Assembly (NCBI RefSeq): GCF_002563715.1
Contig: NZ_PDJJ01000001.1
Coordinates: 3,472,001-3,536,000, forward strand
Source of the DNA: Isoptericola jiangsuensis
GTDB lineage: Bacteria > Actinomycetota > Actinomycetes > Actinomycetales > Cellulomonadaceae
DNA: 64,000 nt
Direction of reading: 5' to 3'
Shown: piece after piece, positions 1-64,000 of the stretch
Numbering within the stretch: position 1 is the stretch's first letter
Layout of the letters: each line of letters begins with the position of its first letter
Notes under the pieces: model-generated
What the model was told of the DNA's origin: nothing
Database searches by the model: none
The model's input: the letters and a program-made list of their open reading frames with translations, nothing else
Position numbers and translations under genes: made by a program

Positions 1-1145
1 GTCGCCCCGAACCAGACGTGGGCACGCCCGTCGACGACGGTCACCGACCGCACGGTCCGCCCGTCGAGGGACAGCACGGCCCTCCCGTCGACCCTGGCGC
101 CGTCCTCCGCGGTGACCTTCAGGGTCACTCTCTCCGCCGTGCCGTAGGTCCACGGGCCGTCGTGGTCCAGGTCGGTCCGCGTCGTCAGCGGCGGCTTCAC
201 GGTGACGTCACGACGCACCCGGGGCGAGTCGGCGAACCAGGCCGTCCCGTCGTACCAGACGAAGAACGGGACCGCTGTGCCCAGACCGAAGTGTTCCGGG
301 TCGACGCGGAACGTCGCCTTACCGTCGCGGAGGGACGCCTCGACCGTGGTCGCCGCGCTGGCCCACCGGGACAGCACCACCTCGCCCGCCACGGGGACGT
401 CCGGACCGAGGTCCGACGTGACCCGCACGGTGACCTCGACCGGACTCCCGTGGCGCCAGGTCCGGGGGTGCTCGACGGTGACCGCCACGGGGCGGGGCGC
501 GACGCGGGCGTCCAGCACCCAGGTGCTCAGCACGGTGCCCGTGGCGGTGTCGCGCTGGGTCACGCGGTAGCGGCTGACCCGTTCGGTGCCGGTGACGGGC
601 AGCTCGGCGACGCCGCCGACGAGCGGCGCCGTGCCGAGCACGGTCCCGCCCGTCGAGGCGAGCTCGATCTCCCCTGCGAGCGGCAGGTCCGTGCCGGTGA
701 GGTCGATCCCCACCACCGCGGGGTCACCGTAGACCCGGGCGTCCCGTACCACCGGCCGGGTCGGGGCCACGACCTGCACGTCCGCCGACGCCGTCGACCA
801 CGCGCTCGCCGGGTCCGCGCTCGGCCCCTGCCAGACGTCGAGGCGGTGCTCGCCGACGGTCGTGTGGCGGTCGCTCAGCTCGAAGGTCGCCCGCCCGTCG
901 ACGAGCGGAACCACGGTGCGCGCCGTCCCGTCGACGGTGAGGAACACCCGCGGGGCGGGCAGCCCGTCGTGCACGGCCTCGATCTCCATCGTGACGGCCT
1001 GGCCGGCCCACCATCGATCGGCCACCGTGAGCGTCACGGCGCTCGCGGGCTCCGACGCGGCGGCGGGGACGAGCCCGGTGGCGACGAGCACGGCGACCAG
1101 CCAGGCGGCCACGACGGTGGTGGTCCGCCTCGTCCGACGGGGCAT
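1..1145 (-). CDS. Secreted Ig-like repeat protein, C-terminus beyond the window (partial)
   Basis: The reading frame runs from an ATG at 1145 and is still open at base 1, so about 381 codons are visible and the C-terminus is missing. The first ~30 residues form a signal peptide: a twin-Arg-rich start (MPRRTRRTT), a hydrophobic stretch and an Ala-rich cleavage region. The rest is a series of ~90-residue beta-sandwich-like units with alternating 'V-x-V-x-V', 'DG-x-A-x-F' and 'G-x-ATV' patterns, as in bacterial Ig-like or invasin-type surface repeats. A Shine-Dalgarno GGAGGA lies just upstream of the start. It is probably exported and cell-wall associated or secreted. I cannot identify a catalytic domain in the visible part. 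The Ig-like assignment is from pattern only. Confidence 0.75.
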   Translation of the reverse strand, partial: MPRRTRRTTTVVAAWLVAVLVATGLVPAAASEPASAVTLTVADRWWAGQAVTMEIEAVHDGLPAPRVFLTVDGTARTVVPLVDGRATFELSDRHTTVGEHRLDVWQGPSADPASAWSTASADVQVVAPTRPVVRDARVYGDPAVVGIDLTGTDLPLAGEIELASTGGTVLGTAPLVGGVAELPVTGTERVSRYRVTQRDTATGTVLSTWVLDARVAPRPVAVTVEHPRTWRHGSPVEVTVRVTSDLGPDVPVAGEVVLSRWASAATTVEASLRDGKATFRVDPEHFGLGTAVPFFVWYDGTAWFADSPRVRRDVTVKPPLTTRTDLDHDGPWTYGTAERVTLKVTAEDGARVDGRAVLSLDGRTVRSVTVVDGRAHVWFGA

Positions 1146-1170
1146 GCGGGTCCTCCGAGGGGGATGGGCC

Positions 1171-1211
1171 GCACGGTCGCGGCGGACGGTGCGCACGGTC
1201 GCGGCGGACGG
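1171..1211. repeat. Short 19-bp direct repeat, two copies
   Basis: GCACGGTCGCGGCGGACGG occurs at 1171-1189 and again at 1193-1211 (22-bp period). It lies in the divergent intergenic space between the secreted Ig-like protein and the zinc dehydrogenase. It could be a duplicated regulator site; nothing identifies the regulator. Confidence 0.55.
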
Positions 1212-1293
1212 CCGGCGCGCCCAACCTAGCGCGCTTCTCGACCCCTGACCAGGAGGAACACCGGACCTGGTGCAGCACCGCCGCGCGTGGACC

Positions 1294-1299
1294 TACCGT
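1294..1299 (+). promoter_or_regulatory. -10 hexamer TACCGT of a leaderless promoter
   Basis: TACCGT ends 6 nt before the ATG at 1306, the spacing expected when transcription starts at the start codon. No Shine-Dalgarno sequence precedes that ATG. Confidence 0.55.
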
Positions 1300-1305
1300 G
1301 GTCCC

Positions 1306-2367
1306 ATGCTCGCCACCGTGATCCACGCCGCCCATGACATCCGCGTCGAGACCCGCCCCGACCCGGTGCTCCGCACCCCCCACGACGCCGTCCTGCGCGT
1401 GCTGGCCGCCTGCGTGTGCGGCTCCGACCTGTGGCCGTACCGCGGGGTCGCTCCGACGAAGGCGCCGCACCCGATCGGGCACGAGCTCGTGGGGGTCGTC
1501 GAGGAGCTGGGTGCCGAGGTGACGTCGGCATCCGTCGGGGACGTCGTGATCGTGCCGTTCTCGCTGAGCTGCGGGCGGTGCCAGTCGTGCCGGGCGGGGT
1601 TCCCGTCCGCGTGCGACGTGGTGACGTTCTTCGGCTCGACGGATCGGGACGGCCACCCGGTGGACGGCGCGCAGGGCGAGCGGGTGCGGATCCCGCTGGC
1701 GCAGCACTCCCTGTTCCCGGTGGGTCGCACGGAGGCGGAGGTCGAGGCGGCGGGGCTGCTGCCGCACCTGCTGACACTGTCCGACGTGATGTCGACCGGG
1801 CACCACGCGGCGGTGTCCGCGGGGGTCGGCCCCGGTGACACGGTGGTGGTCGTCGGCGACGGCGCCGTCGGCCTGTGCGGCGTGGTGGCGGCGCGGCGCC
1901 TGGGCGCGGAGCGGGTGGTGGCGATGTCGCGGCACGCCGACCGCGCGGCGCTGGCCCGGGAGCTGGGCGCCACCGACGTGCTGGCCGAGCGCGGCGAGGA
2001 GGGCGTCGACGCGCTGCGGGAGCTGCTCGGCGGCGACCTGGCCGACGCCGCGCTGGAGTGCGTGGGCACCGAGGAGTCGATGGCGCAGGCGCTGGGGTCG
2101 GTGCGCGGCGGTGGTCGCGTCGGGTTCGTCGGGGTGCCGAACGGCGGCCCGACGCTGCCGGTCCGCCAGCTCTTCGGCCGCAACCTCACCGTGGGCGGCG
2201 GGATGGCGCCGGCCCGCGCCCACATGGCGACGCTCCTCGACGACGTGCTGTCGGGCGCGATCCGGCCGGGCCTCGTGTTCGACGCCGAGATGCCGCTGGC
2301 CGAGGCGGCCGAGGCGTACGCGGCGATGGACGAGCGCCGGGCCACGAAGGTGCTGCTGCGGCCCTGA
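1306..2367 (+). CDS. Zinc-dependent alcohol dehydrogenase family protein (MDR superfamily)
   Basis: This 353-residue protein has the medium-chain dehydrogenase layout: an N-terminal GroES-like catalytic domain with the zinc-site motifs ACVCGSD and GHELVG, a structural-zinc cysteine cluster (CGRCQSCRAGFPSAC, about residues 85-100), then a Rossmann domain with a GDGAVG NAD(P)-binding turn near residue 180. It should oxidise an alcohol or polyol, or reduce an aldehyde, in the cytoplasm; the substrate cannot be read from sequence. I chose the ATG at 1306 over the in-frame GTG at 1270 because a TACCGT -10 element lies 6 nt upstream of it and the family N-terminus (MLATVIH) fits. It is a single gene. 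Confidence 0.85.
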   Translation: MLATVIHAAHDIRVETRPDPVLRTPHDAVLRVLAACVCGSDLWPYRGVAPTKAPHPIGHELVGVVEELGAEVTSASVGDVVIVPFSLSCGRCQSCRAGFPSACDVVTFFGSTDRDGHPVDGAQGERVRIPLAQHSLFPVGRTEAEVEAAGLLPHLLTLSDVMSTGHHAAVSAGVGPGDTVVVVGDGAVGLCGVVAARRLGAERVVAMSRHADRAALARELGATDVLAERGEEGVDALRELLGGDLADAALECVGTEESMAQALGSVRGGGRVGFVGVPNGGPTLPVRQLFGRNLTVGGGMAPARAHMATLLDDVLSGAIRPGLVFDAEMPLAEAAEAYAAMDERRATKVLLRP

Positions 2368-2426
2368 GCGCCCTTGACCCGACCCACTCCCGCCGGGTGT
2401 GCACCGGCCGCCGGATCGCGCTGGAC

Positions 2427-2432
2427 TAGGGT
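2427..2432 (+). promoter_or_regulatory. -10 hexamer TAGGGT of a leaderless promoter
   Basis: TAGGGT ends 6 nt before the GTG at 2439. There is no ribosome binding site, so leaderless translation is likely. Confidence 0.5.
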
Positions 2433-2438
2433 TCCGCC

Positions 2439-3236
2439 GTGCTGAGCAGACCTGTCGGGGCGCCGTCCGCGTCGCTGTCCCCGGTCCGCCTCCGGGACGT
2501 GCCCCGCGTCGCGGCGACCCTCGGCCGGGCGTTCGCCCCGGCGCGCAGCCGTGTGCTCGGGGTTGCGGCCTGGCCCGTCTGGGTCGTCCTCCTGGTCCTG
2601 CAGGGCGGCTGGGTCCACGACGGCGCGGACGTCGTCGCACGGGTCGTGCGCCGTGGCCCGTGGCTGCAGATCACGAGCGCGGCCCGCGCGGTGCTGCTCG
2701 CCGTCGTCGCGGGCGGCACCGTCGGGGTGTTCCTCGGCGCCCTGGGGGTCCTGGTCGAGCTGGGTGACCCGCTGTCCGCCCTGGTGGTGGCCGTGCTGAC
2801 CTGGCCGGTGGCGGCGATCCTGGTGGTGACTGTCGAGACGGTCCGGGTCAACGTCCGGGTCCTGCGGGTGATCGCGTCGGCGTCACGCGGCGCGTCCGTC
2901 GCCGAGCGCCAGGACGACGTCCGCTCCTTCCGGTCGGCCGAGTGGCTGGTGTCCTCCGCGGCATCGCCCGACGCGGCGGGTGGCCTCGTGCTGGTGGCCG
3001 AGCACGTCCGGGACCTCGCGGCTCCGGGCGAGGCGGTGGCGGCGGTCGCGGCGTCGCCCGAGCTCGCGCGGCTGTACACCCGGTTCGGGTTGCGCCCGCT
3101 GCCGTCGCGCCCGCTGCTGCTGGTGGGCAGGGTCACGGCGGACGTCGCGGCGGACATCACGGCGGACTACGGCGCCACGCCGACCAGGGGCGTCAAGCCG
3201 TCTCATCATGTGGTCCCGCATCGTGAGATCGGGTAG
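2439..3236 (+). CDS. Hypothetical membrane protein, 265 residues
   Basis: I do not recognise a named family. An N-terminal cytoplasmic stretch (SPVRLRDVPRVAATLGRAFAPARSR) is followed by three hydrophobic segments at roughly residues 38-58, 80-102 and 108-130, then a soluble C-terminal half. That half contains 'SPELARLYTRFGLRPLPSRPLLLVGRV', which resembles the last strands of a GNAT acetyltransferase (the 'YxrfGF' step) without the acetyl-CoA loop. A GTG start is supported by a TAGGGT -10 hexamer 6 nt upstream. The stop lies 33 bp before metX, but metX has its own promoter signal, so co-transcription is uncertain. Function is unknown. Confidence 0.6.
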   Translation: MLSRPVGAPSASLSPVRLRDVPRVAATLGRAFAPARSRVLGVAAWPVWVVLLVLQGGWVHDGADVVARVVRRGPWLQITSAARAVLLAVVAGGTVGVFLGALGVLVELGDPLSALVVAVLTWPVAAILVVTVETVRVNVRVLRVIASASRGASVAERQDDVRSFRSAEWLVSSAASPDAAGGLVLVAEHVRDLAAPGEAVAAVAASPELARLYTRFGLRPLPSRPLLLVGRVTADVAADITADYGATPTRGVKPSHHVVPHREIG

Positions 3237-3256
3237 GCAGGGGTTCGGACGGGGCT

Positions 3257-3262
3257 TACCGT
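3257..3262 (+). promoter_or_regulatory. -10 hexamer TACCGT of metX
   Basis: TACCGT ends 7 nt before the metX ATG at 3270. The imperfect inverted repeat TCTCATC...CGTGAGA (about 3201-3230) just upstream overlaps the end of the previous gene. It could be an operator for a methionine regulator, but it is weak. Confidence 0.45.
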
Positions 3263-3269
3263 CGAGTCC

Positions 3270-4499
3270 ATGACGTCGCCCACGACCCGCGCCGCCGGGA
3301 CCGCCCCCGCCCTGCGGGCGCCCCGCGGCCCGCGCCGCTCCCCCGCCGGTCCCGTGCCGGCGTCGGGCGCCTGGCGCGAGGGCGACCCCGTCGCCGACCG
3401 CCGGTTCGCGGACGTCGGCACGTTCGACCTGGAGAGCGGCGCCCGCCTCCCCGACGTCCGCGTCGCCTACGAGACGTACGGCGAGCTCGCGCCCGACGGT
3501 TCCAACGCCGTCCTCGTGCTGCACGCCCTCACCGGCGACGCGCACGTCCACGGCGCCGCAGGCCCCGGGCAGGCCACCGCCGGGTGGTGGGAGTCGATGA
3601 TCGGCCCCGGCGCCCCGATCGACACCGACCGGTACTTCGTCGTCGCGCCCAACGTGCTCGGCGGCTGCCAGGGCACCACCGGCCCGGCCTCCACCGCCCC
3701 CGACGGGCGCCCCTGGGGCGGCCGGTTCCCCCGCGTGACCACGCGCGACCAGGTCACGGTCGAGATCGAGCTCGCCCGCCTGCTCGGCATCGAGAGCTGG
3801 GCTGCCGTCGTCGGCGCCTCGATGGGCGGCATGCGCGTGCTCGAGTGGGCGATCCTCGGGCCCGAGGCCGGCATCGAGGTGCGGTCCTTCGCCGCCATCG
3901 CCACCTGCGCGCAGTCGTCCGGCGACCAGATCGCCTGGGCCCACCCGCAGCTCGGCGCCATCCGCGCCGACCCCCGCTGGAACGGCGGCGACTACTATGA
4001 CGCCGCCGACGGCGAGGGCCCGCACGCCGGGCTCGCCGTCGCCCGGCAGATCGCCCACACCACCTACCGCACCGCGTTCGAGCTCGACGAGCGGTTCGGC
4101 CGCCTCCCGCAGGGCGGCGAGGACCCGCTGGTCGACGGTCGCTACGCCGTGCAGTCCTACCTCGACCACCACGGCGACAAGCTCGCGCGCCGGTTCGACG
4201 CGAACTCCTACCTGCGCCTCACCGAGTCGATGATGACCCACGACATCGGCCGCGACCGCGGGGGCGTCGAGGCGGCGCTCGCCCAGGTGACCGCCCGCCC
4301 CCTCGTCGTGGCGGTCGACAGCGACCGGCTGTTCCCGCCCGCGCAGTCGGCCCGCATCGCGGCCGCGCTGGGCGGCGACGTCCCCGTGCGCACCATCGCC
4401 TCCGACTTCGGCCACGACGGCTTCCTCATCGAGCACGACCAGCTCGGCCCGCTGGTGCGCGACCTCCTCGGCGAGGTCGCGCGCGCCGACGTCGGGTAG
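3270..4499 (+). CDS. metX: Homoserine O-acetyltransferase
   Basis: MetX transfers an acetyl group from acetyl-CoA to L-homoserine, the activation step for direct sulfhydrylation to homocysteine in methionine synthesis. The 409-residue protein is an alpha/beta hydrolase-fold enzyme with the family's hallmarks: 'LHALTGDAHV', 'NVLGGCQGTTGP', the nucleophile elbow GASMGGM with Ser184, a late catalytic Asp (VAVDSDRLFPP) and His (FGHDGFLIEH). It has a low-complexity Pro/Ala-rich N-terminal extension of ~35 residues. The usual partner metY is not adjacent. Start choice is supported by the -10 element at 3257. Some family members use succinyl-CoA; the residues that decide this were not tested. Confidence 0.93.
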   Translation: MTSPTTRAAGTAPALRAPRGPRRSPAGPVPASGAWREGDPVADRRFADVGTFDLESGARLPDVRVAYETYGELAPDGSNAVLVLHALTGDAHVHGAAGPGQATAGWWESMIGPGAPIDTDRYFVVAPNVLGGCQGTTGPASTAPDGRPWGGRFPRVTTRDQVTVEIELARLLGIESWAAVVGASMGGMRVLEWAILGPEAGIEVRSFAAIATCAQSSGDQIAWAHPQLGAIRADPRWNGGDYYDAADGEGPHAGLAVARQIAHTTYRTAFELDERFGRLPQGGEDPLVDGRYAVQSYLDHHGDKLARRFDANSYLRLTESMMTHDIGRDRGGVEAALAQVTARPLVVAVDSDRLFPPAQSARIAAALGGDVPVRTIASDFGHDGFLIEHDQLGPLVRDLLGEVARADVG

Positions 4500-4553
4500 C
4501 GGCCACCGCACCTCCGGCGGGTTCGAGGCCGCGCGGGTGTCGGCGGCTGCCCC

Positions 4554-4559
4554 TACCGT
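4554..4559 (+). promoter_or_regulatory. -10 hexamer TACCGT upstream of the VOC gene
   Basis: TACCGT is ~48 nt before the ATG at 4607. Here the transcript would carry a ~40-nt leader with a clear GGGAGG ribosome site, unlike the leaderless neighbours. Confidence 0.4.
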
Positions 4560-4606
4560 GGATGACGGCCGCCGACGGCGGCGGCCCGTCCCCAGGGAGG
4601 TCACCC

Positions 4607-5026
4607 ATGGTCCGTCTCAACCCGTACCTCAGCTTCCAGGGCAAGGCCCGCGAGGCGCTGGAGTTCTACCGTTCCTTCCTCGGTGGCGAGGTCGAGATCA
4701 GCACGTACGGTTCGATGCCGGGCATGACCGACGACCCGGCCGAGCAGGACCTCGTCATGCACGGCCAGCTCGAGACGGACCACGGCCTGACCCTCATGGC
4801 CGCCGACAACCCCTCCTCCATGCCGTACGTCGCGCCGAGCAGCGGGGTGACGGTCGCCCTCACCGGCGGCCCCGACGACCTGGAGTACGTCCAGGCGGCG
4901 GTCACGGCGCTGTCCGACGGCGCGACGGACGTCATGCCGTTCGAGAAGGCGCCGTGGGGCGACCACTACGGCCAGCTCACCGACCGGTACGGCGTCTCCT
5001 GGATGTTCGACGTCGGACCCGCCTGA
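4607..5026 (+). CDS. VOC superfamily protein (PhnB/YjdN-like)
   Basis: This 139-residue protein has two babbab repeats of the vicinal-oxygen-chelate fold. Characteristic pieces are 'LSFQGKAREALEFYRSFLGGEVEISTYG' at the N-terminus and 'PWGDHYGQLTDRYGVSWMFDV' at the C-terminus, typical of the PhnB/YjdN subgroup (formerly 'DNA-binding 3-demethylubiquinone-9 methyltransferase domain'). The reaction is not known for this subgroup. The ATG at 4607 is preceded by GGGAGGTCACCC; the frame is open to an upstream ATG at 4562, but that one lacks a ribosome site and would add a low-complexity tail. Confidence 0.85.
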   Translation: MVRLNPYLSFQGKAREALEFYRSFLGGEVEISTYGSMPGMTDDPAEQDLVMHGQLETDHGLTLMAADNPSSMPYVAPSSGVTVALTGGPDDLEYVQAAVTALSDGATDVMPFEKAPWGDHYGQLTDRYGVSWMFDVGPA

Positions 5027-5033
5027 CCGCGGC

Positions 5034-6017
5034 TCAGGCCAGCAGCAGGTCCGCCCGACGACGCTCGAGCAGCTGCAGGTCGAGGTCGACCTCGGCCCGC
5101 CGCTCCACCAGGCGGCGTCGCACGTGGTCGACCGCGCCGAGCGCCTCGGTGACGCGGTCCTGCGCGTCCTTGATGTGGCCCGCCACCGCCCAGTCGCTGA
5201 ACACGTTGTCGAACCAGATGTCGAAGGTGCGGGACAGGCCCTCGACCCCGATCGGCCCGACGCCGCGCTCTCCCACGTCGCCGAGCTCGACCGCGAGGTG
5301 CGACAGCGCGGCGTCGGCCGTCCGCACGAGCTCCGCCGCCCGGTCCAGCCGGTCGTGCTTCGCCATGCTCGCGACCCAGTCACCACCGAGGAACGTGTCG
5401 TAGGTCGACCAGCCGGCCGCCCGGTCCAGCTCGCGCGCGGCCGCGGCCAGCGCCGACCCGGCGCGCACCGCCGCGGCGTCCGCCTCGTCGATCTCGACGA
5501 TCTCCGCCTGCCGTCGCCCCGTGGTCGCCGCGACCTCCGAGAGCGCGGCCGCGACCTCGCCGCCGCCCGCGACGAGCCACGCCTCCCGCGCGGCGAACGC
5601 GGCCGCCCGGCGCGAGGCCACGTTCCCCAGCCCGGTCACGGCCTGCTCGGCGGCGGCCAGCTCGTCCTCCGCGGCCCGGCAGCGCGCCTCGGCCGTCGCG
5701 ACCGCGTACTCGGCGGCCTGCTGCTGCGCCCGTTCCGCGTCCAGCCGTTCGGCGCGGTCGCCCCGCAGCGCCGCCCACACCCTCGTCGCGCTGAACGACT
5801 CCAGCCGTGCGACGTCCGCCGACTCGTCGGCCAGCCGACGACGCATCGCGGCGACGTCGTCGCGGGCGCGCACCACGACCGCCGCCGCCCGGCCCCGCCG
5901 GGCCAGGTAGTCCGCGAGGAGCGTCGCGTCCCGCTGCGCGGCCACCACCAGCGCGGACGTGCCGGTGTCCCCGGCGGCGCCGGTGGCGGGGGGTCCGTCG
6001 TGCACGTCGTCAGGCAT
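5034..6017 (-). CDS. Hypothetical coiled-coil protein, 327 residues
   Basis: There is no signal peptide and no membrane segment. The protein is Ala/Glu/Arg-rich with long predicted helices (about residues 25-150 and 175-325) having heptad-like spacing, and a conserved-looking aromatic patch 'WSTYDTFLGGDWVASMAKHDRLD' near residue 205 and 'TFDIWFDNVFSDWAVAGHIKDAQDRV' near residue 270. That second patch suggests an actinobacterial conserved protein of unknown function. The ATG at 6017 has TAGGTT 6 nt upstream, the leaderless pattern. It is convergent with the VOC gene (7-bp gap). Confidence 0.7.
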   Translation of the reverse strand: MPDDVHDGPPATGAAGDTGTSALVVAAQRDATLLADYLARRGRAAAVVVRARDDVAAMRRRLADESADVARLESFSATRVWAALRGDRAERLDAERAQQQAAEYAVATAEARCRAAEDELAAAEQAVTGLGNVASRRAAAFAAREAWLVAGGGEVAAALSEVAATTGRRQAEIVEIDEADAAAVRAGSALAAAARELDRAAGWSTYDTFLGGDWVASMAKHDRLDRAAELVRTADAALSHLAVELGDVGERGVGPIGVEGLSRTFDIWFDNVFSDWAVAGHIKDAQDRVTEALGAVDHVRRRLVERRAEVDLDLQLLERRRADLLLA

Positions 6018-6023
6018 GGGGCC

Positions 6024-6029
6024 AACCTA
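6024..6029 (-). promoter_or_regulatory. -10 hexamer TAGGTT (minus strand)
   Basis: On the minus strand TAGGTT ends 6 nt before the ATG at 6017. It faces the divergent -10 at 6064, so two leaderless promoters share about 58 bp. Confidence 0.5.
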
Positions 6030-6063
6030 GCCGTCGCGACCCGGCCGGACCGCGGAAGTGGTC

Positions 6064-6069
6064 TAGCGT
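6064..6069 (+). promoter_or_regulatory. -10 hexamer TAGCGT
   Basis: TAGCGT ends 6 nt before the ATG at 6076; there is no Shine-Dalgarno sequence. Confidence 0.5.
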
Positions 6070-6075
6070 GGCCCC

Positions 6076-7035
6076 ATGCTCGCCGCCACCGTCGCCCGCT
6101 TCGCTCCCGACTCCCCGCTCGACGGCCTGGAGGTGTCCGACCGGCCGGAGCCCGCTGCGCGGGAGCACTGGACGGTCGTGGACGTGCGCGCCGCCGGCCT
6201 CAACCACCACGACCTGTGGTCGCTGCGTGGCGTCGGGCTCGGCCCCGACCAGCTCCCCATGATCCTCGGCACGGACGCCGCGGGCGTCACCGCGGACGGC
6301 ACGGAGGTGGTGGTGCACGGCGTCGTCGGCGCCGACGGGCACGGCGTGGGCCCGCGCGAGCGCCGCACGCTGCTGTCGGAGAAGTACCCCGGGACGCTCG
6401 CCGAGCGGGTCGCCGTGCCCACCGCGAACCTCCTGCCCAAGCCCGCGGAGCTGTCGTTCGCGGAGGCGGCGTGCCTGCCCACGGCGTGGCTCACGGCCTA
6501 CCGCATGCTGTTCCGCGCCGCCGACCTGCGCCCCGGCGACCGTGTGCTCGTGCAGGGCGTCGGCGGAGGCGTCGCCACCGCCGCGATCGTGCTCGGCGCC
6601 GCCGCCGGGCTGGAGGTCGTCGCCACGTCCCGCGACGAGGCGAAGCGCACCCGCGCGCTGGACCTCGGCGCCGCGCACGCCGTCGCCCCCGGGGACCGGC
6701 TGCCCGCCCGCGTCGACGCCGTCGTCGAGTCCGTCGGGCAGGCCACCTGGGCGCACTCGGTGCGTTCCGTCCGCCCGGGCGGCACGATCGTCGTCTGCGG
6801 GGCGACCAGCGGCGACGCGCCGCCCGCCGAGCTCACCCGCGTCTTCTTCAACGAGATCCGCGTCCAGGGCGTCACCATGGGCACCCGGGAGGACCTCGCC
6901 GCGCTGCTGCGGTTCATGGCCCGCACCGAGGTGCGGCCCGTCATCGACTCCGAGGTCCCCCTCACCGACGTCCGCACGGGCCTCGCCCGGCTCGCCGCCG
7001 GCGAGCAGACCGGCAAGATCGTCGTCCTGCCCTGA
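6076..7035 (+). CDS. NADPH:quinone reductase-like MDR oxidoreductase
   Basis: This 319-residue protein is a medium-chain dehydrogenase of the zinc-free quinone reductase type. It has an N-terminal GroES-like domain ('AAGLNHHDLWSLRG...MILGTDAAG') and a Rossmann domain with the quinone-reductase form of the nucleotide loop, VQGVGGGVATAAI (about residues 157-170). No structural zinc cysteines are present. It probably reduces quinones or enoyl/enone compounds with NADPH in the cytoplasm. Start is set by the TAGCGT element 6 nt upstream. It ends before a strong terminator at 7049. Confidence 0.85.
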   Translation: MLAATVARFAPDSPLDGLEVSDRPEPAAREHWTVVDVRAAGLNHHDLWSLRGVGLGPDQLPMILGTDAAGVTADGTEVVVHGVVGADGHGVGPRERRTLLSEKYPGTLAERVAVPTANLLPKPAELSFAEAACLPTAWLTAYRMLFRAADLRPGDRVLVQGVGGGVATAAIVLGAAAGLEVVATSRDEAKRTRALDLGAAHAVAPGDRLPARVDAVVESVGQATWAHSVRSVRPGGTIVVCGATSGDAPPAELTRVFFNEIRVQGVTMGTREDLAALLRFMARTEVRPVIDSEVPLTDVRTGLARLAAGEQTGKIVVLP

Positions 7036-7048
7036 CCTCGGACGGCCG

Positions 7049-7074
7049 CGTCGGCCCGGTCCGCCGGGCCGACG
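7049..7074. terminator. Hairpin terminator between convergent genes
   Basis: Perfect 11-bp stem CGTCGGCCCGG / CCGGGCCGACG with a 4-nt loop. It lies between the quinone reductase and the convergent proline-rich protein gene, so it may act in both directions. There is no T-run. Confidence 0.55.
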
Positions 7075-7096
7075 ACCGCCCGAGGAGCCGCGCCCG

Positions 7097-8899
7097 TCAG
7101 GCGAAGCGCGCCCGGTAGGCCTCCAGGAGGGACAGCCCCTCCGGCTCCAGCCGCCACACGTTCCAGCCGTCGTCCGTCGGCGCGCCGCTCGCGGCCGTCG
7201 CCGCCCGGTCGGGGTGCCGGAACACCGAGCCGTCGGGCAGCTCGATGACGCCGTCGGGGTGCAGCACCGCGTCGAACCGCTGACGGCGACGCGGCCGCTC
7301 CCAGACCAGCCGCGTGGGGTGGCCGAGCATGCTCGCCAGCGCGATGAGGTCCCCGTCCACCTCGTCGACCTCGGGTGCCGACGCGGCCGAGGCGTCGTAG
7401 AGGTCGCGGTCCGGCGGCGGGGTGTACGACGGCGCCTCCAGCGGGGGCACCTCGAGCCGCGGCAGGTCGTCCGACGCGCTCGTCCAGCGTTCCGGCGTCG
7501 ACGGGGACCACGGGCGGTCCTCGACCGCCGACAGCGGCACCGACGTGTCCAGCGGGTCGGCGGCCCGCGACGCGGGCGGGTCCCAGGGCGCGGGCTCCGA
7601 CCGTCGCGCCGGCGGCTCCCACGGTGCGGGCTCGGCGGCACGCGGGGCCGGCGGGTCCCACGGCGCGGGCTCGCTGCGCGGCACCGACCGGCGGAACGTC
7701 GGGGCGGCGGCACGCGCGAAGTCGTCGCCCAGCGTGGCCGTGTCGGCGCTGGCCGGGGACGTGGTGCGGCGGGCCAGCTCGGCGAGGTCGAGGTCCTCCG
7801 CGGACCCGGCGGACGCCGCGGTGAACGCGGCCAGCTCCGGTGTGACCTCCGGCGCGGGGGCCCCGGGCCGGAAGCGGTCGGCGCGGGACCGGCGGCGCGG
7901 GGGCTCCGGCCTGGCCGGCACCGGCGGGGGCGGCGGGACCGGGGTGAGCGCGGGCGCCGGCGGCGCGGGGGGCACCTCCGGCAGCGAGAGGCTGCGGGGT
8001 CCGGACTGCTCGCGACGGGCGGCCCGGCTGCGGGGCGCCGGCCGCTCGGCGGGACGCTCGGTGGGGCGCTCCGGCGCGGGGGCGGTCGCCCGGGACGCGG
8101 CGCGACGCTCGACGGCGGGGGCCGGCGTCTCCGCCGGACGGGCGGACGCCGGTCGCGCGACCGCGGGCTGCGCCGCCGTCCCGGACCCGGCCGCGGTCCG
8201 CGGAGCCTGCACGACCGGCTGGCGGCCCGTCAGCGCGAGCCCCACCTTGACGCCGTCGGCGAACGTGCCGTCGTCGGCGGCGCGCGACGACGCGGGGGCG
8301 GCACCGGAGAGCTGCGGCGACGTCGCACCCGAGGCCGGGTGGATCACCAGGGGCGAGACGTCGACGAACCGGCGCCCGTCCTGCGTGTGCATGACACCCA
8401 TCTTCAGCACCTCGACCGGCATCGTCGGCTGCCGCAGGAAGTCGACGGCGTTGAGGATCTCCTCGCCCGCCTCCTGGCAGATGACGATGAGGCGGGCGCT
8501 GGACCGGCCCGGCTGGGAGCGGGTGATGGGCACCGAGTCGTAGAACGCGGCGATGTCGCGCTGGAACGCGTTGGGGCCGCCGTGGTATCGCGAGGCGAGC
8601 TCGCCGCGCGTGAGACGACCGGCCCAGCCGGCGTGGTCGAGGGCGCGCGTCAGGGCCGCGCGGTCGAGCTCGGCGACGAGCTCCACGACGACGGGCGAGC
8701 CGGTCGCGTCGAGCGCGAGCAGGTGCGGCTCGTCGGGACCCACGCCCTGCGCGACGGGGAAGATCTGCTCGCCGAGGAGGCCGTCGATGTGCGAGTCGAC
8801 CACGCGGTGCGCGGTGGTCGCCAGGCCCGGTTCGGCACCCGCCTGCTGCCCGGACTGGACGAGGAGGGGCCGGTTGGCGTCGACCTCGAACAGTGGCAT
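7097..8899 (-). CDS. Large protein with nuclease-like N-terminal domain and Pro/Ala-rich linker
   Basis: The 600-residue protein has an N-terminal globular domain (~residues 1-190), a long Pro/Ala/Arg-rich disordered centre (~190-480) and a small C-terminal domain ('VDGDLIALASMLGHPTRLVWERPRRR...', last ~110 residues). The N-terminal part 'PHLLALDATGSPVVVELVAE' resembles the D-x(n)-E-x-K strand pair of restriction-endonuclease-like folds (NucS/DUF91-like), but the Lys is replaced, so catalysis is doubtful. The linker holds three copies of EPAPW(D/E)PPA. I chose the ATG at 8899 because a TAGGCT -10 element (8954-8959, minus strand) abuts the alternative ATG at 8953, which would leave that codon upstream of the mRNA start; 8899 has a GGGGAGA ribosome site. 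It may be an actinobacterial DNA-associated protein; function unknown. Confidence 0.7.
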   Translation of the reverse strand: MPLFEVDANRPLLVQSGQQAGAEPGLATTAHRVVDSHIDGLLGEQIFPVAQGVGPDEPHLLALDATGSPVVVELVAELDRAALTRALDHAGWAGRLTRGELASRYHGGPNAFQRDIAAFYDSVPITRSQPGRSSARLIVICQEAGEEILNAVDFLRQPTMPVEVLKMGVMHTQDGRRFVDVSPLVIHPASGATSPQLSGAAPASSRAADDGTFADGVKVGLALTGRQPVVQAPRTAAGSGTAAQPAVARPASARPAETPAPAVERRAASRATAPAPERPTERPAERPAPRSRAARREQSGPRSLSLPEVPPAPPAPALTPVPPPPPVPARPEPPRRRSRADRFRPGAPAPEVTPELAAFTAASAGSAEDLDLAELARRTTSPASADTATLGDDFARAAAPTFRRSVPRSEPAPWDPPAPRAAEPAPWEPPARRSEPAPWDPPASRAADPLDTSVPLSAVEDRPWSPSTPERWTSASDDLPRLEVPPLEAPSYTPPPDRDLYDASAASAPEVDEVDGDLIALASMLGHPTRLVWERPRRRQRFDAVLHPDGVIELPDGSVFRHPDRAATAASGAPTDDGWNVWRLEPEGLSLLEAYRARFA

Positions 8900-8953
8900 G
8901 GCGGTGGATCTCCCCGGGGAAAGCACACGGCCCGCATGGCCGCGATTCGACAT

Positions 8954-8959
8954 AGCCTA
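8954..8959 (-). promoter_or_regulatory. -10 hexamer TAGGCT (minus strand)
   Basis: Its position immediately before the in-frame ATG at 8953 excludes that codon from the transcript and favours the downstream start at 8899. Confidence 0.45.
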
Positions 8960-9034
8960 CGGCCGGGTTCCCGGTGATCTGCAACACCCCAGGTCCGTGG
9001 CCCGGGTCACGGACACGACGGGCGAGACACGCAG

Positions 9035-9077
9035 TCCGGACACGTCCGACGCGCCGGGCGCGTCACGCGTGTCCGGA
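9035..9077 (-). terminator. Nested hairpin terminator of the thiamine-binding-type gene
   Basis: Outer stem TCCGGACACG (9035-9044) with CGTGTCCGGA (9068-9077) encloses a second perfect stem GACGCGCC / GGCGCGTC (9048-9055, 9057-9064), separated by a 3x3 internal loop. It overlaps the last codons of the gene ending at 9063. Confidence 0.5.
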
Positions 9078-9383
9078 CTCCTCCTCGTCGGCCGCGAGGG
9101 CCTCCTCGACCCGCTGCACCTTGGCCTCCAGCTGGCCGGTGCGGCCCGGCCGGATGTCCGCCTTGAGGACGAGCGAGACGCGGTTCCCGCCGGCGACGAC
9201 GGCCTCGGTGGCCCGCTGGATCACGGGCATCACCTCGTCCCACTCCCCCTCGATCTCCGTGAACATCGACGTGGTGCGGTTCGGCAGCCCCGACTCACGG
9301 ACGATGCGCACGGCCTCGGCGACCTGCTGGGTGACGGACTCGCCCGCACCGAGCGGGGCGACGGAGAACGCGAAGACGGCCAT
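9063..9383 (-). CDS. Thiamine-binding protein family (MTH1187/YkoF-like, DUF77)
   Basis: The 106-residue protein matches the small DUF77 family: it starts MAVFAFSVAPLGAGESVTQQV and contains 'ESGLPNRTTSMFTEIEGEWDEVMPVI', the family's ferredoxin-like fold signature. Members bind thiamine or related pyrimidines and often form tetramers; whether this one does is inference. An in-frame open extension upstream to 10220 overlaps cofD on the other strand and is a shadow. The start has a CAGGAT hexamer 6 nt upstream, a weaker version of the local leaderless pattern. Confidence 0.8.
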   Translation of the reverse strand: MAVFAFSVAPLGAGESVTQQVAEAVRIVRESGLPNRTTSMFTEIEGEWDEVMPVIQRATEAVVAGGNRVSLVLKADIRPGRTGQLEAKVQRVEEALAADEEESGHA

Positions 9384-9467
9384 GGGCCCATCCTGCCCCG
9401 TCGGACGGTCCCCGCACAGGCCGGGTCGTGCGCGCCCGCGCGGCTCCGGGAGGGCGCCGGCGACGCT

Positions 9468-9473
9468 TAGGCT
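9468..9473 (+). promoter_or_regulatory. -10 hexamer TAGGCT of the F420 operon
   Basis: TAGGCT ends 6 nt before the GTG start of cofD at 9480, giving a leaderless bicistronic mRNA. Confidence 0.5.
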
Positions 9474-9479
9474 CGTCGG

Positions 9480-10418
9480 GTGAGCATCTCGGTGACGGTC
9501 CTGGCCGGTGGCGTCGGCGGCGCCCGACTCGCGCACGGGTTCGCGCTCGCGCAGCCCGGCGCGGCCCCGACGTGCGTGGTGAACGTCGGGGACGACACGG
9601 TGCGGCACGGCCTGCACGTCTCCCCCGACCTCGACACGGTGATGTACACGCTGGCGGGCCTCAACGACGAGGAGCGCGGCTGGGGGCTGACCGGCGAGTC
9701 GTACGCGGTGCTGGACCGGCTCGCGCGGCTCGGCGAGGACACGTGGTTCACCCTCGGCGACAAGGACCTGGCGACGCACGTGGTGCGCACCGCCCGGCTG
9801 CGCGAGGGCGTGCCGCTGAGCGAGGTCACGGCGTCCCTGGCGGCGGCGCTCGGGGTGGCTGCCCGGCTGCTGCCCGTCACCGACGACCCGGTGCGCACGC
9901 TCGTGCGGACACCGTCGGGCACGCTCGCCTTCCAGGAGTACTTCGTGCGACGGCAGCACGCCGACGCGGTGCTCGGACTGACGTTCGACGGGGTGGACGC
10001 GGCCCGGCCCGCACCCGGGGTGCTCGACGCCGTGACGGGCACGGACCTGCTCGTCGTGGCGCCGTCGAACCCGTTCCTGTCGGTCGAACCGGTGCTGGCG
10101 ACGCCGGGCGTCCGCGACGCCGTCCGGTCCACCCGGGCGCGACGCGTCGCCGTCAGCCCCATCGTGGGCGGGCGCGCGGTGAAGGGACCGGCCGCGCAGA
10201 TCCTGGAGACGCTCGGCCACGACGTCTCCGCGCTCGGTGTCGCCCGCCTCTACGCCGGGCTGGTGGACGTCATGGTGATCGACGACGCCGACGCCGCGCT
10301 GGCCGGGCCGATCACGGACCTCGGGTTCGACGTCGTCGTGACGGACACGATCATGGGCGGCCCGGCGGGCCGCGAGCGCCTGGCCCGCGAGCTGCTCGGG
10401 CTCGCGTCGGCACCGTGA
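9480..10418 (+). CDS. cofD: 2-phospho-L-lactate transferase, coenzyme F420 biosynthesis
   Basis: CofD (FbiA in actinobacteria) joins the guanylated phospho-acid made by CofC to the deazaflavin FO, giving F420-0 or dehydro-F420-0. The 312-residue protein has the family's opening 'VTVLAGGVGGARLAHGF' and the FO/GDP-binding segments 'NVGDDTVRHGLHVSPDLDTVMYTLAG', 'TLGDKDLATHV' and 'IVGGRAVKGPAAQIL'. Length is normal. Its TGA overlaps the GTG of cofC (GTGA), so the two are translationally coupled. The gamma-glutamyl ligase gene fbiB and the FO synthase gene are not in this window, so F420 synthesis is completed from elsewhere. Confidence 0.93.
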   Translation: MSISVTVLAGGVGGARLAHGFALAQPGAAPTCVVNVGDDTVRHGLHVSPDLDTVMYTLAGLNDEERGWGLTGESYAVLDRLARLGEDTWFTLGDKDLATHVVRTARLREGVPLSEVTASLAAALGVAARLLPVTDDPVRTLVRTPSGTLAFQEYFVRRQHADAVLGLTFDGVDAARPAPGVLDAVTGTDLLVVAPSNPFLSVEPVLATPGVRDAVRSTRARRVAVSPIVGGRAVKGPAAQILETLGHDVSALGVARLYAGLVDVMVIDDADAALAGPITDLGFDVVVTDTIMGGPAGRERLARELLGLASAP

Positions 10419-11137
10419 CGGCGCAGGCGCCGGTGGTCGCCGTCGTGCCGGTGCGCGACGGGGTGAGCGGGAAGTCGCGGCTGGCGGCGGCGCTCGACCC
10501 GGGTGCCCGACGGCGCCTGGTCGTCGCGCTGGCCCGGCACGTCCTGGGGGTGCTGGACGGGTGCGCGGCGGTGGACCGGGTGGTCGTCGTGACGGCGGAC
10601 CCGGGGTTCGTGGCGGAGGTGCTGGACCCGTCCGGGCACGGGACCGGCGGGCCGGGCCCGGACAAGCGGTCGGTGCCTCCGGCCCGGGTCGGAGGCACCG
10701 ACGTGATCCGCGAGCCGGCCGGGCGACCGGGGCTGAACGTCGCCCTCGAGCACGCGCGGACGGCGGTGCGCGCCGTCGGGCCCGGTCGTCTCCTCGTGGT
10801 GCACGCCGACCTGCCGCTGCTCACCGGGGACGACGTGGCGGCCGTGCTGGCCGGGCCGGGCGACGTGGTGGTCGCCACCGACCGGCACGGCACGGGGACG
10901 AACCTGCTGGCCGTCCCGCTCGGGTCGTCCGGCGACGCGGCTCGCCCGTTCGGGTTCCGGTTCGGTGCCGGGTCCCGGGCCGCGCACGAGCAGGAGGCCG
11001 CGGCATCGGGTCTGACGTGCGCGGTGGTGGACCGGCCGGGGACGGCCCTGGACCTCGACACCCTGGCCGACTGGGACGACCTCCCGACCGGCGCCCGACG
11101 GTGGCTGCGCGACGTCGTCGGGCCCGGGCCCGCCTGA
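10415..11137 (+). CDS. cofC: Phosphoenolpyruvate/2-phospholactate guanylyltransferase
   Basis: CofC (FbiD) activates 2-phospho-L-lactate or phosphoenolpyruvate with GTP, feeding CofD. The 240-residue protein has the nucleotidyltransferase N-terminus 'VVAVVPVRDGVSGKSRLA', the 'VVHADLPLLTGDDV' strand carrying the metal-binding Asp, and 'VATDRHGTGTNLLAVP', all typical of the CofC family. The start is fixed by the 4-nt GTGA overlap with cofD. In mycobacteria the preferred substrate is phosphoenolpyruvate; which one is used here cannot be read from sequence. A strong terminator follows. Confidence 0.9.
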   Translation: MTAQAPVVAVVPVRDGVSGKSRLAAALDPGARRRLVVALARHVLGVLDGCAAVDRVVVVTADPGFVAEVLDPSGHGTGGPGPDKRSVPPARVGGTDVIREPAGRPGLNVALEHARTAVRAVGPGRLLVVHADLPLLTGDDVAAVLAGPGDVVVATDRHGTGTNLLAVPLGSSGDAARPFGFRFGAGSRAAHEQEAAASGLTCAVVDRPGTALDLDTLADWDDLPTGARRWLRDVVGPGPA

Positions 11138-11160
11138 GCAGCCGGCGGTCGCGGGCCCCC

Positions 11161-11198
11161 GGGCCCGCACCCTTCCCGCCGGGTGGGGGTGCGGGCCC
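11161..11198. terminator. Hairpin terminator between cofC and a convergent reductase gene
   Basis: Perfect 12-bp stem GGGCCCGCACCC (11161-11172) / GGGTGCGGGCCC (11187-11198) with a 14-nt loop. Probably bidirectional. Confidence 0.6.
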
Positions 11199-11208
11199 GA
11201 CGGACTCG

Positions 11209-12192
11209 TCAGGCGGCGTCGAGCCGCTCGCGCACGTCCGCGGGGAGGTCGAGCTCGGCGGCGTCGAGCAGCTCGTCGAGCTGCGCGACCGAGCTCGGCC
11301 CGACGAGCGGGATCACCGGCCACGCGCCGCCCAGCAGCCAGGCGACGGCGACCTGCGACGGCGTGGCGCCGAGCTCGTGGGCGACCTGGCGGAGCTCGGC
11401 GATGCGGGCGCGGTTGCCCGCGCGGTCGGCGCCGCCGTAGAGCGGCTTGTCGTCGCGGGCGAACGCGCCCTGGTGCACGGGCGAGTAGGCCACGACGGAC
11501 AGCCGGGGGCGGCCCTCGACGCCGGTGGAGGCGGCGTAGTCGAGGAGGTCGGCGTTCGCCCAGTCCTGGCGGGCGGGGACGGGCGGCGGGTAGATGTACG
11601 AGAAGTTCTCCTGGACGACGGAATAGCCGGGCACGCCCTGCCGCTCGGCCTCGGCGCGGGCCTCGACGACGCGCCACGTGGCGACGTTGGAGATGCCGGT
11701 GAGCCCGACGACGCCCTCGGCCTGGAGCTTGCCGAACGCGCCGACGGTCTCGGCGAGCGGGGTGTCGTGGTCGTCGACGTGCCCGTACAGCAGGTCGATC
11801 TTCTCGATGCCGAGGTGGCGCAGGCTCTCGTGCGCCTCCCGGGCGACGACGTCGGCGCCGAGGCCCTGGAAGTTCGTGGGCGGGGTGTTGGACAGCGGCT
11901 TGCTGCGGTCCTTCTGCGCGGCGCCGAGCTTGGTGGCGATGCGGACCTCGTCGCGGGCGCCGCGGGAGGCGAGCCAGCGGCCGAGCAGGTCCTCGCTGTC
12001 GCGGCCGTGCCCGCCGGCCCAGAGGCTGTAGTTGTTGGCGGTGTCGAGGAAGGTGCCGCCGGCGGCGAGGTAGCGGTCGAGGATCGCGAACGACGTCTCC
12101 TCGTCGACGAGGGTCCCGAGGTTCATCGTGCCGAGGGCGAGGGTGGAGACGTCGAAGGCGCGGTCGCCGTCGCCGAGGGTGGTGTAGCGCAT
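11209..12192 (-). CDS. Aldo/keto reductase
   Basis: The 327-residue protein has the AKR (beta/alpha)8 barrel markers: 'LGTMNLGTLVDEE' near the N-terminus, catalytic Asp/Tyr region 'FLDTANNYSLW' (Asp and Tyr), Lys in 'IATKLGAA', and His in 'LLYGHVDDHD'. The C-terminal 'PLVGPSSVAQLDELLDAAELDL' is the NADPH-binding end. Two adjacent ATGs occur (12195 and 12192); AGGAG sits at proper distance from the second. The gene is divergent from a MocR/PdxR-type regulator only 78 bp away, suggesting that regulator controls it. Some AKRs reduce pyridoxal; that would fit the neighbour but is inference. Confidence 0.85.
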   Translation of the reverse strand: MRYTTLGDGDRAFDVSTLALGTMNLGTLVDEETSFAILDRYLAAGGTFLDTANNYSLWAGGHGRDSEDLLGRWLASRGARDEVRIATKLGAAQKDRSKPLSNTPPTNFQGLGADVVAREAHESLRHLGIEKIDLLYGHVDDHDTPLAETVGAFGKLQAEGVVGLTGISNVATWRVVEARAEAERQGVPGYSVVQENFSYIYPPPVPARQDWANADLLDYAASTGVEGRPRLSVVAYSPVHQGAFARDDKPLYGGADRAGNRARIAELRQVAHELGATPSQVAVAWLLGGAWPVIPLVGPSSVAQLDELLDAAELDLPADVRERLDAA

Positions 12193-12256
12193 CATGTGCT
12201 CCTGACGTGGGGGTTCGTGCGGCACCGATGACGCTACGGACGGATCGGTCCGGGTG

Positions 12257-12262
12257 TACGGT
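12257..12262 (+). promoter_or_regulatory. -10 hexamer TACGGT
   Basis: TACGGT ends 8 nt before the ATG at 12271, consistent with leaderless expression of the MocR-type regulator. Confidence 0.4.
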
Positions 12263-12270
12263 CCATTGGC

Positions 12271-13758
12271 ATGGCACCGGACCAGACCGATTCGCGGGTC
12301 GACCTGGCGTGGGAGACCCTGCTCGACCTGGAGGCCGACGACGGACCGCTGGTCGAGCGGCTGGAGCACGCCCTCCGCGACGCGGTGTCCACCGGGCGGC
12401 TGCCCGCCGGGGCGGCGCTGCCCGCGAGCCGACGCCTCGCCGAGTCGCTGGGGGTCTCGCGGTGGGCGGTCACCGAGACGTACGGGCGGCTCGTGGCGGA
12501 GGGCGTGCTGGAGGCGCGCGTCGGGTCCGGCACGCGGGTGCCGTCGTCGGCCCGCCCGGTCGCTCCCCGTCGCCGTCCGGCCACGAGGTCGGCGGCGCGT
12601 CCGGGCGCGGTGCCCGGCGCGACGGCGCCGTCGGGCACCCTGCCGCCGACCGCACCCCGTCCCGGCCACGACCTGCGGCCCGGCGTCCCCGACCTGCGGC
12701 ACGTCCCCCGCGACGCGTGGGTGCGCGCCACGCGGGAGGCGCTGGCCGCCGCGTCCAACGACGACCTCGCGGGCGCCCCGGCGGCCGGGCACCCCGCCGC
12801 CCGTACGACCGTGGCGGCGCACCTGCGCCGCGCGCGGCTGGTCGACGCGCCGGACACCGCCGTCGTGCTGACGCGTGGCGCGACCGATGCGACGGCCCGG
12901 CTCGCCGCGGCACTGCACGCGGCCGGGCACCGGCACCTGCTGGTGGAGGACCCGTCGTGGCCGGTGCTGCGGGACGTCGCGCGCCGCGCCGGGCTGGAAC
13001 CCGTCCCGGTGCCGGTGGACGCCGGCGGGGTGGACGTCGACGCGCTCGTGGCGGCGTCGGCGCGGACCGGGGCGCGGGTCGCGCTGCTCACCCCGGCGCA
13101 CCAGTTCCCCACGGGGGTGCCGCTGAGCGGCGAGCGGCGCGAGCAGGTGCTCGCCTGGGCGCGGTCGGTGGACGGCCTGGTGGTGGAGGACGACTACGAC
13201 GCGGAGTTCCGCTACGACCGTCGCCCCGTGGCGGCGTTGCAGCGCCTCGACCCGGAGCGGGTGGTGCTGGTGGGCTCGGTGAGCAAGACCCTCAGCCCGG
13301 CCGTCGGGGTCGGGTGGGTGGTGCTGCCGGTGGCGTGGCGGGCGGCGTTCGCCGACGTCCCCGGCGGCGGACCGTCGGTGCTCGACCAGCTCACGTTCGC
13401 GCGCCTCGTCGCGGGCGGCGGCTACGACCGGCACCTGCGCGCGGCCCGCGGCCGGTACCGGCGCCGCCACGACGCCCTGGCCGCCGCGCTGGACGAGGTG
13501 CTGCCGCAGGTGCGGCTGACGGGCCTGGCGGCGGGCCTGCACGTGCTCGCCCACCTGCCGGCGAGCGCGCCGGACGCCGCGGAGGTGGTGCGGGCGGCGG
13601 CACGGCTCGACGTCGGGCTGGTCGACCTGCGGCGCTACCAGTGCCGTCCGGCGGCGACGTCGCGGGCGCTGGTGCTGGGCTACGGCAACCTGGCGGACGC
13701 CCGGCTGGCCGCGGCGGTCGCGCGGCTGGCGGCGTGCGCCGGCCCGGCGGGGGCCTGA
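12271..13758 (+). CDS. MocR/PdxR family transcriptional regulator (GntR HTH fused to aminotransferase fold)
   Basis: This 495-residue protein joins a GntR-type winged helix (residues ~25-95: 'LEHALRDAVSTGRLPAGAALPASRRLAESLGVSRWAVTETYGRLVAEGVLEARVGSGT') to a class I aminotransferase-like domain. In that domain 'VLTRGATDATARLAA', 'VVEDDYDAEFRYDRRP' and the PLP Schiff-base motif SVSKTLSP (Lys) are clear. The family senses pyridoxal phosphate or amino compounds and controls vitamin B6 or amine metabolism. Its divergent partner is the aldo/keto reductase at 11209. Its 3' end overlaps the convergent DMT transporter gene by 79 bp. Confidence 0.88.
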   Translation: MAPDQTDSRVDLAWETLLDLEADDGPLVERLEHALRDAVSTGRLPAGAALPASRRLAESLGVSRWAVTETYGRLVAEGVLEARVGSGTRVPSSARPVAPRRRPATRSAARPGAVPGATAPSGTLPPTAPRPGHDLRPGVPDLRHVPRDAWVRATREALAAASNDDLAGAPAAGHPAARTTVAAHLRRARLVDAPDTAVVLTRGATDATARLAAALHAAGHRHLLVEDPSWPVLRDVARRAGLEPVPVPVDAGGVDVDALVAASARTGARVALLTPAHQFPTGVPLSGERREQVLAWARSVDGLVVEDDYDAEFRYDRRPVAALQRLDPERVVLVGSVSKTLSPAVGVGWVVLPVAWRAAFADVPGGGPSVLDQLTFARLVAGGGYDRHLRAARGRYRRRHDALAAALDEVLPQVRLTGLAAGLHVLAHLPASAPDAAEVVRAAARLDVGLVDLRRYQCRPAATSRALVLGYGNLADARLAAAVARLAACAGPAGA

Positions 13759-14615
13759 CGCCGCCGGCGTCCGCCCGTGCGCTGCCCGAGCAGGACGCCA
13801 CCGAGCACGAGCGCGGCCCCGACGGCCTGCCGCGGACCGAAGGCCTCCCCCACGAGGAGGGTGCCGAGGACGACGCCGGTGACGGGGTTGAGCAGCCCGA
13901 CGAGTCCGACGGTGCCGGCGGGCAGGCGGCGCAGGCCGCTGAACCAGGCGAGGAACGCGACCGCGGTCGCGACGACGGCGACGTACGCGAACCCGCCGAT
14001 CGCGGCGCCGTCGACCGGGGGCGGGCCGCCCTCGACGACGAGCGCCACGGGCAGCAGGAGCAGTCCGCCGGCGGTGAGCTGCCAGGCGGTGACCGCGACC
14101 ATGGGCTCCGCGGGGGCCCACCGCTTGGTGAGGACGAAGCCGACGGAGGACATGAGCATGGCGGCGACGGACGCGAGGACGCCGACGAGCGGGACGTCCG
14201 CGCCGCCGTCGGCGACGAGAACGACGACGCCCGCCATGCCGACGACGGCCCCGGCGGCTCCCCACCGGGTGGGTCGCTCGCCGAGCAGGGGCCAGGCGAG
14301 CAGGAGCAGCACGAGGGCGGAGGCCGCCATGACGGTCGAGGCGACGGACGACGGCAGCAGCGTCGCGGCGACGTAGACGAGGACGAAGAACGCCCCGACG
14401 TTGAGCGTGCCGAGCACGAGGGAGCGCCACCACCAGTCGCGACGCGGGAGGCGGCGGGCGACGGCGAGCAGCAGGAGCCCGGCGGGCAGGGCGCGGAGCG
14501 CGGCGCCCCACAGGGGCTGGTCGGGCGGCAGGAGCTGCCGGGTGACGACGTAGGTGGATCCCCAGGCGATCGGGGCGACCGCGGTGACGGCCACCCACTT
14601 CCAGTTCGCTTCCAT
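13680..14615 (-). CDS. DMT superfamily (EamA) permease
   Basis: The 311-residue protein has ten hydrophobic segments arranged as two five-helix EamA repeats, with the repeat signatures 'WGSTYVVTRQLLP' at the start and 'PVTGVVLGTLLVGEAFGPRQAVGAALVLGGVLLG' at the end. Such carriers usually export metabolites or drugs. It ends in a basic Arg/Ala tail. The gene starts 39 bp from a divergently transcribed MarR regulator, and the operator palindromes between them overlap its ATG, so it is very probably the regulator's target. Confidence 0.85.
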   Translation of the reverse strand: MEANWKWVAVTAVAPIAWGSTYVVTRQLLPPDQPLWGAALRALPAGLLLLAVARRLPRRDWWWRSLVLGTLNVGAFFVLVYVAATLLPSSVASTVMAASALVLLLLAWPLLGERPTRWGAAGAVVGMAGVVVLVADGGADVPLVGVLASVAAMLMSSVGFVLTKRWAPAEPMVAVTAWQLTAGGLLLLPVALVVEGGPPPVDGAAIGGFAYVAVVATAVAFLAWFSGLRRLPAGTVGLVGLLNPVTGVVLGTLLVGEAFGPRQAVGAALVLGGVLLGQRTGGRRRRQAPAGPAHAASRATAAASRASARLP

Positions 14616-14640
14616 GGAAGCGATAATCGCTTCCGCGGAA
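14610..14640. promoter_or_regulatory. Compound palindromic operator between DMT permease and MarR genes
   Basis: Three overlapping palindromes are packed here: TTCCATGGAA (14610-14619), GGAAGCGATAATCGCTTCC (14616-14634; 9-bp arms around one base) and TTCCGCGGAA (14631-14640). The first includes the permease start codon and the last is next to the TATATT -10 element of the MarR gene. A MarR dimer bound here would block both genes. Confidence 0.75.
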
Positions 14641-14642
14641 GT

Positions 14643-14648
14643 TATATT
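14643..14648 (+). promoter_or_regulatory. -10 hexamer TATATT of the MarR gene
   Basis: TATATT ends 6 nt before the ATG at 14655: a leaderless promoter directly beside the palindromic operator. Confidence 0.6.
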
Positions 14649-14654
14649 CCGGGG

Positions 14655-15146
14655 ATGGACGAGCCCGACCACGTCGCCCGCATCCAGGACGCCTGGCGCC
14701 GCGAACGCCCCGACCTCGACGTCGCCCCGCAGGGCATCATCGGCCGCCTGCACCGCCTCGCCGCCCACCTCGACGACGAGCTCGCCGTCGTCTACGCCCG
14801 CCACGGCCTCGGGTTCGGCGAGTTCGACGTCCTGGCCACCCTGCGCCGCGCCGGCGCCCCCTACGAACGGGCGCCCGGCGAGATCGCGCAGCACACCATG
14901 GTCACCACCGGCGCCGTCACCAAGCGCCTCGACCGGCTCGTCGCGGCCGGGCTCGTCGAGCGCCGCCGGGCCGAGGACGACGGCCGGCGCCGCGTCGTCG
15001 CGCTCACGCCCGAGGGCCTGCGCGTCATCGACACCGCGTTCACCGAGCACATGGCCAACGAGCGCCGCCTCGTCGACCAGCTCTCCGGCGCCGACCAGGC
15101 CGCGCTGGCGGACATCCTGCGCCGCTGGCTCACCGCCTACGAGTGA
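14655..15146 (+). CDS. MarR family transcriptional regulator
   Basis: The 163-residue protein has the MarR dimer/wHTH architecture: helix 1-2 'DVAPQGIIGRLHRLAAHLDDELAVVYARHGL', the wHTH 'FDVLATLRRAG...LAPGEIAQHTMVTTGAVTKRLDRLVAAGLVERRRAEDDGRRRVVALT' (with the DRR-type wing), and a C-terminal dimer helix. It likely represses itself and the DMT permease through the palindromes at 14610-14640. The ligand is unknown. Start is set by the TATATT -10 element. Confidence 0.9.
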   Translation: MDEPDHVARIQDAWRRERPDLDVAPQGIIGRLHRLAAHLDDELAVVYARHGLGFGEFDVLATLRRAGAPYERAPGEIAQHTMVTTGAVTKRLDRLVAAGLVERRRAEDDGRRRVVALTPEGLRVIDTAFTEHMANERRLVDQLSGADQAALADILRRWLTAYE

Positions 15147-15180
15147 CGCGACCCGGCACCGGCCGCCCCCACCCCCCCGC

Positions 15181-15786
15181 TCACCACGAGCCGCGGTGCA
15201 CAACCTCGTCCAGCGCCTTGCGCGGCCGCCGCGACGGCGAGCCCGCCGGCCCGCCCGGCGCCGGGTGCCCGACGGCGACCACGCCCGTCGGCTCCCACGC
15301 GGGCGGCACACCGAACTCCGCGGCGAACGCCGGCCGCTCACCGCGGCCGATGCCGAAGAAGCAGGCTCCCAGCCCCTCGTCGACGGCCGTCTGGAGCAGC
15401 AGCAGGGACGCCATCCCGGCGTCGACGTGCCAGTACGGCACCGGCCAGCGGGACTCCTCGGCGTCCGTCCACCCCTTGTCCGGCTCCGCGTACCGCCCCA
15501 GGTAGGCGGCCTTCGACGCGAGCACCACGATCAGCACGGGCGCGGTGCGCATCCCGTCCAGCCACGCCGACATGTCCCGCGGCGACGACGCCGGGGTGGT
15601 CGCCGCCCAGAACCGCTCCCGGTCCGCCGGGGTGTCCAGCACGAGGAACGACCAACCCTGCGTGAACCCGGCGCTCGGGGCACGCACCGCATGCCCCAGC
15701 ATCCGGTCCACGACCTCCGGCGGCACCGGGTCCGGGCCGAACCGACGCACCATCCGCCGACGGCGGACCACCTCACGGAACTCCAT
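15181..15786 (-). CDS. Nitroreductase family flavoprotein
   Basis: The 201-residue protein begins with the FMN-binding signature 'MEFREVVRRRRMVRRFGPDPVPPEVVDRML', followed by 'APSAGFTQGWSFLVLDTP', and ends with 'GVVAVGHPAPGGPAGSPSRRPRKALDEVVHRGSW', the FMN-loop and C-terminal swap of this fold. Such enzymes are FMN-dependent NAD(P)H oxidoreductases, usually dimeric. An alternative ATG lies four codons upstream; neither start has a strong ribosome site. It is convergent with the MarR gene and not obviously in an operon. Confidence 0.82.
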   Translation of the reverse strand: MEFREVVRRRRMVRRFGPDPVPPEVVDRMLGHAVRAPSAGFTQGWSFLVLDTPADRERFWAATTPASSPRDMSAWLDGMRTAPVLIVVLASKAAYLGRYAEPDKGWTDAEESRWPVPYWHVDAGMASLLLLQTAVDEGLGACFFGIGRGERPAFAAEFGVPPAWEPTGVVAVGHPAPGGPAGSPSRRPRKALDEVVHRGSW

Positions 15787-15857
15787 GGGCACCAGCATGC
15801 CCGCCCCCGCACCGGCCGCGCACCGACCCGCGCCACGACGGCCCGCCCGAGGGTCGC

Positions 15858-17996
15858 TCAGAGGACGAGCTCGGGCTGGAGGCGCGTCACCGACCACACC
15901 CGCTGCCGCCGCGCGGCCACCGCCGTGGCGCTCAGCGCCACCACCAGCACCCCGGCGAGCACGCCCGCCGCACCCAGCGCCGTGGCCAGGCTCCCGCCGT
16001 ACAGGAGCTGGCGCAGCCCCTCCACGGCGTACGACATCGGCAGCAGGTGGTGCAGCGCCCGCAACGGCTCCGGGATGGTCTGCCACGGGAACGTGCCGCC
16101 CGCCGTGACGAGCTGCACCAGCATGAGCACCAGGCCCAGGAACTGCCCCGCGGCCCCCAGCCACACGTTCAGCGCCTGCAGGACCGCCACGAACGTCACC
16201 GACACCAGCGCGAGGAACAGCCACGTCGCCAACCCGTACGCCGGCGCGATGTCCAGGGCGAACGTCGTCACGCCCAGCATCACCGTCACCTGCACCGCAC
16301 CCACGACCGCCGGCACGACCCAGCCGCCCAGCGCCGCCGCCATCGGCGAGCGCCCCGCGGCCAGCGCCCGCGACGACAACGGCCGCACGAGCAGGAACAG
16401 CACGTACGCGCCGATCCACGTGGCCAGCGACAGGAAGAACGGCGCGAGGCCCGCACCGTACGTCCCCGCCGACGTCAGCGCCTGGTCCCGCACCTCGACC
16501 GGGTTGCCGAGCGTGTCCGCCGTCGCCGTGCGCGTGTCGTCGTCGACGTCCGGCACCTGCCCCAGCCCCTCGGCCAGCCCGTCGCGCAGCTCGCCCGTCC
16601 CGTCGGCGACGTCCCCCGCGCCGTCCGCGAGCCGGGTCGTGCCGTCCGCGAGGTCGCCCGCGCCGTCGGCCACCTGCGCGGTGCCGTCCGCGAGCCGCGC
16701 GACGCCGTCGAGCAGCGCCGGGGTGGACCCCGCGAGCTGCGCCGTGCCGTCCGCGAGCCGCCCCGCACCGTCCGCGGCCGACGCGATCCCGTCCGCCAGG
16801 TCCGGCGTCGCCGCGGCGAGGGTCGCCGCGCCGTCCGCCACCCGCTGCGCCCCGTCCGCCAGGGTGTCGAGCCGGTCGGACGCGTCCGACACCTGCCCGA
16901 CGGCGTCCGCGACCTCCGCGCGCCGCTCGTCCAGCGCCGGGGTCACCCGGTCCGCGACGTCCGCCGCCACGGCGTCCGCCTGGTCCCGGGTCAGGGTGCC
17001 GTCGGCCACCAGCGCGTCCAGGCCGTCGACGAGCGCCGCGTCCACGTCGTCGCGCGCGCCGTCCAGCGCGGGCAGGACCTGCTGCGCCGCGTCAGCCGCC
17101 TGCCTCCCGGTGGCCGCCACCTCGGCGTCGCCGTCGGCGACCTGCTGCGCGCCGTCCGCCAGCTCGCGGGTCCTCGCCGGCAGGGACGCCGTCGCGTCCT
17201 CGAGGGTGCCCAGCCCGTCGTCGAGCTGCTGCGCGCCGTCGTCCAGCCGGGTCACCGCGTCGCCGAGCGGCGCCACCTGGGCGTCCAGCGTCGCCGCACC
17301 GTCCGCCACCCGCCCCGCACCGTCCGCCAGGGTGTGCGCCCCGTCGTCGGCCTCCCGCGCGCCGTCCGCCAGCTCCTGCGCACCGTCGAGCAGCCGGTCC
17401 GCGCCGTCCACCGCGTCCGCCAGGTTCGTGTGGATCGACGCGAAGCCCCGCAGGAACTCGTCCGCCGCCTCCGTGCCCACCTCCTGCGCCACCGCGTCCC
17501 GCACCCGCCCGACGATCGTGTCCGCGATCGTGCCCGCCAGATAGTTGTTCGCGTCGTTCGTGATCAGCGTCAACGACGCCTGCCGCGGCTCGAACTCCCC
17601 CGACGACACCAGGTCCGCCGAGAACGTGCGCCCGATGACGAGCGCCGCGTCGAACCGACCCGACCGCACGCCCGCCTCCGCGTCCCGCTGGGACGTCTCC
17701 ACCCAGCCGAACCCGCCGTCGTCCAGCAGGTCCGCGGCGACGTCCTCGCCGAACGTCCGCTCCGTCTCGGCGCCCGTCACCGAGTCCGTCGTGGTCGTGC
17801 CCTCGTCCAGCACCACCAGCGCCGCCGGCACCTCGTCGAGGTGGCCGTACGGGTCGTGGTTCGCGAACAGGTACAGGCCCGCGTACAGCGTCGGGATCAA
17901 CGCCATCGCGAGGACCGCCAGCTTCGGCATCGTGCCCGCCATCAGCCGGCGTGCCTCCGACGCCGCCAGGCGCAGCGGCGTGAGCAGCGCGCTCAT
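15858..17996 (-). CDS. YhgE/Pip-family ABC-2-type membrane protein
   Basis: The 712-residue protein has one N-terminal transmembrane helix (~25-45), a large extracytoplasmic region and five or six C-terminal helices (~500-700, 'FFLSLATWIGAYVLFLLV' onward). The extracytoplasmic part contains about twenty near-heptad steps of the form (L/V)(A/D)DGA or (L/V)(A)DGT between residues ~205 and ~480, as in YhgE/Pip and ESX-associated homologues. It may act as a transporter or phage-receptor-like surface protein. It overlaps the upstream ATPase-like gene by ATGA, so they are one operon, and both lie under the TetR gene's operators. Confidence 0.85.
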   Translation of the reverse strand: MSALLTPLRLAASEARRLMAGTMPKLAVLAMALIPTLYAGLYLFANHDPYGHLDEVPAALVVLDEGTTTTDSVTGAETERTFGEDVAADLLDDGGFGWVETSQRDAEAGVRSGRFDAALVIGRTFSADLVSSGEFEPRQASLTLITNDANNYLAGTIADTIVGRVRDAVAQEVGTEAADEFLRGFASIHTNLADAVDGADRLLDGAQELADGAREADDGAHTLADGAGRVADGAATLDAQVAPLGDAVTRLDDGAQQLDDGLGTLEDATASLPARTRELADGAQQVADGDAEVAATGRQAADAAQQVLPALDGARDDVDAALVDGLDALVADGTLTRDQADAVAADVADRVTPALDERRAEVADAVGQVSDASDRLDTLADGAQRVADGAATLAAATPDLADGIASAADGAGRLADGTAQLAGSTPALLDGVARLADGTAQVADGAGDLADGTTRLADGAGDVADGTGELRDGLAEGLGQVPDVDDDTRTATADTLGNPVEVRDQALTSAGTYGAGLAPFFLSLATWIGAYVLFLLVRPLSSRALAAGRSPMAAALGGWVVPAVVGAVQVTVMLGVTTFALDIAPAYGLATWLFLALVSVTFVAVLQALNVWLGAAGQFLGLVLMLVQLVTAGGTFPWQTIPEPLRALHHLLPMSYAVEGLRQLLYGGSLATALGAAGVLAGVLVVALSATAVAARRQRVWSVTRLQPELVL

Positions 17997-18904
17997 CGGG
18001 TCCCCTCCGGACGTGACGTCAGACGCTCGTCGGACGGCACGTCGTCGGAGGGCACGTCGTCGAGCCGCAGGTCGTCCGGCGGCTCGGTCGGGTCGTCGGC
18101 ATCGAGGTCGATGTCAGTCTCGACGTCGGGGTCGGTCTCGACGTCGGTCTCGGCGTCCGAGTCGTGCTCGACCCCGACCTCGGCGTCGCCGTCGCCGTCG
18201 GCGTCGGCGTCCGGCGCGGTTGCGAGGGCCGCAGGCTCGGCCGGCGCGACGGCGCGGGCGACGACGCGCGGCGGCTCGTGGAGGGAGTCGCCGACGGCGG
18301 GCGGCAGGTCGACGCCGAGGTCGCGCGCGGAGGACCGGGTGCACTCGACGAGGACGCCGAGGCCGTCGGCGGCGAGGCCGCGGGCGAGGTCCCACCAGTC
18401 GGCGGGGTCGCCGCCGTGCCGGTCGGGCAGGGTGAGGACGACGAACCGGACGGCGGGGTCGGCGGTGGCGAGGCCCGCGAGGACGGCGGTGCGGACGGGG
18501 GCGGGGAGCTGGTCGACGCGGCGGCCACGCTCGCCGGACAGGGCACGCTCGTCGAGGAACTGCCGCACGTCGCGGGGGCGGGAGCGGCGCCCGGCGAGGG
18601 CGAGCCCCTCGGCGACGACGTCGGCGAGGGTGAGGGCGTCGTCGGGCTCGTTGACGCCGGGGACGTCGACGACGGCGCTGGCGGCGCGCAGGGCCGCGGG
18701 ACGGGCCTCGACGCCGTCGACGAGGACGCGGCCCGACGACGGGGCGAGCCGGCCGGTGGCCACCAGCGCGAGCGCGGTGTGGCCGTGCCCGGGCTCGGCG
18801 GCGACGAGCACGGCCTCCCGGGTGGACCAGCCGAGGTCCATGGTGGCGAGCATGGGCTCGCGGCGTCCGTCGACCGTCACGCGGTCCAGCACGACCTGCA
18901 TCAA
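17993..18904 (-). CDS. ABC-ATPase-like protein with degenerate motifs
   Basis: This 303-residue protein has ABC-ATPase topology but not the catalytic residues. It begins 'MQVVLDRVTVDGR' and has 'GRVLVDGVEARPAALRAASAVVDV', the usual strand and Q-loop area. The Walker A position reads AEPGHGHTALAL, with His where Lys should be. The LSGGQ signature is replaced by LSGERGRRVDQLPAPVRTA, and the Walker B strand ends in TLPDR without the catalytic Glu. The last ~75 residues are a highly acidic Asp/Glu tail. It probably serves as a non-hydrolysing partner of the YhgE-like protein downstream (ATGA overlap). It may still bind nucleotide; this is not decidable here. Confidence 0.75.
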   Translation of the reverse strand: MMQVVLDRVTVDGRREPMLATMDLGWSTREAVLVAAEPGHGHTALALVATGRLAPSSGRVLVDGVEARPAALRAASAVVDVPGVNEPDDALTLADVVAEGLALAGRRSRPRDVRQFLDERALSGERGRRVDQLPAPVRTAVLAGLATADPAVRFVVLTLPDRHGGDPADWWDLARGLAADGLGVLVECTRSSARDLGVDLPPAVGDSLHEPPRVVARAVAPAEPAALATAPDADADGDGDAEVGVEHDSDAETDVETDPDVETDIDLDADDPTEPPDDLRLDDVPSDDVPSDERLTSRPEGTR

Positions 18905-18912
18905 GACTCCCC

Positions 18913-18933
18913 TTGTTGACTCCCGATCAACAA
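18913..18933. promoter_or_regulatory. TetR operator copy 1
   Basis: TTGTTGA-N7-TCAACAA, a 7-bp-arm inverted repeat, lies 9 nt from the ATPase-like gene's start codon on the minus strand. It matches copy 2 in the TGTTGA...TCAACA half-sites. Confidence 0.7.
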
Positions 18934-18945
18934 CGCTACGCCTGT

Positions 18946-18964
18946 TGTTGACCAGCGGTCAACA
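18946..18964. promoter_or_regulatory. TetR operator copy 2
   Basis: TGTTGACC-AGC-GGTCAACA is a perfect 8-bp inverted repeat just upstream of the TetR gene's TAGAAC -10-like element (18972-18977). The two operator copies are centred about 32 bp apart, three helical turns. Confidence 0.72.
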
Positions 18965-18983
18965 GGCGCGGTAGAACTGGACC

Positions 18984-19616
18984 ATGACCTCGCACACGCG
19001 GCAGGACCCCGCCGAACGGCACCGGCAGCTCCTCGCCGTCGCGTGCGCGCAGGCCGAGGCCCACGGCCTCGACACCCTCACCCCCGCCCTCGTCGCCGAG
19101 GCCGCCGGGGCGTCCAAGGCCCTCGTCTTCCACTACTTCGGGTCCACCGCCAAGCTGCGGCGCGCCGTCGCCCTCGACGCCGTGGCCCACCTCGACGCCG
19201 CGCTCGAACCCGACGACCTCCCGCTCGCCGAACGCCCCGCCCGCGCCATGACCGGCTTCGTCGACTCCGTCACCGCCCACCGGCACGTCTGGGAGGGCAT
19301 CTGGCGCGGCACCCTCGCCGACGACCCTGCCACCGCCGACGCCCTCCAGGCCGTCCGACGCCGCCTGCTCGCCCGGCTCGTCGCCACCGCCGACACCCTC
19401 GGCTTCACCCCGAACGACCGCCTCCGGCTCCTCGCCGACGGCTGGATCGCCCTCGTCGAGAACCTCACCGCCGCCTGGCTCGCCGGCAGCGACATCGGCC
19501 GCGACGAGCTCGAACGCCTGCTGCTGTCCAGTCTCGTCGTGCTCGTCCCCGAGCTGCCCGAACCCGCCCGCAGCGCCGTCGTCGAGCTCACCCGCCGGAC
19601 CGCCACGCGGCCCTGA
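18984..19616 (+). CDS. TetR family transcriptional regulator
   Basis: The 210-residue protein has an N-terminal TetR HTH (residues ~12-58: 'RQLLAVACAQAEAHGLDTLTPALVAEAAGASKALVFHYFGSTAKLRRAV', including the 'FHYF' recognition end) and an all-helical ligand domain. It is divergent from the YhgE/ABC-like operon, with two matching inverted repeats in the 79-bp gap, so it probably represses both directions. The ligand is unknown. The start codon has the TAGAAC element 6 nt upstream. Confidence 0.9.
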   Translation: MTSHTRQDPAERHRQLLAVACAQAEAHGLDTLTPALVAEAAGASKALVFHYFGSTAKLRRAVALDAVAHLDAALEPDDLPLAERPARAMTGFVDSVTAHRHVWEGIWRGTLADDPATADALQAVRRRLLARLVATADTLGFTPNDRLRLLADGWIALVENLTAAWLAGSDIGRDELERLLLSSLVVLVPELPEPARSAVVELTRRTATRP

Positions 19617-19667
19617 GCCCGACCGCCCCCGGCTGCCGGCCGGGCGCGCGGACCGGGGAGCCCGGCG

Positions 19668-22600
19668 TCAGAGCCGCTCGGCCAGGACCTCCACCAGCGC
19701 CTTGCCCTCGACGCCCTCCAGCTGGAGCGCCTGCGTACGGCACGAGAACCCGTCCGCGATGTACGCCTCGTCCTCGCCCCGCGCCCGCAGCGCCGGCAGC
19801 AGCGCGTTCTCCGCCACCGCCACCGACGTCTCGTAGTGGCCCTTCTGCATGCCGAAGTTCCCCGCGAGACCGCAGCAGCCCGCCAGCTCGGTCACCGTCG
19901 CGCCCGCACCCGCGAGCAGCGCACGGTCCGCCTGGAAGCCCATCACCGAGTGCTGGTGGCAGTGCGGCTGCACCACCGCGGTCACGTCGCTGAGGTCCGG
20001 CACCGTCCAGCCCGAACCCTTCGCCGGAGCCGTCGCCGGATCCGTCAGGAGCTCCGCCAGGGTGCGCGTCGCGCGGCCCACCGCGGCCGCGCGCGGGTCG
20101 TCGGGGAACAGGTCCTGCAGGTCCGAGCGCAGCACCGCCGTGCACGACGGCTCCAGCCCGAGGATCGGGATGCCGTTCACCGCGTACGGGCCCAGCACCG
20201 ACAGCAGGTCGCCCAGCCGGCGGCGTGCGCCGTCGAGCTGCCCGGTGGAGATCCACGTCAGGCCGCAGCAGGCCTGCCGGTCCGGGACGATCACGTCGTA
20301 GCCCGCGGCGTCGAGCACCTTGAGCGCCGCCTTCGGCACCGACGGCGCGAGGGAGTCGCTGAACGAGTCGGTCCACAGCACGACCTTCGGCCGTCCCGTG
20401 CCCGGCGGCGTCCCCGGCTCCTGCCGGTGCGCCATCCCCGGCACGCCCTGCGTCGCGTAACCCAGGCCCCACCAGCGACGGAACGGCATCTCCGCGAACT
20501 GCGGCATCTGGCGGCGCGTGTCCATGCCGCCCGCCCACAGCACCGCCCGGCGCACCCAGTCCACCGACAGCACCCGGTTCAGCGTGCGCGGCGCCAGGCC
20601 GGCCAGCCGCGCCCACCGGGGCAGCCAGCCGAGCGCGTAGTGGTCCATCGGGCGCAGCTTCCCGCGGTACGTGCGGTGCAGCACCTCCGACTTGTACTGC
20701 GCCATGTCCACCCCGGCGGGGCAGTCCGACGAGCACGCCTTGCAGCTCAGGCACAGGTCGAGCGAGTCCCGCACCTCCGGCGCCGCGAGACCGCCCACGA
20801 GTGTCCCGTTCACCGCCTCCTGGAGCACGCGCGCCCGCCCGCGGGTCACGTCCTTCTCGTCCTTCGTCGCCTGGTACGACGGGCACATGAACCCGCCCGC
20901 GGCATGGTTGTCCGCGCGGCACTTGCCGACGCCGACGCACCGGTGCACCGCCGTCGTCAGGTCGTGGTGGTCGTGCGCGAAGCTGAACCCCGCGTAGCCC
21001 GCCTTCTTCGCGACACCGCGCAGCGTGCCCGACCCGACCAGGCCCCGCTCCCCCACCGGCAGGCGCGACGACACCGCGTGCGCCGCCGGACGCCGCAGGT
21101 CCGCGTCCACCGCCGCCGGGCGCACCAGGACCCCCGGGTTGAGGACGTCGTCCGGGTCGAACAGCGCCTTGACCTGACCCATCAGCGCGATCGCCTCCGG
21201 CGAGTACATCACCGGCAGCAGCTCGGACCGCGCCCGGCCGTCGCCGTGCTCGCCCGACAGCGAGCCGCCGTACCGGCCCACCAGCTCCGCCGCGTCCGTC
21301 ATGAACGTGCGCAGCACCGACCCCGACGTCTCCATCGGGATGTCGATGCGCAGGTGCACGCAGCCGTCCCCGAAGTGCCCGTACGGCAGGCCGTCCACGC
21401 CGTACCGCGCCATCAGCGCGTCCAGGTCGCGCAGGTAGTCGCCCAGCCTCTCCGGCGGGACCGCGGAGTCCTCCCAGCCCGGCCACGCCTGCTCGCCCGA
21501 CGGCGTCCGGCCCGCCAGGCCCGCGCCGTCCGCGCGGATCTGCCACATCTTCGTCGCCTCGGGGCCCGCCGGGTAGATGGCCGCGCCCAGCGCCGACGAC
21601 GCGCCCACGATCATCTCCGCGACCTCGCGCGCCTCGCCCGGCGACGTCCCGCCGACCTCGATCATCAGCCAGCCCGCCCCCTCGGGCAGGTCCGGCACCG
21701 AGTCCGCGCCCTTCGCCCGGCGCACCACGTCCACCAGGCGGGCGTCCAGGCCCTCGATCGCCAACGGGTCGTGGCGCAGCAGCACCGGCACGTCGTCCGC
21801 GGCCGACGGCATGTCCGCGTACCCCAGCACGACCAGCGTCGGCGCCTTCGGCACCGGCACCAGCTCCAGCGTCGCCCCCAGCAGCGTCACCAGCGTGCCC
21901 TCGGTGCCCACCAGCATCTTCGCGAGGTCCGACCCGTTCTCCGGCAGCAGGTGCTCCAACGAGTACCCCGACACCTGCCGGCCGAACCGGCCGAACTCCG
22001 TGCGGATCAGCGCCAGGTTCGCCCGCACCAGCTCCGCCAGCCCCGGTACCGCCGCGAACGACGCGTCCCCCCTGCCCGCCGTGAACCGGCGGCCCCGGCC
22101 GTCCACCACGTCGAGGGCCACCACGTTGTCCGCCGTGCGGCCGTACGCCACCGCGTGCGGGCCGCACGCGTTGTTGCCGATCATGCCGCCCAGCGTCGCC
22201 CGGTTCTGCGTCGACGGGTCCGGCCCGAACCGCAGCCCGTGCGGCGCCGCGACCCGCTGCAACGACGACATCACCACCCCCGGGTCCACCACGGCCGTCC
22301 GCGCCTCGGCGTCCACCCCGTGCACCGTGTGCAGGTGCTTCGAGAAGTCCAGCACCGCACCCGGCCCGATCGAGTTGCCCGCCACCGACGTGCCCGCCCC
22401 GCGCGCCGTCACCGGCACCCTCAGCTCCCGCAGCACGTCCAGGGCCGCCACGACGTCGTCCGGCGACGTCGGGTACACCACGACCTCCGGCACCACCCGG
22501 TAGTTCGACGCGTCCGTCGAGTACTCCGCCCGGCGGCGCGTCGTCGTGTCCACCGCCCCGGCGACCACCGTGCGCAGCGCCGTCGCGACCGCCTCACGGG

Positions 22601-22736
22601 CGTCGGCCGCCGCCCGGCGCGCCTCGCGCTCCGCCTCCTGCTGCGCCGCGAGCGCCGCCGCCTGCACGTCCTGCGGGCTCGGCGTGGCGTCGGGGGTCGT
22701 GGCGGGTCCGTCCGGGTTCGTCGACTGGGCAGGCAC
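19668..22736 (-). CDS. FAD-linked oxidase with 4Fe-4S and CCG domains (D-lactate/2-hydroxyacid dehydrogenase type)
   Basis: The 1022-residue protein carries in one chain what GlcDF or LldEF-type enzymes split: an FAD-binding PCMH domain (~75-300, 'VTARGAGTSVAGNSIGPGAVLDFSKHLHTVHGVD', 'ATLGGMIGNNACGPHAVAYGRTADNVV'), an FAD-oxidase C-terminal domain ('GHFGDGCVHLRID', 'SGEHGDGRARSELLP'), two 4Fe-4S motifs (CVGVGKC...C and CLSCKACSSDCP) and two CCG domains (ACCGLTW, GCCGLAGN). It should oxidise D-lactate or a similar 2-hydroxyacid and pass electrons to the quinone pool from the inner membrane face. The ~60-residue N-terminal extension is Ala/Glu-rich. GTG start with CAGAAT 6 nt upstream. Confidence 0.9.
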   Translation of the reverse strand: MPAQSTNPDGPATTPDATPSPQDVQAAALAAQQEAEREARRAAADAREAVATALRTVVAGAVDTTTRRRAEYSTDASNYRVVPEVVVYPTSPDDVVAALDVLRELRVPVTARGAGTSVAGNSIGPGAVLDFSKHLHTVHGVDAEARTAVVDPGVVMSSLQRVAAPHGLRFGPDPSTQNRATLGGMIGNNACGPHAVAYGRTADNVVALDVVDGRGRRFTAGRGDASFAAVPGLAELVRANLALIRTEFGRFGRQVSGYSLEHLLPENGSDLAKMLVGTEGTLVTLLGATLELVPVPKAPTLVVLGYADMPSAADDVPVLLRHDPLAIEGLDARLVDVVRRAKGADSVPDLPEGAGWLMIEVGGTSPGEAREVAEMIVGASSALGAAIYPAGPEATKMWQIRADGAGLAGRTPSGEQAWPGWEDSAVPPERLGDYLRDLDALMARYGVDGLPYGHFGDGCVHLRIDIPMETSGSVLRTFMTDAAELVGRYGGSLSGEHGDGRARSELLPVMYSPEAIALMGQVKALFDPDDVLNPGVLVRPAAVDADLRRPAAHAVSSRLPVGERGLVGSGTLRGVAKKAGYAGFSFAHDHHDLTTAVHRCVGVGKCRADNHAAGGFMCPSYQATKDEKDVTRGRARVLQEAVNGTLVGGLAAPEVRDSLDLCLSCKACSSDCPAGVDMAQYKSEVLHRTYRGKLRPMDHYALGWLPRWARLAGLAPRTLNRVLSVDWVRRAVLWAGGMDTRRQMPQFAEMPFRRWWGLGYATQGVPGMAHRQEPGTPPGTGRPKVVLWTDSFSDSLAPSVPKAALKVLDAAGYDVIVPDRQACCGLTWISTGQLDGARRRLGDLLSVLGPYAVNGIPILGLEPSCTAVLRSDLQDLFPDDPRAAAVGRATRTLAELLTDPATAPAKGSGWTVPDLSDVTAVVQPHCHQHSVMGFQADRALLAGAGATVTELAGCCGLAGNFGMQKGHYETSVAVAENALLPALRARGEDEAYIADGFSCRTQALQLEGVEGKALVEVLAERL

Positions 22737-22864
22737 GGGCCGATTCTGCCACCGCCCGCCGTCGGGGCACCCCCACCGTCCGCCATCGGGACGAGTTCCC
22801 AGGTCGCGGCCCCGACGCGCCCGCCGCCGTGCGGGCTCCCCGTGCGGCCCGCCGGACGCGCCGA

Positions 22865-22870
22865 TAGCGT
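22865..22870 (+). promoter_or_regulatory. -10 hexamer TAGCGT
   Basis: TAGCGT ends 6 nt before the ATG at 22877 (leaderless pattern). Confidence 0.5.
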
Positions 22871-22876
22871 CGCCCC

Positions 22877-23995
22877 ATGCGCGTCGTCGTCGTGGGAGCC
22901 ACCGGGAACGTCGGGACCTCGATCCTGAGAGCGCTCGTCGACGAACCCGCCGTCACGTCGATCGTCGGCGTCGCCCGCCGCGTGCCGCGCGCCGACGGCA
23001 CCAGCACCGTCACCCCGCCGTTCGACGCCCCCGAGTGGGTGCGCGCCGACCTCGCCGACCCCGACACCCGCGACGCCCGCCTCGACGAGGCCCTCGCCGG
23101 CGCCGACGCCGTCATCCACCTCGTGTGGGCCATCCAGCCCGCCCGCAAGCCCGACGTGCTGCACGACCTCAACGTCGGCGGCGCCCGCGCCGTCACCGAC
23201 GCCGTCGTCCGCAACCGCGTCCCGCACCTGATCTTCATGTCCGCGTCCGGCGTCTACTCCCCCGGCCCCGCCGACGGGCACGCCATCGACGAGTCGTGGC
23301 CCACCGACGGCGTCCCCGGCTCCCCCTACGCCCGCGACAAGGCCGAGGTCGAGGCCCACCTCGACGACGTCGAGCAGCGGGAGCCCTGGCTCACCGTCAC
23401 CCGGATGCGCCCCGCCATCATGCTGCAGCGTGAGGCCGGCGCCGAGATCGGCCGGTACTTCCTCGGCCCCGTCGGCCGCATCGGTCTGAAGGTCGCCGCC
23501 GGACCCCTCGGCCACGCCGTCGGGGGCCTCCTGCGCGGCTGGAACGGCGAGCCCGAACCCGCCGAGCAGCCCCGCTTCCCCCTCGTGCCGTTCCCCGAGG
23601 GCGTCCGCCTCCAGGTGCTGCACCCCGACGACACCGCCCGCGCCGTGCGCACCGCCGTCGTCGGCCGCCACGGCGGCGCGTTCAACCTCGCACCCGACGG
23701 TGCCCTCACCGGCCAGGACCTCGCCGACCTGCTCGCCGACGGCCGGCGCGTCCCGGTCCCGCTGTCGCTCGCCCGCACGGGCCTCAAGGTCGCGTCCGCG
23801 GTCCGCCTCGTGCCCATCGACCCCGGCTGGCTGGAGATGGCCGCCGCCGACGTCGTCATGGACTCCACCCGCGCCCGCACCGTCCTGCGCTGGTCCCCGA
23901 CCCGCCCCCAGACCGACGTGCTGAACGAGGTCCTCGACGGCGTCCTCGACGGCACCACCGGCGACACCCCGCCGCTGTCCACGAAGGGCAGGTAG
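22877..23995 (+). CDS. NAD-dependent epimerase/dehydratase-like extended SDR
   Basis: The 372-residue protein starts with the SDR cofactor motif 'MRVVVVGATGNVGTSILRAL' (GxTGxxG). It contains 'FMSASGVYSPG', 'SPYARDKAEVEAHL' with the Tyr-x3-Lys pair (YARDK), and a substrate-side half with 'DDTARAV'. This is the atypical/extended SDR class used on nucleotide sugars or as a redox sensor; the substrate is unknown. The gene ends at the edge of repeat locus A, which forms its 3' flank. Confidence 0.82.
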   Translation: MRVVVVGATGNVGTSILRALVDEPAVTSIVGVARRVPRADGTSTVTPPFDAPEWVRADLADPDTRDARLDEALAGADAVIHLVWAIQPARKPDVLHDLNVGGARAVTDAVVRNRVPHLIFMSASGVYSPGPADGHAIDESWPTDGVPGSPYARDKAEVEAHLDDVEQREPWLTVTRMRPAIMLQREAGAEIGRYFLGPVGRIGLKVAAGPLGHAVGGLLRGWNGEPEPAEQPRFPLVPFPEGVRLQVLHPDDTARAVRTAVVGRHGGAFNLAPDGALTGQDLADLLADGRRVPVPLSLARTGLKVASAVRLVPIDPGWLEMAAADVVMDSTRARTVLRWSPTRPQTDVLNEVLDGVLDGTTGDTPPLSTKGR

Positions 23996-23997
23996 CC

Positions 23998-24050
23998 GAG
24001 TCAGCGCAGGGCCACGCGAGTCAGCGCAGGGCCACGCGAGTCAGCGCAGG
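23998..24050 (-). repeat. 20-bp repeat array, three units (locus A, left)
   Basis: Units at 23998-24017 and 24018-24037 are identical (GAGTCAGCGCAGGGCCACGC); a third partial unit starts at 24038. Read on the minus strand the unit is TGCGCTGACTCGC plus a spacer, the same family as the forward array at 24331. The 20-bp period excludes a coding repeat. Confidence 0.85.
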
Positions 24051-24053
24051 GTC

Positions 24054-24154
24054 GTCCGGTGTCGGGACGAGGCGCGCACGGTCGCGTTCACGGGCCCCAG
24101 GGGGCCCTCCACTTCGGGTCTGACGACCGTGCGCGCCTCGTCCCGACCCCGGAC
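24054..24154 (+). repeat. Long hairpin element A1 with conserved 34-nt core
   Basis: A perfect 24-bp stem (24061-24084 with 24124-24147) is extended by one mismatch and 6 more pairs (24054-24059 with 24149-24154). The 39-nt loop 24085-24123 begins with the 34-nt core shared by all four elements. The core itself has a small stem GGGCCCC/GGGGCCC. The element lies 59 nt after the epimerase-like gene's stop codon, core in sense orientation. Confidence 0.9.
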
Positions 24155-24330
24155 TTTCCTCACCAGGCGTCTCGCGTGCGTCCGACGACCTCGGCGATCG
24201 TTCTTGGGCCGCGCGCTCAAGCCTCGCCGGACGTCCAGGGCCGCGCCGGGCACCCGGCCTCGTGAGCGACGTGGTCGTCGCCGGCTCGCGGGCCGTCCCG
24301 TCGTGTCGCGCCGTGCCGACGGCACGACGC
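24155..24330. other. Non-coding spacer inside repeat locus A
   Basis: No supported gene, promoter or repeat is visible here. The open frames that cross it are in shadow frames and have no ribosome site. Confidence 0.5.
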
Positions 24331-24490
24331 TGCGCTGAGTCGCGGCAACCTGCGCTGAGTCACGCGGAATCGCGCTGGGTCGCGGAGACCTGCGCTGAGT
24401 GGCGGAACCTTGCGCTGACTCGCGGGCAGTTGCGCTGAGTCGCGGGAGGTTGCGCTGAGTGGCGGGAGGTTGCGCTGACTCGCGTCGGGA
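24331..24490 (+). repeat. 20-bp tandem array, eight units (locus A, centre)
   Basis: Eight units with an exact 20-bp period start at 24331, 24351, 24371, 24391, 24411, 24431, 24451 and 24471. The conserved part is TGCGCTGA(G/C)TCGCGG, with variable spacers such as CAACC, AGACC and AGGT. The period equals about two helical turns, as for protein-binding iterons. Too short and too close-packed for a CRISPR array. Confidence 0.88.
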
Positions 24491-24509
24491 CGGGACGACG
24501 GAGCCGGGG

Positions 24510-24594
24510 GTCGGGGTGGCCGGGCACGGTCGTCCACCCCGAAGTGGAGGGCCCCCTGGGGCCCGTGAACGCGACCGTGCCCGGCCACCCCGAC
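24510..24594 (-). repeat. Long hairpin element A2, inverted relative to A1
   Basis: A perfect 23-bp stem (24510-24532 with 24572-24594) encloses a 39-nt loop (24533-24571) carrying the reverse complement of the same 34-nt core. The arm sequence (GTCGGGGTGGCC...) differs from A1's, yet is fully complementary. It is sense-oriented with respect to the convergent osmC gene that ends at 24663. Confidence 0.9.
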
Positions 24595-24626
24595 ACCCGT
24601 CGAGCGCGACCCCCGGCGAGCGCGAC

Positions 24627-24666
24627 GAACGCTGACTCGCGCGCGGGAACGCTGAGTCGCGCTCAG
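24627..24666 (+). repeat. 20-bp repeat, two units (locus A, right)
   Basis: GAACGCTGACTCGCG and GAACGCTGAGTCGCG lie exactly 20 bp apart and run into the stop codon of osmC. Same family as the central array, with GAA instead of TGC at the front. Confidence 0.75.
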
Positions 24667-25106
24667 CCCTCCCAGGTGACGTCGAGCGTGATCTCGCCGA
24701 CGCCGGTGAGGGCCTTGGACACGGGGCAGCCGGCCTTCGCGGCGTCGGCCGCGGTGCGGAACGCCGCCTCGTCGACACCGGAGGCGTAGCCGCGGACGGT
24801 GAGGGCGATGGTGGTGATCTGCGGGGCGCCGGACGAGTCGGCACCGAGGGTGACGTCGGCGGTCACCTCGACCTGCTCGGGGGTGCCACCGACCTTGCCG
24901 AGCTCGCCGGAGAACGCCATGGCGTAGCACGACGAGTGCGCGGCGGCGATGAGCTCCTCCGGGCTGGTGACGCCCTCCGCCTCGTCGGCGGCGCGGCGCG
25001 GGAACGACACGTCGAAGGTGCCGGTGCCGGAGCTGGTGAGCTCGAGCTGGCCGGAGCCTTCCATGAGGGTGCCGTTCCAGGCGGTGCGGGCGGTACGGAC
25101 GGGCAT
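24663..25106 (-). CDS. OsmC family peroxiredoxin
   Basis: The 147-residue protein matches the OsmC/Ohr superfamily, close to OsmC proper: 'TARTAWNGTLMEGSGQLEL' at the start, the first catalytic Cys in 'IAAAHSSCYAMAFSGEL', and the second in 'AAKAGCPVSKALTG'. These thiol peroxidases reduce organic hydroperoxides in the cytoplasm. AAGGAG lies 6 nt before the ATG. The 3' end adjoins repeat locus A. Confidence 0.92.
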   Translation of the reverse strand: MPVRTARTAWNGTLMEGSGQLELTSSGTGTFDVSFPRRAADEAEGVTSPEELIAAAHSSCYAMAFSGELGKVGGTPEQVEVTADVTLGADSSGAPQITTIALTVRGYASGVDEAAFRTAADAAKAGCPVSKALTGVGEITLDVTWEG

Positions 25107-25165
25107 GACGTGCTCCTTCGCGGGGTACGGCAGGGACTGACCGACCGTACCCCGCGCGGGGCGGG

Positions 25166-26587
25166 TCAGGGCGAGCCGAGGTCGAGCGCGTCGTCGGCGA
25201 CGGCGACGACGGTCCACACGTTGCCGTCGGCGTCGGAGAGCTCGTAGGCGGGCACCAGGAGGGTGGCGCGGTCGGTGCGGTGCTCCTGGGCGAGACCGAG
25301 GCGGGCGTCGGTGATGGTGATGTCGCTGACGGGCCAGGGCAGGGGGTCGCCGGCGGTGGGCGGGGCGGGCGGGGTGGTGGGGCCGGAGTCCTGGGGCTCG
25401 ACCATGAAGCGGGTCTCGAGGGTGGGGCCGAGGGTGACGGGCCACAGGTTCTGCCCGAACCGGGGGTCGCCGAGGCGTTCGACGGCCTCGGCGGGGCTGA
25501 CGACGGGGTAGGTGCCGAGCTCGGTGCGGGCGGCGAGGAACCCGTCGAGCCAGGCGATGCCCTCGGTGGAGACGGTGGCGCTCCAGGTCGCGCCGGTGCG
25601 CTGACCGTCGACGACCTCGTGGGCGGTGACCCAGCGGGTGCCGGGCTCGCCGTCCTGCGAGGGCTCGAACTCGAAGCCGTCGGGGTCGACGCCGAGTCGT
25701 TCCATGACGTCGCGCAGCCCGGCGACGGCTTTCTTGGCCGACACGTTCCCCTCAGGCTCGGTGCACACCTGGTCGCCGTCGATCGCGGGCTGCTCCATCT
25801 CGGCCAACTCCTGGGCACTCGCTGTCTCGCAGCGCCACGGGTCGGCGGCGGGGTCGTGGTAGCTGAGGTAGGCGGTGGAGTCGGCGGACAGCCAGAGGGT
25901 GGGTCCGTCGCCGTCCTGGGGCCCGACGGACCAGGAGCCCCAGTCCCAGCGGGGTTCGCCGGCGACGCCGAGGGCGGCGGCGGCCCGGGCGGCACCGTCC
26001 TTCGTCGCGACGTCGGTGGCGTCGTAGGCGTAGGCGGCGGCCTCGGTGCCGCTGGTGGACAGCCCCTCCTGGGAGAAGGCGGCACGGCCGTCGAACCAGC
26101 TGGGCACGGCGGTGTCGTAGGACGTCGCGGAGTCCCCGGCGACGGTGGAGTTCTCGGCGGCGAGCCCGTCGGCGGCGACGCGGCCGGCGGGCGCGGGCGC
26201 GGGTGCCATCTCGTTCGCGCCCTGCGGACCTGCACCGCCGAGCGTGACGGGGGGAAGCGCGTCGGACGCGGGAGCCGCGCCGTCCGCCGTCGCGGCGCCG
26301 ACGGCGTACCCGCCGCCTCCCAGGACGACCGCGCCGGCGACGGCGGCGGCGACGAGGCCGGCGGTGCGGCGACGCCGACGGTGGGCGAGCTCGTCGGGCG
26401 GGGCGGCCGGGGTCCCGGTGGGGGTGGCGTGCGCGGCGGTGCCCGGGACGGTCTCCCGGGGTGAGTCGTCGGTGCGGCCGCCGGTCAGGGCGTCCACCTT
26501 GGCGCGCAGCACGCCCTCGCGGGTCGTGGTGCCGTCGGCGGGGTCGGCCCCGGTGAGCCGGTCGTAGGCCTCGTCTCGTGCGTCCAT
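25166..26587 (-). CDS. Membrane-anchored protein paired with an ECF sigma factor
   Basis: The 473-residue protein has a short cytoplasmic N-terminal region (MDARDEAYDRLTGADPADGTTTREGVLRAKVDALTGG), a basic stretch RRRRR, one transmembrane helix at ~75-98 and a large extracellular domain with no family I recognise ('EPRWDWGSWSVG', 'PSQDGEPGTRWVTAHEVVDGQRTGATW'). It follows the sigma gene by 14 bp and has a GAGGAGG ribosome site, so they are co-transcribed. By position and topology it could be the sigma's regulator, though the N-terminal region shows no clear zinc anti-sigma (HxxxCxxC) motif. Confidence 0.7.
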   Translation of the reverse strand: MDARDEAYDRLTGADPADGTTTREGVLRAKVDALTGGRTDDSPRETVPGTAAHATPTGTPAAPPDELAHRRRRRTAGLVAAAVAGAVVLGGGGYAVGAATADGAAPASDALPPVTLGGAGPQGANEMAPAPAPAGRVAADGLAAENSTVAGDSATSYDTAVPSWFDGRAAFSQEGLSTSGTEAAAYAYDATDVATKDGAARAAAALGVAGEPRWDWGSWSVGPQDGDGPTLWLSADSTAYLSYHDPAADPWRCETASAQELAEMEQPAIDGDQVCTEPEGNVSAKKAVAGLRDVMERLGVDPDGFEFEPSQDGEPGTRWVTAHEVVDGQRTGATWSATVSTEGIAWLDGFLAARTELGTYPVVSPAEAVERLGDPRFGQNLWPVTLGPTLETRFMVEPQDSGPTTPPAPPTAGDPLPWPVSDITITDARLGLAQEHRTDRATLLVPAYELSDADGNVWTVVAVADDALDLGSP

Positions 26588-26601
26588 GTCGGTGGTCCTC
26601 C

Positions 26602-27189
26602 TCACGCGTCGTCGTTCGCGGCTCGTGCCGCCGTGCCGGTCGGGTCGTCCCCGGTGGTGCGCCCGGTGTCGTCGCCGGTCCGTTCGACGTCGGCCCAGGC
26701 GGTGCGCAGCCGGGCACGGGCGCGGGACAGGGCGGCGTCGGCACCGCCGCGGGTCACGCCGAGGACGGCGGCGAGGTCGTCGCCGCCGAGGCCGTCCCAC
26801 GCGACGAGCAGCAGGACGCGGCGGTCCCGGGCGGAGAGGCGTCCGAGGACGGCACGGACGCGGTCGTCGTCGAGGGCGAGCTCGGCGGGGTCGACGTCGT
26901 CGGGTTCCTCGGGGACGGCGGCGACGGGCAGCGCGCGGGCCTTGCGGCGGTGGTTCGCGAGGACGTACCCGGCGGTGCGGTACAGCCACGGCAGCTCGCC
27001 ACCGGTCGGGACGTCGTCGCGGCGGCGCCACGCGGTGGCGAGCACCTCGGCGGCGAGGTCCTCCGCGTCGTCCCGGGACGTCGCGAGGCGACGCACGAAG
27101 TAGCGGTGCACGGCCGTGGCGTGCGCGGTGAACAGCGCGTCGAACCAGGCGTCGTCGTGCGGTGGTGGCGCCTCCGTCGTCGTGGTCAA
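26602..27189 (-). CDS. ECF-type RNA polymerase sigma factor
   Basis: The 195-residue protein has region 2 ('ALFTAHATAVHRYFVRRLATSRDDAEDLAAEVLATAWRRRDDVPTG...LPWLYRTAGYVLANHRRKAR') and region 4 ('VRAVLGRLSARDRRVLLLVAWDGLGGDDLAAVLGVTRGGADAALSRARARLR'), linked without region 3, as in extracytoplasmic-function sigmas. The C-terminal ~30 residues are an acidic, Thr-rich tail. Its probable partner is the anchored protein immediately downstream. I see no obvious matching -35/-10 pair in front of it. Confidence 0.9.
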   Translation of the reverse strand: MTTTTEAPPPHDDAWFDALFTAHATAVHRYFVRRLATSRDDAEDLAAEVLATAWRRRDDVPTGGELPWLYRTAGYVLANHRRKARALPVAAVPEEPDDVDPAELALDDDRVRAVLGRLSARDRRVLLLVAWDGLGGDDLAAVLGVTRGGADAALSRARARLRTAWADVERTGDDTGRTTGDDPTGTAARAANDDA

Positions 27190-27300
27190 CGCTCCTCCTG
27201 GCGGTCGTCGTCGATCGCGGGCGCGGGCGCGCCCTCACCCCTCATGTGTGCCGTGCCCGTCCACTCTTGCAGCCGGGACGCCACCATTTCTCCCGGGGAC

Positions 27301-27340
27301 GACGACGACCCCCGACGTGGACACGTCGGGGGTCGTCGTC
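27301..27340 (-). terminator. Terminator downstream of the CBM5/12 chitinase gene
   Basis: A perfect 18-bp stem GACGACGACCCCCGACGT / ACGTCGGGGGTCGTCGTC with a 4-nt loop (GGAC), between the chitinase stop (27400) and the sigma factor start (27189). It separates the two transcription units. Confidence 0.75.
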
Positions 27341-27399
27341 CGGCCGGTGCGCAGGGGAGTCGTCCGCGCGGCCGGTCCCGGCCGGGGCCGGGGGTCAGG

Positions 27400-29085
27400 T
27401 CAGCAGGTGCCCTGGTCCTCCCAGACGCCCCACTGGCCGGTGGTGCCGGGCTCCTCGCCCGTCGTCCACCACTTGGCCCGCCACTTGTGGCCGTTGTGCA
27501 CGACGACGTTGCCGCCGGTGTAGACCGCGGAGCGGCTCCACGCGGTGCCGGCGCACGTCGGCGCGGTAGGCGACGGCGACGGGGTCGGCGTCGTGGTGGT
27601 GGTCGGCGACGGCGACGGGGTCGGCGACGTGGTGGCCGTCGGCGTCGGCGACGGGGTCGGCGTGACGGTGCCCGGGTTCACCGGGCCCTTGGCGCCAGTG
27701 AACAGGCCGGCGGCGACGGCGTCGAGGAGCTCGCCCTGCTCGTCACCGGAGAGGTCCCACCACATGCCGCCACCGAGGCCCTGGGAGCGGATGTACTGCG
27801 ACTTCTGCGCGATCGTCTGCGGCGTGTCGAGCGACCACCACTGGTCGCCGTTGTAGCGCCACGCGGAACCGGTCGCGGCGTCGTAGTAGCCGGTGCCGAG
27901 GTTCTTGAGGATGTCGTAGTCCTCGTTGCCCGCCTCCCACGTGCCGGGGCCGGCGTCGGTGGCGGTGCCCCACGGCTGGGACGACGTGGCGCCCTTCCAG
28001 CCGCGACCGTACATGGCCATCCCGAGTCCGAGCTGGGCCGGGTCGATGCCCGCCGAGGTGTACTGCTTGACGGCCTTGTCGACGGAGAACTGCTGCGCGG
28101 CCGGGCGGGGGTCCGCCGGGTCGTCGTAGAGGTTGATCTGGTGGCCCGTCAGGGTCTTGTTCCAGGCGCCGTGCAGGTCGTAGCCCTGGATGTTGCCGAA
28201 GTCGAGGGACTGGAAGATCCGCGGGTCGTTCCAGCCGCCGGCGGCGATGTCGGCCGGGTTGGCGGGCAGGAACGCGCTGAGCAGGTACTCCTTGCCCGTG
28301 GTGGCGCCGTAGGCGTCGAGCTGCTTGCGGAACTCGGCGAGCAGGAGGCGGAAGTTCGCCTTGTCGTTGACGGTGTCGACGTGGTTGCCGACCTCGCCGT
28401 TGTTCGAGCCGGGCCACTCCCAGTCGATGTCGATGCCGTCGAACACGCCGGCGGCGGCGCCGGCGCCACCGCGACCGTCGATCGTGGGCAGGTTGCCCTT
28501 GATGTAGAGGTTGATGCAGGACGACACGAACTTCTCGCGCGAGGCCTGCGTCGCGGCGGCCTTGGAGAAGTTCTTCGACCAGGTCCAGCCGCCGATGGAC
28601 AGCATGACCTTGAGGTGCGGGTACTTCGCCTTGAGCTGCTTGAGCTGGTTGAACGAGCCGGCGAGCGGCTGGTCCCACGTGTCGGCGACGCCGGCGACGG
28701 AGTTCGCCGCGGTGTAGCCCATGCCGAAGTCGGCCCACGCGTCGCCCGCGCCGTCCGACCCGTTGGGGCCGGTGCCCTGCGCCTTGTTGGCGATGAAGCA
28801 CTCGAGGGTCTGGTGGTGGATGTTGCCGAAGGAGTAGTTGATGTGGGTCAGCTGCTCCGCGGCACCCGAGGTGACGAGGTCCTGGACCTGGAAGTTGCGG
28901 CCGTAGACGCCCCACTGCGTGAAGTACCCGACGTTGCGGTACCCGTTGATGGCGCTGTCGCCGGTCGAGGTCTCGGCCGCCGACGCGCTGGTGGCCGCGA
29001 CGGCGCCGAGGGCACCGGCGAGCGCGACGGCGGCGCTCGTCAGGGCAGCCACGAGGCGCATCGGCCTGCGTGCTGGTGTGGACAT
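27400..29085 (-). CDS. Secreted GH18 chitinase with C-terminal CBM5/12
   Basis: The 561-residue protein has a signal peptide (MSTPARRPMRLVAALTSAAV..., cleavage near ATSASAA), a GH18 catalytic barrel (~45-440) and a Ser/Pro/Thr linker (PTPSPTPTATTSP) ending in a ~50-residue CBM5/12 chitin-binding module ('AWSRSAVYTGGNVVVHNGHKWRAKWWTTGEEPG'). The DxxDxDxE motif reads DGIDIDWE with catalytic Glu223. It hydrolyses chitin outside the cell. It is the second gene after the other chitinase (98-bp gap with a 14-bp palindrome) and may be separately regulated. Confidence 0.95.
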   Translation of the reverse strand: MSTPARRPMRLVAALTSAAVALAGALGAVAATSASAAETSTGDSAINGYRNVGYFTQWGVYGRNFQVQDLVTSGAAEQLTHINYSFGNIHHQTLECFIANKAQGTGPNGSDGAGDAWADFGMGYTAANSVAGVADTWDQPLAGSFNQLKQLKAKYPHLKVMLSIGGWTWSKNFSKAAATQASREKFVSSCINLYIKGNLPTIDGRGGAGAAAGVFDGIDIDWEWPGSNNGEVGNHVDTVNDKANFRLLLAEFRKQLDAYGATTGKEYLLSAFLPANPADIAAGGWNDPRIFQSLDFGNIQGYDLHGAWNKTLTGHQINLYDDPADPRPAAQQFSVDKAVKQYTSAGIDPAQLGLGMAMYGRGWKGATSSQPWGTATDAGPGTWEAGNEDYDILKNLGTGYYDAATGSAWRYNGDQWWSLDTPQTIAQKSQYIRSQGLGGGMWWDLSGDEQGELLDAVAAGLFTGAKGPVNPGTVTPTPSPTPTATTSPTPSPSPTTTTTPTPSPSPTAPTCAGTAWSRSAVYTGGNVVVHNGHKWRAKWWTTGEEPGTTGQWGVWEDQGTC

Positions 29086-29104
29086 GGTGGTTCCTTCCTG
29101 TGGT

Positions 29105-29118
29105 GCCCGACGTCGGGC
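29105..29118. promoter_or_regulatory. 14-bp palindrome upstream of the CBM5/12 chitinase
   Basis: GCCCGACGTCGGGC is a perfect palindrome about 20 nt upstream of the chitinase ATG (29085). It could be an operator or part of the upstream gene's termination signal. Confidence 0.4.
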
Positions 29119-29183
29119 GGTGCGGGGAGGCCCGGCCGCGCCGCCTCAGGGGGCGGGCGACGCGACCGGGAGCAGGGGTCGGG

Positions 29184-31799
29184 TCAGCAGGCGCCCTGGT
29201 CGGCCCAGGGGTTGGCGTCTCCGACGGTCGAGGGCGTGTCGCCCTGCGTGTACCACTTGGCCTTCCACGTGCGGCCGGCGTGGGAGACGAGCGCTCCCCC
29301 GGTGTAGACCGTCGTGGAGCTCCAGGCGGCGGCGGTGCACTCACCGGTGCCGCCCGTCCCGCCGGTGCCGCCGGTGCCGCCGGTCCCGCCCGTGGGCAGG
29401 TCGACGACGGTGACGCCACGCGGGTGGTCGTAGGTGGTGGCGTACTCGGTGCCGTCCACGGTGATCGTCACGTTGGAGAACTGCGCGACGGGCAGCGCCC
29501 ACTTGAGCTGGTTCGTGATGGAGCCGCCGGCGGGGATGCCTCCGGTCGGGACCGTGAACGTCGCCGTGTGGAAGTTGGCGCCGAGACCGCCGACGTTGGG
29601 GCCGCTACGACCCGGGGTCGACGTCGTCTTGTAGCCGGACCAGTCGCTCATCTTGCCCGTGTCGGTGGTGCCGTACTGGAAGGTGACGGTGGCACCGGCG
29701 GGGATGTCGGTCGCGCCGTGGTTGGTGAAGACCACCTTGGGCGCGATCGGGTAGTTGCTGTCGCCGAGCGCGAACTCGGTGTACTCGAGGTCGACGTCGA
29801 GAGCCTGCGTCGGCATCGCGCGCTCCGCCTTGGTGGCGTCGTAGGCGCCGCCGCCCACGAACTTGGCGTGCATGAGGTCGACGAGCGTGCTGCCCATCTC
29901 GTACTGGCCCTTGGCCTGGTCGTACTCGAAGTCGCCCGCGAGCTCCCAGATCATGAGGCCGCCGAGGCCGGTGGAGTTGACGTAGTCGGCCTTGGCGGTG
30001 ATCGCCTCGGTCGAGTCGCCGGACAGGAACGTCTTGGTCTGCGCGTTCCACCACCACTCGTTCTTCGACACCGGGTCGAAGTGGCGGGTGTAGGTGCCCT
30101 CGATGGTGGTGGGGACCTTGTAGGCGGCGGCGTAGTCGCCCACGACGCCCTTCTCGAGGTTGAGGACGTGCCAGATCGGGTTGGCGCCGGCCGGGATGGC
30201 GTTGCCCTGCGGGTCGGAGTCGAACCACAGGTTGTCGATGCCGTCGGCACCGTCGCCGCACTTGCCGTTGGTGCCCGCGGGGCAGACGGTGCCCGCGGTG
30301 GCGGGGGCGCGGCCGTTCATGCCGTAGGTGCCGCCCTGCACGTTCTGGTGGCCACGGGTGTAGAAGGGCACACCCATGTTGATGCGGCCGCCCTGCATGG
30401 CGCCGCGGAAGTAGTGCGCGGCCCAGTCGGCGTTGAGGTAGCCGTTGCCCTCGTAGGCGGTGTACACGCCGCCCGCGGTGAGCTCGGCGTCCTTGCCGTC
30501 GTCGAACAGGGCGCCGTTGCCGCCCACGTACTCGTTCCAGGAGCCGTGCAGGTCGTACGTCATCATGTTGACGTAGTCGGCGTACTCGGTGATCTGGTAC
30601 ACCTCCATGCCGCGCAGCAGCCAGCCGGACGACGGCGTGGCGGTGGTGAGCAGGTAGTACTCGCCGTCCTGGGCGCCCGCGGCGTCGAGGTGCTCGCGGA
30701 GGGTCTTCATGAGGGCGACGTAGCCGGAGAAGAGCTGCCCGCGCTTGGCGTTGGCGATGGCGAAGTCGTCCGGGTTGCCCGCGTCCTTGTTGGAGGTCGG
30801 GTACTCGTAGTCGATGTCGATGCCGTCGAACCCGTAGGTGCGGATCATGTCGACGACCGACTCGGCGAAGACGTCCATGCGGGCCTGCGACTCGGTGAGC
30901 GTGTAGAAGCCGCCCGACGCGACGCGGTTGCCGTCGCCGTCGAAGTAGCCGCCGGTCTCGGCCCAGCCGCCGACGGCGGGGAGGACCTTGACGCCCGGGT
31001 TGGCCTTCTTGTACTTGGCGAGCAGGTTGAAGTGGCCCGTGTACGGCAGCGTCGGGTCCATCTCGGCGCCCGCGACGCCGGGCCACGTCAAGTCGGTCGC
31101 GGAGTTGCCGGGGGCGTCCGCGTTGACCGACACCTTGTAGTCCGGGCCGACGTGCGCGAACGCGTAGTTGATGTGGGAGAGCTTGTCCCAGGGGATGTCG
31201 CTCGCCAGGTAGGAGGGCTGGCCGTTCTTGCCGGTGCGCCAGCTCGTGAAGTAGCCGATGACGCGACGGTCGAGGCCGTTGGGGAGGATCTCGCGGCCGT
31301 CGGCGTCGTAGACGTCGCAGTAGGGCGTGTCGACGCCCGGGGTGGCGGCCATGCCGTCGGGGCGGCACTTCTCGTCCGGGTTGGTGGTGCCGGGGTCCGT
31401 CGTCGGCTCGGGCGAGGGGGTGGTCGTGGCCGTGGGGCTCGGCGACGGCGACGGGGACGCCGTGACGGTCGGGCTGGGCGACGGGGACGGCGACGTCGTG
31501 GCGGTCGGCGAGGGCGACGGGGTGGACGTGCCGCCGCAGGCGCCCTGGGAGGCCCAGGCGCCCCAGGCGGTGGAGCCGGGCACCTCGCCCTGGGTGTACC
31601 AGCTCGCGCGGTAGTTCTGGCCGCTGTACGAGGCCACCTCACCGCCGCGGTAGACGGTGGCCGCGCTCCACGGGGTGGCGCAGTCGGTGGCGGCCGTGGC
31701 GGTCGTCGTCGTGGCGATCGCGGTGAGACCGGTGACGGCGAGTGCGGCGGCGACGCCTGCCGCGGCGATCCTGTGCCGTACCGAGGGTGTTGCTCTCAT
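29184..31799 (-). CDS. Secreted GH18 chitinase with CBM5/12 modules at both ends
   Basis: The 871-residue protein has a signal peptide (MRATPSVRHRIAAAGVAAAL...), an N-terminal CBM5/12 (~38-88), a long Ser/Pro/Thr linker (~90-140), a GH18 domain (~168-650) with DGIDIDYE and catalytic Glu322, a C-terminal beta-sandwich of the chitinase C type (~690-805), a run of Gly-Gly-Thr repeats and a second CBM5/12 (~823-871). Two binding modules suggest processive action on crystalline chitin. The frame is open upstream to 32000, but only the ATG at 31799 gives a signal peptide and has AGGAG upstream. Confidence 0.95.
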   Translation of the reverse strand: MRATPSVRHRIAAAGVAAALAVTGLTAIATTTTATAATDCATPWSAATVYRGGEVASYSGQNYRASWYTQGEVPGSTAWGAWASQGACGGTSTPSPSPTATTSPSPSPSPTVTASPSPSPSPTATTTPSPEPTTDPGTTNPDEKCRPDGMAATPGVDTPYCDVYDADGREILPNGLDRRVIGYFTSWRTGKNGQPSYLASDIPWDKLSHINYAFAHVGPDYKVSVNADAPGNSATDLTWPGVAGAEMDPTLPYTGHFNLLAKYKKANPGVKVLPAVGGWAETGGYFDGDGNRVASGGFYTLTESQARMDVFAESVVDMIRTYGFDGIDIDYEYPTSNKDAGNPDDFAIANAKRGQLFSGYVALMKTLREHLDAAGAQDGEYYLLTTATPSSGWLLRGMEVYQITEYADYVNMMTYDLHGSWNEYVGGNGALFDDGKDAELTAGGVYTAYEGNGYLNADWAAHYFRGAMQGGRINMGVPFYTRGHQNVQGGTYGMNGRAPATAGTVCPAGTNGKCGDGADGIDNLWFDSDPQGNAIPAGANPIWHVLNLEKGVVGDYAAAYKVPTTIEGTYTRHFDPVSKNEWWWNAQTKTFLSGDSTEAITAKADYVNSTGLGGLMIWELAGDFEYDQAKGQYEMGSTLVDLMHAKFVGGGAYDATKAERAMPTQALDVDLEYTEFALGDSNYPIAPKVVFTNHGATDIPAGATVTFQYGTTDTGKMSDWSGYKTTSTPGRSGPNVGGLGANFHTATFTVPTGGIPAGGSITNQLKWALPVAQFSNVTITVDGTEYATTYDHPRGVTVVDLPTGGTGGTGGTGGTGGTGECTAAAWSSTTVYTGGALVSHAGRTWKAKWYTQGDTPSTVGDANPWADQGAC

Positions 31800-31894
31800 G
31801 GGGGTCTGACTCCTGCTCGCTGGTCGGTCGGTGGAGGCCGAGCACCACGACGGGCCGTGGCCCGCTGTGCTCCTCGTCGAGCACCGTTCAGGGC

Positions 31895-31916
31895 AAAAGT
31901 AAGGACTCTTACCTTT
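31895..31916. promoter_or_regulatory. Palindromic candidate operator upstream of the large chitinase
   Basis: AAAAGTAAG-GACT-CTTACCTTT: 9-bp arms with one mismatch, about 95-115 bp upstream of the chitinase start, in a locally AT-rich patch unlike the surrounding DNA. It is a good candidate for a chitin-responsive regulator site; it does not match the DasR-type TGGTCTAGACCA consensus. Confidence 0.5.
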
Positions 31917-31964
31917 CAAATGGATCAGGGAATCCCACACGAATCGGCCAGGAGGGCCGGTTTT

Positions 31965-32009
31965 CCGAGTACGTGTTTTCCCGTACTCGGTGAGTGACAC
32001 CAGTCACTC
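31965..32009. terminator. Double hairpin after the LuxR-type gene
   Basis: Two adjacent stems: CCGAGTACG/CGTACTCGG (31965-31973, 31982-31990) and GAGTGAC/GTCACTC (31992-31998, 32003-32009). They lie between the LuxR gene end (32054, minus) and the chitinase promoter region. They could terminate the LuxR transcript or act as regulator sites. Confidence 0.45.
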
Positions 32010-32053
32010 GTCCGCCGCGCAGGCCGACGACGCCCGCCGGGCAGCAGGTCCGG

Positions 32054-33712
32054 CTACCGCGCCGGACGCAGCGCCAGCACCACGAGCTCCGAGCGCGACC
32101 GCACCCCGAGCTTGCGGAACGCGCGACCCAGGTGGACCTCCACGGTGCGCACCGACACGCACAGCCGCTGCGCCACGTCCCGGTTCGACAGGCCCTCCAC
32201 GACCAGCCTGGTCACCTCGATCTCCCGCACCGTCAGCAGCTCGGACCAGCCGACCGGGAGCACCAGCTCGTCCGCGCAGGGCATCGCCCGAGCCGCAGCC
32301 GGACCCCGCGCAGCCTCGCCCGCCAGCAGCGACGTCGCCCGCGCCACCTCGGACGCCCCGCCCGCCCGGAACGGGGGCAGCACCTCGCGCGAGCCCGCCG
32401 CGACCGGCAGCCCACCGCGCCGCAGCGCCGCCACCGCACCCGCGGCGACCTGACGCCGCGGCGCGATCCGGGCCAGGTCGTGCGTCGTGCGGCTGCGCAC
32501 GCCCTCCCGGTCGTGGTCGAGCCGCCGTCCCACCTCCACCGCCAGCCCGCCCACGACGTGGGCGACCGGCAACCGGGAGGCCGCGTCGTCCAGCACGGCC
32601 GACGCCGCCTCGGAGTCGTCCCCGCACAGCAGCACGAGGCTCTGGGCCACCCGCAGGTGTGCCTCCGCCAGCGGGGTCAGCCGTCCGCCCCCGACCACCC
32701 AGACACCGCGCCGGGACCAGGCCGGCACGGCCCGGACGGCCGCCAGGGCCAGGACGGTCGCGGCGGCGGCCGGGTCCGCGTCGAGCAGGCGCAGACCTGC
32801 GACGACGTCCGCGAGCACGGCCCGGTCCGCCGGCGCGGGCGCGTCCACCGCGACCTGCTCGACCAGGGCCGCCAACGACGCGCCGGGCCCGGCCACCGCG
32901 AGGGTCTCGCTCCCGGCGGGCCAGCCGTCCAGCAGCAGGTCGACGGCGACCAGGACCTCGGCGGCCGCCGCCTCCACGGCGCCGGCGCCGCTCCGGCGCG
33001 CCCGGTGCAGCCACCGGCGTGCGTCCACGAGGTGACCGCTCCACAGGGCTGCGCGTCCCGCGACCAGGAAGGCCCGCGCACGACGCTCCCCCGTCCCGTG
33101 GCTGACCGCCTCGCAGGCGACCTCGTAGGCCGCGAGCGGGTCACCCCGACGCAGGAGCACGCCCGCGAGCTCGACCAGGCCGTCGGCCAGCAGCTCGTCG
33201 CCGGTGACGGTGCCGCGGGCGGTGTGCCACAGGGCCACGCCCGTCTCCCCGACGGCACGGGCCGCCCGGGACAGGTCGCGGTGCGCGGCGGTCACGGCGT
33301 CGAGGTCGGCCTCGGCCCGCACGCCCTCCAGCCGGGCGGCGTCGACCGGGCGGAACCGTCCGGCGCGGACCTCGAGGATCCCGTCGAGGCCTCCGAGCAG
33401 GACGTCGGCGGGGCAGCCCGAGGCCCGGACCAGCACGTCGACGTGGTCGACGACGGCGACGGCGGCCAGCAGGGCGAGCCGGCGCACCGTCGGGTCGCCG
33501 GGCGGGGTCGGTCGGGCGGCGAGCGGCAGGTGGTCCGGCAGGTGCGCGGTCCCCGACAGCTGGTCGTGGTCGAGCCCGGCGGCCAGCACGTCGAAGACGT
33601 CGCCGTCGCCGTCGCCGAGACGGTCGAGCGCGGCCGCCACGTGCGGCGCCACCGGCGCGCCCGCGGACCTCGGGACCACGGCCAGGGAAGGTCCTCCCGA
33701 GTGCGACGTCAT
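32054..33712 (-). CDS. LuxR-family transcriptional regulator
   Basis: The 552-residue protein ends in a clear LuxR/FixJ HTH ('LLTVREIEVTRLVVEGLSNRDVAQRLCVSVRTVEVHLGRAFRKLGVRSRSEL', last ~65 residues). The preceding ~480 residues are Ala/Leu/Arg-rich helical repeats like the TPR-type part of LAL/MalT regulators, but no P-loop NTPase domain is visible. The start at 33712 has GGAGG 6 nt upstream; an in-frame ATG at 33754 lacks one. It is adjacent to the chitinase genes, transcribed toward them, and may control them; this is inference from position. Confidence 0.8.
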   Translation of the reverse strand: MTSHSGGPSLAVVPRSAGAPVAPHVAAALDRLGDGDGDVFDVLAAGLDHDQLSGTAHLPDHLPLAARPTPPGDPTVRRLALLAAVAVVDHVDVLVRASGCPADVLLGGLDGILEVRAGRFRPVDAARLEGVRAEADLDAVTAAHRDLSRAARAVGETGVALWHTARGTVTGDELLADGLVELAGVLLRRGDPLAAYEVACEAVSHGTGERRARAFLVAGRAALWSGHLVDARRWLHRARRSGAGAVEAAAAEVLVAVDLLLDGWPAGSETLAVAGPGASLAALVEQVAVDAPAPADRAVLADVVAGLRLLDADPAAAATVLALAAVRAVPAWSRRGVWVVGGGRLTPLAEAHLRVAQSLVLLCGDDSEAASAVLDDAASRLPVAHVVGGLAVEVGRRLDHDREGVRSRTTHDLARIAPRRQVAAGAVAALRRGGLPVAAGSREVLPPFRAGGASEVARATSLLAGEAARGPAAARAMPCADELVLPVGWSELLTVREIEVTRLVVEGLSNRDVAQRLCVSVRTVEVHLGRAFRKLGVRSRSELVVLALRPAR

Positions 33713-33858
33713 CGTCCACCTCCAAGCCTTCCGTACGATGTCATCGCAGGTCACAGGTTTGTCAGGATTCCATCATAAAGCCACCTTCCCGTCACCACGA
33801 GTGCTCCGGCGAAACGGGTTCACCCGGTCGCGGGGCCGCCGGCTCCCGCCGCGGGCCG

Positions 33859-33864
33859 TACTGT
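33859..33864 (+). promoter_or_regulatory. -10 hexamer TACTGT
   Basis: TACTGT ends 6 nt before the ATG at 33871. Confidence 0.45.
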
Positions 33865-33870
33865 GCGGTC

Positions 33871-35766
33871 ATGCCCGACGCGACGGACCGTCACGGGACG
33901 CCGCCGGTGGTGCGGCGCGCACCGCACCGCCGCCGTCGCCGCGCCCTCGGCTGGCTGCTCGTCGCGATCCTCGTCGTGGCGGTCGGCGTCGCCGTGTGCG
34001 CCGTGCTGATCGTGCGCGACGCCTTCACCGCACGGGACGCGCTCGACGAGGCCGCCGCGGCCGTCCCCGCCGTCGAGCAGGCCGTCCGCGACGGCATGAC
34101 GGTCCGCGACCCCGACGCCGCGCCGCTCACCGGGACACCGGCCCTGCTCGACCTCCAGCGGTCCACCCAGACGGCTCGCGAGGCGACCGACGGCTGGTTG
34201 TGGGCGGCGGCAGCGCACCTGCCGCTCGTCGGGGAGTCCGTCGGCGCCGCGACGACGGTCTCCGCCGTGATCGACGACGTCGCCGACGTGGCCCTGCCCG
34301 CCCTGGCGGAGACGGTCGACGCGGCGACCCGGACCGGGCGGACCGAGCAGGGCGGCCTCGACCTCGCCCCGCTGTCGGCGGTGGCGGGCGACGTCACCGC
34401 GGCGCGGGAGATGATCGCCGCGTCGGGCGCGGACCTCGCCGCGATCGACACCGCGCACATCCAGGACCGGTTCGCCGAGCCCGTGCAGCTCCTCGACGCC
34501 CAGCTCACCGAGCTGGACGTGCTCCTCGCCACCGCCGAGCGCGCGACCGTCCTGCTCCCGGCGCTGCTCGGCGCCGACGGGCCCCGCCGCTACGTGCTGC
34601 TGGGGCTGTCCAACGCGGAGCTGCGCGCCGGGGGCGGCATCCCGGGCGCTCTCACCGAGCTCCGCGTCGACGACGGCTCGCTCGGCGTCGGCGCACAGGC
34701 GTCGACCGGCGCGTTCGGGCCGTACGCGGAACCGGTGCTGCCGCTCGACCCGGAGGACGAGGCGGCCTACTCCGCACGCCTCGGCCGCTTCGTCCAGGAC
34801 GTCACGCTCACGCCGGACTTCGCGACGACCGGGCCGCTGGTGGCCGAGATGTGGCAACGGTCCCGCGGCGAGGAGGTCGACGGGGTGCTGGCGACGGACC
34901 CGGTCGCGCTGTCCGCGCTGCTGGAGGTCACCGGTCCCGTCGAGATCGACCTGCCGCCCGGGCTCGCGACCGCGCTCGGCACCGGCACGCTGGTCGTCGA
35001 GTCGTCGACCGTCGTGGACCTGCTGCTGCGCCGCACCTACGACGTGCTGGACCCCGGGCTCGCGGACCGGTTCTTCGCCGTCGTCGCGGCCGCCGTGTTC
35101 GACGAGCTGACGGCGGACGACGTCTCCCCGGCCGCCCTGCTGCCCGCCCTGGAGCGGGTGTCGCACGACCACCGGCTGCTCGTCTGGTCCGCGCGCCCCG
35201 ACGAGCAGGCCCTGCTCGCCGGCACCCTCGTCGCGGGGACGTTCGCCGACGACCGCGCGCGGGACGCCGTCGGGGTGTTCCTCGACGACCTCGTGGTGGG
35301 CAAGCTCAGCGCCTACCTCGACGTGCAGGTCGGCCTCGGGGCGTCGGCGTGCACCGACGCCGTCGGACGCGAGGACACGGTCGAGGTCACGCTGACGAAC
35401 CGGTTGGACGAGGGCACGGCGCAGGACCTGCCGTCGTACGTCGCCGGCCCCGAGGGCGACCCGGACCGGGGCCGCATGCTGCTCACCGTGTCGGCGTACG
35501 GACCCCGCGACGGCGGCCTGCCGCGGCTGGCCCGGGACGGCGGCACGGTCGGGGGCGACACCCTCGAGGTGCACGGTCGCCAGCGGGTCGCGATCACCGT
35601 CGACCTGCGGCCCGGGGAGTCCACGGTGGTCGCCGTCACGGTGCCCGCCACGGCCGCGGGCGCACGCGGGGAGGGCTCCGCGGCGCCGGGCACGCTGGAG
35701 GTCTGGACGACGCCTACCGTCTCCGCCCCGGGACTGCACGTGCTCGACGTCCCGCGCTGCGGGTGA
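33871..35766 (+). CDS. DUF4012 domain membrane-anchored protein
   Basis: The 631-residue protein has a basic N-terminus (RRAPHRRRRRAL), one transmembrane helix (~27-50) and a long extracellular region with the DUF4012 core: 'YVLLGLSNAELRAGGGIPGALTELRVDDG', 'VDGVLATDPVALSALLEVTGPVEID' and 'FFAVVAAAVFDELTADDVSPAALLPALERVSHDHRLLVWS'. The family is widespread in actinobacteria next to surface-polysaccharide genes; its biochemical role is not known. The downstream LPXTG protein gene follows after 111 bp, so both may shape the cell surface. Confidence 0.8.
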   Translation: MPDATDRHGTPPVVRRAPHRRRRRALGWLLVAILVVAVGVAVCAVLIVRDAFTARDALDEAAAAVPAVEQAVRDGMTVRDPDAAPLTGTPALLDLQRSTQTAREATDGWLWAAAAHLPLVGESVGAATTVSAVIDDVADVALPALAETVDAATRTGRTEQGGLDLAPLSAVAGDVTAAREMIAASGADLAAIDTAHIQDRFAEPVQLLDAQLTELDVLLATAERATVLLPALLGADGPRRYVLLGLSNAELRAGGGIPGALTELRVDDGSLGVGAQASTGAFGPYAEPVLPLDPEDEAAYSARLGRFVQDVTLTPDFATTGPLVAEMWQRSRGEEVDGVLATDPVALSALLEVTGPVEIDLPPGLATALGTGTLVVESSTVVDLLLRRTYDVLDPGLADRFFAVVAAAVFDELTADDVSPAALLPALERVSHDHRLLVWSARPDEQALLAGTLVAGTFADDRARDAVGVFLDDLVVGKLSAYLDVQVGLGASACTDAVGREDTVEVTLTNRLDEGTAQDLPSYVAGPEGDPDRGRMLLTVSAYGPRDGGLPRLARDGGTVGGDTLEVHGRQRVAITVDLRPGESTVVAVTVPATAAGARGEGSAAPGTLEVWTTPTVSAPGLHVLDVPRCG

Positions 35767-35795
35767 AACCTCTCTTTCTGCGCGGTTTCACCCGC
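35759..35795 (+). terminator. Hairpin spanning the DUF4012 stop codon
   Basis: Perfect 12-bp stem GCGGGTGAAACC (35759-35770) / GGTTTCACCCGC (35784-35795) with a 13-nt pyrimidine-rich loop. It includes the TGA at 35764-35766. Probably a terminator. Confidence 0.5.
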
Positions 35796-35877
35796 ACCGG
35801 ACGGTCCGGGCACCCTCCCTCGTCACTAGCGTGGAAGCACTCTGCACGTCGCAGGGGCCGACCAGGAGGGCAGCCGG

Positions 35878-36594
35878 ATGAGTCGACGAGGAGCGGTGCG
35901 CAGACGCGCGATGGCGGGGACGGGGCTCGCCGTGGCGCTGCTCCTCGGTGGGGCGGGGACGGCGTTCGCGGACATCGACCCCGAGCCCTCACCCGGGACG
36001 TCCGACGACGTGGACGGGTACGCCCCCGAGCCGGTGCTGACGGTGGGGCTGGTGGATCCGGTCTGCGACGGCGACGTCCCCTACCTGCGGTACGCGGTGA
36101 GCGTCGAGAACCTCGAGGACCCGCCGGACACCGTGACGATCACCTGGGTGAACCCGGGCGGCGCGAACGTCGTGCAGCCGGACCTGCCGCTGTCCGGCCG
36201 GGTCCTGTGGCCGGGTGCGGTGGTCGGCGACGACGGCACGGCGCTCGACTGGCCGGGCTGGCGCCTGGAGGACGGCGTCTGGGTCGAGGGCGACGAGTTC
36301 GACTGGGTGCGGCCCAGCGTGGGACTCGAGTTCGAGGTGAACCCGACGGCGACGGCGACCGTCGGCTACCCCGAGTCGTCCCCGGCGTGCGCCACCCCGC
36401 CCGGCGAGACCCCGCCCCCGGAGACGACCCCGCCGGGCGAGCCGGGTGACACCCCGACCCCGGGGACGTCGACGACCGAGCTCCCGCGCACGGGCGCCGA
36501 GGTGGCCGGCCTCGTCGCGCTGGCCGTCGGCCTCGTGGCCGCCGGTACCGCCGCCGTCCTCGCCGTCCGGCGCCGCCGCACCACCGAGGACTGA
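35878..36594 (+). CDS. LPXTG-anchored surface protein
   Basis: The 238-residue protein has a signal peptide (MSRRGAVRRRAMAGTGLAVALLLGGAGTAFA), a ~115-residue beta-rich domain ('VPYLRYAVSVENLEDPPDTVTITWVNPGG') and a Pro/Thr-rich stem (~165-200). It ends with a sortase signal: LPRTG at 202-206, a hydrophobic helix and the basic tail RRRR. A class E/A sortase should link it to peptidoglycan. No sortase gene is nearby. The start has a ribosome site AGGAGGGCAGCCGG. Confidence 0.85.
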   Translation: MSRRGAVRRRAMAGTGLAVALLLGGAGTAFADIDPEPSPGTSDDVDGYAPEPVLTVGLVDPVCDGDVPYLRYAVSVENLEDPPDTVTITWVNPGGANVVQPDLPLSGRVLWPGAVVGDDGTALDWPGWRLEDGVWVEGDEFDWVRPSVGLEFEVNPTATATVGYPESSPACATPPGETPPPETTPPGEPGDTPTPGTSTTELPRTGAEVAGLVALAVGLVAAGTAAVLAVRRRRTTED

Positions 36595-36606
36595 CCCCCC
36601 ACGAAC

Positions 36607-36646
36607 CACCGCCGGCCCCGACGCGCACCCGTCGGGGCCGGCGGTG
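36607..36646. terminator. Terminator between the LPXTG gene and dtd
   Basis: 17-bp perfect stem starting CACCGCCGGCCCCGACG with a 6-nt loop, between two convergent genes. Confidence 0.7.
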
Positions 36647-36673
36647 CCTGCGCCCGGGCGCGTGAGGGTCGGC

Positions 36674-37099
36674 TCAGGTCTCCAGCAGCAGCGTGATCGG
36701 GCCGTCGTTGACCAGCTCGACCGCCATGTCGGCGCCGAACACGCCGGTGGCGACCTCCAGGCCCCGACCACGCAGGTCCGCGACGACCGCGTCGACGAGC
36801 GGCTCGGCGACGGGCCCGGGCGCGGCGGCCTGCCAGGTGGGGCGGCGGCCCTTGCGGGCGTCGCCGTAGAGCGTGAACTGGCTGACGACGAGCACGGGCG
36901 CGCCCTCGTCGGCGGCCGACCGCTCGCCGCGCAGGATGCGCAGCTCCGCGACCTTCCGGGCGATCGTCGCCGCGTCGTCGGGGCCGTCGTCGTGCGTGAC
37001 GCCGACGAGCACCACGAGCCCGGGACGCTCGATCTTCCCGACGACCTCCCCGTCGACGGTCACGCTCGCGCGGGTCGCCCGCTGCACCACGGCCCTCAT
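36674..37099 (-). CDS. dtd: D-aminoacyl-tRNA deacylase
   Basis: DTD removes D-amino acids mischarged onto tRNA. The 141-residue protein has the family start '[21 protein letters not shown]', the substrate-binding '[15 protein letters not shown]' and the C-terminal '[11 protein letters not shown]' carrying the Gly-cisPro pair. Length is normal. Its ATG overlaps the stop of the upstream asparaginase gene (ATGA at 37096-37099), so it is translated as part of that operon. Confidence 0.95.
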
Positions 37100-38121
37100 G
37101 CCTGCTCCTCCCCGGCCGGCCGGCCGGTCGTCGTGGACGGCCCGAACGCCGCCCGCACCTCGCCCACGGACCGGCCGCCGCCGAGCACCGGCGTCCGCGC
37201 GAGCGCGTCCAGGGCGTCCGGGTCGACGCCGGGGACGTCGGCCGCGCCGGCGGCCCGCAGCGCGCGGGCCAGCACCGCCGGGCGCGGACGCGAGGCGCCG
37301 TCGAGCACCTTGAAGGCGAGCGCCGCTCCGCCGGGCAGCGCGGCCGCGTACACGCCGTCCGCGCCGTCCTTCGCGATCGCGCCCGGCACGGCGCGCATGG
37401 CCGCCGTCGCGTCCCGGTGCTCCCCCGCGACCAGCTCGGGGTGGGCGGACATCGCCGCGACGACGCGCGCCTCGGGCGACCCCTCAGGGGCCGTGACGAG
37501 CCGGGCGAACCCGCGGGCCAGACCGGTGAGGGTGGTGGAGAACAGCGGGGCCCCGCAGCCGTCGACGGTGGCGTGCTCCGCCCCGTCGGGGCCGCACAGC
37601 TCGGCGACCGCGGTCCGCACCGCCTGCTGGAGCGGGTGGTCGGGCGCCAGGTAGCCGTCCGTCGGCCAGCCGGCCGCGACGCACGTGGCGAGCATCGCGG
37701 CGTGCTTGCCGGAGCAGTTCTGGGTGAGCCGGTCCGGGCCGTGCCCCGCGGCCTGCCAGGTGACAGCGGTCGCCGGGTCGAGCGGCAGGTCGGGCGTGTT
37801 GGCCAGCGCCCGGGGGTCGAGCCCGGCGTCCTGCAGGACCTGTCGCGCGATCGCCACGTGCCGCACGGTGCCGTCGTGGCTCGCGGCGGCCAGCGCCAGC
37901 CGGCGAGGTCGCAGGTCGAGCCCGGCGCGCAGCATCGCGACGGCCTGCACGGGCTTCAGCGAGGAGCGCGGCCAGATCGTCGTCGTCGGGTCGCCGACGG
38001 CGAGGACGACGTCCCCCGTGGCGTCGAGCACGACCAGGTGGCCGAGGTGCACGGACTCGACGAGGTCGCCGCGGACGACCTCGGCGAGCGGTGCCGCACC
38101 CCGGGCGACGGCGGCCGTCAC
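37096..38121 (-). CDS. L-asparaginase (asparaginase II, pfam06089 type)
   Basis: The 341-residue protein matches the actinobacterial asparaginase II family, distinct from the E. coli AnsA/AnsB fold: '[35 protein letters not shown]', '[17 protein letters not shown]', '[21 protein letters not shown]' and '[22 protein letters not shown]'. It should hydrolyse asparagine to aspartate and ammonia in the cytoplasm. The GTG start at 38121 overlaps the stop of the DUF2516 gene (GTGA), and its stop overlaps dtd (ATGA), giving a coupled three-gene operon. Confidence 0.85.
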
Positions 38122-38444
38122 CAGCCGCTGGGGCGCTGCGGGCGTCCCCGGCCGGTGCCGTACGGCTGCAGGCGCGGGCGGACGTCCACGAGGTAGACGA
38201 TCGCGGCGACGCAGGCGATGAGGTTGAGGAAGCTGCGCGAGGTCACCATGAGGGGCGGCAGCCCGAGGAACCCGATCGCGGTCGCCACCCCGAGGATGAG
38301 CAGCCAGATCGGCTTCGTCAGCTTGCCCTCGGACGTGAAACCGCGCGCGGGCCGGCGCAGCGCGTCGACGAGCGCGTAGACCTGCACGACGAAGACGACC
38401 ACCGCCAGGGCGATCAGGACGTACATCTGGAGGTTGCCGATCAC
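38118..38444 (-). CDS. DUF2516 family membrane protein
   Basis: The 108-residue protein has three hydrophobic segments (~7-27, 45-62, 70-90) and the family's 'ALVDALRRPARGFTSEGKLTKPIWLLILGVA'. Function is unknown; homologues often precede asparaginase genes in actinobacteria. The GTG at 38444 has TAGCCT 6 nt upstream on the minus strand, so the operon mRNA is probably leaderless. Confidence 0.85.
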   Translation of the reverse strand: MIGNLQMYVLIALAVVVFVVQVYALVDALRRPARGFTSEGKLTKPIWLLILGVATAIGFLGLPPLMVTSRSFLNLIACVAAIVYLVDVRPRLQPYGTGRGRPQRPSGW

Positions 38445-38450
38445 GCGCCC

Positions 38451-38456
38451 AGGCTA
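38451..38456 (-). promoter_or_regulatory. -10 hexamer TAGCCT of the DUF2516-asparaginase-dtd operon
   Basis: On the minus strand TAGCCT ends 6 nt before the GTG at 38444. It overlaps the stop codon of the vapC-like gene. Confidence 0.45.
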
Positions 38457-38876
38457 CGGCAGGACGCGCAGCCCGTGGGACCGCGCGGCGGCGGCGACGC
38501 CGTCGTCCCACGCCGCGACCAGGGTGTCCGGCCCGGCGACGGCCAGCGCGCTGGCGAGGTGGACGGCGTCGGCGCCGCGCAGCGGGTGCGGGCCCGCGGC
38601 GAGCGTGGACGCCTCGCCGGCGAGCGCCTCGGTCAGCTCGACGCGGTGCAGCGCCGGCCACAGTCCGTCCCAGCGCTCGGTGGCGCGGCGGCGGGCCGGC
38701 TCGTCGAGGACCCCCGCCCGGCCGCCGGCGGCGAGCGTGGCGCGCAGCTCGACGTCGGACAGGCAGGACGTCACCACGACGTCGGCGCGGTTCCACAGGG
38801 CGCTGGCGAGCTCCGACCCGGGCTCGCGGACGCAGAGCTTCACCAGGGCGCTGGCGTCGAAGTAGACGAGGGCCAT
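38454..38876 (-). CDS. vapC: PIN-domain toxin, VapC type
   Basis: The 140-residue PIN domain has the acidic site residues at expected places: Asp7 in 'VYFDASALVKL', Glu in 'LSDVELRATL', Asp in 'PLRGADAVHLASAL' and Asp in 'LVAAWDDGV'. VapC toxins are Mg-dependent RNases, often cutting tRNA or rRNA. It follows the antitoxin gene by 4 bp. Full length, no sign of decay. Confidence 0.88.
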   Translation of the reverse strand: MALVYFDASALVKLCVREPGSELASALWNRADVVVTSCLSDVELRATLAAGGRAGVLDEPARRRATERWDGLWPALHRVELTEALAGEASTLAAGPHPLRGADAVHLASALAVAGPDTLVAAWDDGVAAAARSHGLRVLP

Positions 38877-38880
38877 GGGG

Positions 38881-39168
38881 TCAGCGACGGATGCGCCGGA
38901 CGAGACCCGACAGCGCCGACGTGCCGCGGGCGGCCGACGCCGCGACGGGCTGCTGCTCCGGGGCCGGGACGGCGTGCAGCGGCCGGGTGGTGCGCGCGGG
39001 CGTCACCAGTCCCTCCCGCACCAGCTCCGACAGCAGGTCCGCGCTGCCCACGCCGGTCAGTCGGGCGACGGGGACGCCCCGGTCGGTGATGACGACCTCC
39101 TCGCCCGCTCGGGCCTTCTCGATCCACGACTTGAGCTCGGCACGCAAGGCACTGACGGCGACCTCCAT
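38881..39168 (-). CDS. Antitoxin of the Phd/YefM (prevent-host-death) type
   Basis: The 95-residue protein has the Phd/YefM N-terminal DNA-binding fold ('MEVAVSALRAELKSWIEKARAGEEVVITDRGVPVARLTGV') and a C-terminal tail rich in Pro, Ala and Arg that should wrap the PIN toxin encoded next. It is first in the operon; TAGCGT ends 8 nt before its ATG on the minus strand. A Phd-like antitoxin with a PIN toxin is a common mixed pairing. Confidence 0.88.
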   Translation of the reverse strand: MEVAVSALRAELKSWIEKARAGEEVVITDRGVPVARLTGVGSADLLSELVREGLVTPARTTRPLHAVPAPEQQPVAASAARGTSALSGLVRRIRR

Positions 39169-39176
39169 GACCGGTG

Positions 39177-39182
39177 ACGCTA
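39177..39182 (-). promoter_or_regulatory. -10 hexamer TAGCGT of the toxin-antitoxin operon
   Basis: Minus-strand TAGCGT ends 8 nt before the antitoxin ATG at 39168. Confidence 0.4.
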
Positions 39183-39316
39183 CCGCAGACGACACCGTGC
39201 GAACAGGTGCACCGGCACGGCGGCACGGCGCGTCGCGGAACCTCACCCTGGTCGGGCGCCGGCGACGGTGCCGTGGCAGGCTCCCACCCAAGGGTGAGCG
39301 ACCAGGAGGCAGCCGC

Positions 39317-41320
39317 GTGGACGCGCAGACGGCAGATCCGAGAGCACTTCCGCAGTCCAAGGTCTGGGCGATCTTCGCCGGGCTGATGCTCGCGATGCTC
39401 CTCGCGGCCCTCGACCAGACCATCGTGTCCACGGCGCTGCCGACCATCGTCAGCGACCTCGGCGGGGCCGACCACCTGTCGTGGGTCGTCACGGCCTACA
39501 TGCTGGCGTCGACGGCGACCACCGTGCTGTGGGGCAAGCTCGGCGACCTGCTGGGCCGCAAGGAGCTCTTCATCCTCTGCATCGTCATCTTCCTCGTCGG
39601 GTCGATGCTGTGCGGGACGTCGACCACGATGGGGCAGCTCATCGGCTGGCGGGCGCTCCAGGGCGTCGGCGGCGGCGGGCTGATGGTGCTCAGCCAGGCG
39701 ATCATCGGCGACGTCGTCTCGCCGCGGGAGCGCGGCCGCTACCAGGGGCTGTTCGGCGCCGTGTTCGGCGTGTCGTCGGTGGCGGGGCCGCTGCTCGGCG
39801 GGTTCTTCGTCGACAACCTGTCGTGGCAGTGGGTGTTCTACATCAACGTGCCGATCGGCGTCGTGGCTCTGGTCGTGGTGGCGTCGGTGCTGCCCCGGAT
39901 CACGCCGGGCACGCGCCCGCGGATCGACTACGGGGGCATCCTCCTGCTCGCGTTCGTGTCGACGTCGATCGTGCTCGTGACGAGCCTCGGCGGCACCGTG
40001 TGGGGCTGGGACTCGGTGACGACGTACGCCTGGGCCGTGGCCGGTGTCGTCGCCCTGGTGGCGTTCCTCCTCGTGGAGCGGCGCGCGACCGAGCCGGTGC
40101 TGCCGCTGCGCCTGTTCTCCAACAAGGTGTTCAGCGTCGCCGCGGTCGTCGGGTTCGTGTCCGGCTTCGCGATGTTCGGCGCCATCACCTACCTGCCGCT
40201 GTACCTCCAGACCGTCAAGGGCTCCACCCCCACGGCGTCGGGCCTGGAGATGACCCCGATGATGCTGGGTCTGCTGCTCACGTCGATCGTCTCCGGCCAG
40301 CTCATCACGCGGACCGGCCGGTACAAGCCGTACCCGATCATCGGGACGGCGACCACCGCCGTCGGCCTGTACCTGCTGTCCCTCATGGACCGCGACACGT
40401 CCACCCTGCAGGCGGCCGCGAGCATGTTCGTCCTCGGCCTGGGGCTGGGCCTCGTCAACCAGGTGCTCGTCATCGCCGTGCAGAACGCCGTCGCCTACCG
40501 CGACCTCGGCACCGCGACGTCCGGCGCGACCTACTTCCGCACGATCGGCTCGTCGGTGGGCGTCGCCGTGTTCGGCACGATCTTCGCCAACCGGCTCGCG
40601 ACCAACCTCACCACCGCGCCGCCCGCCGGCGCGACGGACGCGTGCTCGCCCGACGCGCTGGAGGCCAGCGTCGCGGGGATCGCGCAGTGCCCGCCGGAGG
40701 TGCAGGGCTGGTTCCTCGACGGCTACACGGAGACCCTCCAGACGGTGTTCCTGTTCGCCGTGCCGGTCGCGCTGGTCGCGTTCGCCTTCGCCTGGCTGCT
40801 CCCCCAGGTGGAGCTGCGCACCGCGACCCGCGACACGGAGCCCACCGAGTCGGCGGGCCGCGCCGCGGGCGAGGCGTTCGCGCTGCCGTCGAGCCGCACC
40901 TCCCTGGAGGAGCTGCGCATGATCCTGTGGCGGCGCGTCGGTGCGGCCGACCCGCTGCGCGTCTACGAGATCACCGCCCAGGACGCCGACCTGTCGCCCG
41001 AGGAGGCGTGGATGGTGACCCGCGTCGCGCTCAAGCGGACCCGCGACGTGGGGACGATGGCGGAGCGGGCGCACGTCTCGCCCGCGACGGTCCGCGCCAT
41101 CGCCGCGGGTCTGGCGGCTCGCGGGATCGTCGCGGTCGACGGCGACACGGTACGGGCCACCGACCAGACCGACCTCGCGGCGGAGGTGCTGCGCGAGGCG
41201 GAGCGCCGGCGCATCCAGCAGCTCGTCCGCGAGTGGCCGGGCGACGAGCCGGAGATCGACGAGCTCGCCGACGAGGTCGCCGCCGTCCTGGGCCGCGACC
41301 CGGAGGACTCCGCCGTCTGA
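39317..41320 (+). CDS. MFS (DHA2, EmrB/QacA type) exporter with C-terminal helix-turn-helix-like domain
   Basis: The 667-residue protein is a 14-helix DHA2 drug/H+ antiporter: motif A 'GKLGDLLGRKELF', motif B 'RALQGVGGGGLMVLSQAI' and motif C 'GVSSVAGPLLGGFFVDNLSWQWVFYINVPIG'. It continues for ~140 residues past the last helix (~residue 515) with a cytoplasmic helical region containing 'VGTMAERAHVSPATVRAIAAGLAARGIVAVDGDTVRA', which looks like a winged HTH. AGGAGG precedes the GTG by 7 nt. The soluble tail might sense substrate or bind nucleic acid; this is inference. Confidence 0.85.
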   Translation: MDAQTADPRALPQSKVWAIFAGLMLAMLLAALDQTIVSTALPTIVSDLGGADHLSWVVTAYMLASTATTVLWGKLGDLLGRKELFILCIVIFLVGSMLCGTSTTMGQLIGWRALQGVGGGGLMVLSQAIIGDVVSPRERGRYQGLFGAVFGVSSVAGPLLGGFFVDNLSWQWVFYINVPIGVVALVVVASVLPRITPGTRPRIDYGGILLLAFVSTSIVLVTSLGGTVWGWDSVTTYAWAVAGVVALVAFLLVERRATEPVLPLRLFSNKVFSVAAVVGFVSGFAMFGAITYLPLYLQTVKGSTPTASGLEMTPMMLGLLLTSIVSGQLITRTGRYKPYPIIGTATTAVGLYLLSLMDRDTSTLQAAASMFVLGLGLGLVNQVLVIAVQNAVAYRDLGTATSGATYFRTIGSSVGVAVFGTIFANRLATNLTTAPPAGATDACSPDALEASVAGIAQCPPEVQGWFLDGYTETLQTVFLFAVPVALVAFAFAWLLPQVELRTATRDTEPTESAGRAAGEAFALPSSRTSLEELRMILWRRVGAADPLRVYEITAQDADLSPEEAWMVTRVALKRTRDVGTMAERAHVSPATVRAIAAGLAARGIVAVDGDTVRATDQTDLAAEVLREAERRRIQQLVREWPGDEPEIDELADEVAAVLGRDPEDSAV

Positions 41321-41323
41321 TCC

Positions 41324-42457
41324 TCAGAGCTCGGGGAGGAGCGCCCGCGCGTCCCGCGGGTCCGCGCCGGACGCCTCCAGGAGGTCGACCAGCGGCGAGC
41401 GCAGCAGCAGCGCCAGGGACGCCACGCGCAGGTCGCCGCCGCCGAGGGAGTGCGGGTCCGCCTGCCGCGCCGTGGCGGTGAGGACGTCCAGCGCCCGCTC
41501 GGTCGACGTGCCCGCGGCGAGCGCACCCGCGAGGAGCCGCACGCCCGCGGCCGCCCGCTCCAGGACCTCGGCGGTCTGGCCGACGGCGGGCCAGGAGCCG
41601 TCGGGGCCGACGACGGTCGGGGCGCGGCGGGCCAGGAGCCGCACGCTGCGCATGGCCCGGTCCACCAGGACGGCCTGCGCGGCCAGCCGGACGATGTCGT
41701 CGCGTCGGGCCCGGTTGACGCTCACCCGCGCCATCTCCGCCGACCGGTGGGCGGTCTGGATCCAGTCCGCCAGCACCGGCTCCGACGCCCGGCCCCGCAC
41801 CAGCGCGGACGCCAGCTCGTCGACGTCCGTGCCGTGCAGGCCGCGTGCCACCGACTCCAGGGTCTCCGCGAGCTCGGTCGTGGCCTCGCCCGCGACGACG
41901 CGCAACCGGCGGCGCGGGTCGTCGGGGGTCAGCAGCGTCACGGCGAGCGCGACGGCGCCGCCCACCAGCGCGTCGGTCCAGCGGCCCACCGGGCCGTCCG
42001 CCGCGATGGCAGCGGGCAGCCCGACCACGACGATCGCCTGGACGCCCGCCTGCGTGACGAGCAGGGGGCCGCGGTCGACGAACCGCGCGAGCATCGCGGA
42101 GACCGCGAGCACCACGGTGAGCTGCCACCAGCCGGACCCGATGAGGTGGACGACGAGGTCGCCCATGCCGATGCCGAGCGCGACGCCGACGGCGACCTCC
42201 GCCACGCGGCGCAGCTCGCGGTCGAACGAGAAGCCGAGGCACACCCAGGCCGCGACGGCCGCGAAGAACGGCTGCGCGTGCCCGAGCGCGTAGTGGGCGA
42301 TCGCGTACGCGATCCCCGCGGCGAGCGACGCCTGCACGATCGGCCAGAAGCCGGTCCGCACCCGTCCGACGCCCTGCCGCAGGCGGACGCGCCGCACCAG
42401 CGACCGGAGCGCGGCCCCCGCGGCGTCGCCCGCCGTCGGCTCGGGTGCGTCGCTCAC
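41324..42457 (-). CDS. FUSC/aromatic acid exporter family membrane protein
   Basis: The 377-residue protein has six N-terminal hydrophobic segments (~35-165: 'GFWPIVQASLAAGIAYAIAHYAL...FFAAVAAWVCLGFS') and a ~190-residue soluble helical C-terminal half, the FUSC-like layout. Possible role: export of aromatic acids or amphiphiles. It starts 7 bp after the YgfZ gene stop, so it is the last gene of a four-gene operon. Confidence 0.78.
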   Translation of the reverse strand: MSDAPEPTAGDAAGAALRSLVRRVRLRQGVGRVRTGFWPIVQASLAAGIAYAIAHYALGHAQPFFAAVAAWVCLGFSFDRELRRVAEVAVGVALGIGMGDLVVHLIGSGWWQLTVVLAVSAMLARFVDRGPLLVTQAGVQAIVVVGLPAAIAADGPVGRWTDALVGGAVALAVTLLTPDDPRRRLRVVAGEATTELAETLESVARGLHGTDVDELASALVRGRASEPVLADWIQTAHRSAEMARVSVNRARRDDIVRLAAQAVLVDRAMRSVRLLARRAPTVVGPDGSWPAVGQTAEVLERAAAGVRLLAGALAAGTSTERALDVLTATARQADPHSLGGGDLRVASLALLLRSPLVDLLEASGADPRDARALLPEL

Positions 42458-42464
42458 GGGCGGG

Positions 42465-43634
42465 TCACAGGAGGCTCTGCGTGCCGCCGCTGCCGCGCGG
42501 GGTCAGGCCCCGCATCGTGTCGCCCCGCGCCTCGGGCCGGTCCGCGGACACGCCCTCGCCGGGCACGACGACCTCCTGCGTGGCCGCGACCGCGACCTGC
42601 TCGGCGTCGGGGCCGGGTCCCACAGGGCCCACGACGGCCAGCACGGCGTCCTCGGGCACGTTCCGCTTGACCACGGCGAGCGCGACGGGGCCGAGCTCGT
42701 GGTGCCGGGCCACGGTGGTGACGACACCGACGACCTTGCCGTCCGGACCGTCGAGGCGGACCTCCGCCCCGGCCTCGGGCACGACGTGCAGCGAGCCGTC
42801 GAGATGGAGCTGCACGAGCCGGCGCGGCGGGCGGCCGAGGTTGTGGACGCGCGCGATCGTCTCCTGGCCGCGGTAGCAGCCCTTGTGCAGGTGCACGGCG
42901 GTGCGCAGCCAGTCGAGCTCGTGCGGGACGGTGCGGTCGTCGACCTCGCGCGCGAGCCGGGGCCGCCACGCCTCGACGCGCAGCGCCTCGGTCGCCCAGG
43001 TGCCGGCGAGGCGTCGGCCCGCGGCCTCACGCTCCGCGACGGCGGCGGCGAGGTCGTCGCGCGGCACGAGCACGAGCCGCCACGGACGGTCCGCACCGGG
43101 GTGCTCCTCGGCCGGGACGCCGTAGCGGGTGCCGCCGGGCGCGACGCGCGGCCAGGCGTCCCGCCAGGTCACGGGCTCGTCGGGGCCGCCCTCGGCGTCC
43201 ACGGGCTCGCCCAGGGCCGCGTACGCGCCCGTGACGTCGTCGATGTCGACGCGCATCATGAACCGCATGCGGGTGAGCCACGCGACGAGCGGGTCGACGT
43301 GGTCGCGCTCGGTCACGAGCCAGGTGGACGTGCCGTCGTCGACGACGGCCAGGGCGTGCTCGACCCGCCCCTGCGGGGAGAGCACGAACAGCTCGGTGGA
43401 GGTGCGCGGCGGCAGCGCCTGCACGTCCTGCGAGGTGATGGAGTGCAACCAGGTGAGGCGGTCCGGGCCCGTGAGCCGCACGACCCCGAGGTGGGACTGG
43501 TCGACGACCGCCGCACCGCGGACGAGCGCGCGCTGCTCCGCGACCGGGTCGCCGTAGTGCCAGGCGACGCCGGCGTCGGGTCCGGCGGCGGCGACCGCAC
43601 CGGTCCGGTCGAGCAGCGGGCTGCGGTACGTCAC
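42465..43634 (-). CDS. ygfZ: YgfZ/GcvT-domain folate-binding protein
   Basis: YgfZ-type proteins bind tetrahydrofolate and help build or repair certain iron-sulfur enzymes. The 389-residue protein has the aminomethyltransferase-like fold and the diagnostic motif KGCYRGQE at 251-258 (Cys253), plus 'SHLGVVRLTGPDRLTWLHSITSQDV' near the start. The GTG at 43634 overlaps the stop of the preceding gene (GTGA). It sits between a heme/lipid-binding nitrobindin-like gene and a FUSC gene. Confidence 0.9.
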   Translation of the reverse strand: MTYRSPLLDRTGAVAAAGPDAGVAWHYGDPVAEQRALVRGAAVVDQSHLGVVRLTGPDRLTWLHSITSQDVQALPPRTSTELFVLSPQGRVEHALAVVDDGTSTWLVTERDHVDPLVAWLTRMRFMMRVDIDDVTGAYAALGEPVDAEGGPDEPVTWRDAWPRVAPGGTRYGVPAEEHPGADRPWRLVLVPRDDLAAAVAEREAAGRRLAGTWATEALRVEAWRPRLAREVDDRTVPHELDWLRTAVHLHKGCYRGQETIARVHNLGRPPRRLVQLHLDGSLHVVPEAGAEVRLDGPDGKVVGVVTTVARHHELGPVALAVVKRNVPEDAVLAVVGPVGPGPDAEQVAVAATQEVVVPGEGVSADRPEARGDTMRGLTPRGSGGTQSLL

Positions 43635-44194
43635 AGCCGGTCGAGCTCCCCGGACGCGTACGAGCCCATCGGGTGCCCGAAAGCGGCGAGCTCCTCGACC
43701 CACAGCAGCCTGCCCTCGACGTTGCCGTAGAGCCGCTTGGCGGCGGTCACCTCGGCAGCCGTGGAGGTGCGGGCCACGAAGTCCGTGGCGAGGTCGACGC
43801 GGCCGTCGCCGACGGCACCGAGGAACAGCGACAGGCGGCCGGAGGCGTCGGTGACGAGGACCTCGACGACGTGCTTGTCGTCGGGCAGACCCTCGGGACG
43901 CTCCGACGAGATGCGCCAGTAGCCGGTCTCGGTGGACCAGACGGTGTCGAAGCCGGCGTCGTCGCCCGCCTCGCCGTCCGGGACCTCGCCGTCCGCCGCG
44001 GCGCCGGAACGGACGCGCAGCGTCGACTCGAACCGCAGGTACGGGCCGCCGTCGTGGTCGAAGACGAGCTCCTGCACGAAGGGCGTCTCGTCGATGCCCT
44101 CGTACTTGACCACGCCCGTCCCCGCCCACCGGCCGACCAGCCAGGCGAGCGGGTACACCTCGGGCGCGAGGCCGTCGGGGAAGGCGAAGGGCAT
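43631..44194 (-). CDS. Nitrobindin-like (FABP-fold, DUF1794) protein
   Basis: The 187-residue protein is a ten-stranded beta-barrel of the nitrobindin family: 'LAWLVGRWAGTGVVKYEG' (the G-x-W-x-G-x-G motif), 'PYLRFESTLRV', 'GYWRI' and a C-terminal 'ELAAFGHPMGSYASGEL'. Bacterial members bind heme and may handle peroxynitrite or nitric oxide; heme binding here is inferred. Its ATG overlaps the stop of the small membrane protein gene (TGATG), and its stop overlaps ygfZ (GTGA). Confidence 0.82.
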   Translation of the reverse strand: MPFAFPDGLAPEVYPLAWLVGRWAGTGVVKYEGIDETPFVQELVFDHDGGPYLRFESTLRVRSGAAADGEVPDGEAGDDAGFDTVWSTETGYWRISSERPEGLPDDKHVVEVLVTDASGRLSLFLGAVGDGRVDLATDFVARTSTAAEVTAAKRLYGNVEGRLLWVEELAAFGHPMGSYASGELDRL

Positions 44195-44307
44195 CAGCGC
44201 TGGCCCTGGAACAGCTTGTAGACGACGTACCCGGCGAACCAGGTGATCACGCCGACGGTGACCACCAGGAGGCTGGTGAAGAAGATCTCGAGCGCGTGGA
44301 TCGACAT
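44194..44307 (-). CDS. 37-residue single-pass membrane protein
   Basis: This short gene is easily missed. It begins MSIHALEIFFTSLLVV, has one hydrophobic helix (~7-28), and ends in YVVYKLFQGQR. Support: the stop and the next start share bases (TGATG at 44192-44196), a TACCAT -10 hexamer lies 6 nt before its ATG on the minus strand, and codon use matches the region. It is the first gene of the nitrobindin-like/ygfZ/FUSC operon. It may be a small regulator or assembly factor; function unknown. Confidence 0.8.
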   Translation of the reverse strand: MSIHALEIFFTSLLVVTVGVITWFAGYVVYKLFQGQR

Positions 44308-44313
44308 GGTCGA

Positions 44314-44319
44314 ATGGTA
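44314..44319 (-). promoter_or_regulatory. -10 hexamer TACCAT of the four-gene operon
   Basis: Minus-strand TACCAT ends 6 nt before the ATG at 44307, giving a leaderless mRNA starting at the 37-residue gene. The divergent -10 for the dsrE-type gene is only 17 bp away. Confidence 0.5.
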
Positions 44320-44335
44320 CCCACGGCCGTGCCGC

Positions 44336-44341
44336 TAGGGT
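44336..44341 (+). promoter_or_regulatory. -10 hexamer TAGGGT
   Basis: TAGGGT ends 6 nt before the ATG at 44348. Confidence 0.5.
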
Positions 44342-44347
44342 CGCGCT

Positions 44348-44725
44348 ATGACCGACACCACACCGCCGCGCACGCTCGTGATCAAGTCGACCTCGGGCAC
44401 CGACCGCCCCGAGGCCGCCAACCAGGCGCTGACGGTGGCGGCGGCCGCGGTGGCCGCGGGCGTCGAGGTGTCCCTGTGGCTCACGGGCGAGGCGGCGTGG
44501 TTCGGCGTCCCGGGGCGGGCCGCCGACCTGGAGCTCGACCACGCGGCGCCCGCCGCCGACCTCCTGGAGGCCGTGCTGACCGCCGGGACGGTCACGGTGT
44601 GCACGCAGTGCGCGGCCCGGCGCGGCATCACCGAGGACGGCGTGCTGCCGGGGGTGCGGGTCGCGGGCGCCGCGGTGTTCGTCGAGGAGTCGCTGCGCCC
44701 GGGCGCCCAGGCGCTCGTCTACTGA
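44348..44725 (+). CDS. DsrE-family protein
   Basis: The 125-residue protein has the DsrE/F-like Rossmann-type fold: 'TLVIKSTSGTDRPEAANQALTVAAAAVAAGVEVSLWLTGEAAWF' and a late 'VCTQCAARRG' carrying two cysteines, plus 'FVEESLRPGAQALVY'. DsrE-like proteins relay sulfur or bind membrane partners. The Cys-x-x-Cys-like pair (CTQC) might be active. It lies opposite a DUF4395 and thioredoxin-like pair and a YceI gene, suggesting a redox/sulfur theme. Confidence 0.8.
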   Translation: MTDTTPPRTLVIKSTSGTDRPEAANQALTVAAAAVAAGVEVSLWLTGEAAWFGVPGRAADLELDHAAPAADLLEAVLTAGTVTVCTQCAARRGITEDGVLPGVRVAGAAVFVEESLRPGAQALVY

Positions 44726-44743
44726 GCGGCCGGCAGGGACCGG

Positions 44744-45193
44744 TCAGGCGGCGCGGCGCCGCAGCCGGCCCAGCAGCAGGTAGGCCTCGCACCCGAGGCA
44801 CAGGCCGAGGGTCGCGTTGAGGGCGGCCGCGAGGAAGGCGACGCCCGCGGCCCACGGCACGACCGCCGTCGCACCGGCGAGACCCGCCACGACGCCGACG
44901 CCCGTCACGACCAGACCCACGAGCTGCGCGAAGCGCGGCGGGGCGACGTCCTCCAGCTCCGTGGGCGGCGCCAGGCGCGGGCGCACGAGCACGCGGAACA
45001 GCCAGCCCTGCCACGTCGCCTGCGGCCCCTTGACGGCGCCCGGCACGAACGAGAGCGCCACGAACGCGAGCAGCACGAGCGCGGGGGCGGTCCCGCCCAT
45101 CAGGACGACGACGGCGAGCAGCGCCGCGGTGATCCCGGCGCCCACGCGGGGGCCGCGGGGGTCGATGCCGGTACGGGTGGTCGCGGTCGTCAC
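44744..45193 (-). CDS. DUF4395 family membrane protein
   Basis: The 149-residue protein has four hydrophobic segments and the DUF4395 marks 'GIDPRGPRVGAGITAALLA' and 'ALNATLGLCLGCEAYLLLG' with the CLGC cysteine pair in the last helix. It is known to accompany thioredoxin-like and sulfur-transfer genes. The GTG at 45193 overlaps the stop of the thioredoxin-like gene (GTGA), so the two are one operon. Its Cys pair could receive electrons from that partner. Confidence 0.85.
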   Translation of the reverse strand: MTTATTRTGIDPRGPRVGAGITAALLAVVVLMGGTAPALVLLAFVALSFVPGAVKGPQATWQGWLFRVLVRPRLAPPTELEDVAPPRFAQLVGLVVTGVGVVAGLAGATAVVPWAAGVAFLAAALNATLGLCLGCEAYLLLGRLRRRAA

Positions 45194-45654
45194 GGGATCC
45201 TCCTCGGGGAACGGGCGGTGGCGTCCACGGCCGCGAGCGCCTCGCGTGCCTGGACGGGGGACATCGTGCCCGACGCGCGGGCCACCTCGGTACCCGTCGC
45301 GTCCAGGACGAGCACGGTGGGGGTGCGCAGCATGCGGGCCCGGCGCACCAGGTCGGGGCGCTCGTCGACGTCGACCTCGACGTGCACGACGCCGGGCTCG
45401 GCGTCCCGCACGGCGGTGAGGGTGCGCGCGGTGGCGCGGCAGGAGGAGCACACCTGGGCGGACAGCTGGAGGAACGTCGCGCGTTCCCCGAGGGTCGCGC
45501 CGGCCGTCGCGACCTCGTCGCGCCACGTCCCGGCGGCCTCGTCCCCGGCGGGCGCGGCGGTCGTCCGCACCCGTCCCTGCGCGCGGCGCCACACCAGGCC
45601 CACGAGCACCGTCACCACCACGACGACCGCCAGGGTCGTCCACTGTGCGGGCAT
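45190..45654 (-). CDS. Membrane-anchored thioredoxin-like protein
   Basis: The 154-residue protein has an N-terminal transmembrane helix (~5-22) and a thioredoxin fold. The active-site pair is CSSC ('LQLSAQVCSSCRATARTL') instead of CGPC, and 'MLRTPTVLVLDATG' holds the cis-Pro loop. It probably works on the outer face of the membrane. It is coupled to the DUF4395 gene downstream. Confidence 0.82.
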   Translation of the reverse strand: MPAQWTTLAVVVVVTVLVGLVWRRAQGRVRTTAAPAGDEAAGTWRDEVATAGATLGERATFLQLSAQVCSSCRATARTLTAVRDAEPGVVHVEVDVDERPDLVRRARMLRTPTVLVLDATGTEVARASGTMSPVQAREALAAVDATARSPRRIP

Positions 45655-45790
45655 GTCCGCACCTCCTTCGTCCCGGGCGGGAACATATCGGTTTGCATGA
45701 ATGTTCCCCGGGTCGTCGCCCGGGGCTCCGTCCTCGGCGCGTCACGCGCCAGACCCGTGCCCCCTCACGCCGCCCCTCAGGAGGCCCACG

Positions 45791-46444
45791 ATGCCCGATG
45801 CGCCCACCAGGACCTGGAACGACCTCGTCATCCCCGCCCCGGGGAGGTACGACCTCGACGAAGCGCACAAGCGCATCGGCTTCCTCGCCATGCACATGAT
45901 GGTCAGCCCCGTGCGCGGCGAGTTCGGCTCCGGGTCCGCGACCATCCACGTCGCCGAGGACCCCCTCGACTCCTGGGTGACCGCCACCATCGACGCCGCG
46001 TCGATCTCGACGCACCTCGACGACCGCGACACCCACCTGCGCAGCCCGGACTTCCTGGACGTGGAGAACTTCCCCACGATCGAGTTCCGCTCCCGCGGCA
46101 TCGAGTGGCAGCCCGCCCCCGACCCGATCTTCTCCTGGGCGATGCTCAAGCGCAGCAGCCCCGGCCGCCTCGGCCTCCAGCGCGAGCCCGGGAGCAGCGC
46201 CAAGTTCGTCCTGCACGGCGACCTGACGATCCGCGGCGTCACGCGGCCCGTCGCGCTCGACGCCGAGTTCGGCGGCGCCGGGACCGACCCGTACGGCCGC
46301 AACATCTTCGGGTTCAGCGCCACCGCCGAGTTCGAGCGGGAGCAGTTCGGCCTGCTGTGGAACGTCGCGCTCGAGACCGGCGGCGTGCTCGTCGCCAAGA
46401 AGGTCCGCATCGAGCTCGCCGGCGAGGCGATCCGCGCCGCATGA
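45791..46444 (+). CDS. YceI family protein
   Basis: The 217-residue protein has the YceI lipocalin-like fold: 'PGRYDLDEAHKRIGFLAMHMMVSPVRGEFG', 'DTHLRSPDFLDVENFPTIEFRSRGI' and 'KFVLHGDLTIRGVTRPVALDAEF'. Members bind isoprenoid chains such as polyprenols or quinones. There is no signal peptide, so it is cytoplasmic here. The start follows CAGGAGGCCCACG. The frame is open upstream to 45701 without support. Confidence 0.88.
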   Translation: MPDAPTRTWNDLVIPAPGRYDLDEAHKRIGFLAMHMMVSPVRGEFGSGSATIHVAEDPLDSWVTATIDAASISTHLDDRDTHLRSPDFLDVENFPTIEFRSRGIEWQPAPDPIFSWAMLKRSSPGRLGLQREPGSSAKFVLHGDLTIRGVTRPVALDAEFGGAGTDPYGRNIFGFSATAEFEREQFGLLWNVALETGGVLVAKKVRIELAGEAIRAA

Positions 46445-46472
46445 CCCCTGGCAGGCCCGGCGGGCCCGACCC

Positions 46473-47207
46473 TCAGGCGACGAGACGCCCCACGACGAGC
46501 ACCAGCATGCCCGTGACCGTCACCGGCACCGCGACCGCGGCCGTCGCCGCGCGGCGGCGCGCCAGCGTGGGCTGGCGGTCGAACAGGAACCTCAGCGCGG
46601 CCGCCACCAGGCCGGCCACCAGGCCGACGACGAGCCCCAGGACGGGCTCCACCTCCGGCAGCGCCGACGCCGCACCGACGCCCGCCCCGGCGCCGAGGGC
46701 CGCCGCGAGCAGCGAGCCCGTCCAGCCCGCCGCCACCGGCAGGGCCGAGACCGCGGAGGCCACCGCCAGGGCGACGGCGCTCGTCGTCACCAGGTCCTCG
46801 CCCGCGTCCGTGCGGGCCGCGGCGACCCAGCCCGCCGCGCACACCGCCACCACGATCCCCGCCGTGGTGCCGCTCACCGACTCCACCAGACGAGGTCGGC
46901 CGCCGCGCCGCAGCATCTGCGCGACGAACGCCAGCACCAGGGACAGGGCGATCACGGCCGGCAGGTTGCGCAGCACCGGCTCCCCCTCGGTGAACCACGT
47001 GACCGCCAGACCGCCCAGGCCCGCGACCAGCACCACGAGCGTCGTCGCACCCTCGGCCGGGAGCCGCAGCAGCGACGCCCAGCCCCACGCGAGCAGCAGC
47101 ACCAGCAGCGCGGCGGCGCCCGTCGTCCACAGCGGTCCGACGAACGACGCGACCGCCAGGAGGGTGGCGAGCACGGCGGTCGTCACGGCACGGGAGGTCA
47201 CGGTCAC
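46473..47207 (-). CDS. Hypothetical polytopic membrane protein
   Basis: The 244-residue protein has about seven hydrophobic segments and little else ('ALLVLLLAWGWASLLRLP', 'VIALSLVLAFVAQMLRRGGRPRLVESVSGTTAGIVVAVCAAGWVA', 'EPVLGLVVGLVAGLVAAALRFLF'). I do not recognise a family. The start is uncertain: GTG codons at 47207 and 47201 are both in frame; GGGAGA lies 9 nt before the first. It is divergent from glnR, but nothing shows functional linkage. Confidence 0.6.
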   Translation of the reverse strand: MTVTSRAVTTAVLATLLAVASFVGPLWTTGAAALLVLLLAWGWASLLRLPAEGATTLVVLVAGLGGLAVTWFTEGEPVLRNLPAVIALSLVLAFVAQMLRRGGRPRLVESVSGTTAGIVVAVCAAGWVAAARTDAGEDLVTTSAVALAVASAVSALPVAAGWTGSLLAAALGAGAGVGAASALPEVEPVLGLVVGLVAGLVAAALRFLFDRQPTLARRRAATAAVAVPVTVTGMLVLVVGRLVA

Positions 47208-47293
47208 GAGGTCGAGTCTCCCATGATGGGCCGTTGTGACCTGTCGCTCACGGCACGGTACCTTTGCCACCAGCAGCAACGGGAGGAGCACGC

Positions 47294-48037
47294 GTGGCCG
47301 AGCTGTTGATCCTGACTCCGGCGACCGGCGGATCGGTCGAGGTGCTGCCCGCACTCGGCCTTCTCACGCACAAGGTGCGCGTGCTGCCGATGGAGCCGTC
47401 CGCCCTGGTGGACGCACCGGACGCCGACGTCGTCCTGCTCGACGCACGGCGTGACCTGGTGGCCGCCCGGACCACCTGCCGGCTCCTGCACGCCACCGGA
47501 CTGACGGTGCCGCTCGTGCTGATCCTCACCGAGGGCGGCCTCACCGTCGTCAACCACGAGTGGGGTGCCGACGACCTCCTGCTGGAGACCGCCTCCCCCG
47601 CCGAGGTCGAGGCCCGCCTGCGGCTCGTCGTCGAGCGGTCCGCCCGCGGTCCGGCCGAGGACTCCCCGCAGGAGATCTCCGCCGGTGAGCTCGCCATCGA
47701 CGCCGGCGGGTACACCGCCCGGCTGCGCGGCCGCCCCCTCGACCTCACCTACAAGGAGTTCGAGCTCCTCAAGTACCTCGTGCAGCACCCCGGCCGCGTC
47801 TTCACCCGCGCCCAGCTGCTCCAGGAGGTCTGGGGATACGACTACTACGGCGGCACCCGCACCGTCGACGTCCACGTGCGGCGCCTGCGCGCCAAGCTCG
47901 GGCCCGAGCACGAGCAGCTCATCGGCACCGTCCGCAACGTCGGCTACCGGTTCGACCCGCCCAAGGAGCGCGCCGCCGACGGCGGCAGCGACCCCGGCAC
48001 GCACGGGTCCGCCGCGCCGGTCACGTCCGGCGGCTGA
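47294..48037 (+). CDS. glnR: Global nitrogen regulator GlnR
   Basis: GlnR is an OmpR-type response regulator without a partner kinase that activates nitrogen-assimilation genes such as glnA, amtB and nirB in actinobacteria. The 247-residue protein keeps the atypical receiver ('[52 protein letters not shown]') and the near-invariant winged-helix domain ('[51 protein letters not shown]'). A GTG start with GGGAGGA upstream is used; the in-frame upstream extension is unsupported. Confidence 0.95.
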
Positions 48038-48058
48038 GCCGACGAGGCCGTCAGCCGG

Positions 48059-48064
48059 TAGGTT
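48059..48064 (+). promoter_or_regulatory. -10 hexamer TAGGTT
   Basis: TAGGTT ends 6 nt before the GTG at 48071, so the hydrolase-like gene is probably leaderless and not dependent on glnR read-through. Confidence 0.45.
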
Positions 48065-48070
48065 GCGGAC

Positions 48071-49012
48071 GTGACCGCCATGTCCGACGCCTCCGACTAC
48101 ACCAGCGCCCTGGTCGACGGACCGTGGCGCCACGAGTTCGTGCCGGCCAACGGCTCACGTTTCCACGTGGCCACCGCCGGACCCGACCGGACCCACGGCG
48201 ACGACCGGCCGCTCGTCCTCCTCCTGCACGGCTACCCGCAGTTCTGGTGGACCTGGCGCCACCAGCTCGCCGGGCTCGCCGACTCCGGCGTCCGCGTCGC
48301 CGCCATGGACCTGCGCGGCACCGGCGCGTCCGACAAGCCGCCGACCGGCTACGACGTCCCCACCCGCACCCGCGACGTCGCCGGCGTCGTGCGGTCCCTC
48401 GGCCACGAGCACGCCGTCGTCGTCGGCTGCGGGACCGGCGGGATCCTCGCCTGGGCGACGGCCGCGCTGCAGCCCGGCATCACCGCCGGCGTCGCCGCGC
48501 TGTCCGCACCCCACCCGCTGCGCCTGCACGTCCCGCCGCGCCGCCTCCTCACCCCGGCCGCGCGCCGCCTCCTCGCCCTCACCCTGATCCCGTCGTGGCC
48601 CGAACGACGGCTCGTCGACGGACGCGGCGTCGACGCCGTGCTGGCCGCCGGCGGCGGCCCGGCCCTGCCGGAGGACGTGCTCGCCCGCTACCGCGACGTC
48701 CTGCGCATCCCGTTCGCCGCGCACAGCTCGACGGAGTCCGTGCGCTGGCTGACCCGCACGTCCGTCCGCCCCGACGGCCGCCGCTACCTCGCCGCGCTCC
48801 GCCGTCCCGTCGACGTCCCCGTCCTGCAGCTCCACGGCGCCGAGGACGCGTTCTGGCGCCCCGAGAGCGCCGACGTCGACGGCGCCGCCCTCGCCCGGCG
48901 GTTCCGGTTCGAGGTCGTGCCCGACGCCGGGCACCTCCTGCCCGAGCAGGCACCCCGCCAGGTCACCGAGCTCCTCACCGACTGGCTCAAGCCCGTCCTC
49001 GCCGGCGAGTGA
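48071..49012 (+). CDS. Alpha/beta-hydrolase-fold protein (epoxide hydrolase-like) lacking the usual nucleophile
   Basis: The 313-residue protein has the oxyanion motif 'LLHGYPQFWWTWRHQL', the strand 'AMDLRGTGASDKPPTGYD', a catalytic-acid region 'LHGAEDAFWRP' and the His in 'DAGHLLPEQAP'. The nucleophile elbow, normally GHDWGG in epoxide hydrolases, reads GCGTGG (119-124), so Gly121 replaces the Asp. Cys120 precedes it but is in the wrong position. The protein is probably a non-hydrolase or uses another mechanism. Its genomic place before nth and crp matches ephE (Rv3670) of mycobacteria. Confidence 0.8.
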   Translation: MTAMSDASDYTSALVDGPWRHEFVPANGSRFHVATAGPDRTHGDDRPLVLLLHGYPQFWWTWRHQLAGLADSGVRVAAMDLRGTGASDKPPTGYDVPTRTRDVAGVVRSLGHEHAVVVGCGTGGILAWATAALQPGITAGVAALSAPHPLRLHVPPRRLLTPAARRLLALTLIPSWPERRLVDGRGVDAVLAAGGGPALPEDVLARYRDVLRIPFAAHSSTESVRWLTRTSVRPDGRRYLAALRRPVDVPVLQLHGAEDAFWRPESADVDGAALARRFRFEVVPDAGHLLPEQAPRQVTELLTDWLKPVLAGE

Positions 49013-49035
49013 CGGCCGGCGGCACCCGCCGGCCG
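49013..49035. terminator. Hairpin terminator between convergent hydrolase-like and nth genes
   Basis: 10-bp stem CGGCCGGCGG / CCGCCGGCCG with a 3-nt loop starting right after the TGA. Confidence 0.55.
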
Positions 49036-49036
49036 G

Positions 49037-49768
49037 TCAGCCCCGCGGCCCCGGCCGCACGAGCTTCGCCGCCGCCACCGGGTCCACCTCCCCCACACCC
49101 GCCGACGGGCACCACCGCGCCACCGGGCACGCCCCGCACGCCGGCCGCCGCGCATGGCACACCCGGCGCCCGTGCCACACCAGGTGATGGCTCAGCATCG
49201 TCCAGTCCCGCTTCTCGAACAGCTCACCGACGGCGTGCTCCACCTTCACCGGGTCCTCCTCCGTGGTGAGGCCCAGCCGCCGCGACAACCGCCCGAAGTG
49301 CGTGTCCACCGTGATCCCCGGGATCCCGAACGCGTTGCCCAGCACCACGTTCGCCGTCTTGCGACCCACCCCCGGCAACGTCACCAGGTCCGCCAGCCGC
49401 GGCGGCACCTCACCGTCGAACCGCTCCACCAGCGCCTGCGCGAGACCGATCGTCGCCCGCGTCTTCGCCCGGAAGAACCCCAGCGGCCGCAGGACCTCCT
49501 CCATCTGGGCCGGGTCCGCCGCCGCCAGCGCCGCCGCGTCCGGCCAGCGCGCGAACAACGTCGGCGTCGTCGCGTTCACCCGCACGTCCGTCGTCTGCGC
49601 CGACAGCACCGTCGCCACCAGCAGCTCCAACGGCGTCGTGAAGTCCAGCTCCGCGCGCGCGTCCGGGTACGTCTCGGCCAGCACCCGGTCGATCTTCCGC
49701 GCACGGCGGACGAGGGACAGGTGGGACTCACCGGACGCGATAGGCTGCTGGCGCTTCACCGTGGGCAC
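49037..49768 (-). CDS. nth: Endonuclease III
   Basis: Nth removes oxidised pyrimidines and cuts AP sites in base-excision repair. The 243-residue protein has the helix-hairpin-helix '[14 protein letters not shown]' with the catalytic Lys, the catalytic Asp in '[10 protein letters not shown]', and the C-terminal 4Fe-4S ligands in C-x6-C-x2-C-x5-C spacing ([17 protein letters not shown]). TACGCT lies 6 nt before the GTG at 49768 on the minus strand, which favours this start over the adjacent GTG at 49771. Confidence 0.95.
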
Positions 49769-49774
49769 CACCGC

Positions 49775-49780
49775 AGCGTA
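49775..49780 (-). promoter_or_regulatory. -10 hexamer TACGCT of nth
   Basis: Minus-strand TACGCT ends 6 nt before the GTG at 49768. Confidence 0.45.
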
Positions 49781-49979
49781 TCCACCGCCTCCGACGTCGG
49801 CCCGACGCGCCCTCCGGGAACTCCTGGCGCGCCCCGGCCGTTCTCCCCTCGGCCGTCGACGCGACGAGCCTTCCGGGCGCGGAACTCCCTGGTGAGGCAG
49901 ACTGAGACCTGGAACACACTTTTGTGCGCACACCGGGCCGACCCGACGAGGCCGACCCTGAGAGATCGTGAGGAATGCT

Positions 49980-50657
49980 GTGGACGACACCGTCGTGCTC
50001 TCCGCCCCCCTCTTCTCGGACATGGAGAGCGAGGAGTCCAAGGCGCTCTTCGACTCCATGGTTCCCGTGGAGCTGAGCCGCGGGGACGTCCTGTTCCGCG
50101 AGGGCGAACCGGGCGACCGTCTCTACGTCATCGCGCAGGGCAAGATCAAGCTCGGACGCCGGTCCAGCGACGGCCGGGAGAACCTGCTGTCCATCCTCGG
50201 CCCCGGCGAGATGTTCGGCGAGCTCTCCCTCTTCGACCCCGGCCCCCGCACCGCCACCGCCTCCTCGGTGTCCGAGGCGCTCATCTACGAGCTCCGCCAC
50301 CAGGCCCTCGTGCAGTGGATCGCGCAGCACCCCAGCGTCGCGACGACCCTGCTCGGTGCGCTGGCCCGCCGCCTGCGCCGCACCAACGAGACCCTCGCCG
50401 ACCTCGTCTTCTCCGACGTCCCCGGCCGCGTCGCCAAGGCCCTCCTGGACCTGTCCAACCGGTTCGGCGAGACCAACGACGAGGGCGTCCGCGTCGCCCA
50501 CGACCTCACGCAGGAAGAGCTCGCCCAGCTCGTCGGCGCCTCCCGCGAGACCGTCAACAAGGCCCTGGCCGACTTCGCCACCCGCGGCTGGGTCCGCCGC
50601 GAGGGCCGCGCCGTCGTCCTGCTGGACCTCGACCGCCTGGAGCGCCGCGCCCGCTGA
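49980..50657 (+). CDS. crp: Crp/Fnr family transcriptional regulator
   Basis: The 225-residue protein has a cyclic-nucleotide-binding domain (~15-120: '[66 protein letters not shown]', with the FGELSL/PRTATA phosphate-binding cassette) and a winged HTH ('[40 protein letters not shown]'). It corresponds to the actinobacterial cAMP receptor protein (Rv3676). AGGA lies 5 nt before the GTG at 49980; a GTG at 49968 is less well placed. Its 3' end borders repeat locus B. Confidence 0.94.
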
Positions 50658-50681
50658 GTCCGCTCGGCTCGTCCCGCGTCC

Positions 50682-50782
50682 GGTGACGGGGCGAGGTCCT
50701 GCCGCACGATCGCGTTCACGGGCCCCAGGGGGCCCTCCACTTCGGGGATGACGACCGTGCGGCAGGACCTCGCCCCGTCACC
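50682..50782 (+). repeat. Long hairpin element B1 with conserved 34-nt core
   Basis: A perfect 27-bp stem (50682-50708 with 50756-50782), one A/C mismatch and three more pairs enclose a 39-nt loop (50713-50751) that begins with the same 34-nt core as A1. The arm (GGTGACGGGGCGAGGTCCTG...) is unrelated to A1's except for the 4-6 bp next to the loop. It lies 24 nt after the crp stop codon in sense orientation. Confidence 0.9.
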
Positions 50783-50816
50783 TTTGCCGTCCCGTCGCGT
50801 CACGCTCGTCGCACGC

Positions 50817-50876
50817 GAGTCAGCGCACCCCCACGCCAGTCAGCGCACCTCCACGCCAGTCAGCGCACACCGACGC
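50817..50876 (-). repeat. 20-bp repeat array, three units (locus B)
   Basis: Units GAGTCAGCGCACCCCCACGC (50817-50836), CAGTCAGCGCACCTCCACGC (50837-50856) and CAGTCAGCGCACACCGACGC (50857-50876). The minus-strand form TGCGCTGACTCGC is the same family as in locus A. Confidence 0.85.
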
Positions 50877-50950
50877 GAGGCGACGCGGGCTCCAAGTCGA
50901 CGGCGCCCGCCCGATGCGCCGGGCCAACCGCGACGCGAGCCGACGACGGA

Positions 50951-51049
50951 GCGGGGTGGCGGCGTCGTGGGCGCGGCCGTCTCCTGCCCGAAGTGGAGGG
51001 CCCCCTGGGGCCCGTGAACGCGGCCGCGCGCACGACGCCGCCACCCCGC
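50951..51049 (-). repeat. Long hairpin element B2, inverted relative to B1
   Basis: A 29-bp stem with one G/G mismatch (50951-50979 with 51021-51049) encloses a 41-nt loop (50980-51020) with the reverse complement of the 34-nt core. Arms again differ from the other copies but pair with each other. It is sense-oriented for the convergent ridA gene. Confidence 0.9.
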
Positions 51050-51121
51050 GGGACGTAAGCCGCACGCCCACCCCGCGGGACGTAAGCCGCACGGCCACCC
51101 CGCGGAACGCAAGCCCACGAC
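51041..51121. repeat. 27-bp direct repeat, three units
   Basis: Units start at 51041, 51068 and 51095 with CCACCCCGCGG(G/A)ACG(T/C)AAGC; the first two differ at a single base. The first nine bases of each unit equal the outer end of the B2 right arm, so the array looks like repeated duplication of the arm end and its flank. Confidence 0.85.
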
Positions 51122-51140
51122 TGTGCACCGACAGACGACA

Positions 51141-51175
51141 GCACCCCCACGGACGGTGAGCGTCCGCAGGGGTGC
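51141..51175 (-). terminator. Hairpin terminator of ridA
   Basis: GCACCCC..CGGACG pairs with CGTCCG..GGGGTGC (7 bp, two mismatches, 6 bp; 5-nt loop). It is just downstream of the ridA stop, before hairpin B2, so B2 may not be needed for termination. Confidence 0.5.
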
Positions 51176-51197
51176 GAGGGTCGGTGCGCGGCGGGCG

Positions 51198-51674
51198 TCA
51201 GGCAGGGAGCTCCGCGATGATCTCGACCTCGACGGGGGCGTCCAGCGGAAGGACCGCGACGCCGACGGCGGAGCGGGCGTGGGTGCCCGCGTCGCCGAAG
51301 ATCTCGCCGAGGACGGTGCTGGCGCCGTTGAGGACGCCGGGCTGGCCCGTGAACGACGGGTCGGACGCGACGAAGCCCGTCACCTTGACGATGCGGACGC
51401 CCTCCAGGGTGCCCGCGACGCTGCGGACGGCCGCGAGGGCGTTGAGCGCGCAGGTGCGTGCCAGGTCCGCCGCCGTGGCGGGGTCGACGAGGCCGTCGCC
51501 GTCACCGACCTTGCCGGTGACGGGCAGCGCGCCGTCGACGAACGGGAGCTGTCCGGCCGTGTAGACGTGGGCGCCGGACCGGACGGCCGGCTGGTACGCC
51601 GCGACGGGCGCGGCGACGGCGGGCAGGGTGATGCCGAGCTCGGCGAGTCGTGCGTCGACGCTCATGCCGCTCAT
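51198..51674 (-). CDS. RidA family protein
   Basis: The 158-residue protein has the RidA/YjgF fold marks: 'YQPAVRSGAHVYTAGQLPFVDG', 'LARTCALNALAAVRSVAGTLEGVRIVKVTGFVASDPSFTGQPGVLNGAS' and 'ARSAVGVAVLPLDAPVEVEIIAEL' with the conserved Arg and Glu. Canonical members deaminate reactive enamines from PLP enzymes. The ATG at 51674 overlaps the stop of the DUF4177 gene (ATGA); a second ATG at 51665 is possible. Homologue of Rv3678c by position. Confidence 0.88.
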   Translation of the reverse strand: MSGMSVDARLAELGITLPAVAAPVAAYQPAVRSGAHVYTAGQLPFVDGALPVTGKVGDGDGLVDPATAADLARTCALNALAAVRSVAGTLEGVRIVKVTGFVASDPSFTGQPGVLNGASTVLGEIFGDAGTHARSAVGVAVLPLDAPVEVEIIAELPA

Positions 51675-51832
51675 GCCCCCGAGGGACGCTTGAGGTAGGC
51701 GACGAGGCCGGTGCCGTCCGGCCCGGGCACGACCTGGACCAGCTCCCAGCCGTCCGCACCCCACTGGTCGAGGATCGCCTTGGTGTTGTGGATGAGGAGG
51801 GGGATGGTCGCGTACTCCCACGTGGTAGCCAT
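51671..51832 (-). CDS. DUF4177 domain small protein
   Basis: A 53-residue protein with the DUF4177 pattern: MATTWEYATIPLLIHN at the start and 'WGADGWELVQVVP' in the middle. Its equivalent in mycobacteria is Rv3678A. TACCAT 6 nt before its ATG on the minus strand gives a leaderless start. It is translationally coupled to the RidA gene. Function unknown. Confidence 0.85.
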   Translation of the reverse strand: MATTWEYATIPLLIHNTKAILDQWGADGWELVQVVPGPDGTGLVAYLKRPSGA

Positions 51833-51838
51833 GGCGCG

Positions 51839-51844
51839 ATGGTA
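51839..51844 (-). promoter_or_regulatory. -10 hexamer TACCAT of the DUF4177-ridA operon
   Basis: Minus-strand TACCAT ends 6 nt before the ATG at 51832. Confidence 0.45.
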
Positions 51845-51940
51845 GCCCGGGCACCCTCCGCACGAGGCCCGGCACGACCATTCCACAGGACCTGCACACG
51901 GGGCCGGTCGGGTTCGGGTCGTGCGCCGGGGGGCAGCCCC

Positions 51941-51946
51941 TAGGCT
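51941..51946 (+). promoter_or_regulatory. -10 hexamer TAGGCT of ponA2
   Basis: TAGGCT ends 7 nt before the ATG at 51954. Confidence 0.5.
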
Positions 51947-51953
51947 GTAGGCC

Positions 51954-54305
51954 ATGGCGTCTCCTGAGTCCCGCCGCATCACGCGCACCATCCCCGCCAC
52001 CCAGCTCGTCGCCCTGCTGCTCGCCTTCGTGCTGGCCGCGGGGGCCGGTGGCGTGCTCGCCGCCGGGTTCGTCATCCCGGCGGTCGCGGGTGCGAACGCG
52101 GCGGCGGACGCGACGATCGAGATCTACGACGACGTGCCGGCGGAGCTGGAGCCGCGGCCGCTGTCGCAGCAGTCCCGCATCTACGCGTCGAACGGGCGGC
52201 TGCTGGCGACGTTCTACTACCAGAACCGCATCGTGGTGTCGCTGGACGACATCTCGGAGTACATGCAGCACGCGGTGATCGCGATCGAGGACGAGCGGTT
52301 CTACGAGCACAACGGGATCGACGCGCGCGGCATCACGCGTGCCGCGGTGAACAACCTGAGCGGTGACGCGACGCAGGGCGCCTCGACGATCACGCAGCAG
52401 TACGTGAAGAACATGCTGATCGAGTCGGCGCTGCAGGACGACGACCCGTTCGCGGTGATCGACGCGCACGAGGACTCGCTGAACCGCAAGCTGCGCGAGG
52501 CGAAGATGGCGGTGGCGCTGGAGAAGCAGATGTCCAAGGAGGAGATCCTCCAGGGCTACCTGAACGTGGCGCAGTTCGGCTCGAAGAGCATCTACGGCGT
52601 GGAGTCGGCGTCGCGCTACTACTTCGACAAGTCGGCGGCGGACCTGACGCCCGTGGAGGCGGCGACGATCGCGGGCGTGACGAAGGCTCCGGGTCTGTTC
52701 GACCCGACGCGCAACCCGGAGAAGGCGGAGGAGCGCCGCAACGCCGTCCTGCAGAACATGTGGAAGCTCGGGTACATCACCACGGACCAGCGCGACGAGG
52801 GCCAGGCGACGCCGATCGAGGACACCCTGAACGTGACGCCGACGTCGGCGGGCTGCCAGTCGGCGAAGCAGGCGGCGTTCTTCTGCGACTACGTCATCAA
52901 GGAGGTCCTGCTGGACTCGGCGTTCGGCGAGACGCGCGCGGACCGGCAGGAGCTGCTGTACCGGGGCGGCCTGGAGATCCACACCACGCTGGACTGGAAG
53001 AAGCAGAAGACGGCGTTCAAGACGATCAACGACGCCGTGCCGGAGGACGACGACTCCAACCTGGAGGCGTCGATCGTCACGGTGGAGCCGGGGTCGGGCG
53101 AGATCCTCGCGATGGCGCAGAACGTGCCGTACTCGGGGACGAAGGAGGCGGACAAGGCCAGCCGCGACACGACGGTGAACTACAACGCGGACTACCTGCA
53201 CGGCGCGTCGGGCGGCCTGCAGCCGGGCTCGAACTTCAAGCCGGTGGTGCTGGCGGAGTGGCTGCGCTCGGGGCACACGCTCAACGACCGGGTGAGCGCG
53301 AACCACAACTCGTACACGGTGGGGAACTTCCAGACGCCGTGCGTGGGGAGCCTGGGCTACGACACCTGGGACCCGCGCAACGCGGAGGGCAACGCGGGCG
53401 GCACGATGTCGGTGCTGCAGGCGACCTACCAGTCGGTGAACACCGCCTACGCGTCGATGGGCTACCAGCTCAACCTGTGCGACCTGCGGCACACCGCCTT
53501 CGAGATGGGTTTCCGCCCGACCAGCAAGAGCACGCCCACGGATGAGGCGGGCCCGCTGCGCACGACGAACGTCAAGGAGAAGGACATCGACGTCGTCGCG
53601 CCGATGATCGTCGGCACGCAGGAGACGTCCCCGCTGGGGATCGCGTCGATGTACGCGACGATCGCCTCGGGCGGCACGTACTGCAAGCCGGTCGCGATCC
53701 TCGAGGTGACCGGGCCGCAGGGCGAGTCGTACGACGTCCCGCAGGCCGACTGCGACAAGAACGCCCTGGCGACCAACATCGCGAACACGATGGTGTATGC
53801 GATGGAGAAGGTGTTCACGGACGGGACGGCCCGCCGTCTCGGCGGGCTCGCGGACGGGCGGCCGGTGGCCGGCAAGACCGGGACGTCGCAGGTCGCGGCG
53901 CAGACGTGGTTCACCGGCTTCACGCCGCAGCTCGCGACGTCCGTCTGGGTCGGCTCGATCGAGAGCCAGACCGAGGACCACACGAACGGCATGTGGGTCA
54001 ACGGCGAGTACTTCGACCCCCTGTACGGCTCGTCGGTGGCGGCGCCCGCCTGGAAGGTCTACATGGACCAGATCATCCAGGGCATGCCGGTGAAGGACTT
54101 CGGCGAGCCGGACCCGGCGCTGATCGGTGCGGTGTCCACGCCGACGCCGGCGGACGACGGGTCGGACGACGACGACTCGGGCGACGGCGACTCGGGCGAC
54201 TCGGGGTCGGACGGCGGCGACTCGGGGAACCAGGGTGGCGGCAACGGCGGGGGCCCCGGCAACGGGGGTGGCCGCGGCAACGGCAACGGCGGGAGCGACG
54301 ACTGA
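51954..54305 (+). CDS. ponA2: Bifunctional penicillin-binding protein, class A (PonA2 type)
   Basis: The enzyme polymerises lipid II glycans and crosslinks peptides in the cell wall. The 783-residue protein has a cytoplasmic tail, one transmembrane helix (~17-42), a GT51 transglycosylase (Glu112 in EDERFYEH, 'QGASTITQQYVKN', 'KEEILQGYLNVAQFG') and a transpeptidase domain with Ser426 in SNFK, 'SVNTAY' and KTGTS (Lys641). It ends in a ~60-residue Asp/Ser/Gly-rich low-complexity tail. No PASTA domain is seen. The downstream metallophosphoesterase gene overlaps or abuts its stop, as in mycobacteria. Confidence 0.94.
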   Translation: MASPESRRITRTIPATQLVALLLAFVLAAGAGGVLAAGFVIPAVAGANAAADATIEIYDDVPAELEPRPLSQQSRIYASNGRLLATFYYQNRIVVSLDDISEYMQHAVIAIEDERFYEHNGIDARGITRAAVNNLSGDATQGASTITQQYVKNMLIESALQDDDPFAVIDAHEDSLNRKLREAKMAVALEKQMSKEEILQGYLNVAQFGSKSIYGVESASRYYFDKSAADLTPVEAATIAGVTKAPGLFDPTRNPEKAEERRNAVLQNMWKLGYITTDQRDEGQATPIEDTLNVTPTSAGCQSAKQAAFFCDYVIKEVLLDSAFGETRADRQELLYRGGLEIHTTLDWKKQKTAFKTINDAVPEDDDSNLEASIVTVEPGSGEILAMAQNVPYSGTKEADKASRDTTVNYNADYLHGASGGLQPGSNFKPVVLAEWLRSGHTLNDRVSANHNSYTVGNFQTPCVGSLGYDTWDPRNAEGNAGGTMSVLQATYQSVNTAYASMGYQLNLCDLRHTAFEMGFRPTSKSTPTDEAGPLRTTNVKEKDIDVVAPMIVGTQETSPLGIASMYATIASGGTYCKPVAILEVTGPQGESYDVPQADCDKNALATNIANTMVYAMEKVFTDGTARRLGGLADGRPVAGKTGTSQVAAQTWFTGFTPQLATSVWVGSIESQTEDHTNGMWVNGEYFDPLYGSSVAAPAWKVYMDQIIQGMPVKDFGEPDPALIGAVSTPTPADDGSDDDDSGDGDSGDSGSDGGDSGNQGGGNGGGPGNGGGRGNGNGGSDD

Positions 54306-54316
54306 ACGCGCTGAAG

Positions 54317-55213
54317 GTGCTGGGCGGCGTCGCCGGCGTCGCCGCGGCCGGGCTGGCGTACGCGCACCTGGAGACCAAGCTCTTCACGCTGCGCCGCGTC
54401 ACCGTGCCGGTGCTGGCGCCCGGCGAGCGGGACGTGCGCGTCCTTCAGGTCTCCGACCTGCACCTCACCCCGGGGCAGCGCCGCAAGATCGAGTGGGTGC
54501 GGTCGCTCGCCGCCCTGGAGCCGGACCTCGTCGTCGACACGGGTGACAACCTGGCGCACCCGGACGCCCTCGACCCGCTGCTGCACGCCCTGGAGCCGCT
54601 GACGGCGTTCCCCGGCGCGTTCGTCATGGGGTCGAACGACTACTACTCCCCCACGTTCAAGAACCCGGCGCGCTACCTCCTGCCCGACGCGCGCAGCCCC
54701 ATCCGTCGGCAGCCGGACCTCCCCGCCGACGAGCTCGCGAAAGCCCTGTCCGCCGCCGGCTGGGCGGACCTCACCAACCGGCGCGACGTCGTCGAGGTGC
54801 ACGGCCGCCCCGTGTCGCTCACGGGCGTGGACGACCCGCACATCGACCGCGACGTCTACCCGGCGCCGCAGGACGCACCGCCCGGCACGGTGCTGCGCCT
54901 CGGCGTCACGCACGCCCCGTACGTGCGCGTCCTCGACGAGATGCACGCCGACGACGTGGACGCGATCATCGCGGGCCACACGCACGGCGGCCAGCTCTGC
55001 CTGCCGTTCTACGGCGCCCTCGTGACGAACTGCGACGTCGACCGTCGACGTGCGAAGGGCCTGCACGGCTGGCCCGGGCCGCGCCCCGACGAGCGCGGCG
55101 GCCAGGGCTCGACGTGGCTCCACGTGTCCGCCGGTGCGGGCACCTCGCCCTACGCCCCCGTGCGGTTCGCGTGCCGCCCGGAGGCGACCTTGATCACGTT
55201 CACCGCCCGGTGA
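54317..55213 (+). CDS. Metallophosphoesterase (Rv3683-like)
   Basis: The 298-residue protein has the calcineurin-like metal motifs: 'VLQVSDLHLTPG' (DxH), 'DLVVDTGDNL' (GD), 'VMGSNDYY' (GN-D/H form), 'GVTHAPY' and 'IIAGHTHGGQ' (GHTH). A hydrophobic N-terminus ('VLGGVAGVAAAGLAYAHLE') may anchor it. Start is uncertain: the GTG at 54317 has no ribosome site, whereas a CTG at 54302 has GGGAG 6 nt upstream and overlaps the ponA2 stop as CTGA. It is probably translated with ponA2. Confidence 0.85.
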   Translation: MLGGVAGVAAAGLAYAHLETKLFTLRRVTVPVLAPGERDVRVLQVSDLHLTPGQRRKIEWVRSLAALEPDLVVDTGDNLAHPDALDPLLHALEPLTAFPGAFVMGSNDYYSPTFKNPARYLLPDARSPIRRQPDLPADELAKALSAAGWADLTNRRDVVEVHGRPVSLTGVDDPHIDRDVYPAPQDAPPGTVLRLGVTHAPYVRVLDEMHADDVDAIIAGHTHGGQLCLPFYGALVTNCDVDRRRAKGLHGWPGPRPDERGGQGSTWLHVSAGAGTSPYAPVRFACRPEATLITFTAR

Positions 55214-55309
55214 GGACCTGAGTTTTCTTTCCGGGCCGATCGTCGGCTATTCTGAGCAGGCTTCCGCACGCGGGGCCCGGTCACCGGGTACGTGGCGGAC
55301 GTGATCCCT

Positions 55310-55386
<77 letters not shown>

Positions 55387-55391
55387 CAGAG

Positions 55392-55433
55392 AGGCCCTCC
55401 GGCCGGCGGAAACGCTGGGCCGGGGGGCCTTTC
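55392..55433 (+). terminator. Terminator of tRNA-Pro
   Basis: 13-bp stem AGGCCCTCCGGCC / GGCCGGGGGGCCT with one G-U pair, followed by TTTCGCCTT. The remaining DNA to 55593 holds no further feature I can support apart from the ribosome site GGAGG at 55582-55586. Confidence 0.75.
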
Positions 55434-55593
55434 GCCTTGCTCCGGTCCTGGTCCGGGAGCGGCCCGGGAGGGATCGGGGCGTCACCTGTCGCGTCGCGGT
55501 GCGTGCATCGTTTGCACGGTCCGGTACCCGCCCGCATCCTGGTGGACGGTTCCCGAGGGAGGGGACGCACCCGACGACCTTGGAGGCCCTGTG

Positions 55594-56661
55594 GTGAGTT
55601 CTTCCGGGTCGGCGCCGCCCGTTCCCGTCCTGCTGCGCCCGGCGGTCCGTCCGCTGCTCGACGGTGCGGATCTCGCCGCCGTGGCAGCCCGGCCCGACGA
55701 CGTCGACGCCCTGCTGGCGTGGGCCGGCGAGGTGTCCGGACGGTTGCCGCTGCCCGGTGCCGGTGCCACGGCGGCGCTCTGGTCGGCGCTGGCGTCCGTC
55801 GCGGCCGCGGACGTGGGCGCGGCCCGCGTCCTGGAGCCGCACCTCGACGCGCTGTCGATCCTCGCGCAGGCGCCTGCACCGGTCGACCTGGCGGCGGTGG
55901 GTGCCGGTGACGGGAGCACGTGGGGCGTCTTCGCGGCGGAAGGGCCGGGTGTGCGGCTCGACGCCCGGCAGGGGGACGGGACCTGGGTCCTGAACGGCAC
56001 GAAGCCGTGGTGCTCCCTCGCGGGTTCGCTCTCCCACGCCCTGGTGACGGCCTGGGTGGGTGCCGACGAGCGTCGCCTGTTCGCCGTCGACCTGCGCGGC
56101 CACGGCGTCCACCCGGCGGCGGGTCCCTGGGTGTCGCGCGGGCTGGCGCAGGTGGTCAGCGCGCCGGTGAGCTTCGACGACACCGCTGCGGTCCCGGTGG
56201 GCCCGTCCGGCTGGTACCTGCGCCGGCCGGGTTTCGCGTGGGGCGGCATCGGTGTCGCGGCGTGCTGGTGGGGCGGTGCGGTCGGTCTGGCCCGCGCCCT
56301 GTGGGAGGCCGTCGGGCGGCGCGAGCCCGACCAGCTCGCGCTGGCCCATCTCGGTGCGGTGGACGTCGCGCTCGGGGCCGCTCGCGTGTGCCTGGCCGAG
56401 GCGGCCGATCTCGTGGACGCCGGGATCGACGGCAAGCCGTCCGCTGTGCTGGCCCGCCGGGTGCGCACGGTCGTGGCGGGCGCCGTCGAGGAGGTCCAGC
56501 GCCGGTGCGCGCACGCCCTCGGTCCTGGTCCTCTCACCGCCGACGAGAGGTACGCGCGGCGCGTCGCCGATCTCGGGGTGTACGTCCGCCAGCACCATGC
56601 GGAGCGCGACGAGGCCGCCCTGGGTCGGGACCTCGTGGCGGTCGGGGAGCTGCCGTGGTGA
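55594..56661 (+). CDS. Acyl-CoA dehydrogenase-like protein
   Basis: The 355-residue protein aligns with acyl-CoA dehydrogenases over the middle and C-terminal domains: 'GTWVLNGTKPWCSLAGSLSHALVTAW' (the FAD-binding beta domain's 'G-x-k-x-w-i-t-N' analogue) and helical 'GFAWGGIGVAACWWGGAVGLARALWEAV'. The catalytic-base position and the flavin contacts are not obvious, so activity is unproven. GTG at 55594 is 7 nt after GGAGG; GTG at 55591 is also possible. Its stop overlaps the next start (GTGA). It is first in a three-gene coupled cluster. Confidence 0.78.
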   Translation: MSSSGSAPPVPVLLRPAVRPLLDGADLAAVAARPDDVDALLAWAGEVSGRLPLPGAGATAALWSALASVAAADVGAARVLEPHLDALSILAQAPAPVDLAAVGAGDGSTWGVFAAEGPGVRLDARQGDGTWVLNGTKPWCSLAGSLSHALVTAWVGADERRLFAVDLRGHGVHPAAGPWVSRGLAQVVSAPVSFDDTAAVPVGPSGWYLRRPGFAWGGIGVAACWWGGAVGLARALWEAVGRREPDQLALAHLGAVDVALGAARVCLAEAADLVDAGIDGKPSAVLARRVRTVVAGAVEEVQRRCAHALGPGPLTADERYARRVADLGVYVRQHHAERDEAALGRDLVAVGELPW

Positions 56662-58037
56662 GGTTCGACCACCGCGAGCCCGGCACGTCCGAGGCCGCGT
56701 GGGTGTCCGTCGGCGTGCTGGACCGTCCCGCCCCGCTGCAGGTCGAGCAGGTCGACGCCCTGGTCGTCGTCGCGGCCCATCCGGACGACGAGTCGCTCGG
56801 TGCGGGTGGCCTGATCGGTCGGCTCGCCGACCGCGGGGTGCCGGTCACGGTCGTGGTGGCCACCGACGGGGAGGGGTCCCACCCCGACGACGACCTCGAC
56901 GAGCTGCGCGCCGTGCGCCGTCGCGAGGTCGCGGACGCCCTGGCCGCCCTCGCGCCGGCGGCACGTCTCGTCCTGCTCGGTCTGCCGGACGGCGGCCTGA
57001 GGGAGCACCGCGCGCAGCTCGCCGAGAGGCTCGACGCCACGCTGGACGCCGCCGGCGGACCCGGTGGACCCGGCGTGGTGGTGTGCGCTCCCTGGCGCGG
57101 TGACGGCCACCGCGACCACCGCGTCGCCGGCGAGGTCGCCGCTCAGGTGGCCGGTCGCCACGGTGCCCGGCTCCTGGAGTACCCGATCTGGCTCTGGCAC
57201 TGGGGTGACCCGTCGGCGGCGGACGTCCCGTGGGGCGAGCTGCGCGGGCTCGACCTGACGGCGCGGGAGAGGCGGGCCAAGGAGCGTGCGGTGCGCTCGC
57301 ACACGAGCCAGGTCCGGCCCCGGTCGGGCCTCCCTGCCGTCGTCGGCCAGGAGATGCTGCGGCACGCGGCGCGCACCGTCGAGGTGTTCGTCGAGGCCGA
57401 GGACGCGTCCGCCGGCGACGCCGCCGCGGTCGGGCCGGGCGGGTCCCTGGGTCGCGACTTCTTCGACCGCTTCTACGCCGGCCGGGACGATCCGTGGGGT
57501 TTCGAGTCGCGGTGGTACGAGGCCCGCAAGCGTGCCGTGCTCCTCGCCTCGCTGCCGCGGGCGCGGTTCCGCCACGCGCTCGAGCTCGGCTGCTCCACCG
57601 GGGTGCTCACCCAGGAGCTCGCCGCTCGCTGCGACCGGATCACCGGGGTCGACATCGCCGACGCTCCCCTGGCGTCGGCCCGGGAACGGCTCGGGGACGA
57701 CGCCGAGCTCCTCCGCCTCGACACGCCCCGGCGGTGGCCGGACGGGTCGTTCGACCTCGTCGTGCTGTCGGAGGTCCTCTACTACTACGGACGCGGCGAC
57801 CTCGACCTCACGCTGGACCGGGTGGTCCGCTCGCTCGACGCGGACGGCGTCGTCGTGGCGTGCCACTGGCGCCACGAGGTGCCCGAGTACCCGCTGGGCG
57901 GGGACGAGGTGCACGACGTCCTGCGGTCGCGGACCGACCTGGCGGTCCAGGTCCGCCACGAGGAGGACGACTTCGTCCTCGAGGTCCTCGCGCGGCCCCC
58001 GGTGAGGTCGGTCGCGGCGACGGAGGGACTGCGTTGA
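56658..58037 (+). CDS. Fusion of a PIG-L deacetylase and a SAM-dependent methyltransferase
   Basis: The 459-residue protein joins two domains. Residues ~30-250 are a PIG-L/LmbE zinc deacetylase: metal motif 'AAHPDDESLGAGG' and 'GDGHRDHRVAGEV' (HxxH), acting on N-acetyl groups of sugars. Residues ~265-455 are a NodS-type methyltransferase ('FFDRFYAGRDDPWGFESRWYEARKRAVLLASLP', SAM loop 'LELGCSTGVLTQELAARC', 'VVLSEVLYYYGRGDL'). The linker is short. It overlaps both neighbours by 4 nt (GTGA, TTGA). The pair of activities suggests deacetylation then methylation of an amino sugar. Confidence 0.88.
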   Translation: MRFDHREPGTSEAAWVSVGVLDRPAPLQVEQVDALVVVAAHPDDESLGAGGLIGRLADRGVPVTVVVATDGEGSHPDDDLDELRAVRRREVADALAALAPAARLVLLGLPDGGLREHRAQLAERLDATLDAAGGPGGPGVVVCAPWRGDGHRDHRVAGEVAAQVAGRHGARLLEYPIWLWHWGDPSAADVPWGELRGLDLTARERRAKERAVRSHTSQVRPRSGLPAVVGQEMLRHAARTVEVFVEAEDASAGDAAAVGPGGSLGRDFFDRFYAGRDDPWGFESRWYEARKRAVLLASLPRARFRHALELGCSTGVLTQELAARCDRITGVDIADAPLASARERLGDDAELLRLDTPRRWPDGSFDLVVLSEVLYYYGRGDLDLTLDRVVRSLDADGVVVACHWRHEVPEYPLGGDEVHDVLRSRTDLAVQVRHEEDDFVLEVLARPPVRSVAATEGLR

Positions 58038-58768
58038 GCGACGGCGACCTGGGATCGGTGCTCGTCGTCGTCCCCGTGCGGGACGAGGAGGACCTGCTGC
58101 CGGCCTGCCTGACGGCGCTGCGCCGGGCGGTCGACAGGCTGGGCGACGCCCGGCCGGACGTGGACGTCGAGGTCGTCGTCGTGCTCGACGGGTGCACGGA
58201 CGGCAGCGCGTCGATCGCGCGACGCTCCGGCTTCCGGACGGTCACGACGTCGGGCGTCGGGGTAGGGGCCGCGCGGCGTCGCGGCGTCCGGGCGGTGCGC
58301 ACCGGCGTCCCGGCCGAGCGCGCGTGGATCGCCTGCACCGACGCCGACTCCGAGGTGCCGCCGGGGTGGCTCACCCGGCAGGTGGAGCTGGCCGACAGCG
58401 GCGCGGACGTCGTGGTCGGCACGGTGCGGCCGCGGCTGGAGGACCTGTCCCCGGAGCGCGCCACGGTGTGGCGGGCGACCCATCGTGACGGCGCCGCGAA
58501 CGGGCACGTCCACGGGGCGAACCTGGGGATCCGCCGGTCGGTCTACACGGCCGCCGGGGGTTTCGCCGCGGTCGCGGAGCACGAGGACGTCGCGATCGTG
58601 GAGGCCGCCCGGGGTCTCGGCGGGTGCGTCGTCGCCGACGCGGTGGCGGAGGTGCTGACCTCGGCCCGGCTCGTCGGGCGGACGCCCGGCGGGTACGCGC
58701 GGCACCTGCGTGACGACCTGGTCACGGACCGCACGACCGGCACCGGGCGGCGGGACCTGGCCGGCTGA
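58034..58768 (+). CDS. Family 2 glycosyltransferase
   Basis: The 244-residue protein has the GT-A fold of family 2: 'VLVVVPVRDEEDLLPACLTALRRAV', 'VVVVLDGCTDGSASIARRSGF', 'IACTDADSEVPPGWL' (the DxD metal site) and 'GANLGIRRSVYTAAGGFAAVAEHEDV'. TTG start at 58034 with GGAGGGA upstream and TTGA overlap with the fusion gene. It should attach a sugar to the product of the two upstream enzymes. No membrane helix. Confidence 0.88.
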   Translation: MSDGDLGSVLVVVPVRDEEDLLPACLTALRRAVDRLGDARPDVDVEVVVVLDGCTDGSASIARRSGFRTVTTSGVGVGAARRRGVRAVRTGVPAERAWIACTDADSEVPPGWLTRQVELADSGADVVVGTVRPRLEDLSPERATVWRATHRDGAANGHVHGANLGIRRSVYTAAGGFAAVAEHEDVAIVEAARGLGGCVVADAVAEVLTSARLVGRTPGGYARHLRDDLVTDRTTGTGRRDLAG

Positions 58769-58794
58769 CCGGCCCGGTCCCGCCGGTCGGTCGG

Positions 58795-59649
58795 TCAGAA
58801 GACCGGCTTGCCGCCGGTCACGCCCAGGACGGTCCCGGAGACGTACCCGGCGTCCGACGGCGAGGCGAGGAACACGAACGCCGGGGCGACCTCCGCCGGC
58901 TGGCCCGCTCGGCCCAGCGGGGTGTCCTTGCCGAACTGCTCGATCTTCTCCTCGGGCTGGGTGGCCGGCTGCAACGGCGTCCAGATGGGGCCGGGCGCCA
59001 CGGCGTTCACCCGGATGCCGCGCGGTCCGAGCTCGGCCGCGAGGTTCACGGTGAGGTTGTTGATCGCGGCCTTCGTGGAGGCGTAGTCCAGGAGGGCCGT
59101 GGAGGGCTGGAACGCCTGGATGGAGGAGTTGTTGATGATGCTCGCCCCGTCCCCCAGGTGGGGCAGCGCCGCCTGGGTCACCCAGAACAGGGCGTACAGG
59201 TTGGTACGGAGGACGCGGTCGATCTCGTCGGTCGTGACGTCCTCGAACGAGTCGCGCCGCGCCATCTGGAAGCCGGCGTTGTTGACCAGCACGTCCAGGC
59301 CCCCGAGGGCCTCCGCGGCGCGTCCGGGCAGGGCACGGGCGGTGTGCTCCTGCGTGAGGTCGCCCGGCAGCAGGTGCGCCGTCCGGCCCGCCTCGGCGAC
59401 CCAGCGGGCGGTCTCCTCGGCGTCCTCCTGCTCCTCGGGCAGGTAGCCGATGGCGACGTCCGCGCCCTCGCGGGCGAAGGCGATCGCCACCGCCCGCCCG
59501 ATCCCGGAGTCTCCGCCTGTGATCAGGGCACCCAGCCCGTCCAGCCGGCCGCTGCCGCGGTAGCTGGACTCGCCGTGGTCGGGGACCGGGTCCATCGCAC
59601 CGGTCAGGCCCGGCGGCTGCTGCTGCGCGGGGAACGCGGGGTCCGTCAT
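58795..59649 (-). CDS. SDR family oxidoreductase
   Basis: The 284-residue classical SDR has the cofactor motif 'ALITGGDSGIGRAVAIAFAREGADV', 'LVNNAG', the catalytic Ser in 'INNSSIQAFQP', the YASTK Tyr/Lys pair and 'NAVAPGPIWTPL'. The long N-terminus (QQQPPGLTGAMDPVPDHGESSY) is typical of the YhdF/YhxC (stress-linked) subgroup. Substrate unknown. ATG at 59649 with AGGAGG upstream. Confidence 0.9.
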   Translation of the reverse strand: MTDPAFPAQQQPPGLTGAMDPVPDHGESSYRGSGRLDGLGALITGGDSGIGRAVAIAFAREGADVAIGYLPEEQEDAEETARWVAEAGRTAHLLPGDLTQEHTARALPGRAAEALGGLDVLVNNAGFQMARRDSFEDVTTDEIDRVLRTNLYALFWVTQAALPHLGDGASIINNSSIQAFQPSTALLDYASTKAAINNLTVNLAAELGPRGIRVNAVAPGPIWTPLQPATQPEEKIEQFGKDTPLGRAGQPAEVAPAFVFLASPSDAGYVSGTVLGVTGGKPVF

Positions 59650-59848
59650 GGATGTCCTCCTGGGGTGAACGGTGGTGGTGGAGCCGTGCGAGCGGCCCGT
59701 CCCGACGGTAACCGCGGGCACGAGGAGCGGCCAGCGCTGCCCAGGGCAACGACGGACGGCGGGTCGCGCACCGCGCGCCGACTCTCCACCGCGTCGCTAC
59801 CGTGTGCGCAGAGGCACATCCTCACCCTTTCGAGAGGGGAGCACCACG

Positions 59849-60727
59849 ATGACCGAGTCGTCCTCCGCCGCACGAGCCGGGTTCTGGGACCGGGGTGGGT
59901 TCTGGAAGGCCGTGATCCTGGCCACCCTCTACGTGGCGCTGAACTTCGCCCTCGGGCTCACCATCGGCGCGCTGTTCGCCGACAGCCTCGACGCGGACGA
60001 CCTCCTCGGGGACCCGCTCACCCTGTTCCTCGCGGTGATGCTGCCCACCGCCGTCCAGGGCGCCGTGATGGCGTTCATCGCCTGGCGGCTCGGCTGGCTG
60101 CGGTCGCTGTTCAGGACGCAGCCCACCACCCTGTCGCGGAGCTGGTGGATGTGGATCCTGCCGATCGCCGTCCTCGTCTGGAACGTCCTGCGCCTCGCCG
60201 CGACGGACTACTCGCGGTACACGTTCACCTCGATCGCGTTGATCCTGCTGCTCGGTCTCCTCATCGGCTTCGGGGAGGAGCTCACGACGCGCGGTCTCGG
60301 TGTCACGCTGCTGCGCCGCGCCGGCTACCGCGAGCTCGCGGTGGCCGTCCTGTCGTCGCTGGTGTTCGCGGCGATGCACCTGGGCAACATCGCCGGCATG
60401 GACGGCCTCACCGTGGGGATCACGGTCTTCTACACGTTCTTCTTCGGCGTCGCGATGTACTTCACCCTGCGCGTCACACGGAACCTCGTCTGGCCGATGC
60501 TGCTGCACGCCACCACCGACCCGTCGGCCATGCTGCTGACCGGGGGCATCGACGAGGCGACCGAGACGGCGTCGACCTCCGGGCTGGCCGCCGTCGCCGG
60601 ACTGGCGAACTTCGTGGTGATCGGGCTCGGCATCCTGCTGCTGTGGTGGGTCCGCGGTCGGGTCGACCGGTTCCGCGAGTTCGGGCTCGGCGAGCCGTCC
60701 GGCGACGCCGCACGGGTGACGGCCTGA
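59849..60727 (+). CDS. CPBP intramembrane metalloprotease
   Basis: The 292-residue protein has about eight hydrophobic segments and the CPBP (Abi) motifs: EELTTR at 143-148 (EExxxR), 'LVFAAMHLGN' (FxxxH) and 'LLHATTD' (HxxxN/D). Members cleave or bind prenylated or membrane proteins. The ATG follows GAGGGGAGCACCACG. The final ~25 residues are charged. It ends at a strong bidirectional hairpin. Confidence 0.88.
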   Translation: MTESSSAARAGFWDRGGFWKAVILATLYVALNFALGLTIGALFADSLDADDLLGDPLTLFLAVMLPTAVQGAVMAFIAWRLGWLRSLFRTQPTTLSRSWWMWILPIAVLVWNVLRLAATDYSRYTFTSIALILLLGLLIGFGEELTTRGLGVTLLRRAGYRELAVAVLSSLVFAAMHLGNIAGMDGLTVGITVFYTFFFGVAMYFTLRVTRNLVWPMLLHATTDPSAMLLTGGIDEATETASTSGLAAVAGLANFVVIGLGILLLWWVRGRVDRFREFGLGEPSGDAARVTA

Positions 60728-60745
60728 GGTCGACCCCGCCGGGAG

Positions 60746-60781
60746 CCGGGTCGAGCACGGGGAGCCCCGTCCTCGACCCGG
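60746..60781. terminator. Bidirectional terminator between CPBP and GH32 genes
   Basis: Outer stem CCGGGTCGAG / CTCGACCCGG (10 bp) with inner stem ACGGGG/CCCCGT (6 bp) and a 2-nt tip. Confidence 0.7.
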
Positions 60782-60800
60782 CCGTCCCCTCGCAGCGGTG

Positions 60801-62855
60801 TCAGTCGCTCAGCGTCACGTGGTCGACCACGAGGTGCCCCCAGTCGGCCGTCGCGTCGTCGAGCACCTGCAGCTGGACGGTCCGCCCCTGCAGGTCCGCG
60901 AGGTCCCACTCGACCAGTCGCAGCGTCGCGTCGTCGTTCCCCGTCGCGGTCCGGACCGGCCGGCCGTCGAGGAGCAGGTTCACGGACGTCGCCGGCTCGA
61001 CGCCGAGGGGATGGTCGCCGCCCGCCACCCGGAGGCGCAACCACCGGCGGTCCACGACGAACGGCGGCGAGGTGACGACGCCCGTCGCGGCGTCGGCGCC
61101 CGCGAAGGTGTCCAGCACCCGGTGCCCCGCCTGACCGGCCAGGTCCGACACCTGCGGTGCCAGACCGGAGAGCCCGCCGGTCGCGGTCCAGCCGGCCGGC
61201 AGCGCGTCGCCCTCGAAGTCGGCGATCAGCCGGGCGGCCGGGCGGTTGACGTCCCCGAAGGTGGTGACGGTCAGGTCGCGGAACGTCGCGGTGCCGCCCA
61301 CGGCGTACAGCGCCGCACCCACGTCCTCGGGCCGGCCGAACACCTGGCTCGAGTGGACGACACGGCCGTCGTCGACGAACACCTCGACGGAGGTGCGGTC
61401 GACGAGCACGGTGAGACGGACGTCGTCGGACCCGGCCGCGCCGGCCAGCGGGGCACGCGACTCGAGCTTCTCCCTCGACGCGTCGGGCTGCACCGTGCCA
61501 CCCCGGTTGAGGTAGGAGTACGCGACGTCGTCGCCGAAGAACGCACCTACGTCGGCGTGCCGAGTCCCGTCGGCGGAACGGCGGAGCTGGAGGCCGACGT
61601 TCTCCGCCGTGCCGCGCGAGACCGTCGTCTCGATCCGGTAGGCGACCTCCTGCTGGTCGAGCACGACGGGGTCGCCCGCCGGGACGTCGACGTCCCCGAG
61701 GACGGTCGTCGAGGTCGCGTGGTCGTCGAGCGCGGCCACGGGTCGTGACAGGAGCGAGTAGCCCGACGGGTCGTCCGACGCCCCGAGCCGCAGCTCCCGC
61801 ACGATCGAGTCGGTGCCGTTGAACCCGTCGACGTCCCACGTGGGTGTCGAGTGCGGGTAGGCCCACGAGTTCATCCAGCCGATCGCGTACCGCCGGTCGA
61901 GCGAGCCGTCCCGGTCCTCCCAGGTGACGGCGCCGTACCAGTCGAACCCGTGGTCGAGCCACTGCGGGTCGGCGACGTCGGGGGTGAACGTCTCCCCGTC
62001 GAAGTCACCCGTCCAGTAGGCGTAGGTCGCCCGGTCGCCCGTGAGGTACCCGTTGGCGCTGACCCCCAGGACCCAGTGCAGGGTGCCGTCCGCCGCCCGG
62101 ATCCGGAACAGGTCGGGGCACTCGATCATGCCGAGGTCGTCGCGCACGAGCTCGGACACCCGTTCCCACGCGTGGAGGTCCGGCGAGGTCCAGAAGCTCA
62201 CCCGGTCCGCCTCCGCGACGAGCGCGACCCAGCGTCCGCGCTCCTCGTCCCACACGACCTTCGGGTCGCGGAAGTCGGCTCGACCGCCGTTCGCCATGAC
62301 CGGCTCGTCACCGTCGGGACGGAACGTGCGTCCGCCGTCGGTGGAGTACCACAGGAACTGGGCCTGCGGCCCGGAGGCGTCGGCGATCTCGGCGAGGGTC
62401 GGGTGGTCCATCTGGGTGACGAGCATGATGACGGCCCCGGCGCCGAACCCCGCGGTGTCGTCGTGGTCCACGACGGTGGAACCGGACCACAGGTCGTAGT
62501 TCGCGTTCGTCCCCTTGGCCGCCGCGACACCCTGGTCGCGGAAGACGACGCCGTCCGAGCTGGCGGTCAGGCGCCATGACGTGCCGACCTTCTCGTCGTA
62601 GTCGGGGTTGTACAGGTAGTGGTACCGGAGCTCGCCGTCGACCCAGATCGGTCGCTGCGGGTCGTTCTTCCAGTGGTCCGGCACGGAGTGGTGGTAGACC
62701 GGCCGGTACGTCGTCGCCTCCGTGGTCGTGGTGGTCGGCCGGACCTCGGCCGGCGCGGCTGCGCCCGCCGTCGGCGTGGCGGCCGCCAACGGTGCGGCGA
62801 GGGCGAGGGCGAGCAGGGTGGGCGCGAGCACGCGCCCGGGGTTGCGGTTCGTCAT
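60801..62855 (-). CDS. Secreted GH32 fructanase (levanase or levan fructotransferase type)
   Basis: The 684-residue protein has a signal peptide (MTNRNPGRVLAPTLLALALA...), a five-bladed GH32 propeller and a beta-sandwich, then a ~150-residue C-terminal module ('DFEGDALPAGWTATGGLSG...') like those seen in levanases. The nucleophile motif reads HWKNDPQRP (Asp65), the stabiliser FRDPK (Asp187) and the acid ECPDL (Glu235). 'WLDHGFDWYGAVTW' and 'RRYAIGWMNSWAY' resemble levan fructotransferase. It cleaves fructan outside the cell; whether it hydrolyses or transfers cannot be decided here. GGAG lies 5 nt before the ATG. Confidence 0.88.
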   Translation of the reverse strand: MTNRNPGRVLAPTLLALALAAPLAAATPTAGAAAPAEVRPTTTTTEATTYRPVYHHSVPDHWKNDPQRPIWVDGELRYHYLYNPDYDEKVGTSWRLTASSDGVVFRDQGVAAAKGTNANYDLWSGSTVVDHDDTAGFGAGAVIMLVTQMDHPTLAEIADASGPQAQFLWYSTDGGRTFRPDGDEPVMANGGRADFRDPKVVWDEERGRWVALVAEADRVSFWTSPDLHAWERVSELVRDDLGMIECPDLFRIRAADGTLHWVLGVSANGYLTGDRATYAYWTGDFDGETFTPDVADPQWLDHGFDWYGAVTWEDRDGSLDRRYAIGWMNSWAYPHSTPTWDVDGFNGTDSIVRELRLGASDDPSGYSLLSRPVAALDDHATSTTVLGDVDVPAGDPVVLDQQEVAYRIETTVSRGTAENVGLQLRRSADGTRHADVGAFFGDDVAYSYLNRGGTVQPDASREKLESRAPLAGAAGSDDVRLTVLVDRTSVEVFVDDGRVVHSSQVFGRPEDVGAALYAVGGTATFRDLTVTTFGDVNRPAARLIADFEGDALPAGWTATGGLSGLAPQVSDLAGQAGHRVLDTFAGADAATGVVTSPPFVVDRRWLRLRVAGGDHPLGVEPATSVNLLLDGRPVRTATGNDDATLRLVEWDLADLQGRTVQLQVLDDATADWGHLVVDHVTLSD

Positions 62856-62928
62856 CGTGACTCCGTCGTCTCGATCCGTCAGGGGACGGCCTGCCGGGGT
62901 CGCGCGCGACCCCGGCAGGCCGGGGGGA

Positions 62929-63909
62929 CTAGCGGGTGCCCGCGGGACGCGCCGTCGGGGCGGGCACACCGGTGACGACCAGGCGGTCGCCCTCCCGGTG
63001 GACCGGCATCGGGTCGCTGATGCTCCCCACGAAGGACCCGTCGGGCGCGTCGTGGTGGAACGCGAGCAGCATCCAGCGCCCGGACCGGTCGCGCACGAGC
63101 CGCCCGCTGTACATCGACGAGTCGGTGAGCTGCTGGGCCCGGGTGACGTCGAACGGGCCGAGCAACGACTCCGCGGGGGCCGCCCATACGCCACCGGTGG
63201 TCCCGGCGCGACGCTCCGCCGACATGTCGGCGGCGAGGCAGGAGAACAGCAGGACGGGCGCGCCGTCGACGATCTCGACCTGCGTGACCTCGAGCTGGCC
63301 GAACCCGTGACCGGGCTCGCTGAGCGGCGGGCGTAGCTCCCAGCGGCGCAGGTCGGGCGACCAGGCGTGGCCGACGACGCCGCGGTCGTCCGCCGGCCCG
63401 CTGCGACCGCGGGCGGTCAGGAGCATGTGCCACCCGTCGCCGTCCGGGTCGGGCAGCACCCACGGGTCGCGGAACGCCTCGTCGTGCCACTGGCCGTCGG
63501 CGAGCGTCTCGTACCAGCGCCCGTCGGCGGTGAGCACGGGGTTCTCCGGCGCCTTGGTCCACGTCGCCAGGTCGGACGACGTGGCGTACCCGACGCGCTG
63601 GACGTTGCCGGCCGGGGTCAGCGTGGAGCCGGTGTAGAAGAGGAACCAGGTGCCGTCGGGGTGCCGCACGACCGACCCCGTCCAGGTCGCGAGGTCGTCC
63701 CAGCCGCCGGCGTCGGACCGGACGAGCGCGTCCTCCACGCGCGTCCAGTGCACGAGGTCGTCGGACACGGCGTGCCCGATCGACGCCCGGTAGTGCCGCG
63801 CGTCGGGTTCGTGCAGCGCCCGGGACGCGTAGAGGAAGAACAGGTGGTGCCGGTCACCGTCGTCGGCGAACCAGAAGTCCCACACCCAGGAGTCGGGAAG
63901 CGTGAGCAT
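62929..63909 (-). CDS. Glycosidase of the GH32/GH43/GH68 beta-propeller superfamily
   Basis: The 326-residue protein has no signal peptide. Motifs on the five-bladed propeller are 'SWVWDFWFADDGDRHHLFFLYASRAL' (Asp of the WDFW segment), 'HDEAFRDPWVL' (RDP) and 'FGQLEVTQVEIVDG' (acid Glu in LEVTQ). It probably releases fructose or a related sugar from small oligosaccharides inside the cell, complementing the secreted GH32 enzyme downstream of it (73-bp gap, same strand). The exact family is uncertain. Confidence 0.75.
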   Translation of the reverse strand: MLTLPDSWVWDFWFADDGDRHHLFFLYASRALHEPDARHYRASIGHAVSDDLVHWTRVEDALVRSDAGGWDDLATWTGSVVRHPDGTWFLFYTGSTLTPAGNVQRVGYATSSDLATWTKAPENPVLTADGRWYETLADGQWHDEAFRDPWVLPDPDGDGWHMLLTARGRSGPADDRGVVGHAWSPDLRRWELRPPLSEPGHGFGQLEVTQVEIVDGAPVLLFSCLAADMSAERRAGTTGGVWAAPAESLLGPFDVTRAQQLTDSSMYSGRLVRDRSGRWMLLAFHHDAPDGSFVGSISDPMPVHREGDRLVVTGVPAPTARPAGTR

Positions 63910-63973
63910 GCGAGAAGGACCTTTCGGGAGGCTCCGCGGAGGAGTCGAGCAGGAGCGCGGGGAGCGCGGGGCG

Positions 63974-63995
63974 GTCCACCGGGGGCCCGGTGGAC
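63974..63995 (-). terminator. Hairpin likely ending an upstream minus-strand gene
   Basis: GTCCACCGGG / CCCGGTGGAC (10 bp, 2-nt tip). It lies between the last gene of the window and whatever precedes it beyond 64,000. Confidence 0.45.
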
Positions 63996-64000
63996 GGGGG

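Follow-up and report, generated by a model that had tools for sequence, protein, structure and literature searches.

The window analysed here, a stretch of 64,000 nt (64 kb) of the Isoptericola jiangsuensis genome, contains two convergent intergenic regions (loci A and B) with two long hairpins each, and the four hairpins share one core sequence on arms that are unlike among the four, yet paired. This raises the question of how the arms of such a hairpin stay complementary, the more general form of which (how stems keep their pairing) is put in the available text of PMC8794818, and the question of what the hairpin does at these positions.

Four hairpins with a common core

The hairpins of the window, the genes next to them and the adjoining repeats are as follows.

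24054-24154, plus strand, hairpin A1: arms 24054-24084 and 24124-24154, core/loop 24085-24123, sense to the upstream epimerase-like gene
24505-24599, minus strand, hairpin A2: arms 24505-24532 and 24572-24599, core/loop 24533-24571, sense to the OsmC-like gene
50682-50782, plus strand, hairpin B1: arms 50682-50712 and 50752-50782, core/loop 50713-50751, directly 3' of the Crp-family gene
50951-51049, minus strand, hairpin B2: arms 50951-50979 and 51021-51049, core/loop 50980-51020, 3' of the YjgF/RidA-like gene
22877-23995, plus strand, NAD-dependent epimerase/dehydratase-like gene (PF01370), upstream of A1
24663-25064, minus strand, OsmC-family gene (domain match), upstream of A2
49980-50657, plus strand, Crp/Fnr-family regulator gene (cNMP-binding and Crp HTH domains), upstream of B1
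51198-51674, minus strand, YjgF/endoribonuclease L-PSP-like gene, which we take to be RidA, upstream of B2
23997-24056, plus strand, 20-bp repeats of the CGAGTCAGCGCAGGGCCACG type, adjoining A1
24331-24484, minus strand, 20-bp-spaced repeats of the CGCGAGTCAGCGC type, between A1 and A2
50812-50886, plus strand, 20-bp repeats between B1 and B2

The full-length arms have one mismatch per hairpin: those of A1 and B1 are 31 nt long and 97% complementary, those of A2 are 28 nt long and 96% complementary, all with a spacing of 39 nt, and those of B2 are 29 nt long and 97% complementary with a spacing of 41 nt. The perfectly paired runs are therefore shorter than the whole arms. All four hairpins carry the same 33-nt core GTTCACGGGCCCCAGGGGGCCCTCCACTTCGGG (34 nt with the preceding C), and as the cores of A2 and B2 are on the minus strand, the cores within each pair face one another.

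The predicted RNA folds of the four range from -82.5 to -87.0 kcal/mol (z from -7.2 to -10.6), and none of 200 shuffles of each hairpin folded as stably. A 6-bp inner helix is absent from the minimum-energy fold of A1 and present in the A1 centroid and in the other three folds. The four are the only strong covariance-model matches in the window, scoring 83.6-101.7 bits with model R1 and 81.6-98.5 bits with model R2; the weak R1 matches in the window are the opposite strands of A1 and A2 and a near-chance match at 14163-14213 (E = 0.17). These hairpins are real, far beyond chance, and they are members of a large family. Another hairpin, at window position 34244, has no core and was set aside. 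At the gathering score, the only Rfam match in the window is a tRNA (55310-55383), and no Rfam family matches the hairpins; seven weak matches at locus A are all below the gathering score, the best being to a microRNA model (31.6 bits, with 79 required).

Arrays of ~20-bp repeats lie beside many hairpins, also at loci L089, L092, L095, L099 and L105, and one more is found at window position 24629-24661. The repeat motif is species-specific, with CGCGAGTCAGCGC in I. jiangsuensis and CGAGGTAGTAGCGC or CGAGGTAGCGC in relatives. It has 15 matches in the window versus 2.5 expected, and an exact CGCGASTCAGCG repeat occurs within ~300 nt of 29 of the 54 I. jiangsuensis copies read. A separate set of three 27-bp tandem repeats (CCACCCCGCGGGACGTAAGCCGCACGC type, window 51041-51121) starts within the outer end of B2.

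Copy number and distribution

A search of the I. jiangsuensis genome with the core pattern, allowing up to three mismatches, identified 29 sites, while the reversed control identified none. Complementary arms flank all 29 sites as judged by eye, with no single constant arm sequence and no core without arms, and the covarying hairpin proposed in the initial annotation held in this respect; coreless hairpins with arms do occur in relatives. The core is less uniform than the invariant sequence described there, being exact in 18 of the 29 sites, and across copies the inner helix shows compensated base-pair changes. Covariance model R1 raised the I. jiangsuensis total to 57 copies.

All 18 genomes of our genus sample (Isoptericola with Krasilnikoviella flava) harbor the element, in 2 to 57 copies each at E <= 1e-5, the highest counts being 57, 57 and 27. 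At the family level, matches were found in 14 of 61 genomes and in 6 of 25 genera, and the element is also present in Promicromonospora, Puerhibacterium, Myceligenerans and Xylanimonas. The order scan gave matches in 7 of 248 genomes, six of them from the genus (I. jiangsuensis included) and one weak (E = 1.1e-4), and the scan of 396 genomes of the phylum gave only I. jiangsuensis and one weak match (E = 8.1e-4); in the order scan 19 candidates were scored per genome and 19 of the 57 I. jiangsuensis copies recovered, in the phylum scan 12 and 12, so that a genome whose copies are few or diverged may have been overlooked. Rescoring of loci from the pattern scan with the covariance model covered at least 118 genomic and 7 viral loci. 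Among the matches listed, all 60 loci from Isoptericola, Krasilnikoviella, Promicromonospora, Puerhibacterium, Myceligenerans or Xylanimonas score at least 43.6 bits each, and the other 65 score at most 25.1 bits. A wide distribution was not supported, as these scans of limited sensitivity found no convincing copy outside Promicromonosporaceae, and the element appears to be specific to this family as far as the scans reach.

A stem of set length and a structured core

For the analysis of structure we collected 175 distinct copies, which are many, not all, of the known ones. The best-fit stem has 28-31 bp in 125 of these 175 copies and encloses the conserved core of ~39 nt. Beyond the 19-bp stem of the model, Watson-Crick pairing across the 175 copies is 91-96% at each of nine positions and then falls to 74, 61, 51 and 27%, which marks a sharp end of the stem. 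The bases that flank it are weakly conserved: a C precedes the stem in 117 of 175 copies and a T follows in 127 of them; this T at position +1 does not begin a T run, and there is no strong U-tract.

In the alignment of 115 copies made with model R2, 97.0% of the pairs of the outer helix are formed, with two-sided changes in 18 of its 19 pairs, and 99.4% of the pairs of the 6-bp inner helix of the core are formed; since this alignment was fitted to the model and contains many related sequences, its pair counts are not independent events. Among the same 115 copies, pair 32-40 of the inner helix is CG in 63 and GC in 52 without exception, pair 23-48 is UA in 88, CG in 26 and UG in one, and pair 46-54 is CG in 100, GC in 10 and UG in one, with one copy unpaired and three gaps. 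Pair 46-54 crosses pairs 22-49 and 23-48, which would form a pseudoknot; in the register adopted, positions 22-23 pair with 48-49 and positions 45-46 with 54-55. An earlier register of the crossing pairs (46-55 and 47-54, alignment A3) was poor, with pairing in just 86.0% of cells. Taken from these alignments, the core carries a covarying 6-bp helix and a probable pseudoknot.

The covariation score of the 115 copies is 0.574, compared to 0.127 after shuffling (none of 500 shuffles reached the observed value) and 0.058-0.090 in slid controls, and the unfitted MAFFT alignment (alignment A1) gives 0.602 compared to 0.142 after shuffling. Compensated helix changes exceed shuffled controls, as in a conserved structured RNA motif. 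In a set of 39 copies (29 from I. jiangsuensis and 10 from relatives), two-sided changes were seen at 33 of 39 pairs. The initial annotation had placed hairpins with unlike but paired arms at these positions of the window and had concluded that the hairpin is maintained, and both the number of two-sided changes and the covariation score bear this out.

Position and orientation relative to genes

With genes predicted by a simple home-made gene caller, 158 of the 175 copies are intergenic: 101 lie between convergent genes, 26 are in tandem regions in sense orientation and 25 in tandem regions in antisense orientation, one lies between divergent genes and five have a predicted gene on one side only. 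Between convergent genes, 97 of 101 copies have a core that reads in the same direction as the nearer gene, at a median distance of 38 nt past its stop codon; the four exceptions are sense to the farther gene. The upstream stop is the closer boundary in all 26 tandem sense copies (median 39.5 nt). The 25 tandem copies antisense to both neighbours have median distances of 176 and 204 nt to them. The counts of 26 sense and 25 antisense tandem copies had suggested random orientation, an impression that was revised once distances had been measured. Seven of the 25, with a stop within 40 nt, look like real exceptions; together, the 25 antisense tandem copies and the four convergent copies sense to the farther gene mean that the sense orientation is not obligatory. 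Close pairs in I. jiangsuensis are ordered plus then minus in nine of nine cases, facing inward, each hairpin being sense to its own gene. Neither the placement at gene ends nor the sense orientation was part of the initial annotation.

Position, sense orientation and stability suggest a role at the RNA 3' end, as a terminator or in mRNA-end protection. A GC-rich hairpin soon after the stop codon, as expected for a terminator, is what these copies present, and the element resembles long GC-rich intrinsic (often bidirectional) terminators in its post-stop position, its stable stem and its placement between convergent genes, and coreless hairpins occupy the same loci in some relatives. It differs from them in the structured tip of ~39 nt, the peak of stem lengths at 28-31 bp, the copies inside genes and the lack of a clear U-tract. 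In Streptomyces, according to the part of PMC3765725 available, convergent transcripts commonly overlap, which makes strong end signals between convergent genes plausible.

Seventeen of the 175 copies lie in predicted genes (7 sense, 10 antisense), and at these sites they cannot act as terminators. By translation, six are in gcvP-like genes (three from the genus sample and three from other genera), six in a hydrolase/AMP-ligase fusion gene, which we take to be OleBC-like, and two in a glycosyltransferase gene; the remaining three are in other genes (one at L077, two at L078). The gcvP loci match the model in 5 of the 18 genus genomes, the gene name being from NCBIfam on one locus. According to Pfam matches for one member each, the fusion-gene copy sits between the alpha/beta-hydrolase and AMP-binding domains and the glycosyltransferase copy between two glycosyltransferase domains. 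The gene-internal copies examined are mostly common to several species.

Hairpins with other tips were also observed. A second, distinct core, GCTCGAATGAATCGGTCGCTNCGCTCCCTCTGCTCTCGCG (core II), tips hairpins with differing arms (L014:1127-1218, L129:3769-3866 and L366-L385) and is present in 8 of the 18 genus genomes. The sense rule was not supported for core II, as among its 10 convergent copies five are sense to the nearer gene and five antisense. A hairpin 3' of the citrate synthase gene in one genome (G014, L401) has 32 bp with mismatches and a 47-nt loop with neither core, and is possibly a third type of tip.

Evolution at fixed loci

Some loci can be followed across species. The crp locus (locus B) has at least one core in 14 of the 18 genus genomes, K. 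flava having a weak match at 52.8 bits, and its arms have diverged among species yet are still paired. As judged by eye, recognisable arms surround a tiny loop without the core in one genome at this locus (G017), plain hairpins are found in two (G007 and G009), and there is no core in another (G011). At the citrate synthase locus, which has the core in 4 of 18 genus genomes, the hairpin of genome G012 comprises 32 bp, some of them mismatched, around a 7-nt loop, and its inner end matches the usual inner arm of the element; we read this as loss of the core between kept arms. The OsmC locus (locus A) has the core in 2 of 18 genus genomes and, by eye, coreless inverted repeats in several others (G001 left out). 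The core may also be turned around. At the glycosyltransferase locus the loop is exactly inverted between matching arms (K. flava L174 versus Isoptericola sp. 4D.3 L176), and one fusion-gene copy (L037) has the core in the orientation opposite to that of the five others.

Spread of the element

Five equal-scoring copies in I. halotolerans CG 23 lie at different loci and yet are nearly identical in arms and flanks, and locus A of I. jiangsuensis resembles a pair at 3.429 Mb in both hairpins. New loci would be seeded by the copying of intergenic segments, perhaps via recombination in the ~20-bp repeats; recent duplicates would share arms and flanks and diverge later. The initial annotation had argued that copying by transposition keeps the arm sequence. 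This is right for the recent I. halotolerans copies and fails over longer times, because arms diverge later, also at the same locus between species.

MITE-type palindromic repeats are known to keep defined ends or arms. In the present element the arm sequence is free and the flanks are weakly conserved; a fixed tip on arms that are free in sequence and set in length reverses the plan known for bacterial palindromic repeats. Like Correia/NEMIS, ERIC, REP and RPE sequences, it is a short, many-copy palindromic repeat, often intergenic, and Correia hairpins can invert (PMC10969869, part available). It differs from MITE-type repeats in that conservation is confined to the tip, with ends of free sequence, and that no Y1 transposase was found. 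The Y1_Tnp domain (PF01797) is present in none of the 18 genus genomes and in 5 of 14 control genomes, so that mobilisation of the Y1 type (RAYT/IS200) is unsupported and the RAYT-type transposase that the initial annotation proposed to look for does not co-occur with the element in this sample. No clean empty/filled site was found in which to look for a target-site duplication, nor any recent empty site that would bear on the idea of arms copied from the site of insertion.

A selfish palindromic repeat of MITE, REP or RPE type without host function, for which gene ends are tolerated insertion sites, would nevertheless fit the range of 2 to 57 copies within one genus and the near-identical copies with common flanks at different loci. 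It would also fit the in-frame copies in protein genes (gcvP and linkers), since RPEs likewise sit in frame within genes, as described in the accessible part of PMC10969869. We consider this explanation rather doubtful: the orientation is strongly biased, the core evolves through compensated changes, 14 of 18 genomes keep it at the crp locus, no Y1 transposase was found in the 18 genomes, and conservation at the ends is limited to a weakly preferred C ahead of the stem and T behind it.

How the arms stay paired

Changes in the arms were counted in 31 non-overlapping best-matched pairs of copies with an arm identity of at least 0.84, the 99% point of random pairs; only this upper class was used, as pairs below 0.84 may be unrelated copies, and 7 of the 175 copies were left out. 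The 31 pairs contain 40 two-sided Watson-Crick changes, 29 one-sided changes and six two-sided broken ones. Transversions and transitions number 21 and 19 among the two-sided changes and 15 and 14 among the one-sided ones. We also counted stem mismatches on the core strand in 4,760 cells of 170 copies, leaving out five of the 175 with more than six stem mismatches, and found 30 G-T, 66 A-C and 66 other mismatches. A-C exceeds G-T in 29 of 84 clusters and the reverse holds in nine, with 46 ties (p = 0.0017), an excess that comes mainly from two genomes. Wobble pairs are thus not enriched on the core strand, and the scarcity there of G-U, a pair that RNA should tolerate, argues against RNA selection on this strand as the keeper of arm pairing; the A-C excess is the reverse of the prediction for RNA pairing on this strand.

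The double changes alone could be explained by strong selection without template switching. Compensatory evolution only, in which selection for an RNA hairpin removes mismatches, agrees with the very strong covariation, the sense orientation and the excess of two-sided over one-sided changes, and we regard it as unlikely, given the scarce wobble intermediates (A-C exceeding G-U on the sense strand) and the precise inversion of the loop, which requires an event at the DNA level. The near-equality of two-sided transversions and transitions also speaks against it, weakly, since the one-sided changes are alike.

On the strand opposite to the core the same mismatches read as an excess of G-T over A-C (29 versus 9 clusters, 46 ties, p = 0.0017), whichever the direction of the neighbouring genes. 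Such an excess would fit a DNA-level element, that is, a cruciform or single-stranded DNA site with its functional strand opposite the core, and in I. jiangsuensis the core is co-oriented with the assumed direction of replication (40:17, p = 0.003, contig G000:C1). This bias is weak in relatives (26:13 for G003:C1, where it covers 39 of 57 copies, and 15:12 for G006:C1), with replication origins assumed from contig starts and synteny. As the G-T excess comes mainly from two genomes, and as RNA is suggested both by the pseudoknot and by the gene-relative sense rule (97 of 101), we find a DNA-level element very improbable.

Template switching during replication is reported to yield perfect stems and multi-base compensatory changes (PMC8794818, available text), and to homogenise the arms of inverted repeats and invert spacers (PMC8604942, available text). 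The hairpins described here are like those shaped by template switching in all these features: the arms are homogenised, compensatory changes span several bases and a spacer is inverted. As far as the accessible parts of the two papers go, template switching was reported for RNA genes and, in yeast genes, for short spacers; here it would concern a many-copy bacterial family and an inverted loop of ~40 nt. Judging from the pattern of changes, arm complementarity is probably kept in part via DNA template switching, which would also explain the inverted core between matching arms. The initial annotation had offered either selection on the hairpin or its RNA, or a mechanism that rewrites both arms; the two need not be alternatives, and both may operate. 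With its many copies, some of them at matching loci across species, the family provides a test set for selection versus template switching in stem pairing.

Function of the element

By its sequence, a hairpin with a near-constant tip and a freely varying paired stem of 28-31 bp is a new structured element; we found no description of it in the titles and abstract openings of the open-licence papers listed. As the copies compared show, it combines a stem free in sequence and a conserved structured tip with placement at a median of ~38 nt past the stop codon and, in nearly all copies between convergent genes, an orientation in sense to the nearer gene. The explanation that we prefer, and to which we give an even chance of being correct, is that this is a Promicromonosporaceae 3'-UTR hairpin of ~100 nt, a terminator or 3' stabiliser with an RNA module at its tip, whose arms are kept by template switching together with selection. 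The hairpin would be transcribed with the upstream gene; its stem would terminate transcription or stabilise the 3' end, in some convergent pairs for both genes. The core would fold into an RNA module (inner helix and pseudoknot) bound by a putative partner. Template switching would copy one arm onto the other and may invert the loop, with selection for the hairpin acting alongside. Processing of the long stem by RNase III is possible by analogy with Correia hairpins, which are RNase III sites (PMC10969869, part available).

A bolder version of this explanation is rather unlikely in our opinion: the element would represent a 3'-UTR RNA of a new class, in which a stem of set length presents a pseudoknotted module to a dedicated protein or small molecule, with the stem sequence irrelevant and renewed by template switching. 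If this is true, dozens of unrelated genes would have their termination or mRNA lifetime decided through the module. Should the tip be an RNA module that is recognised, unrelated genes of these bacteria would have a 3'-end signal in common.
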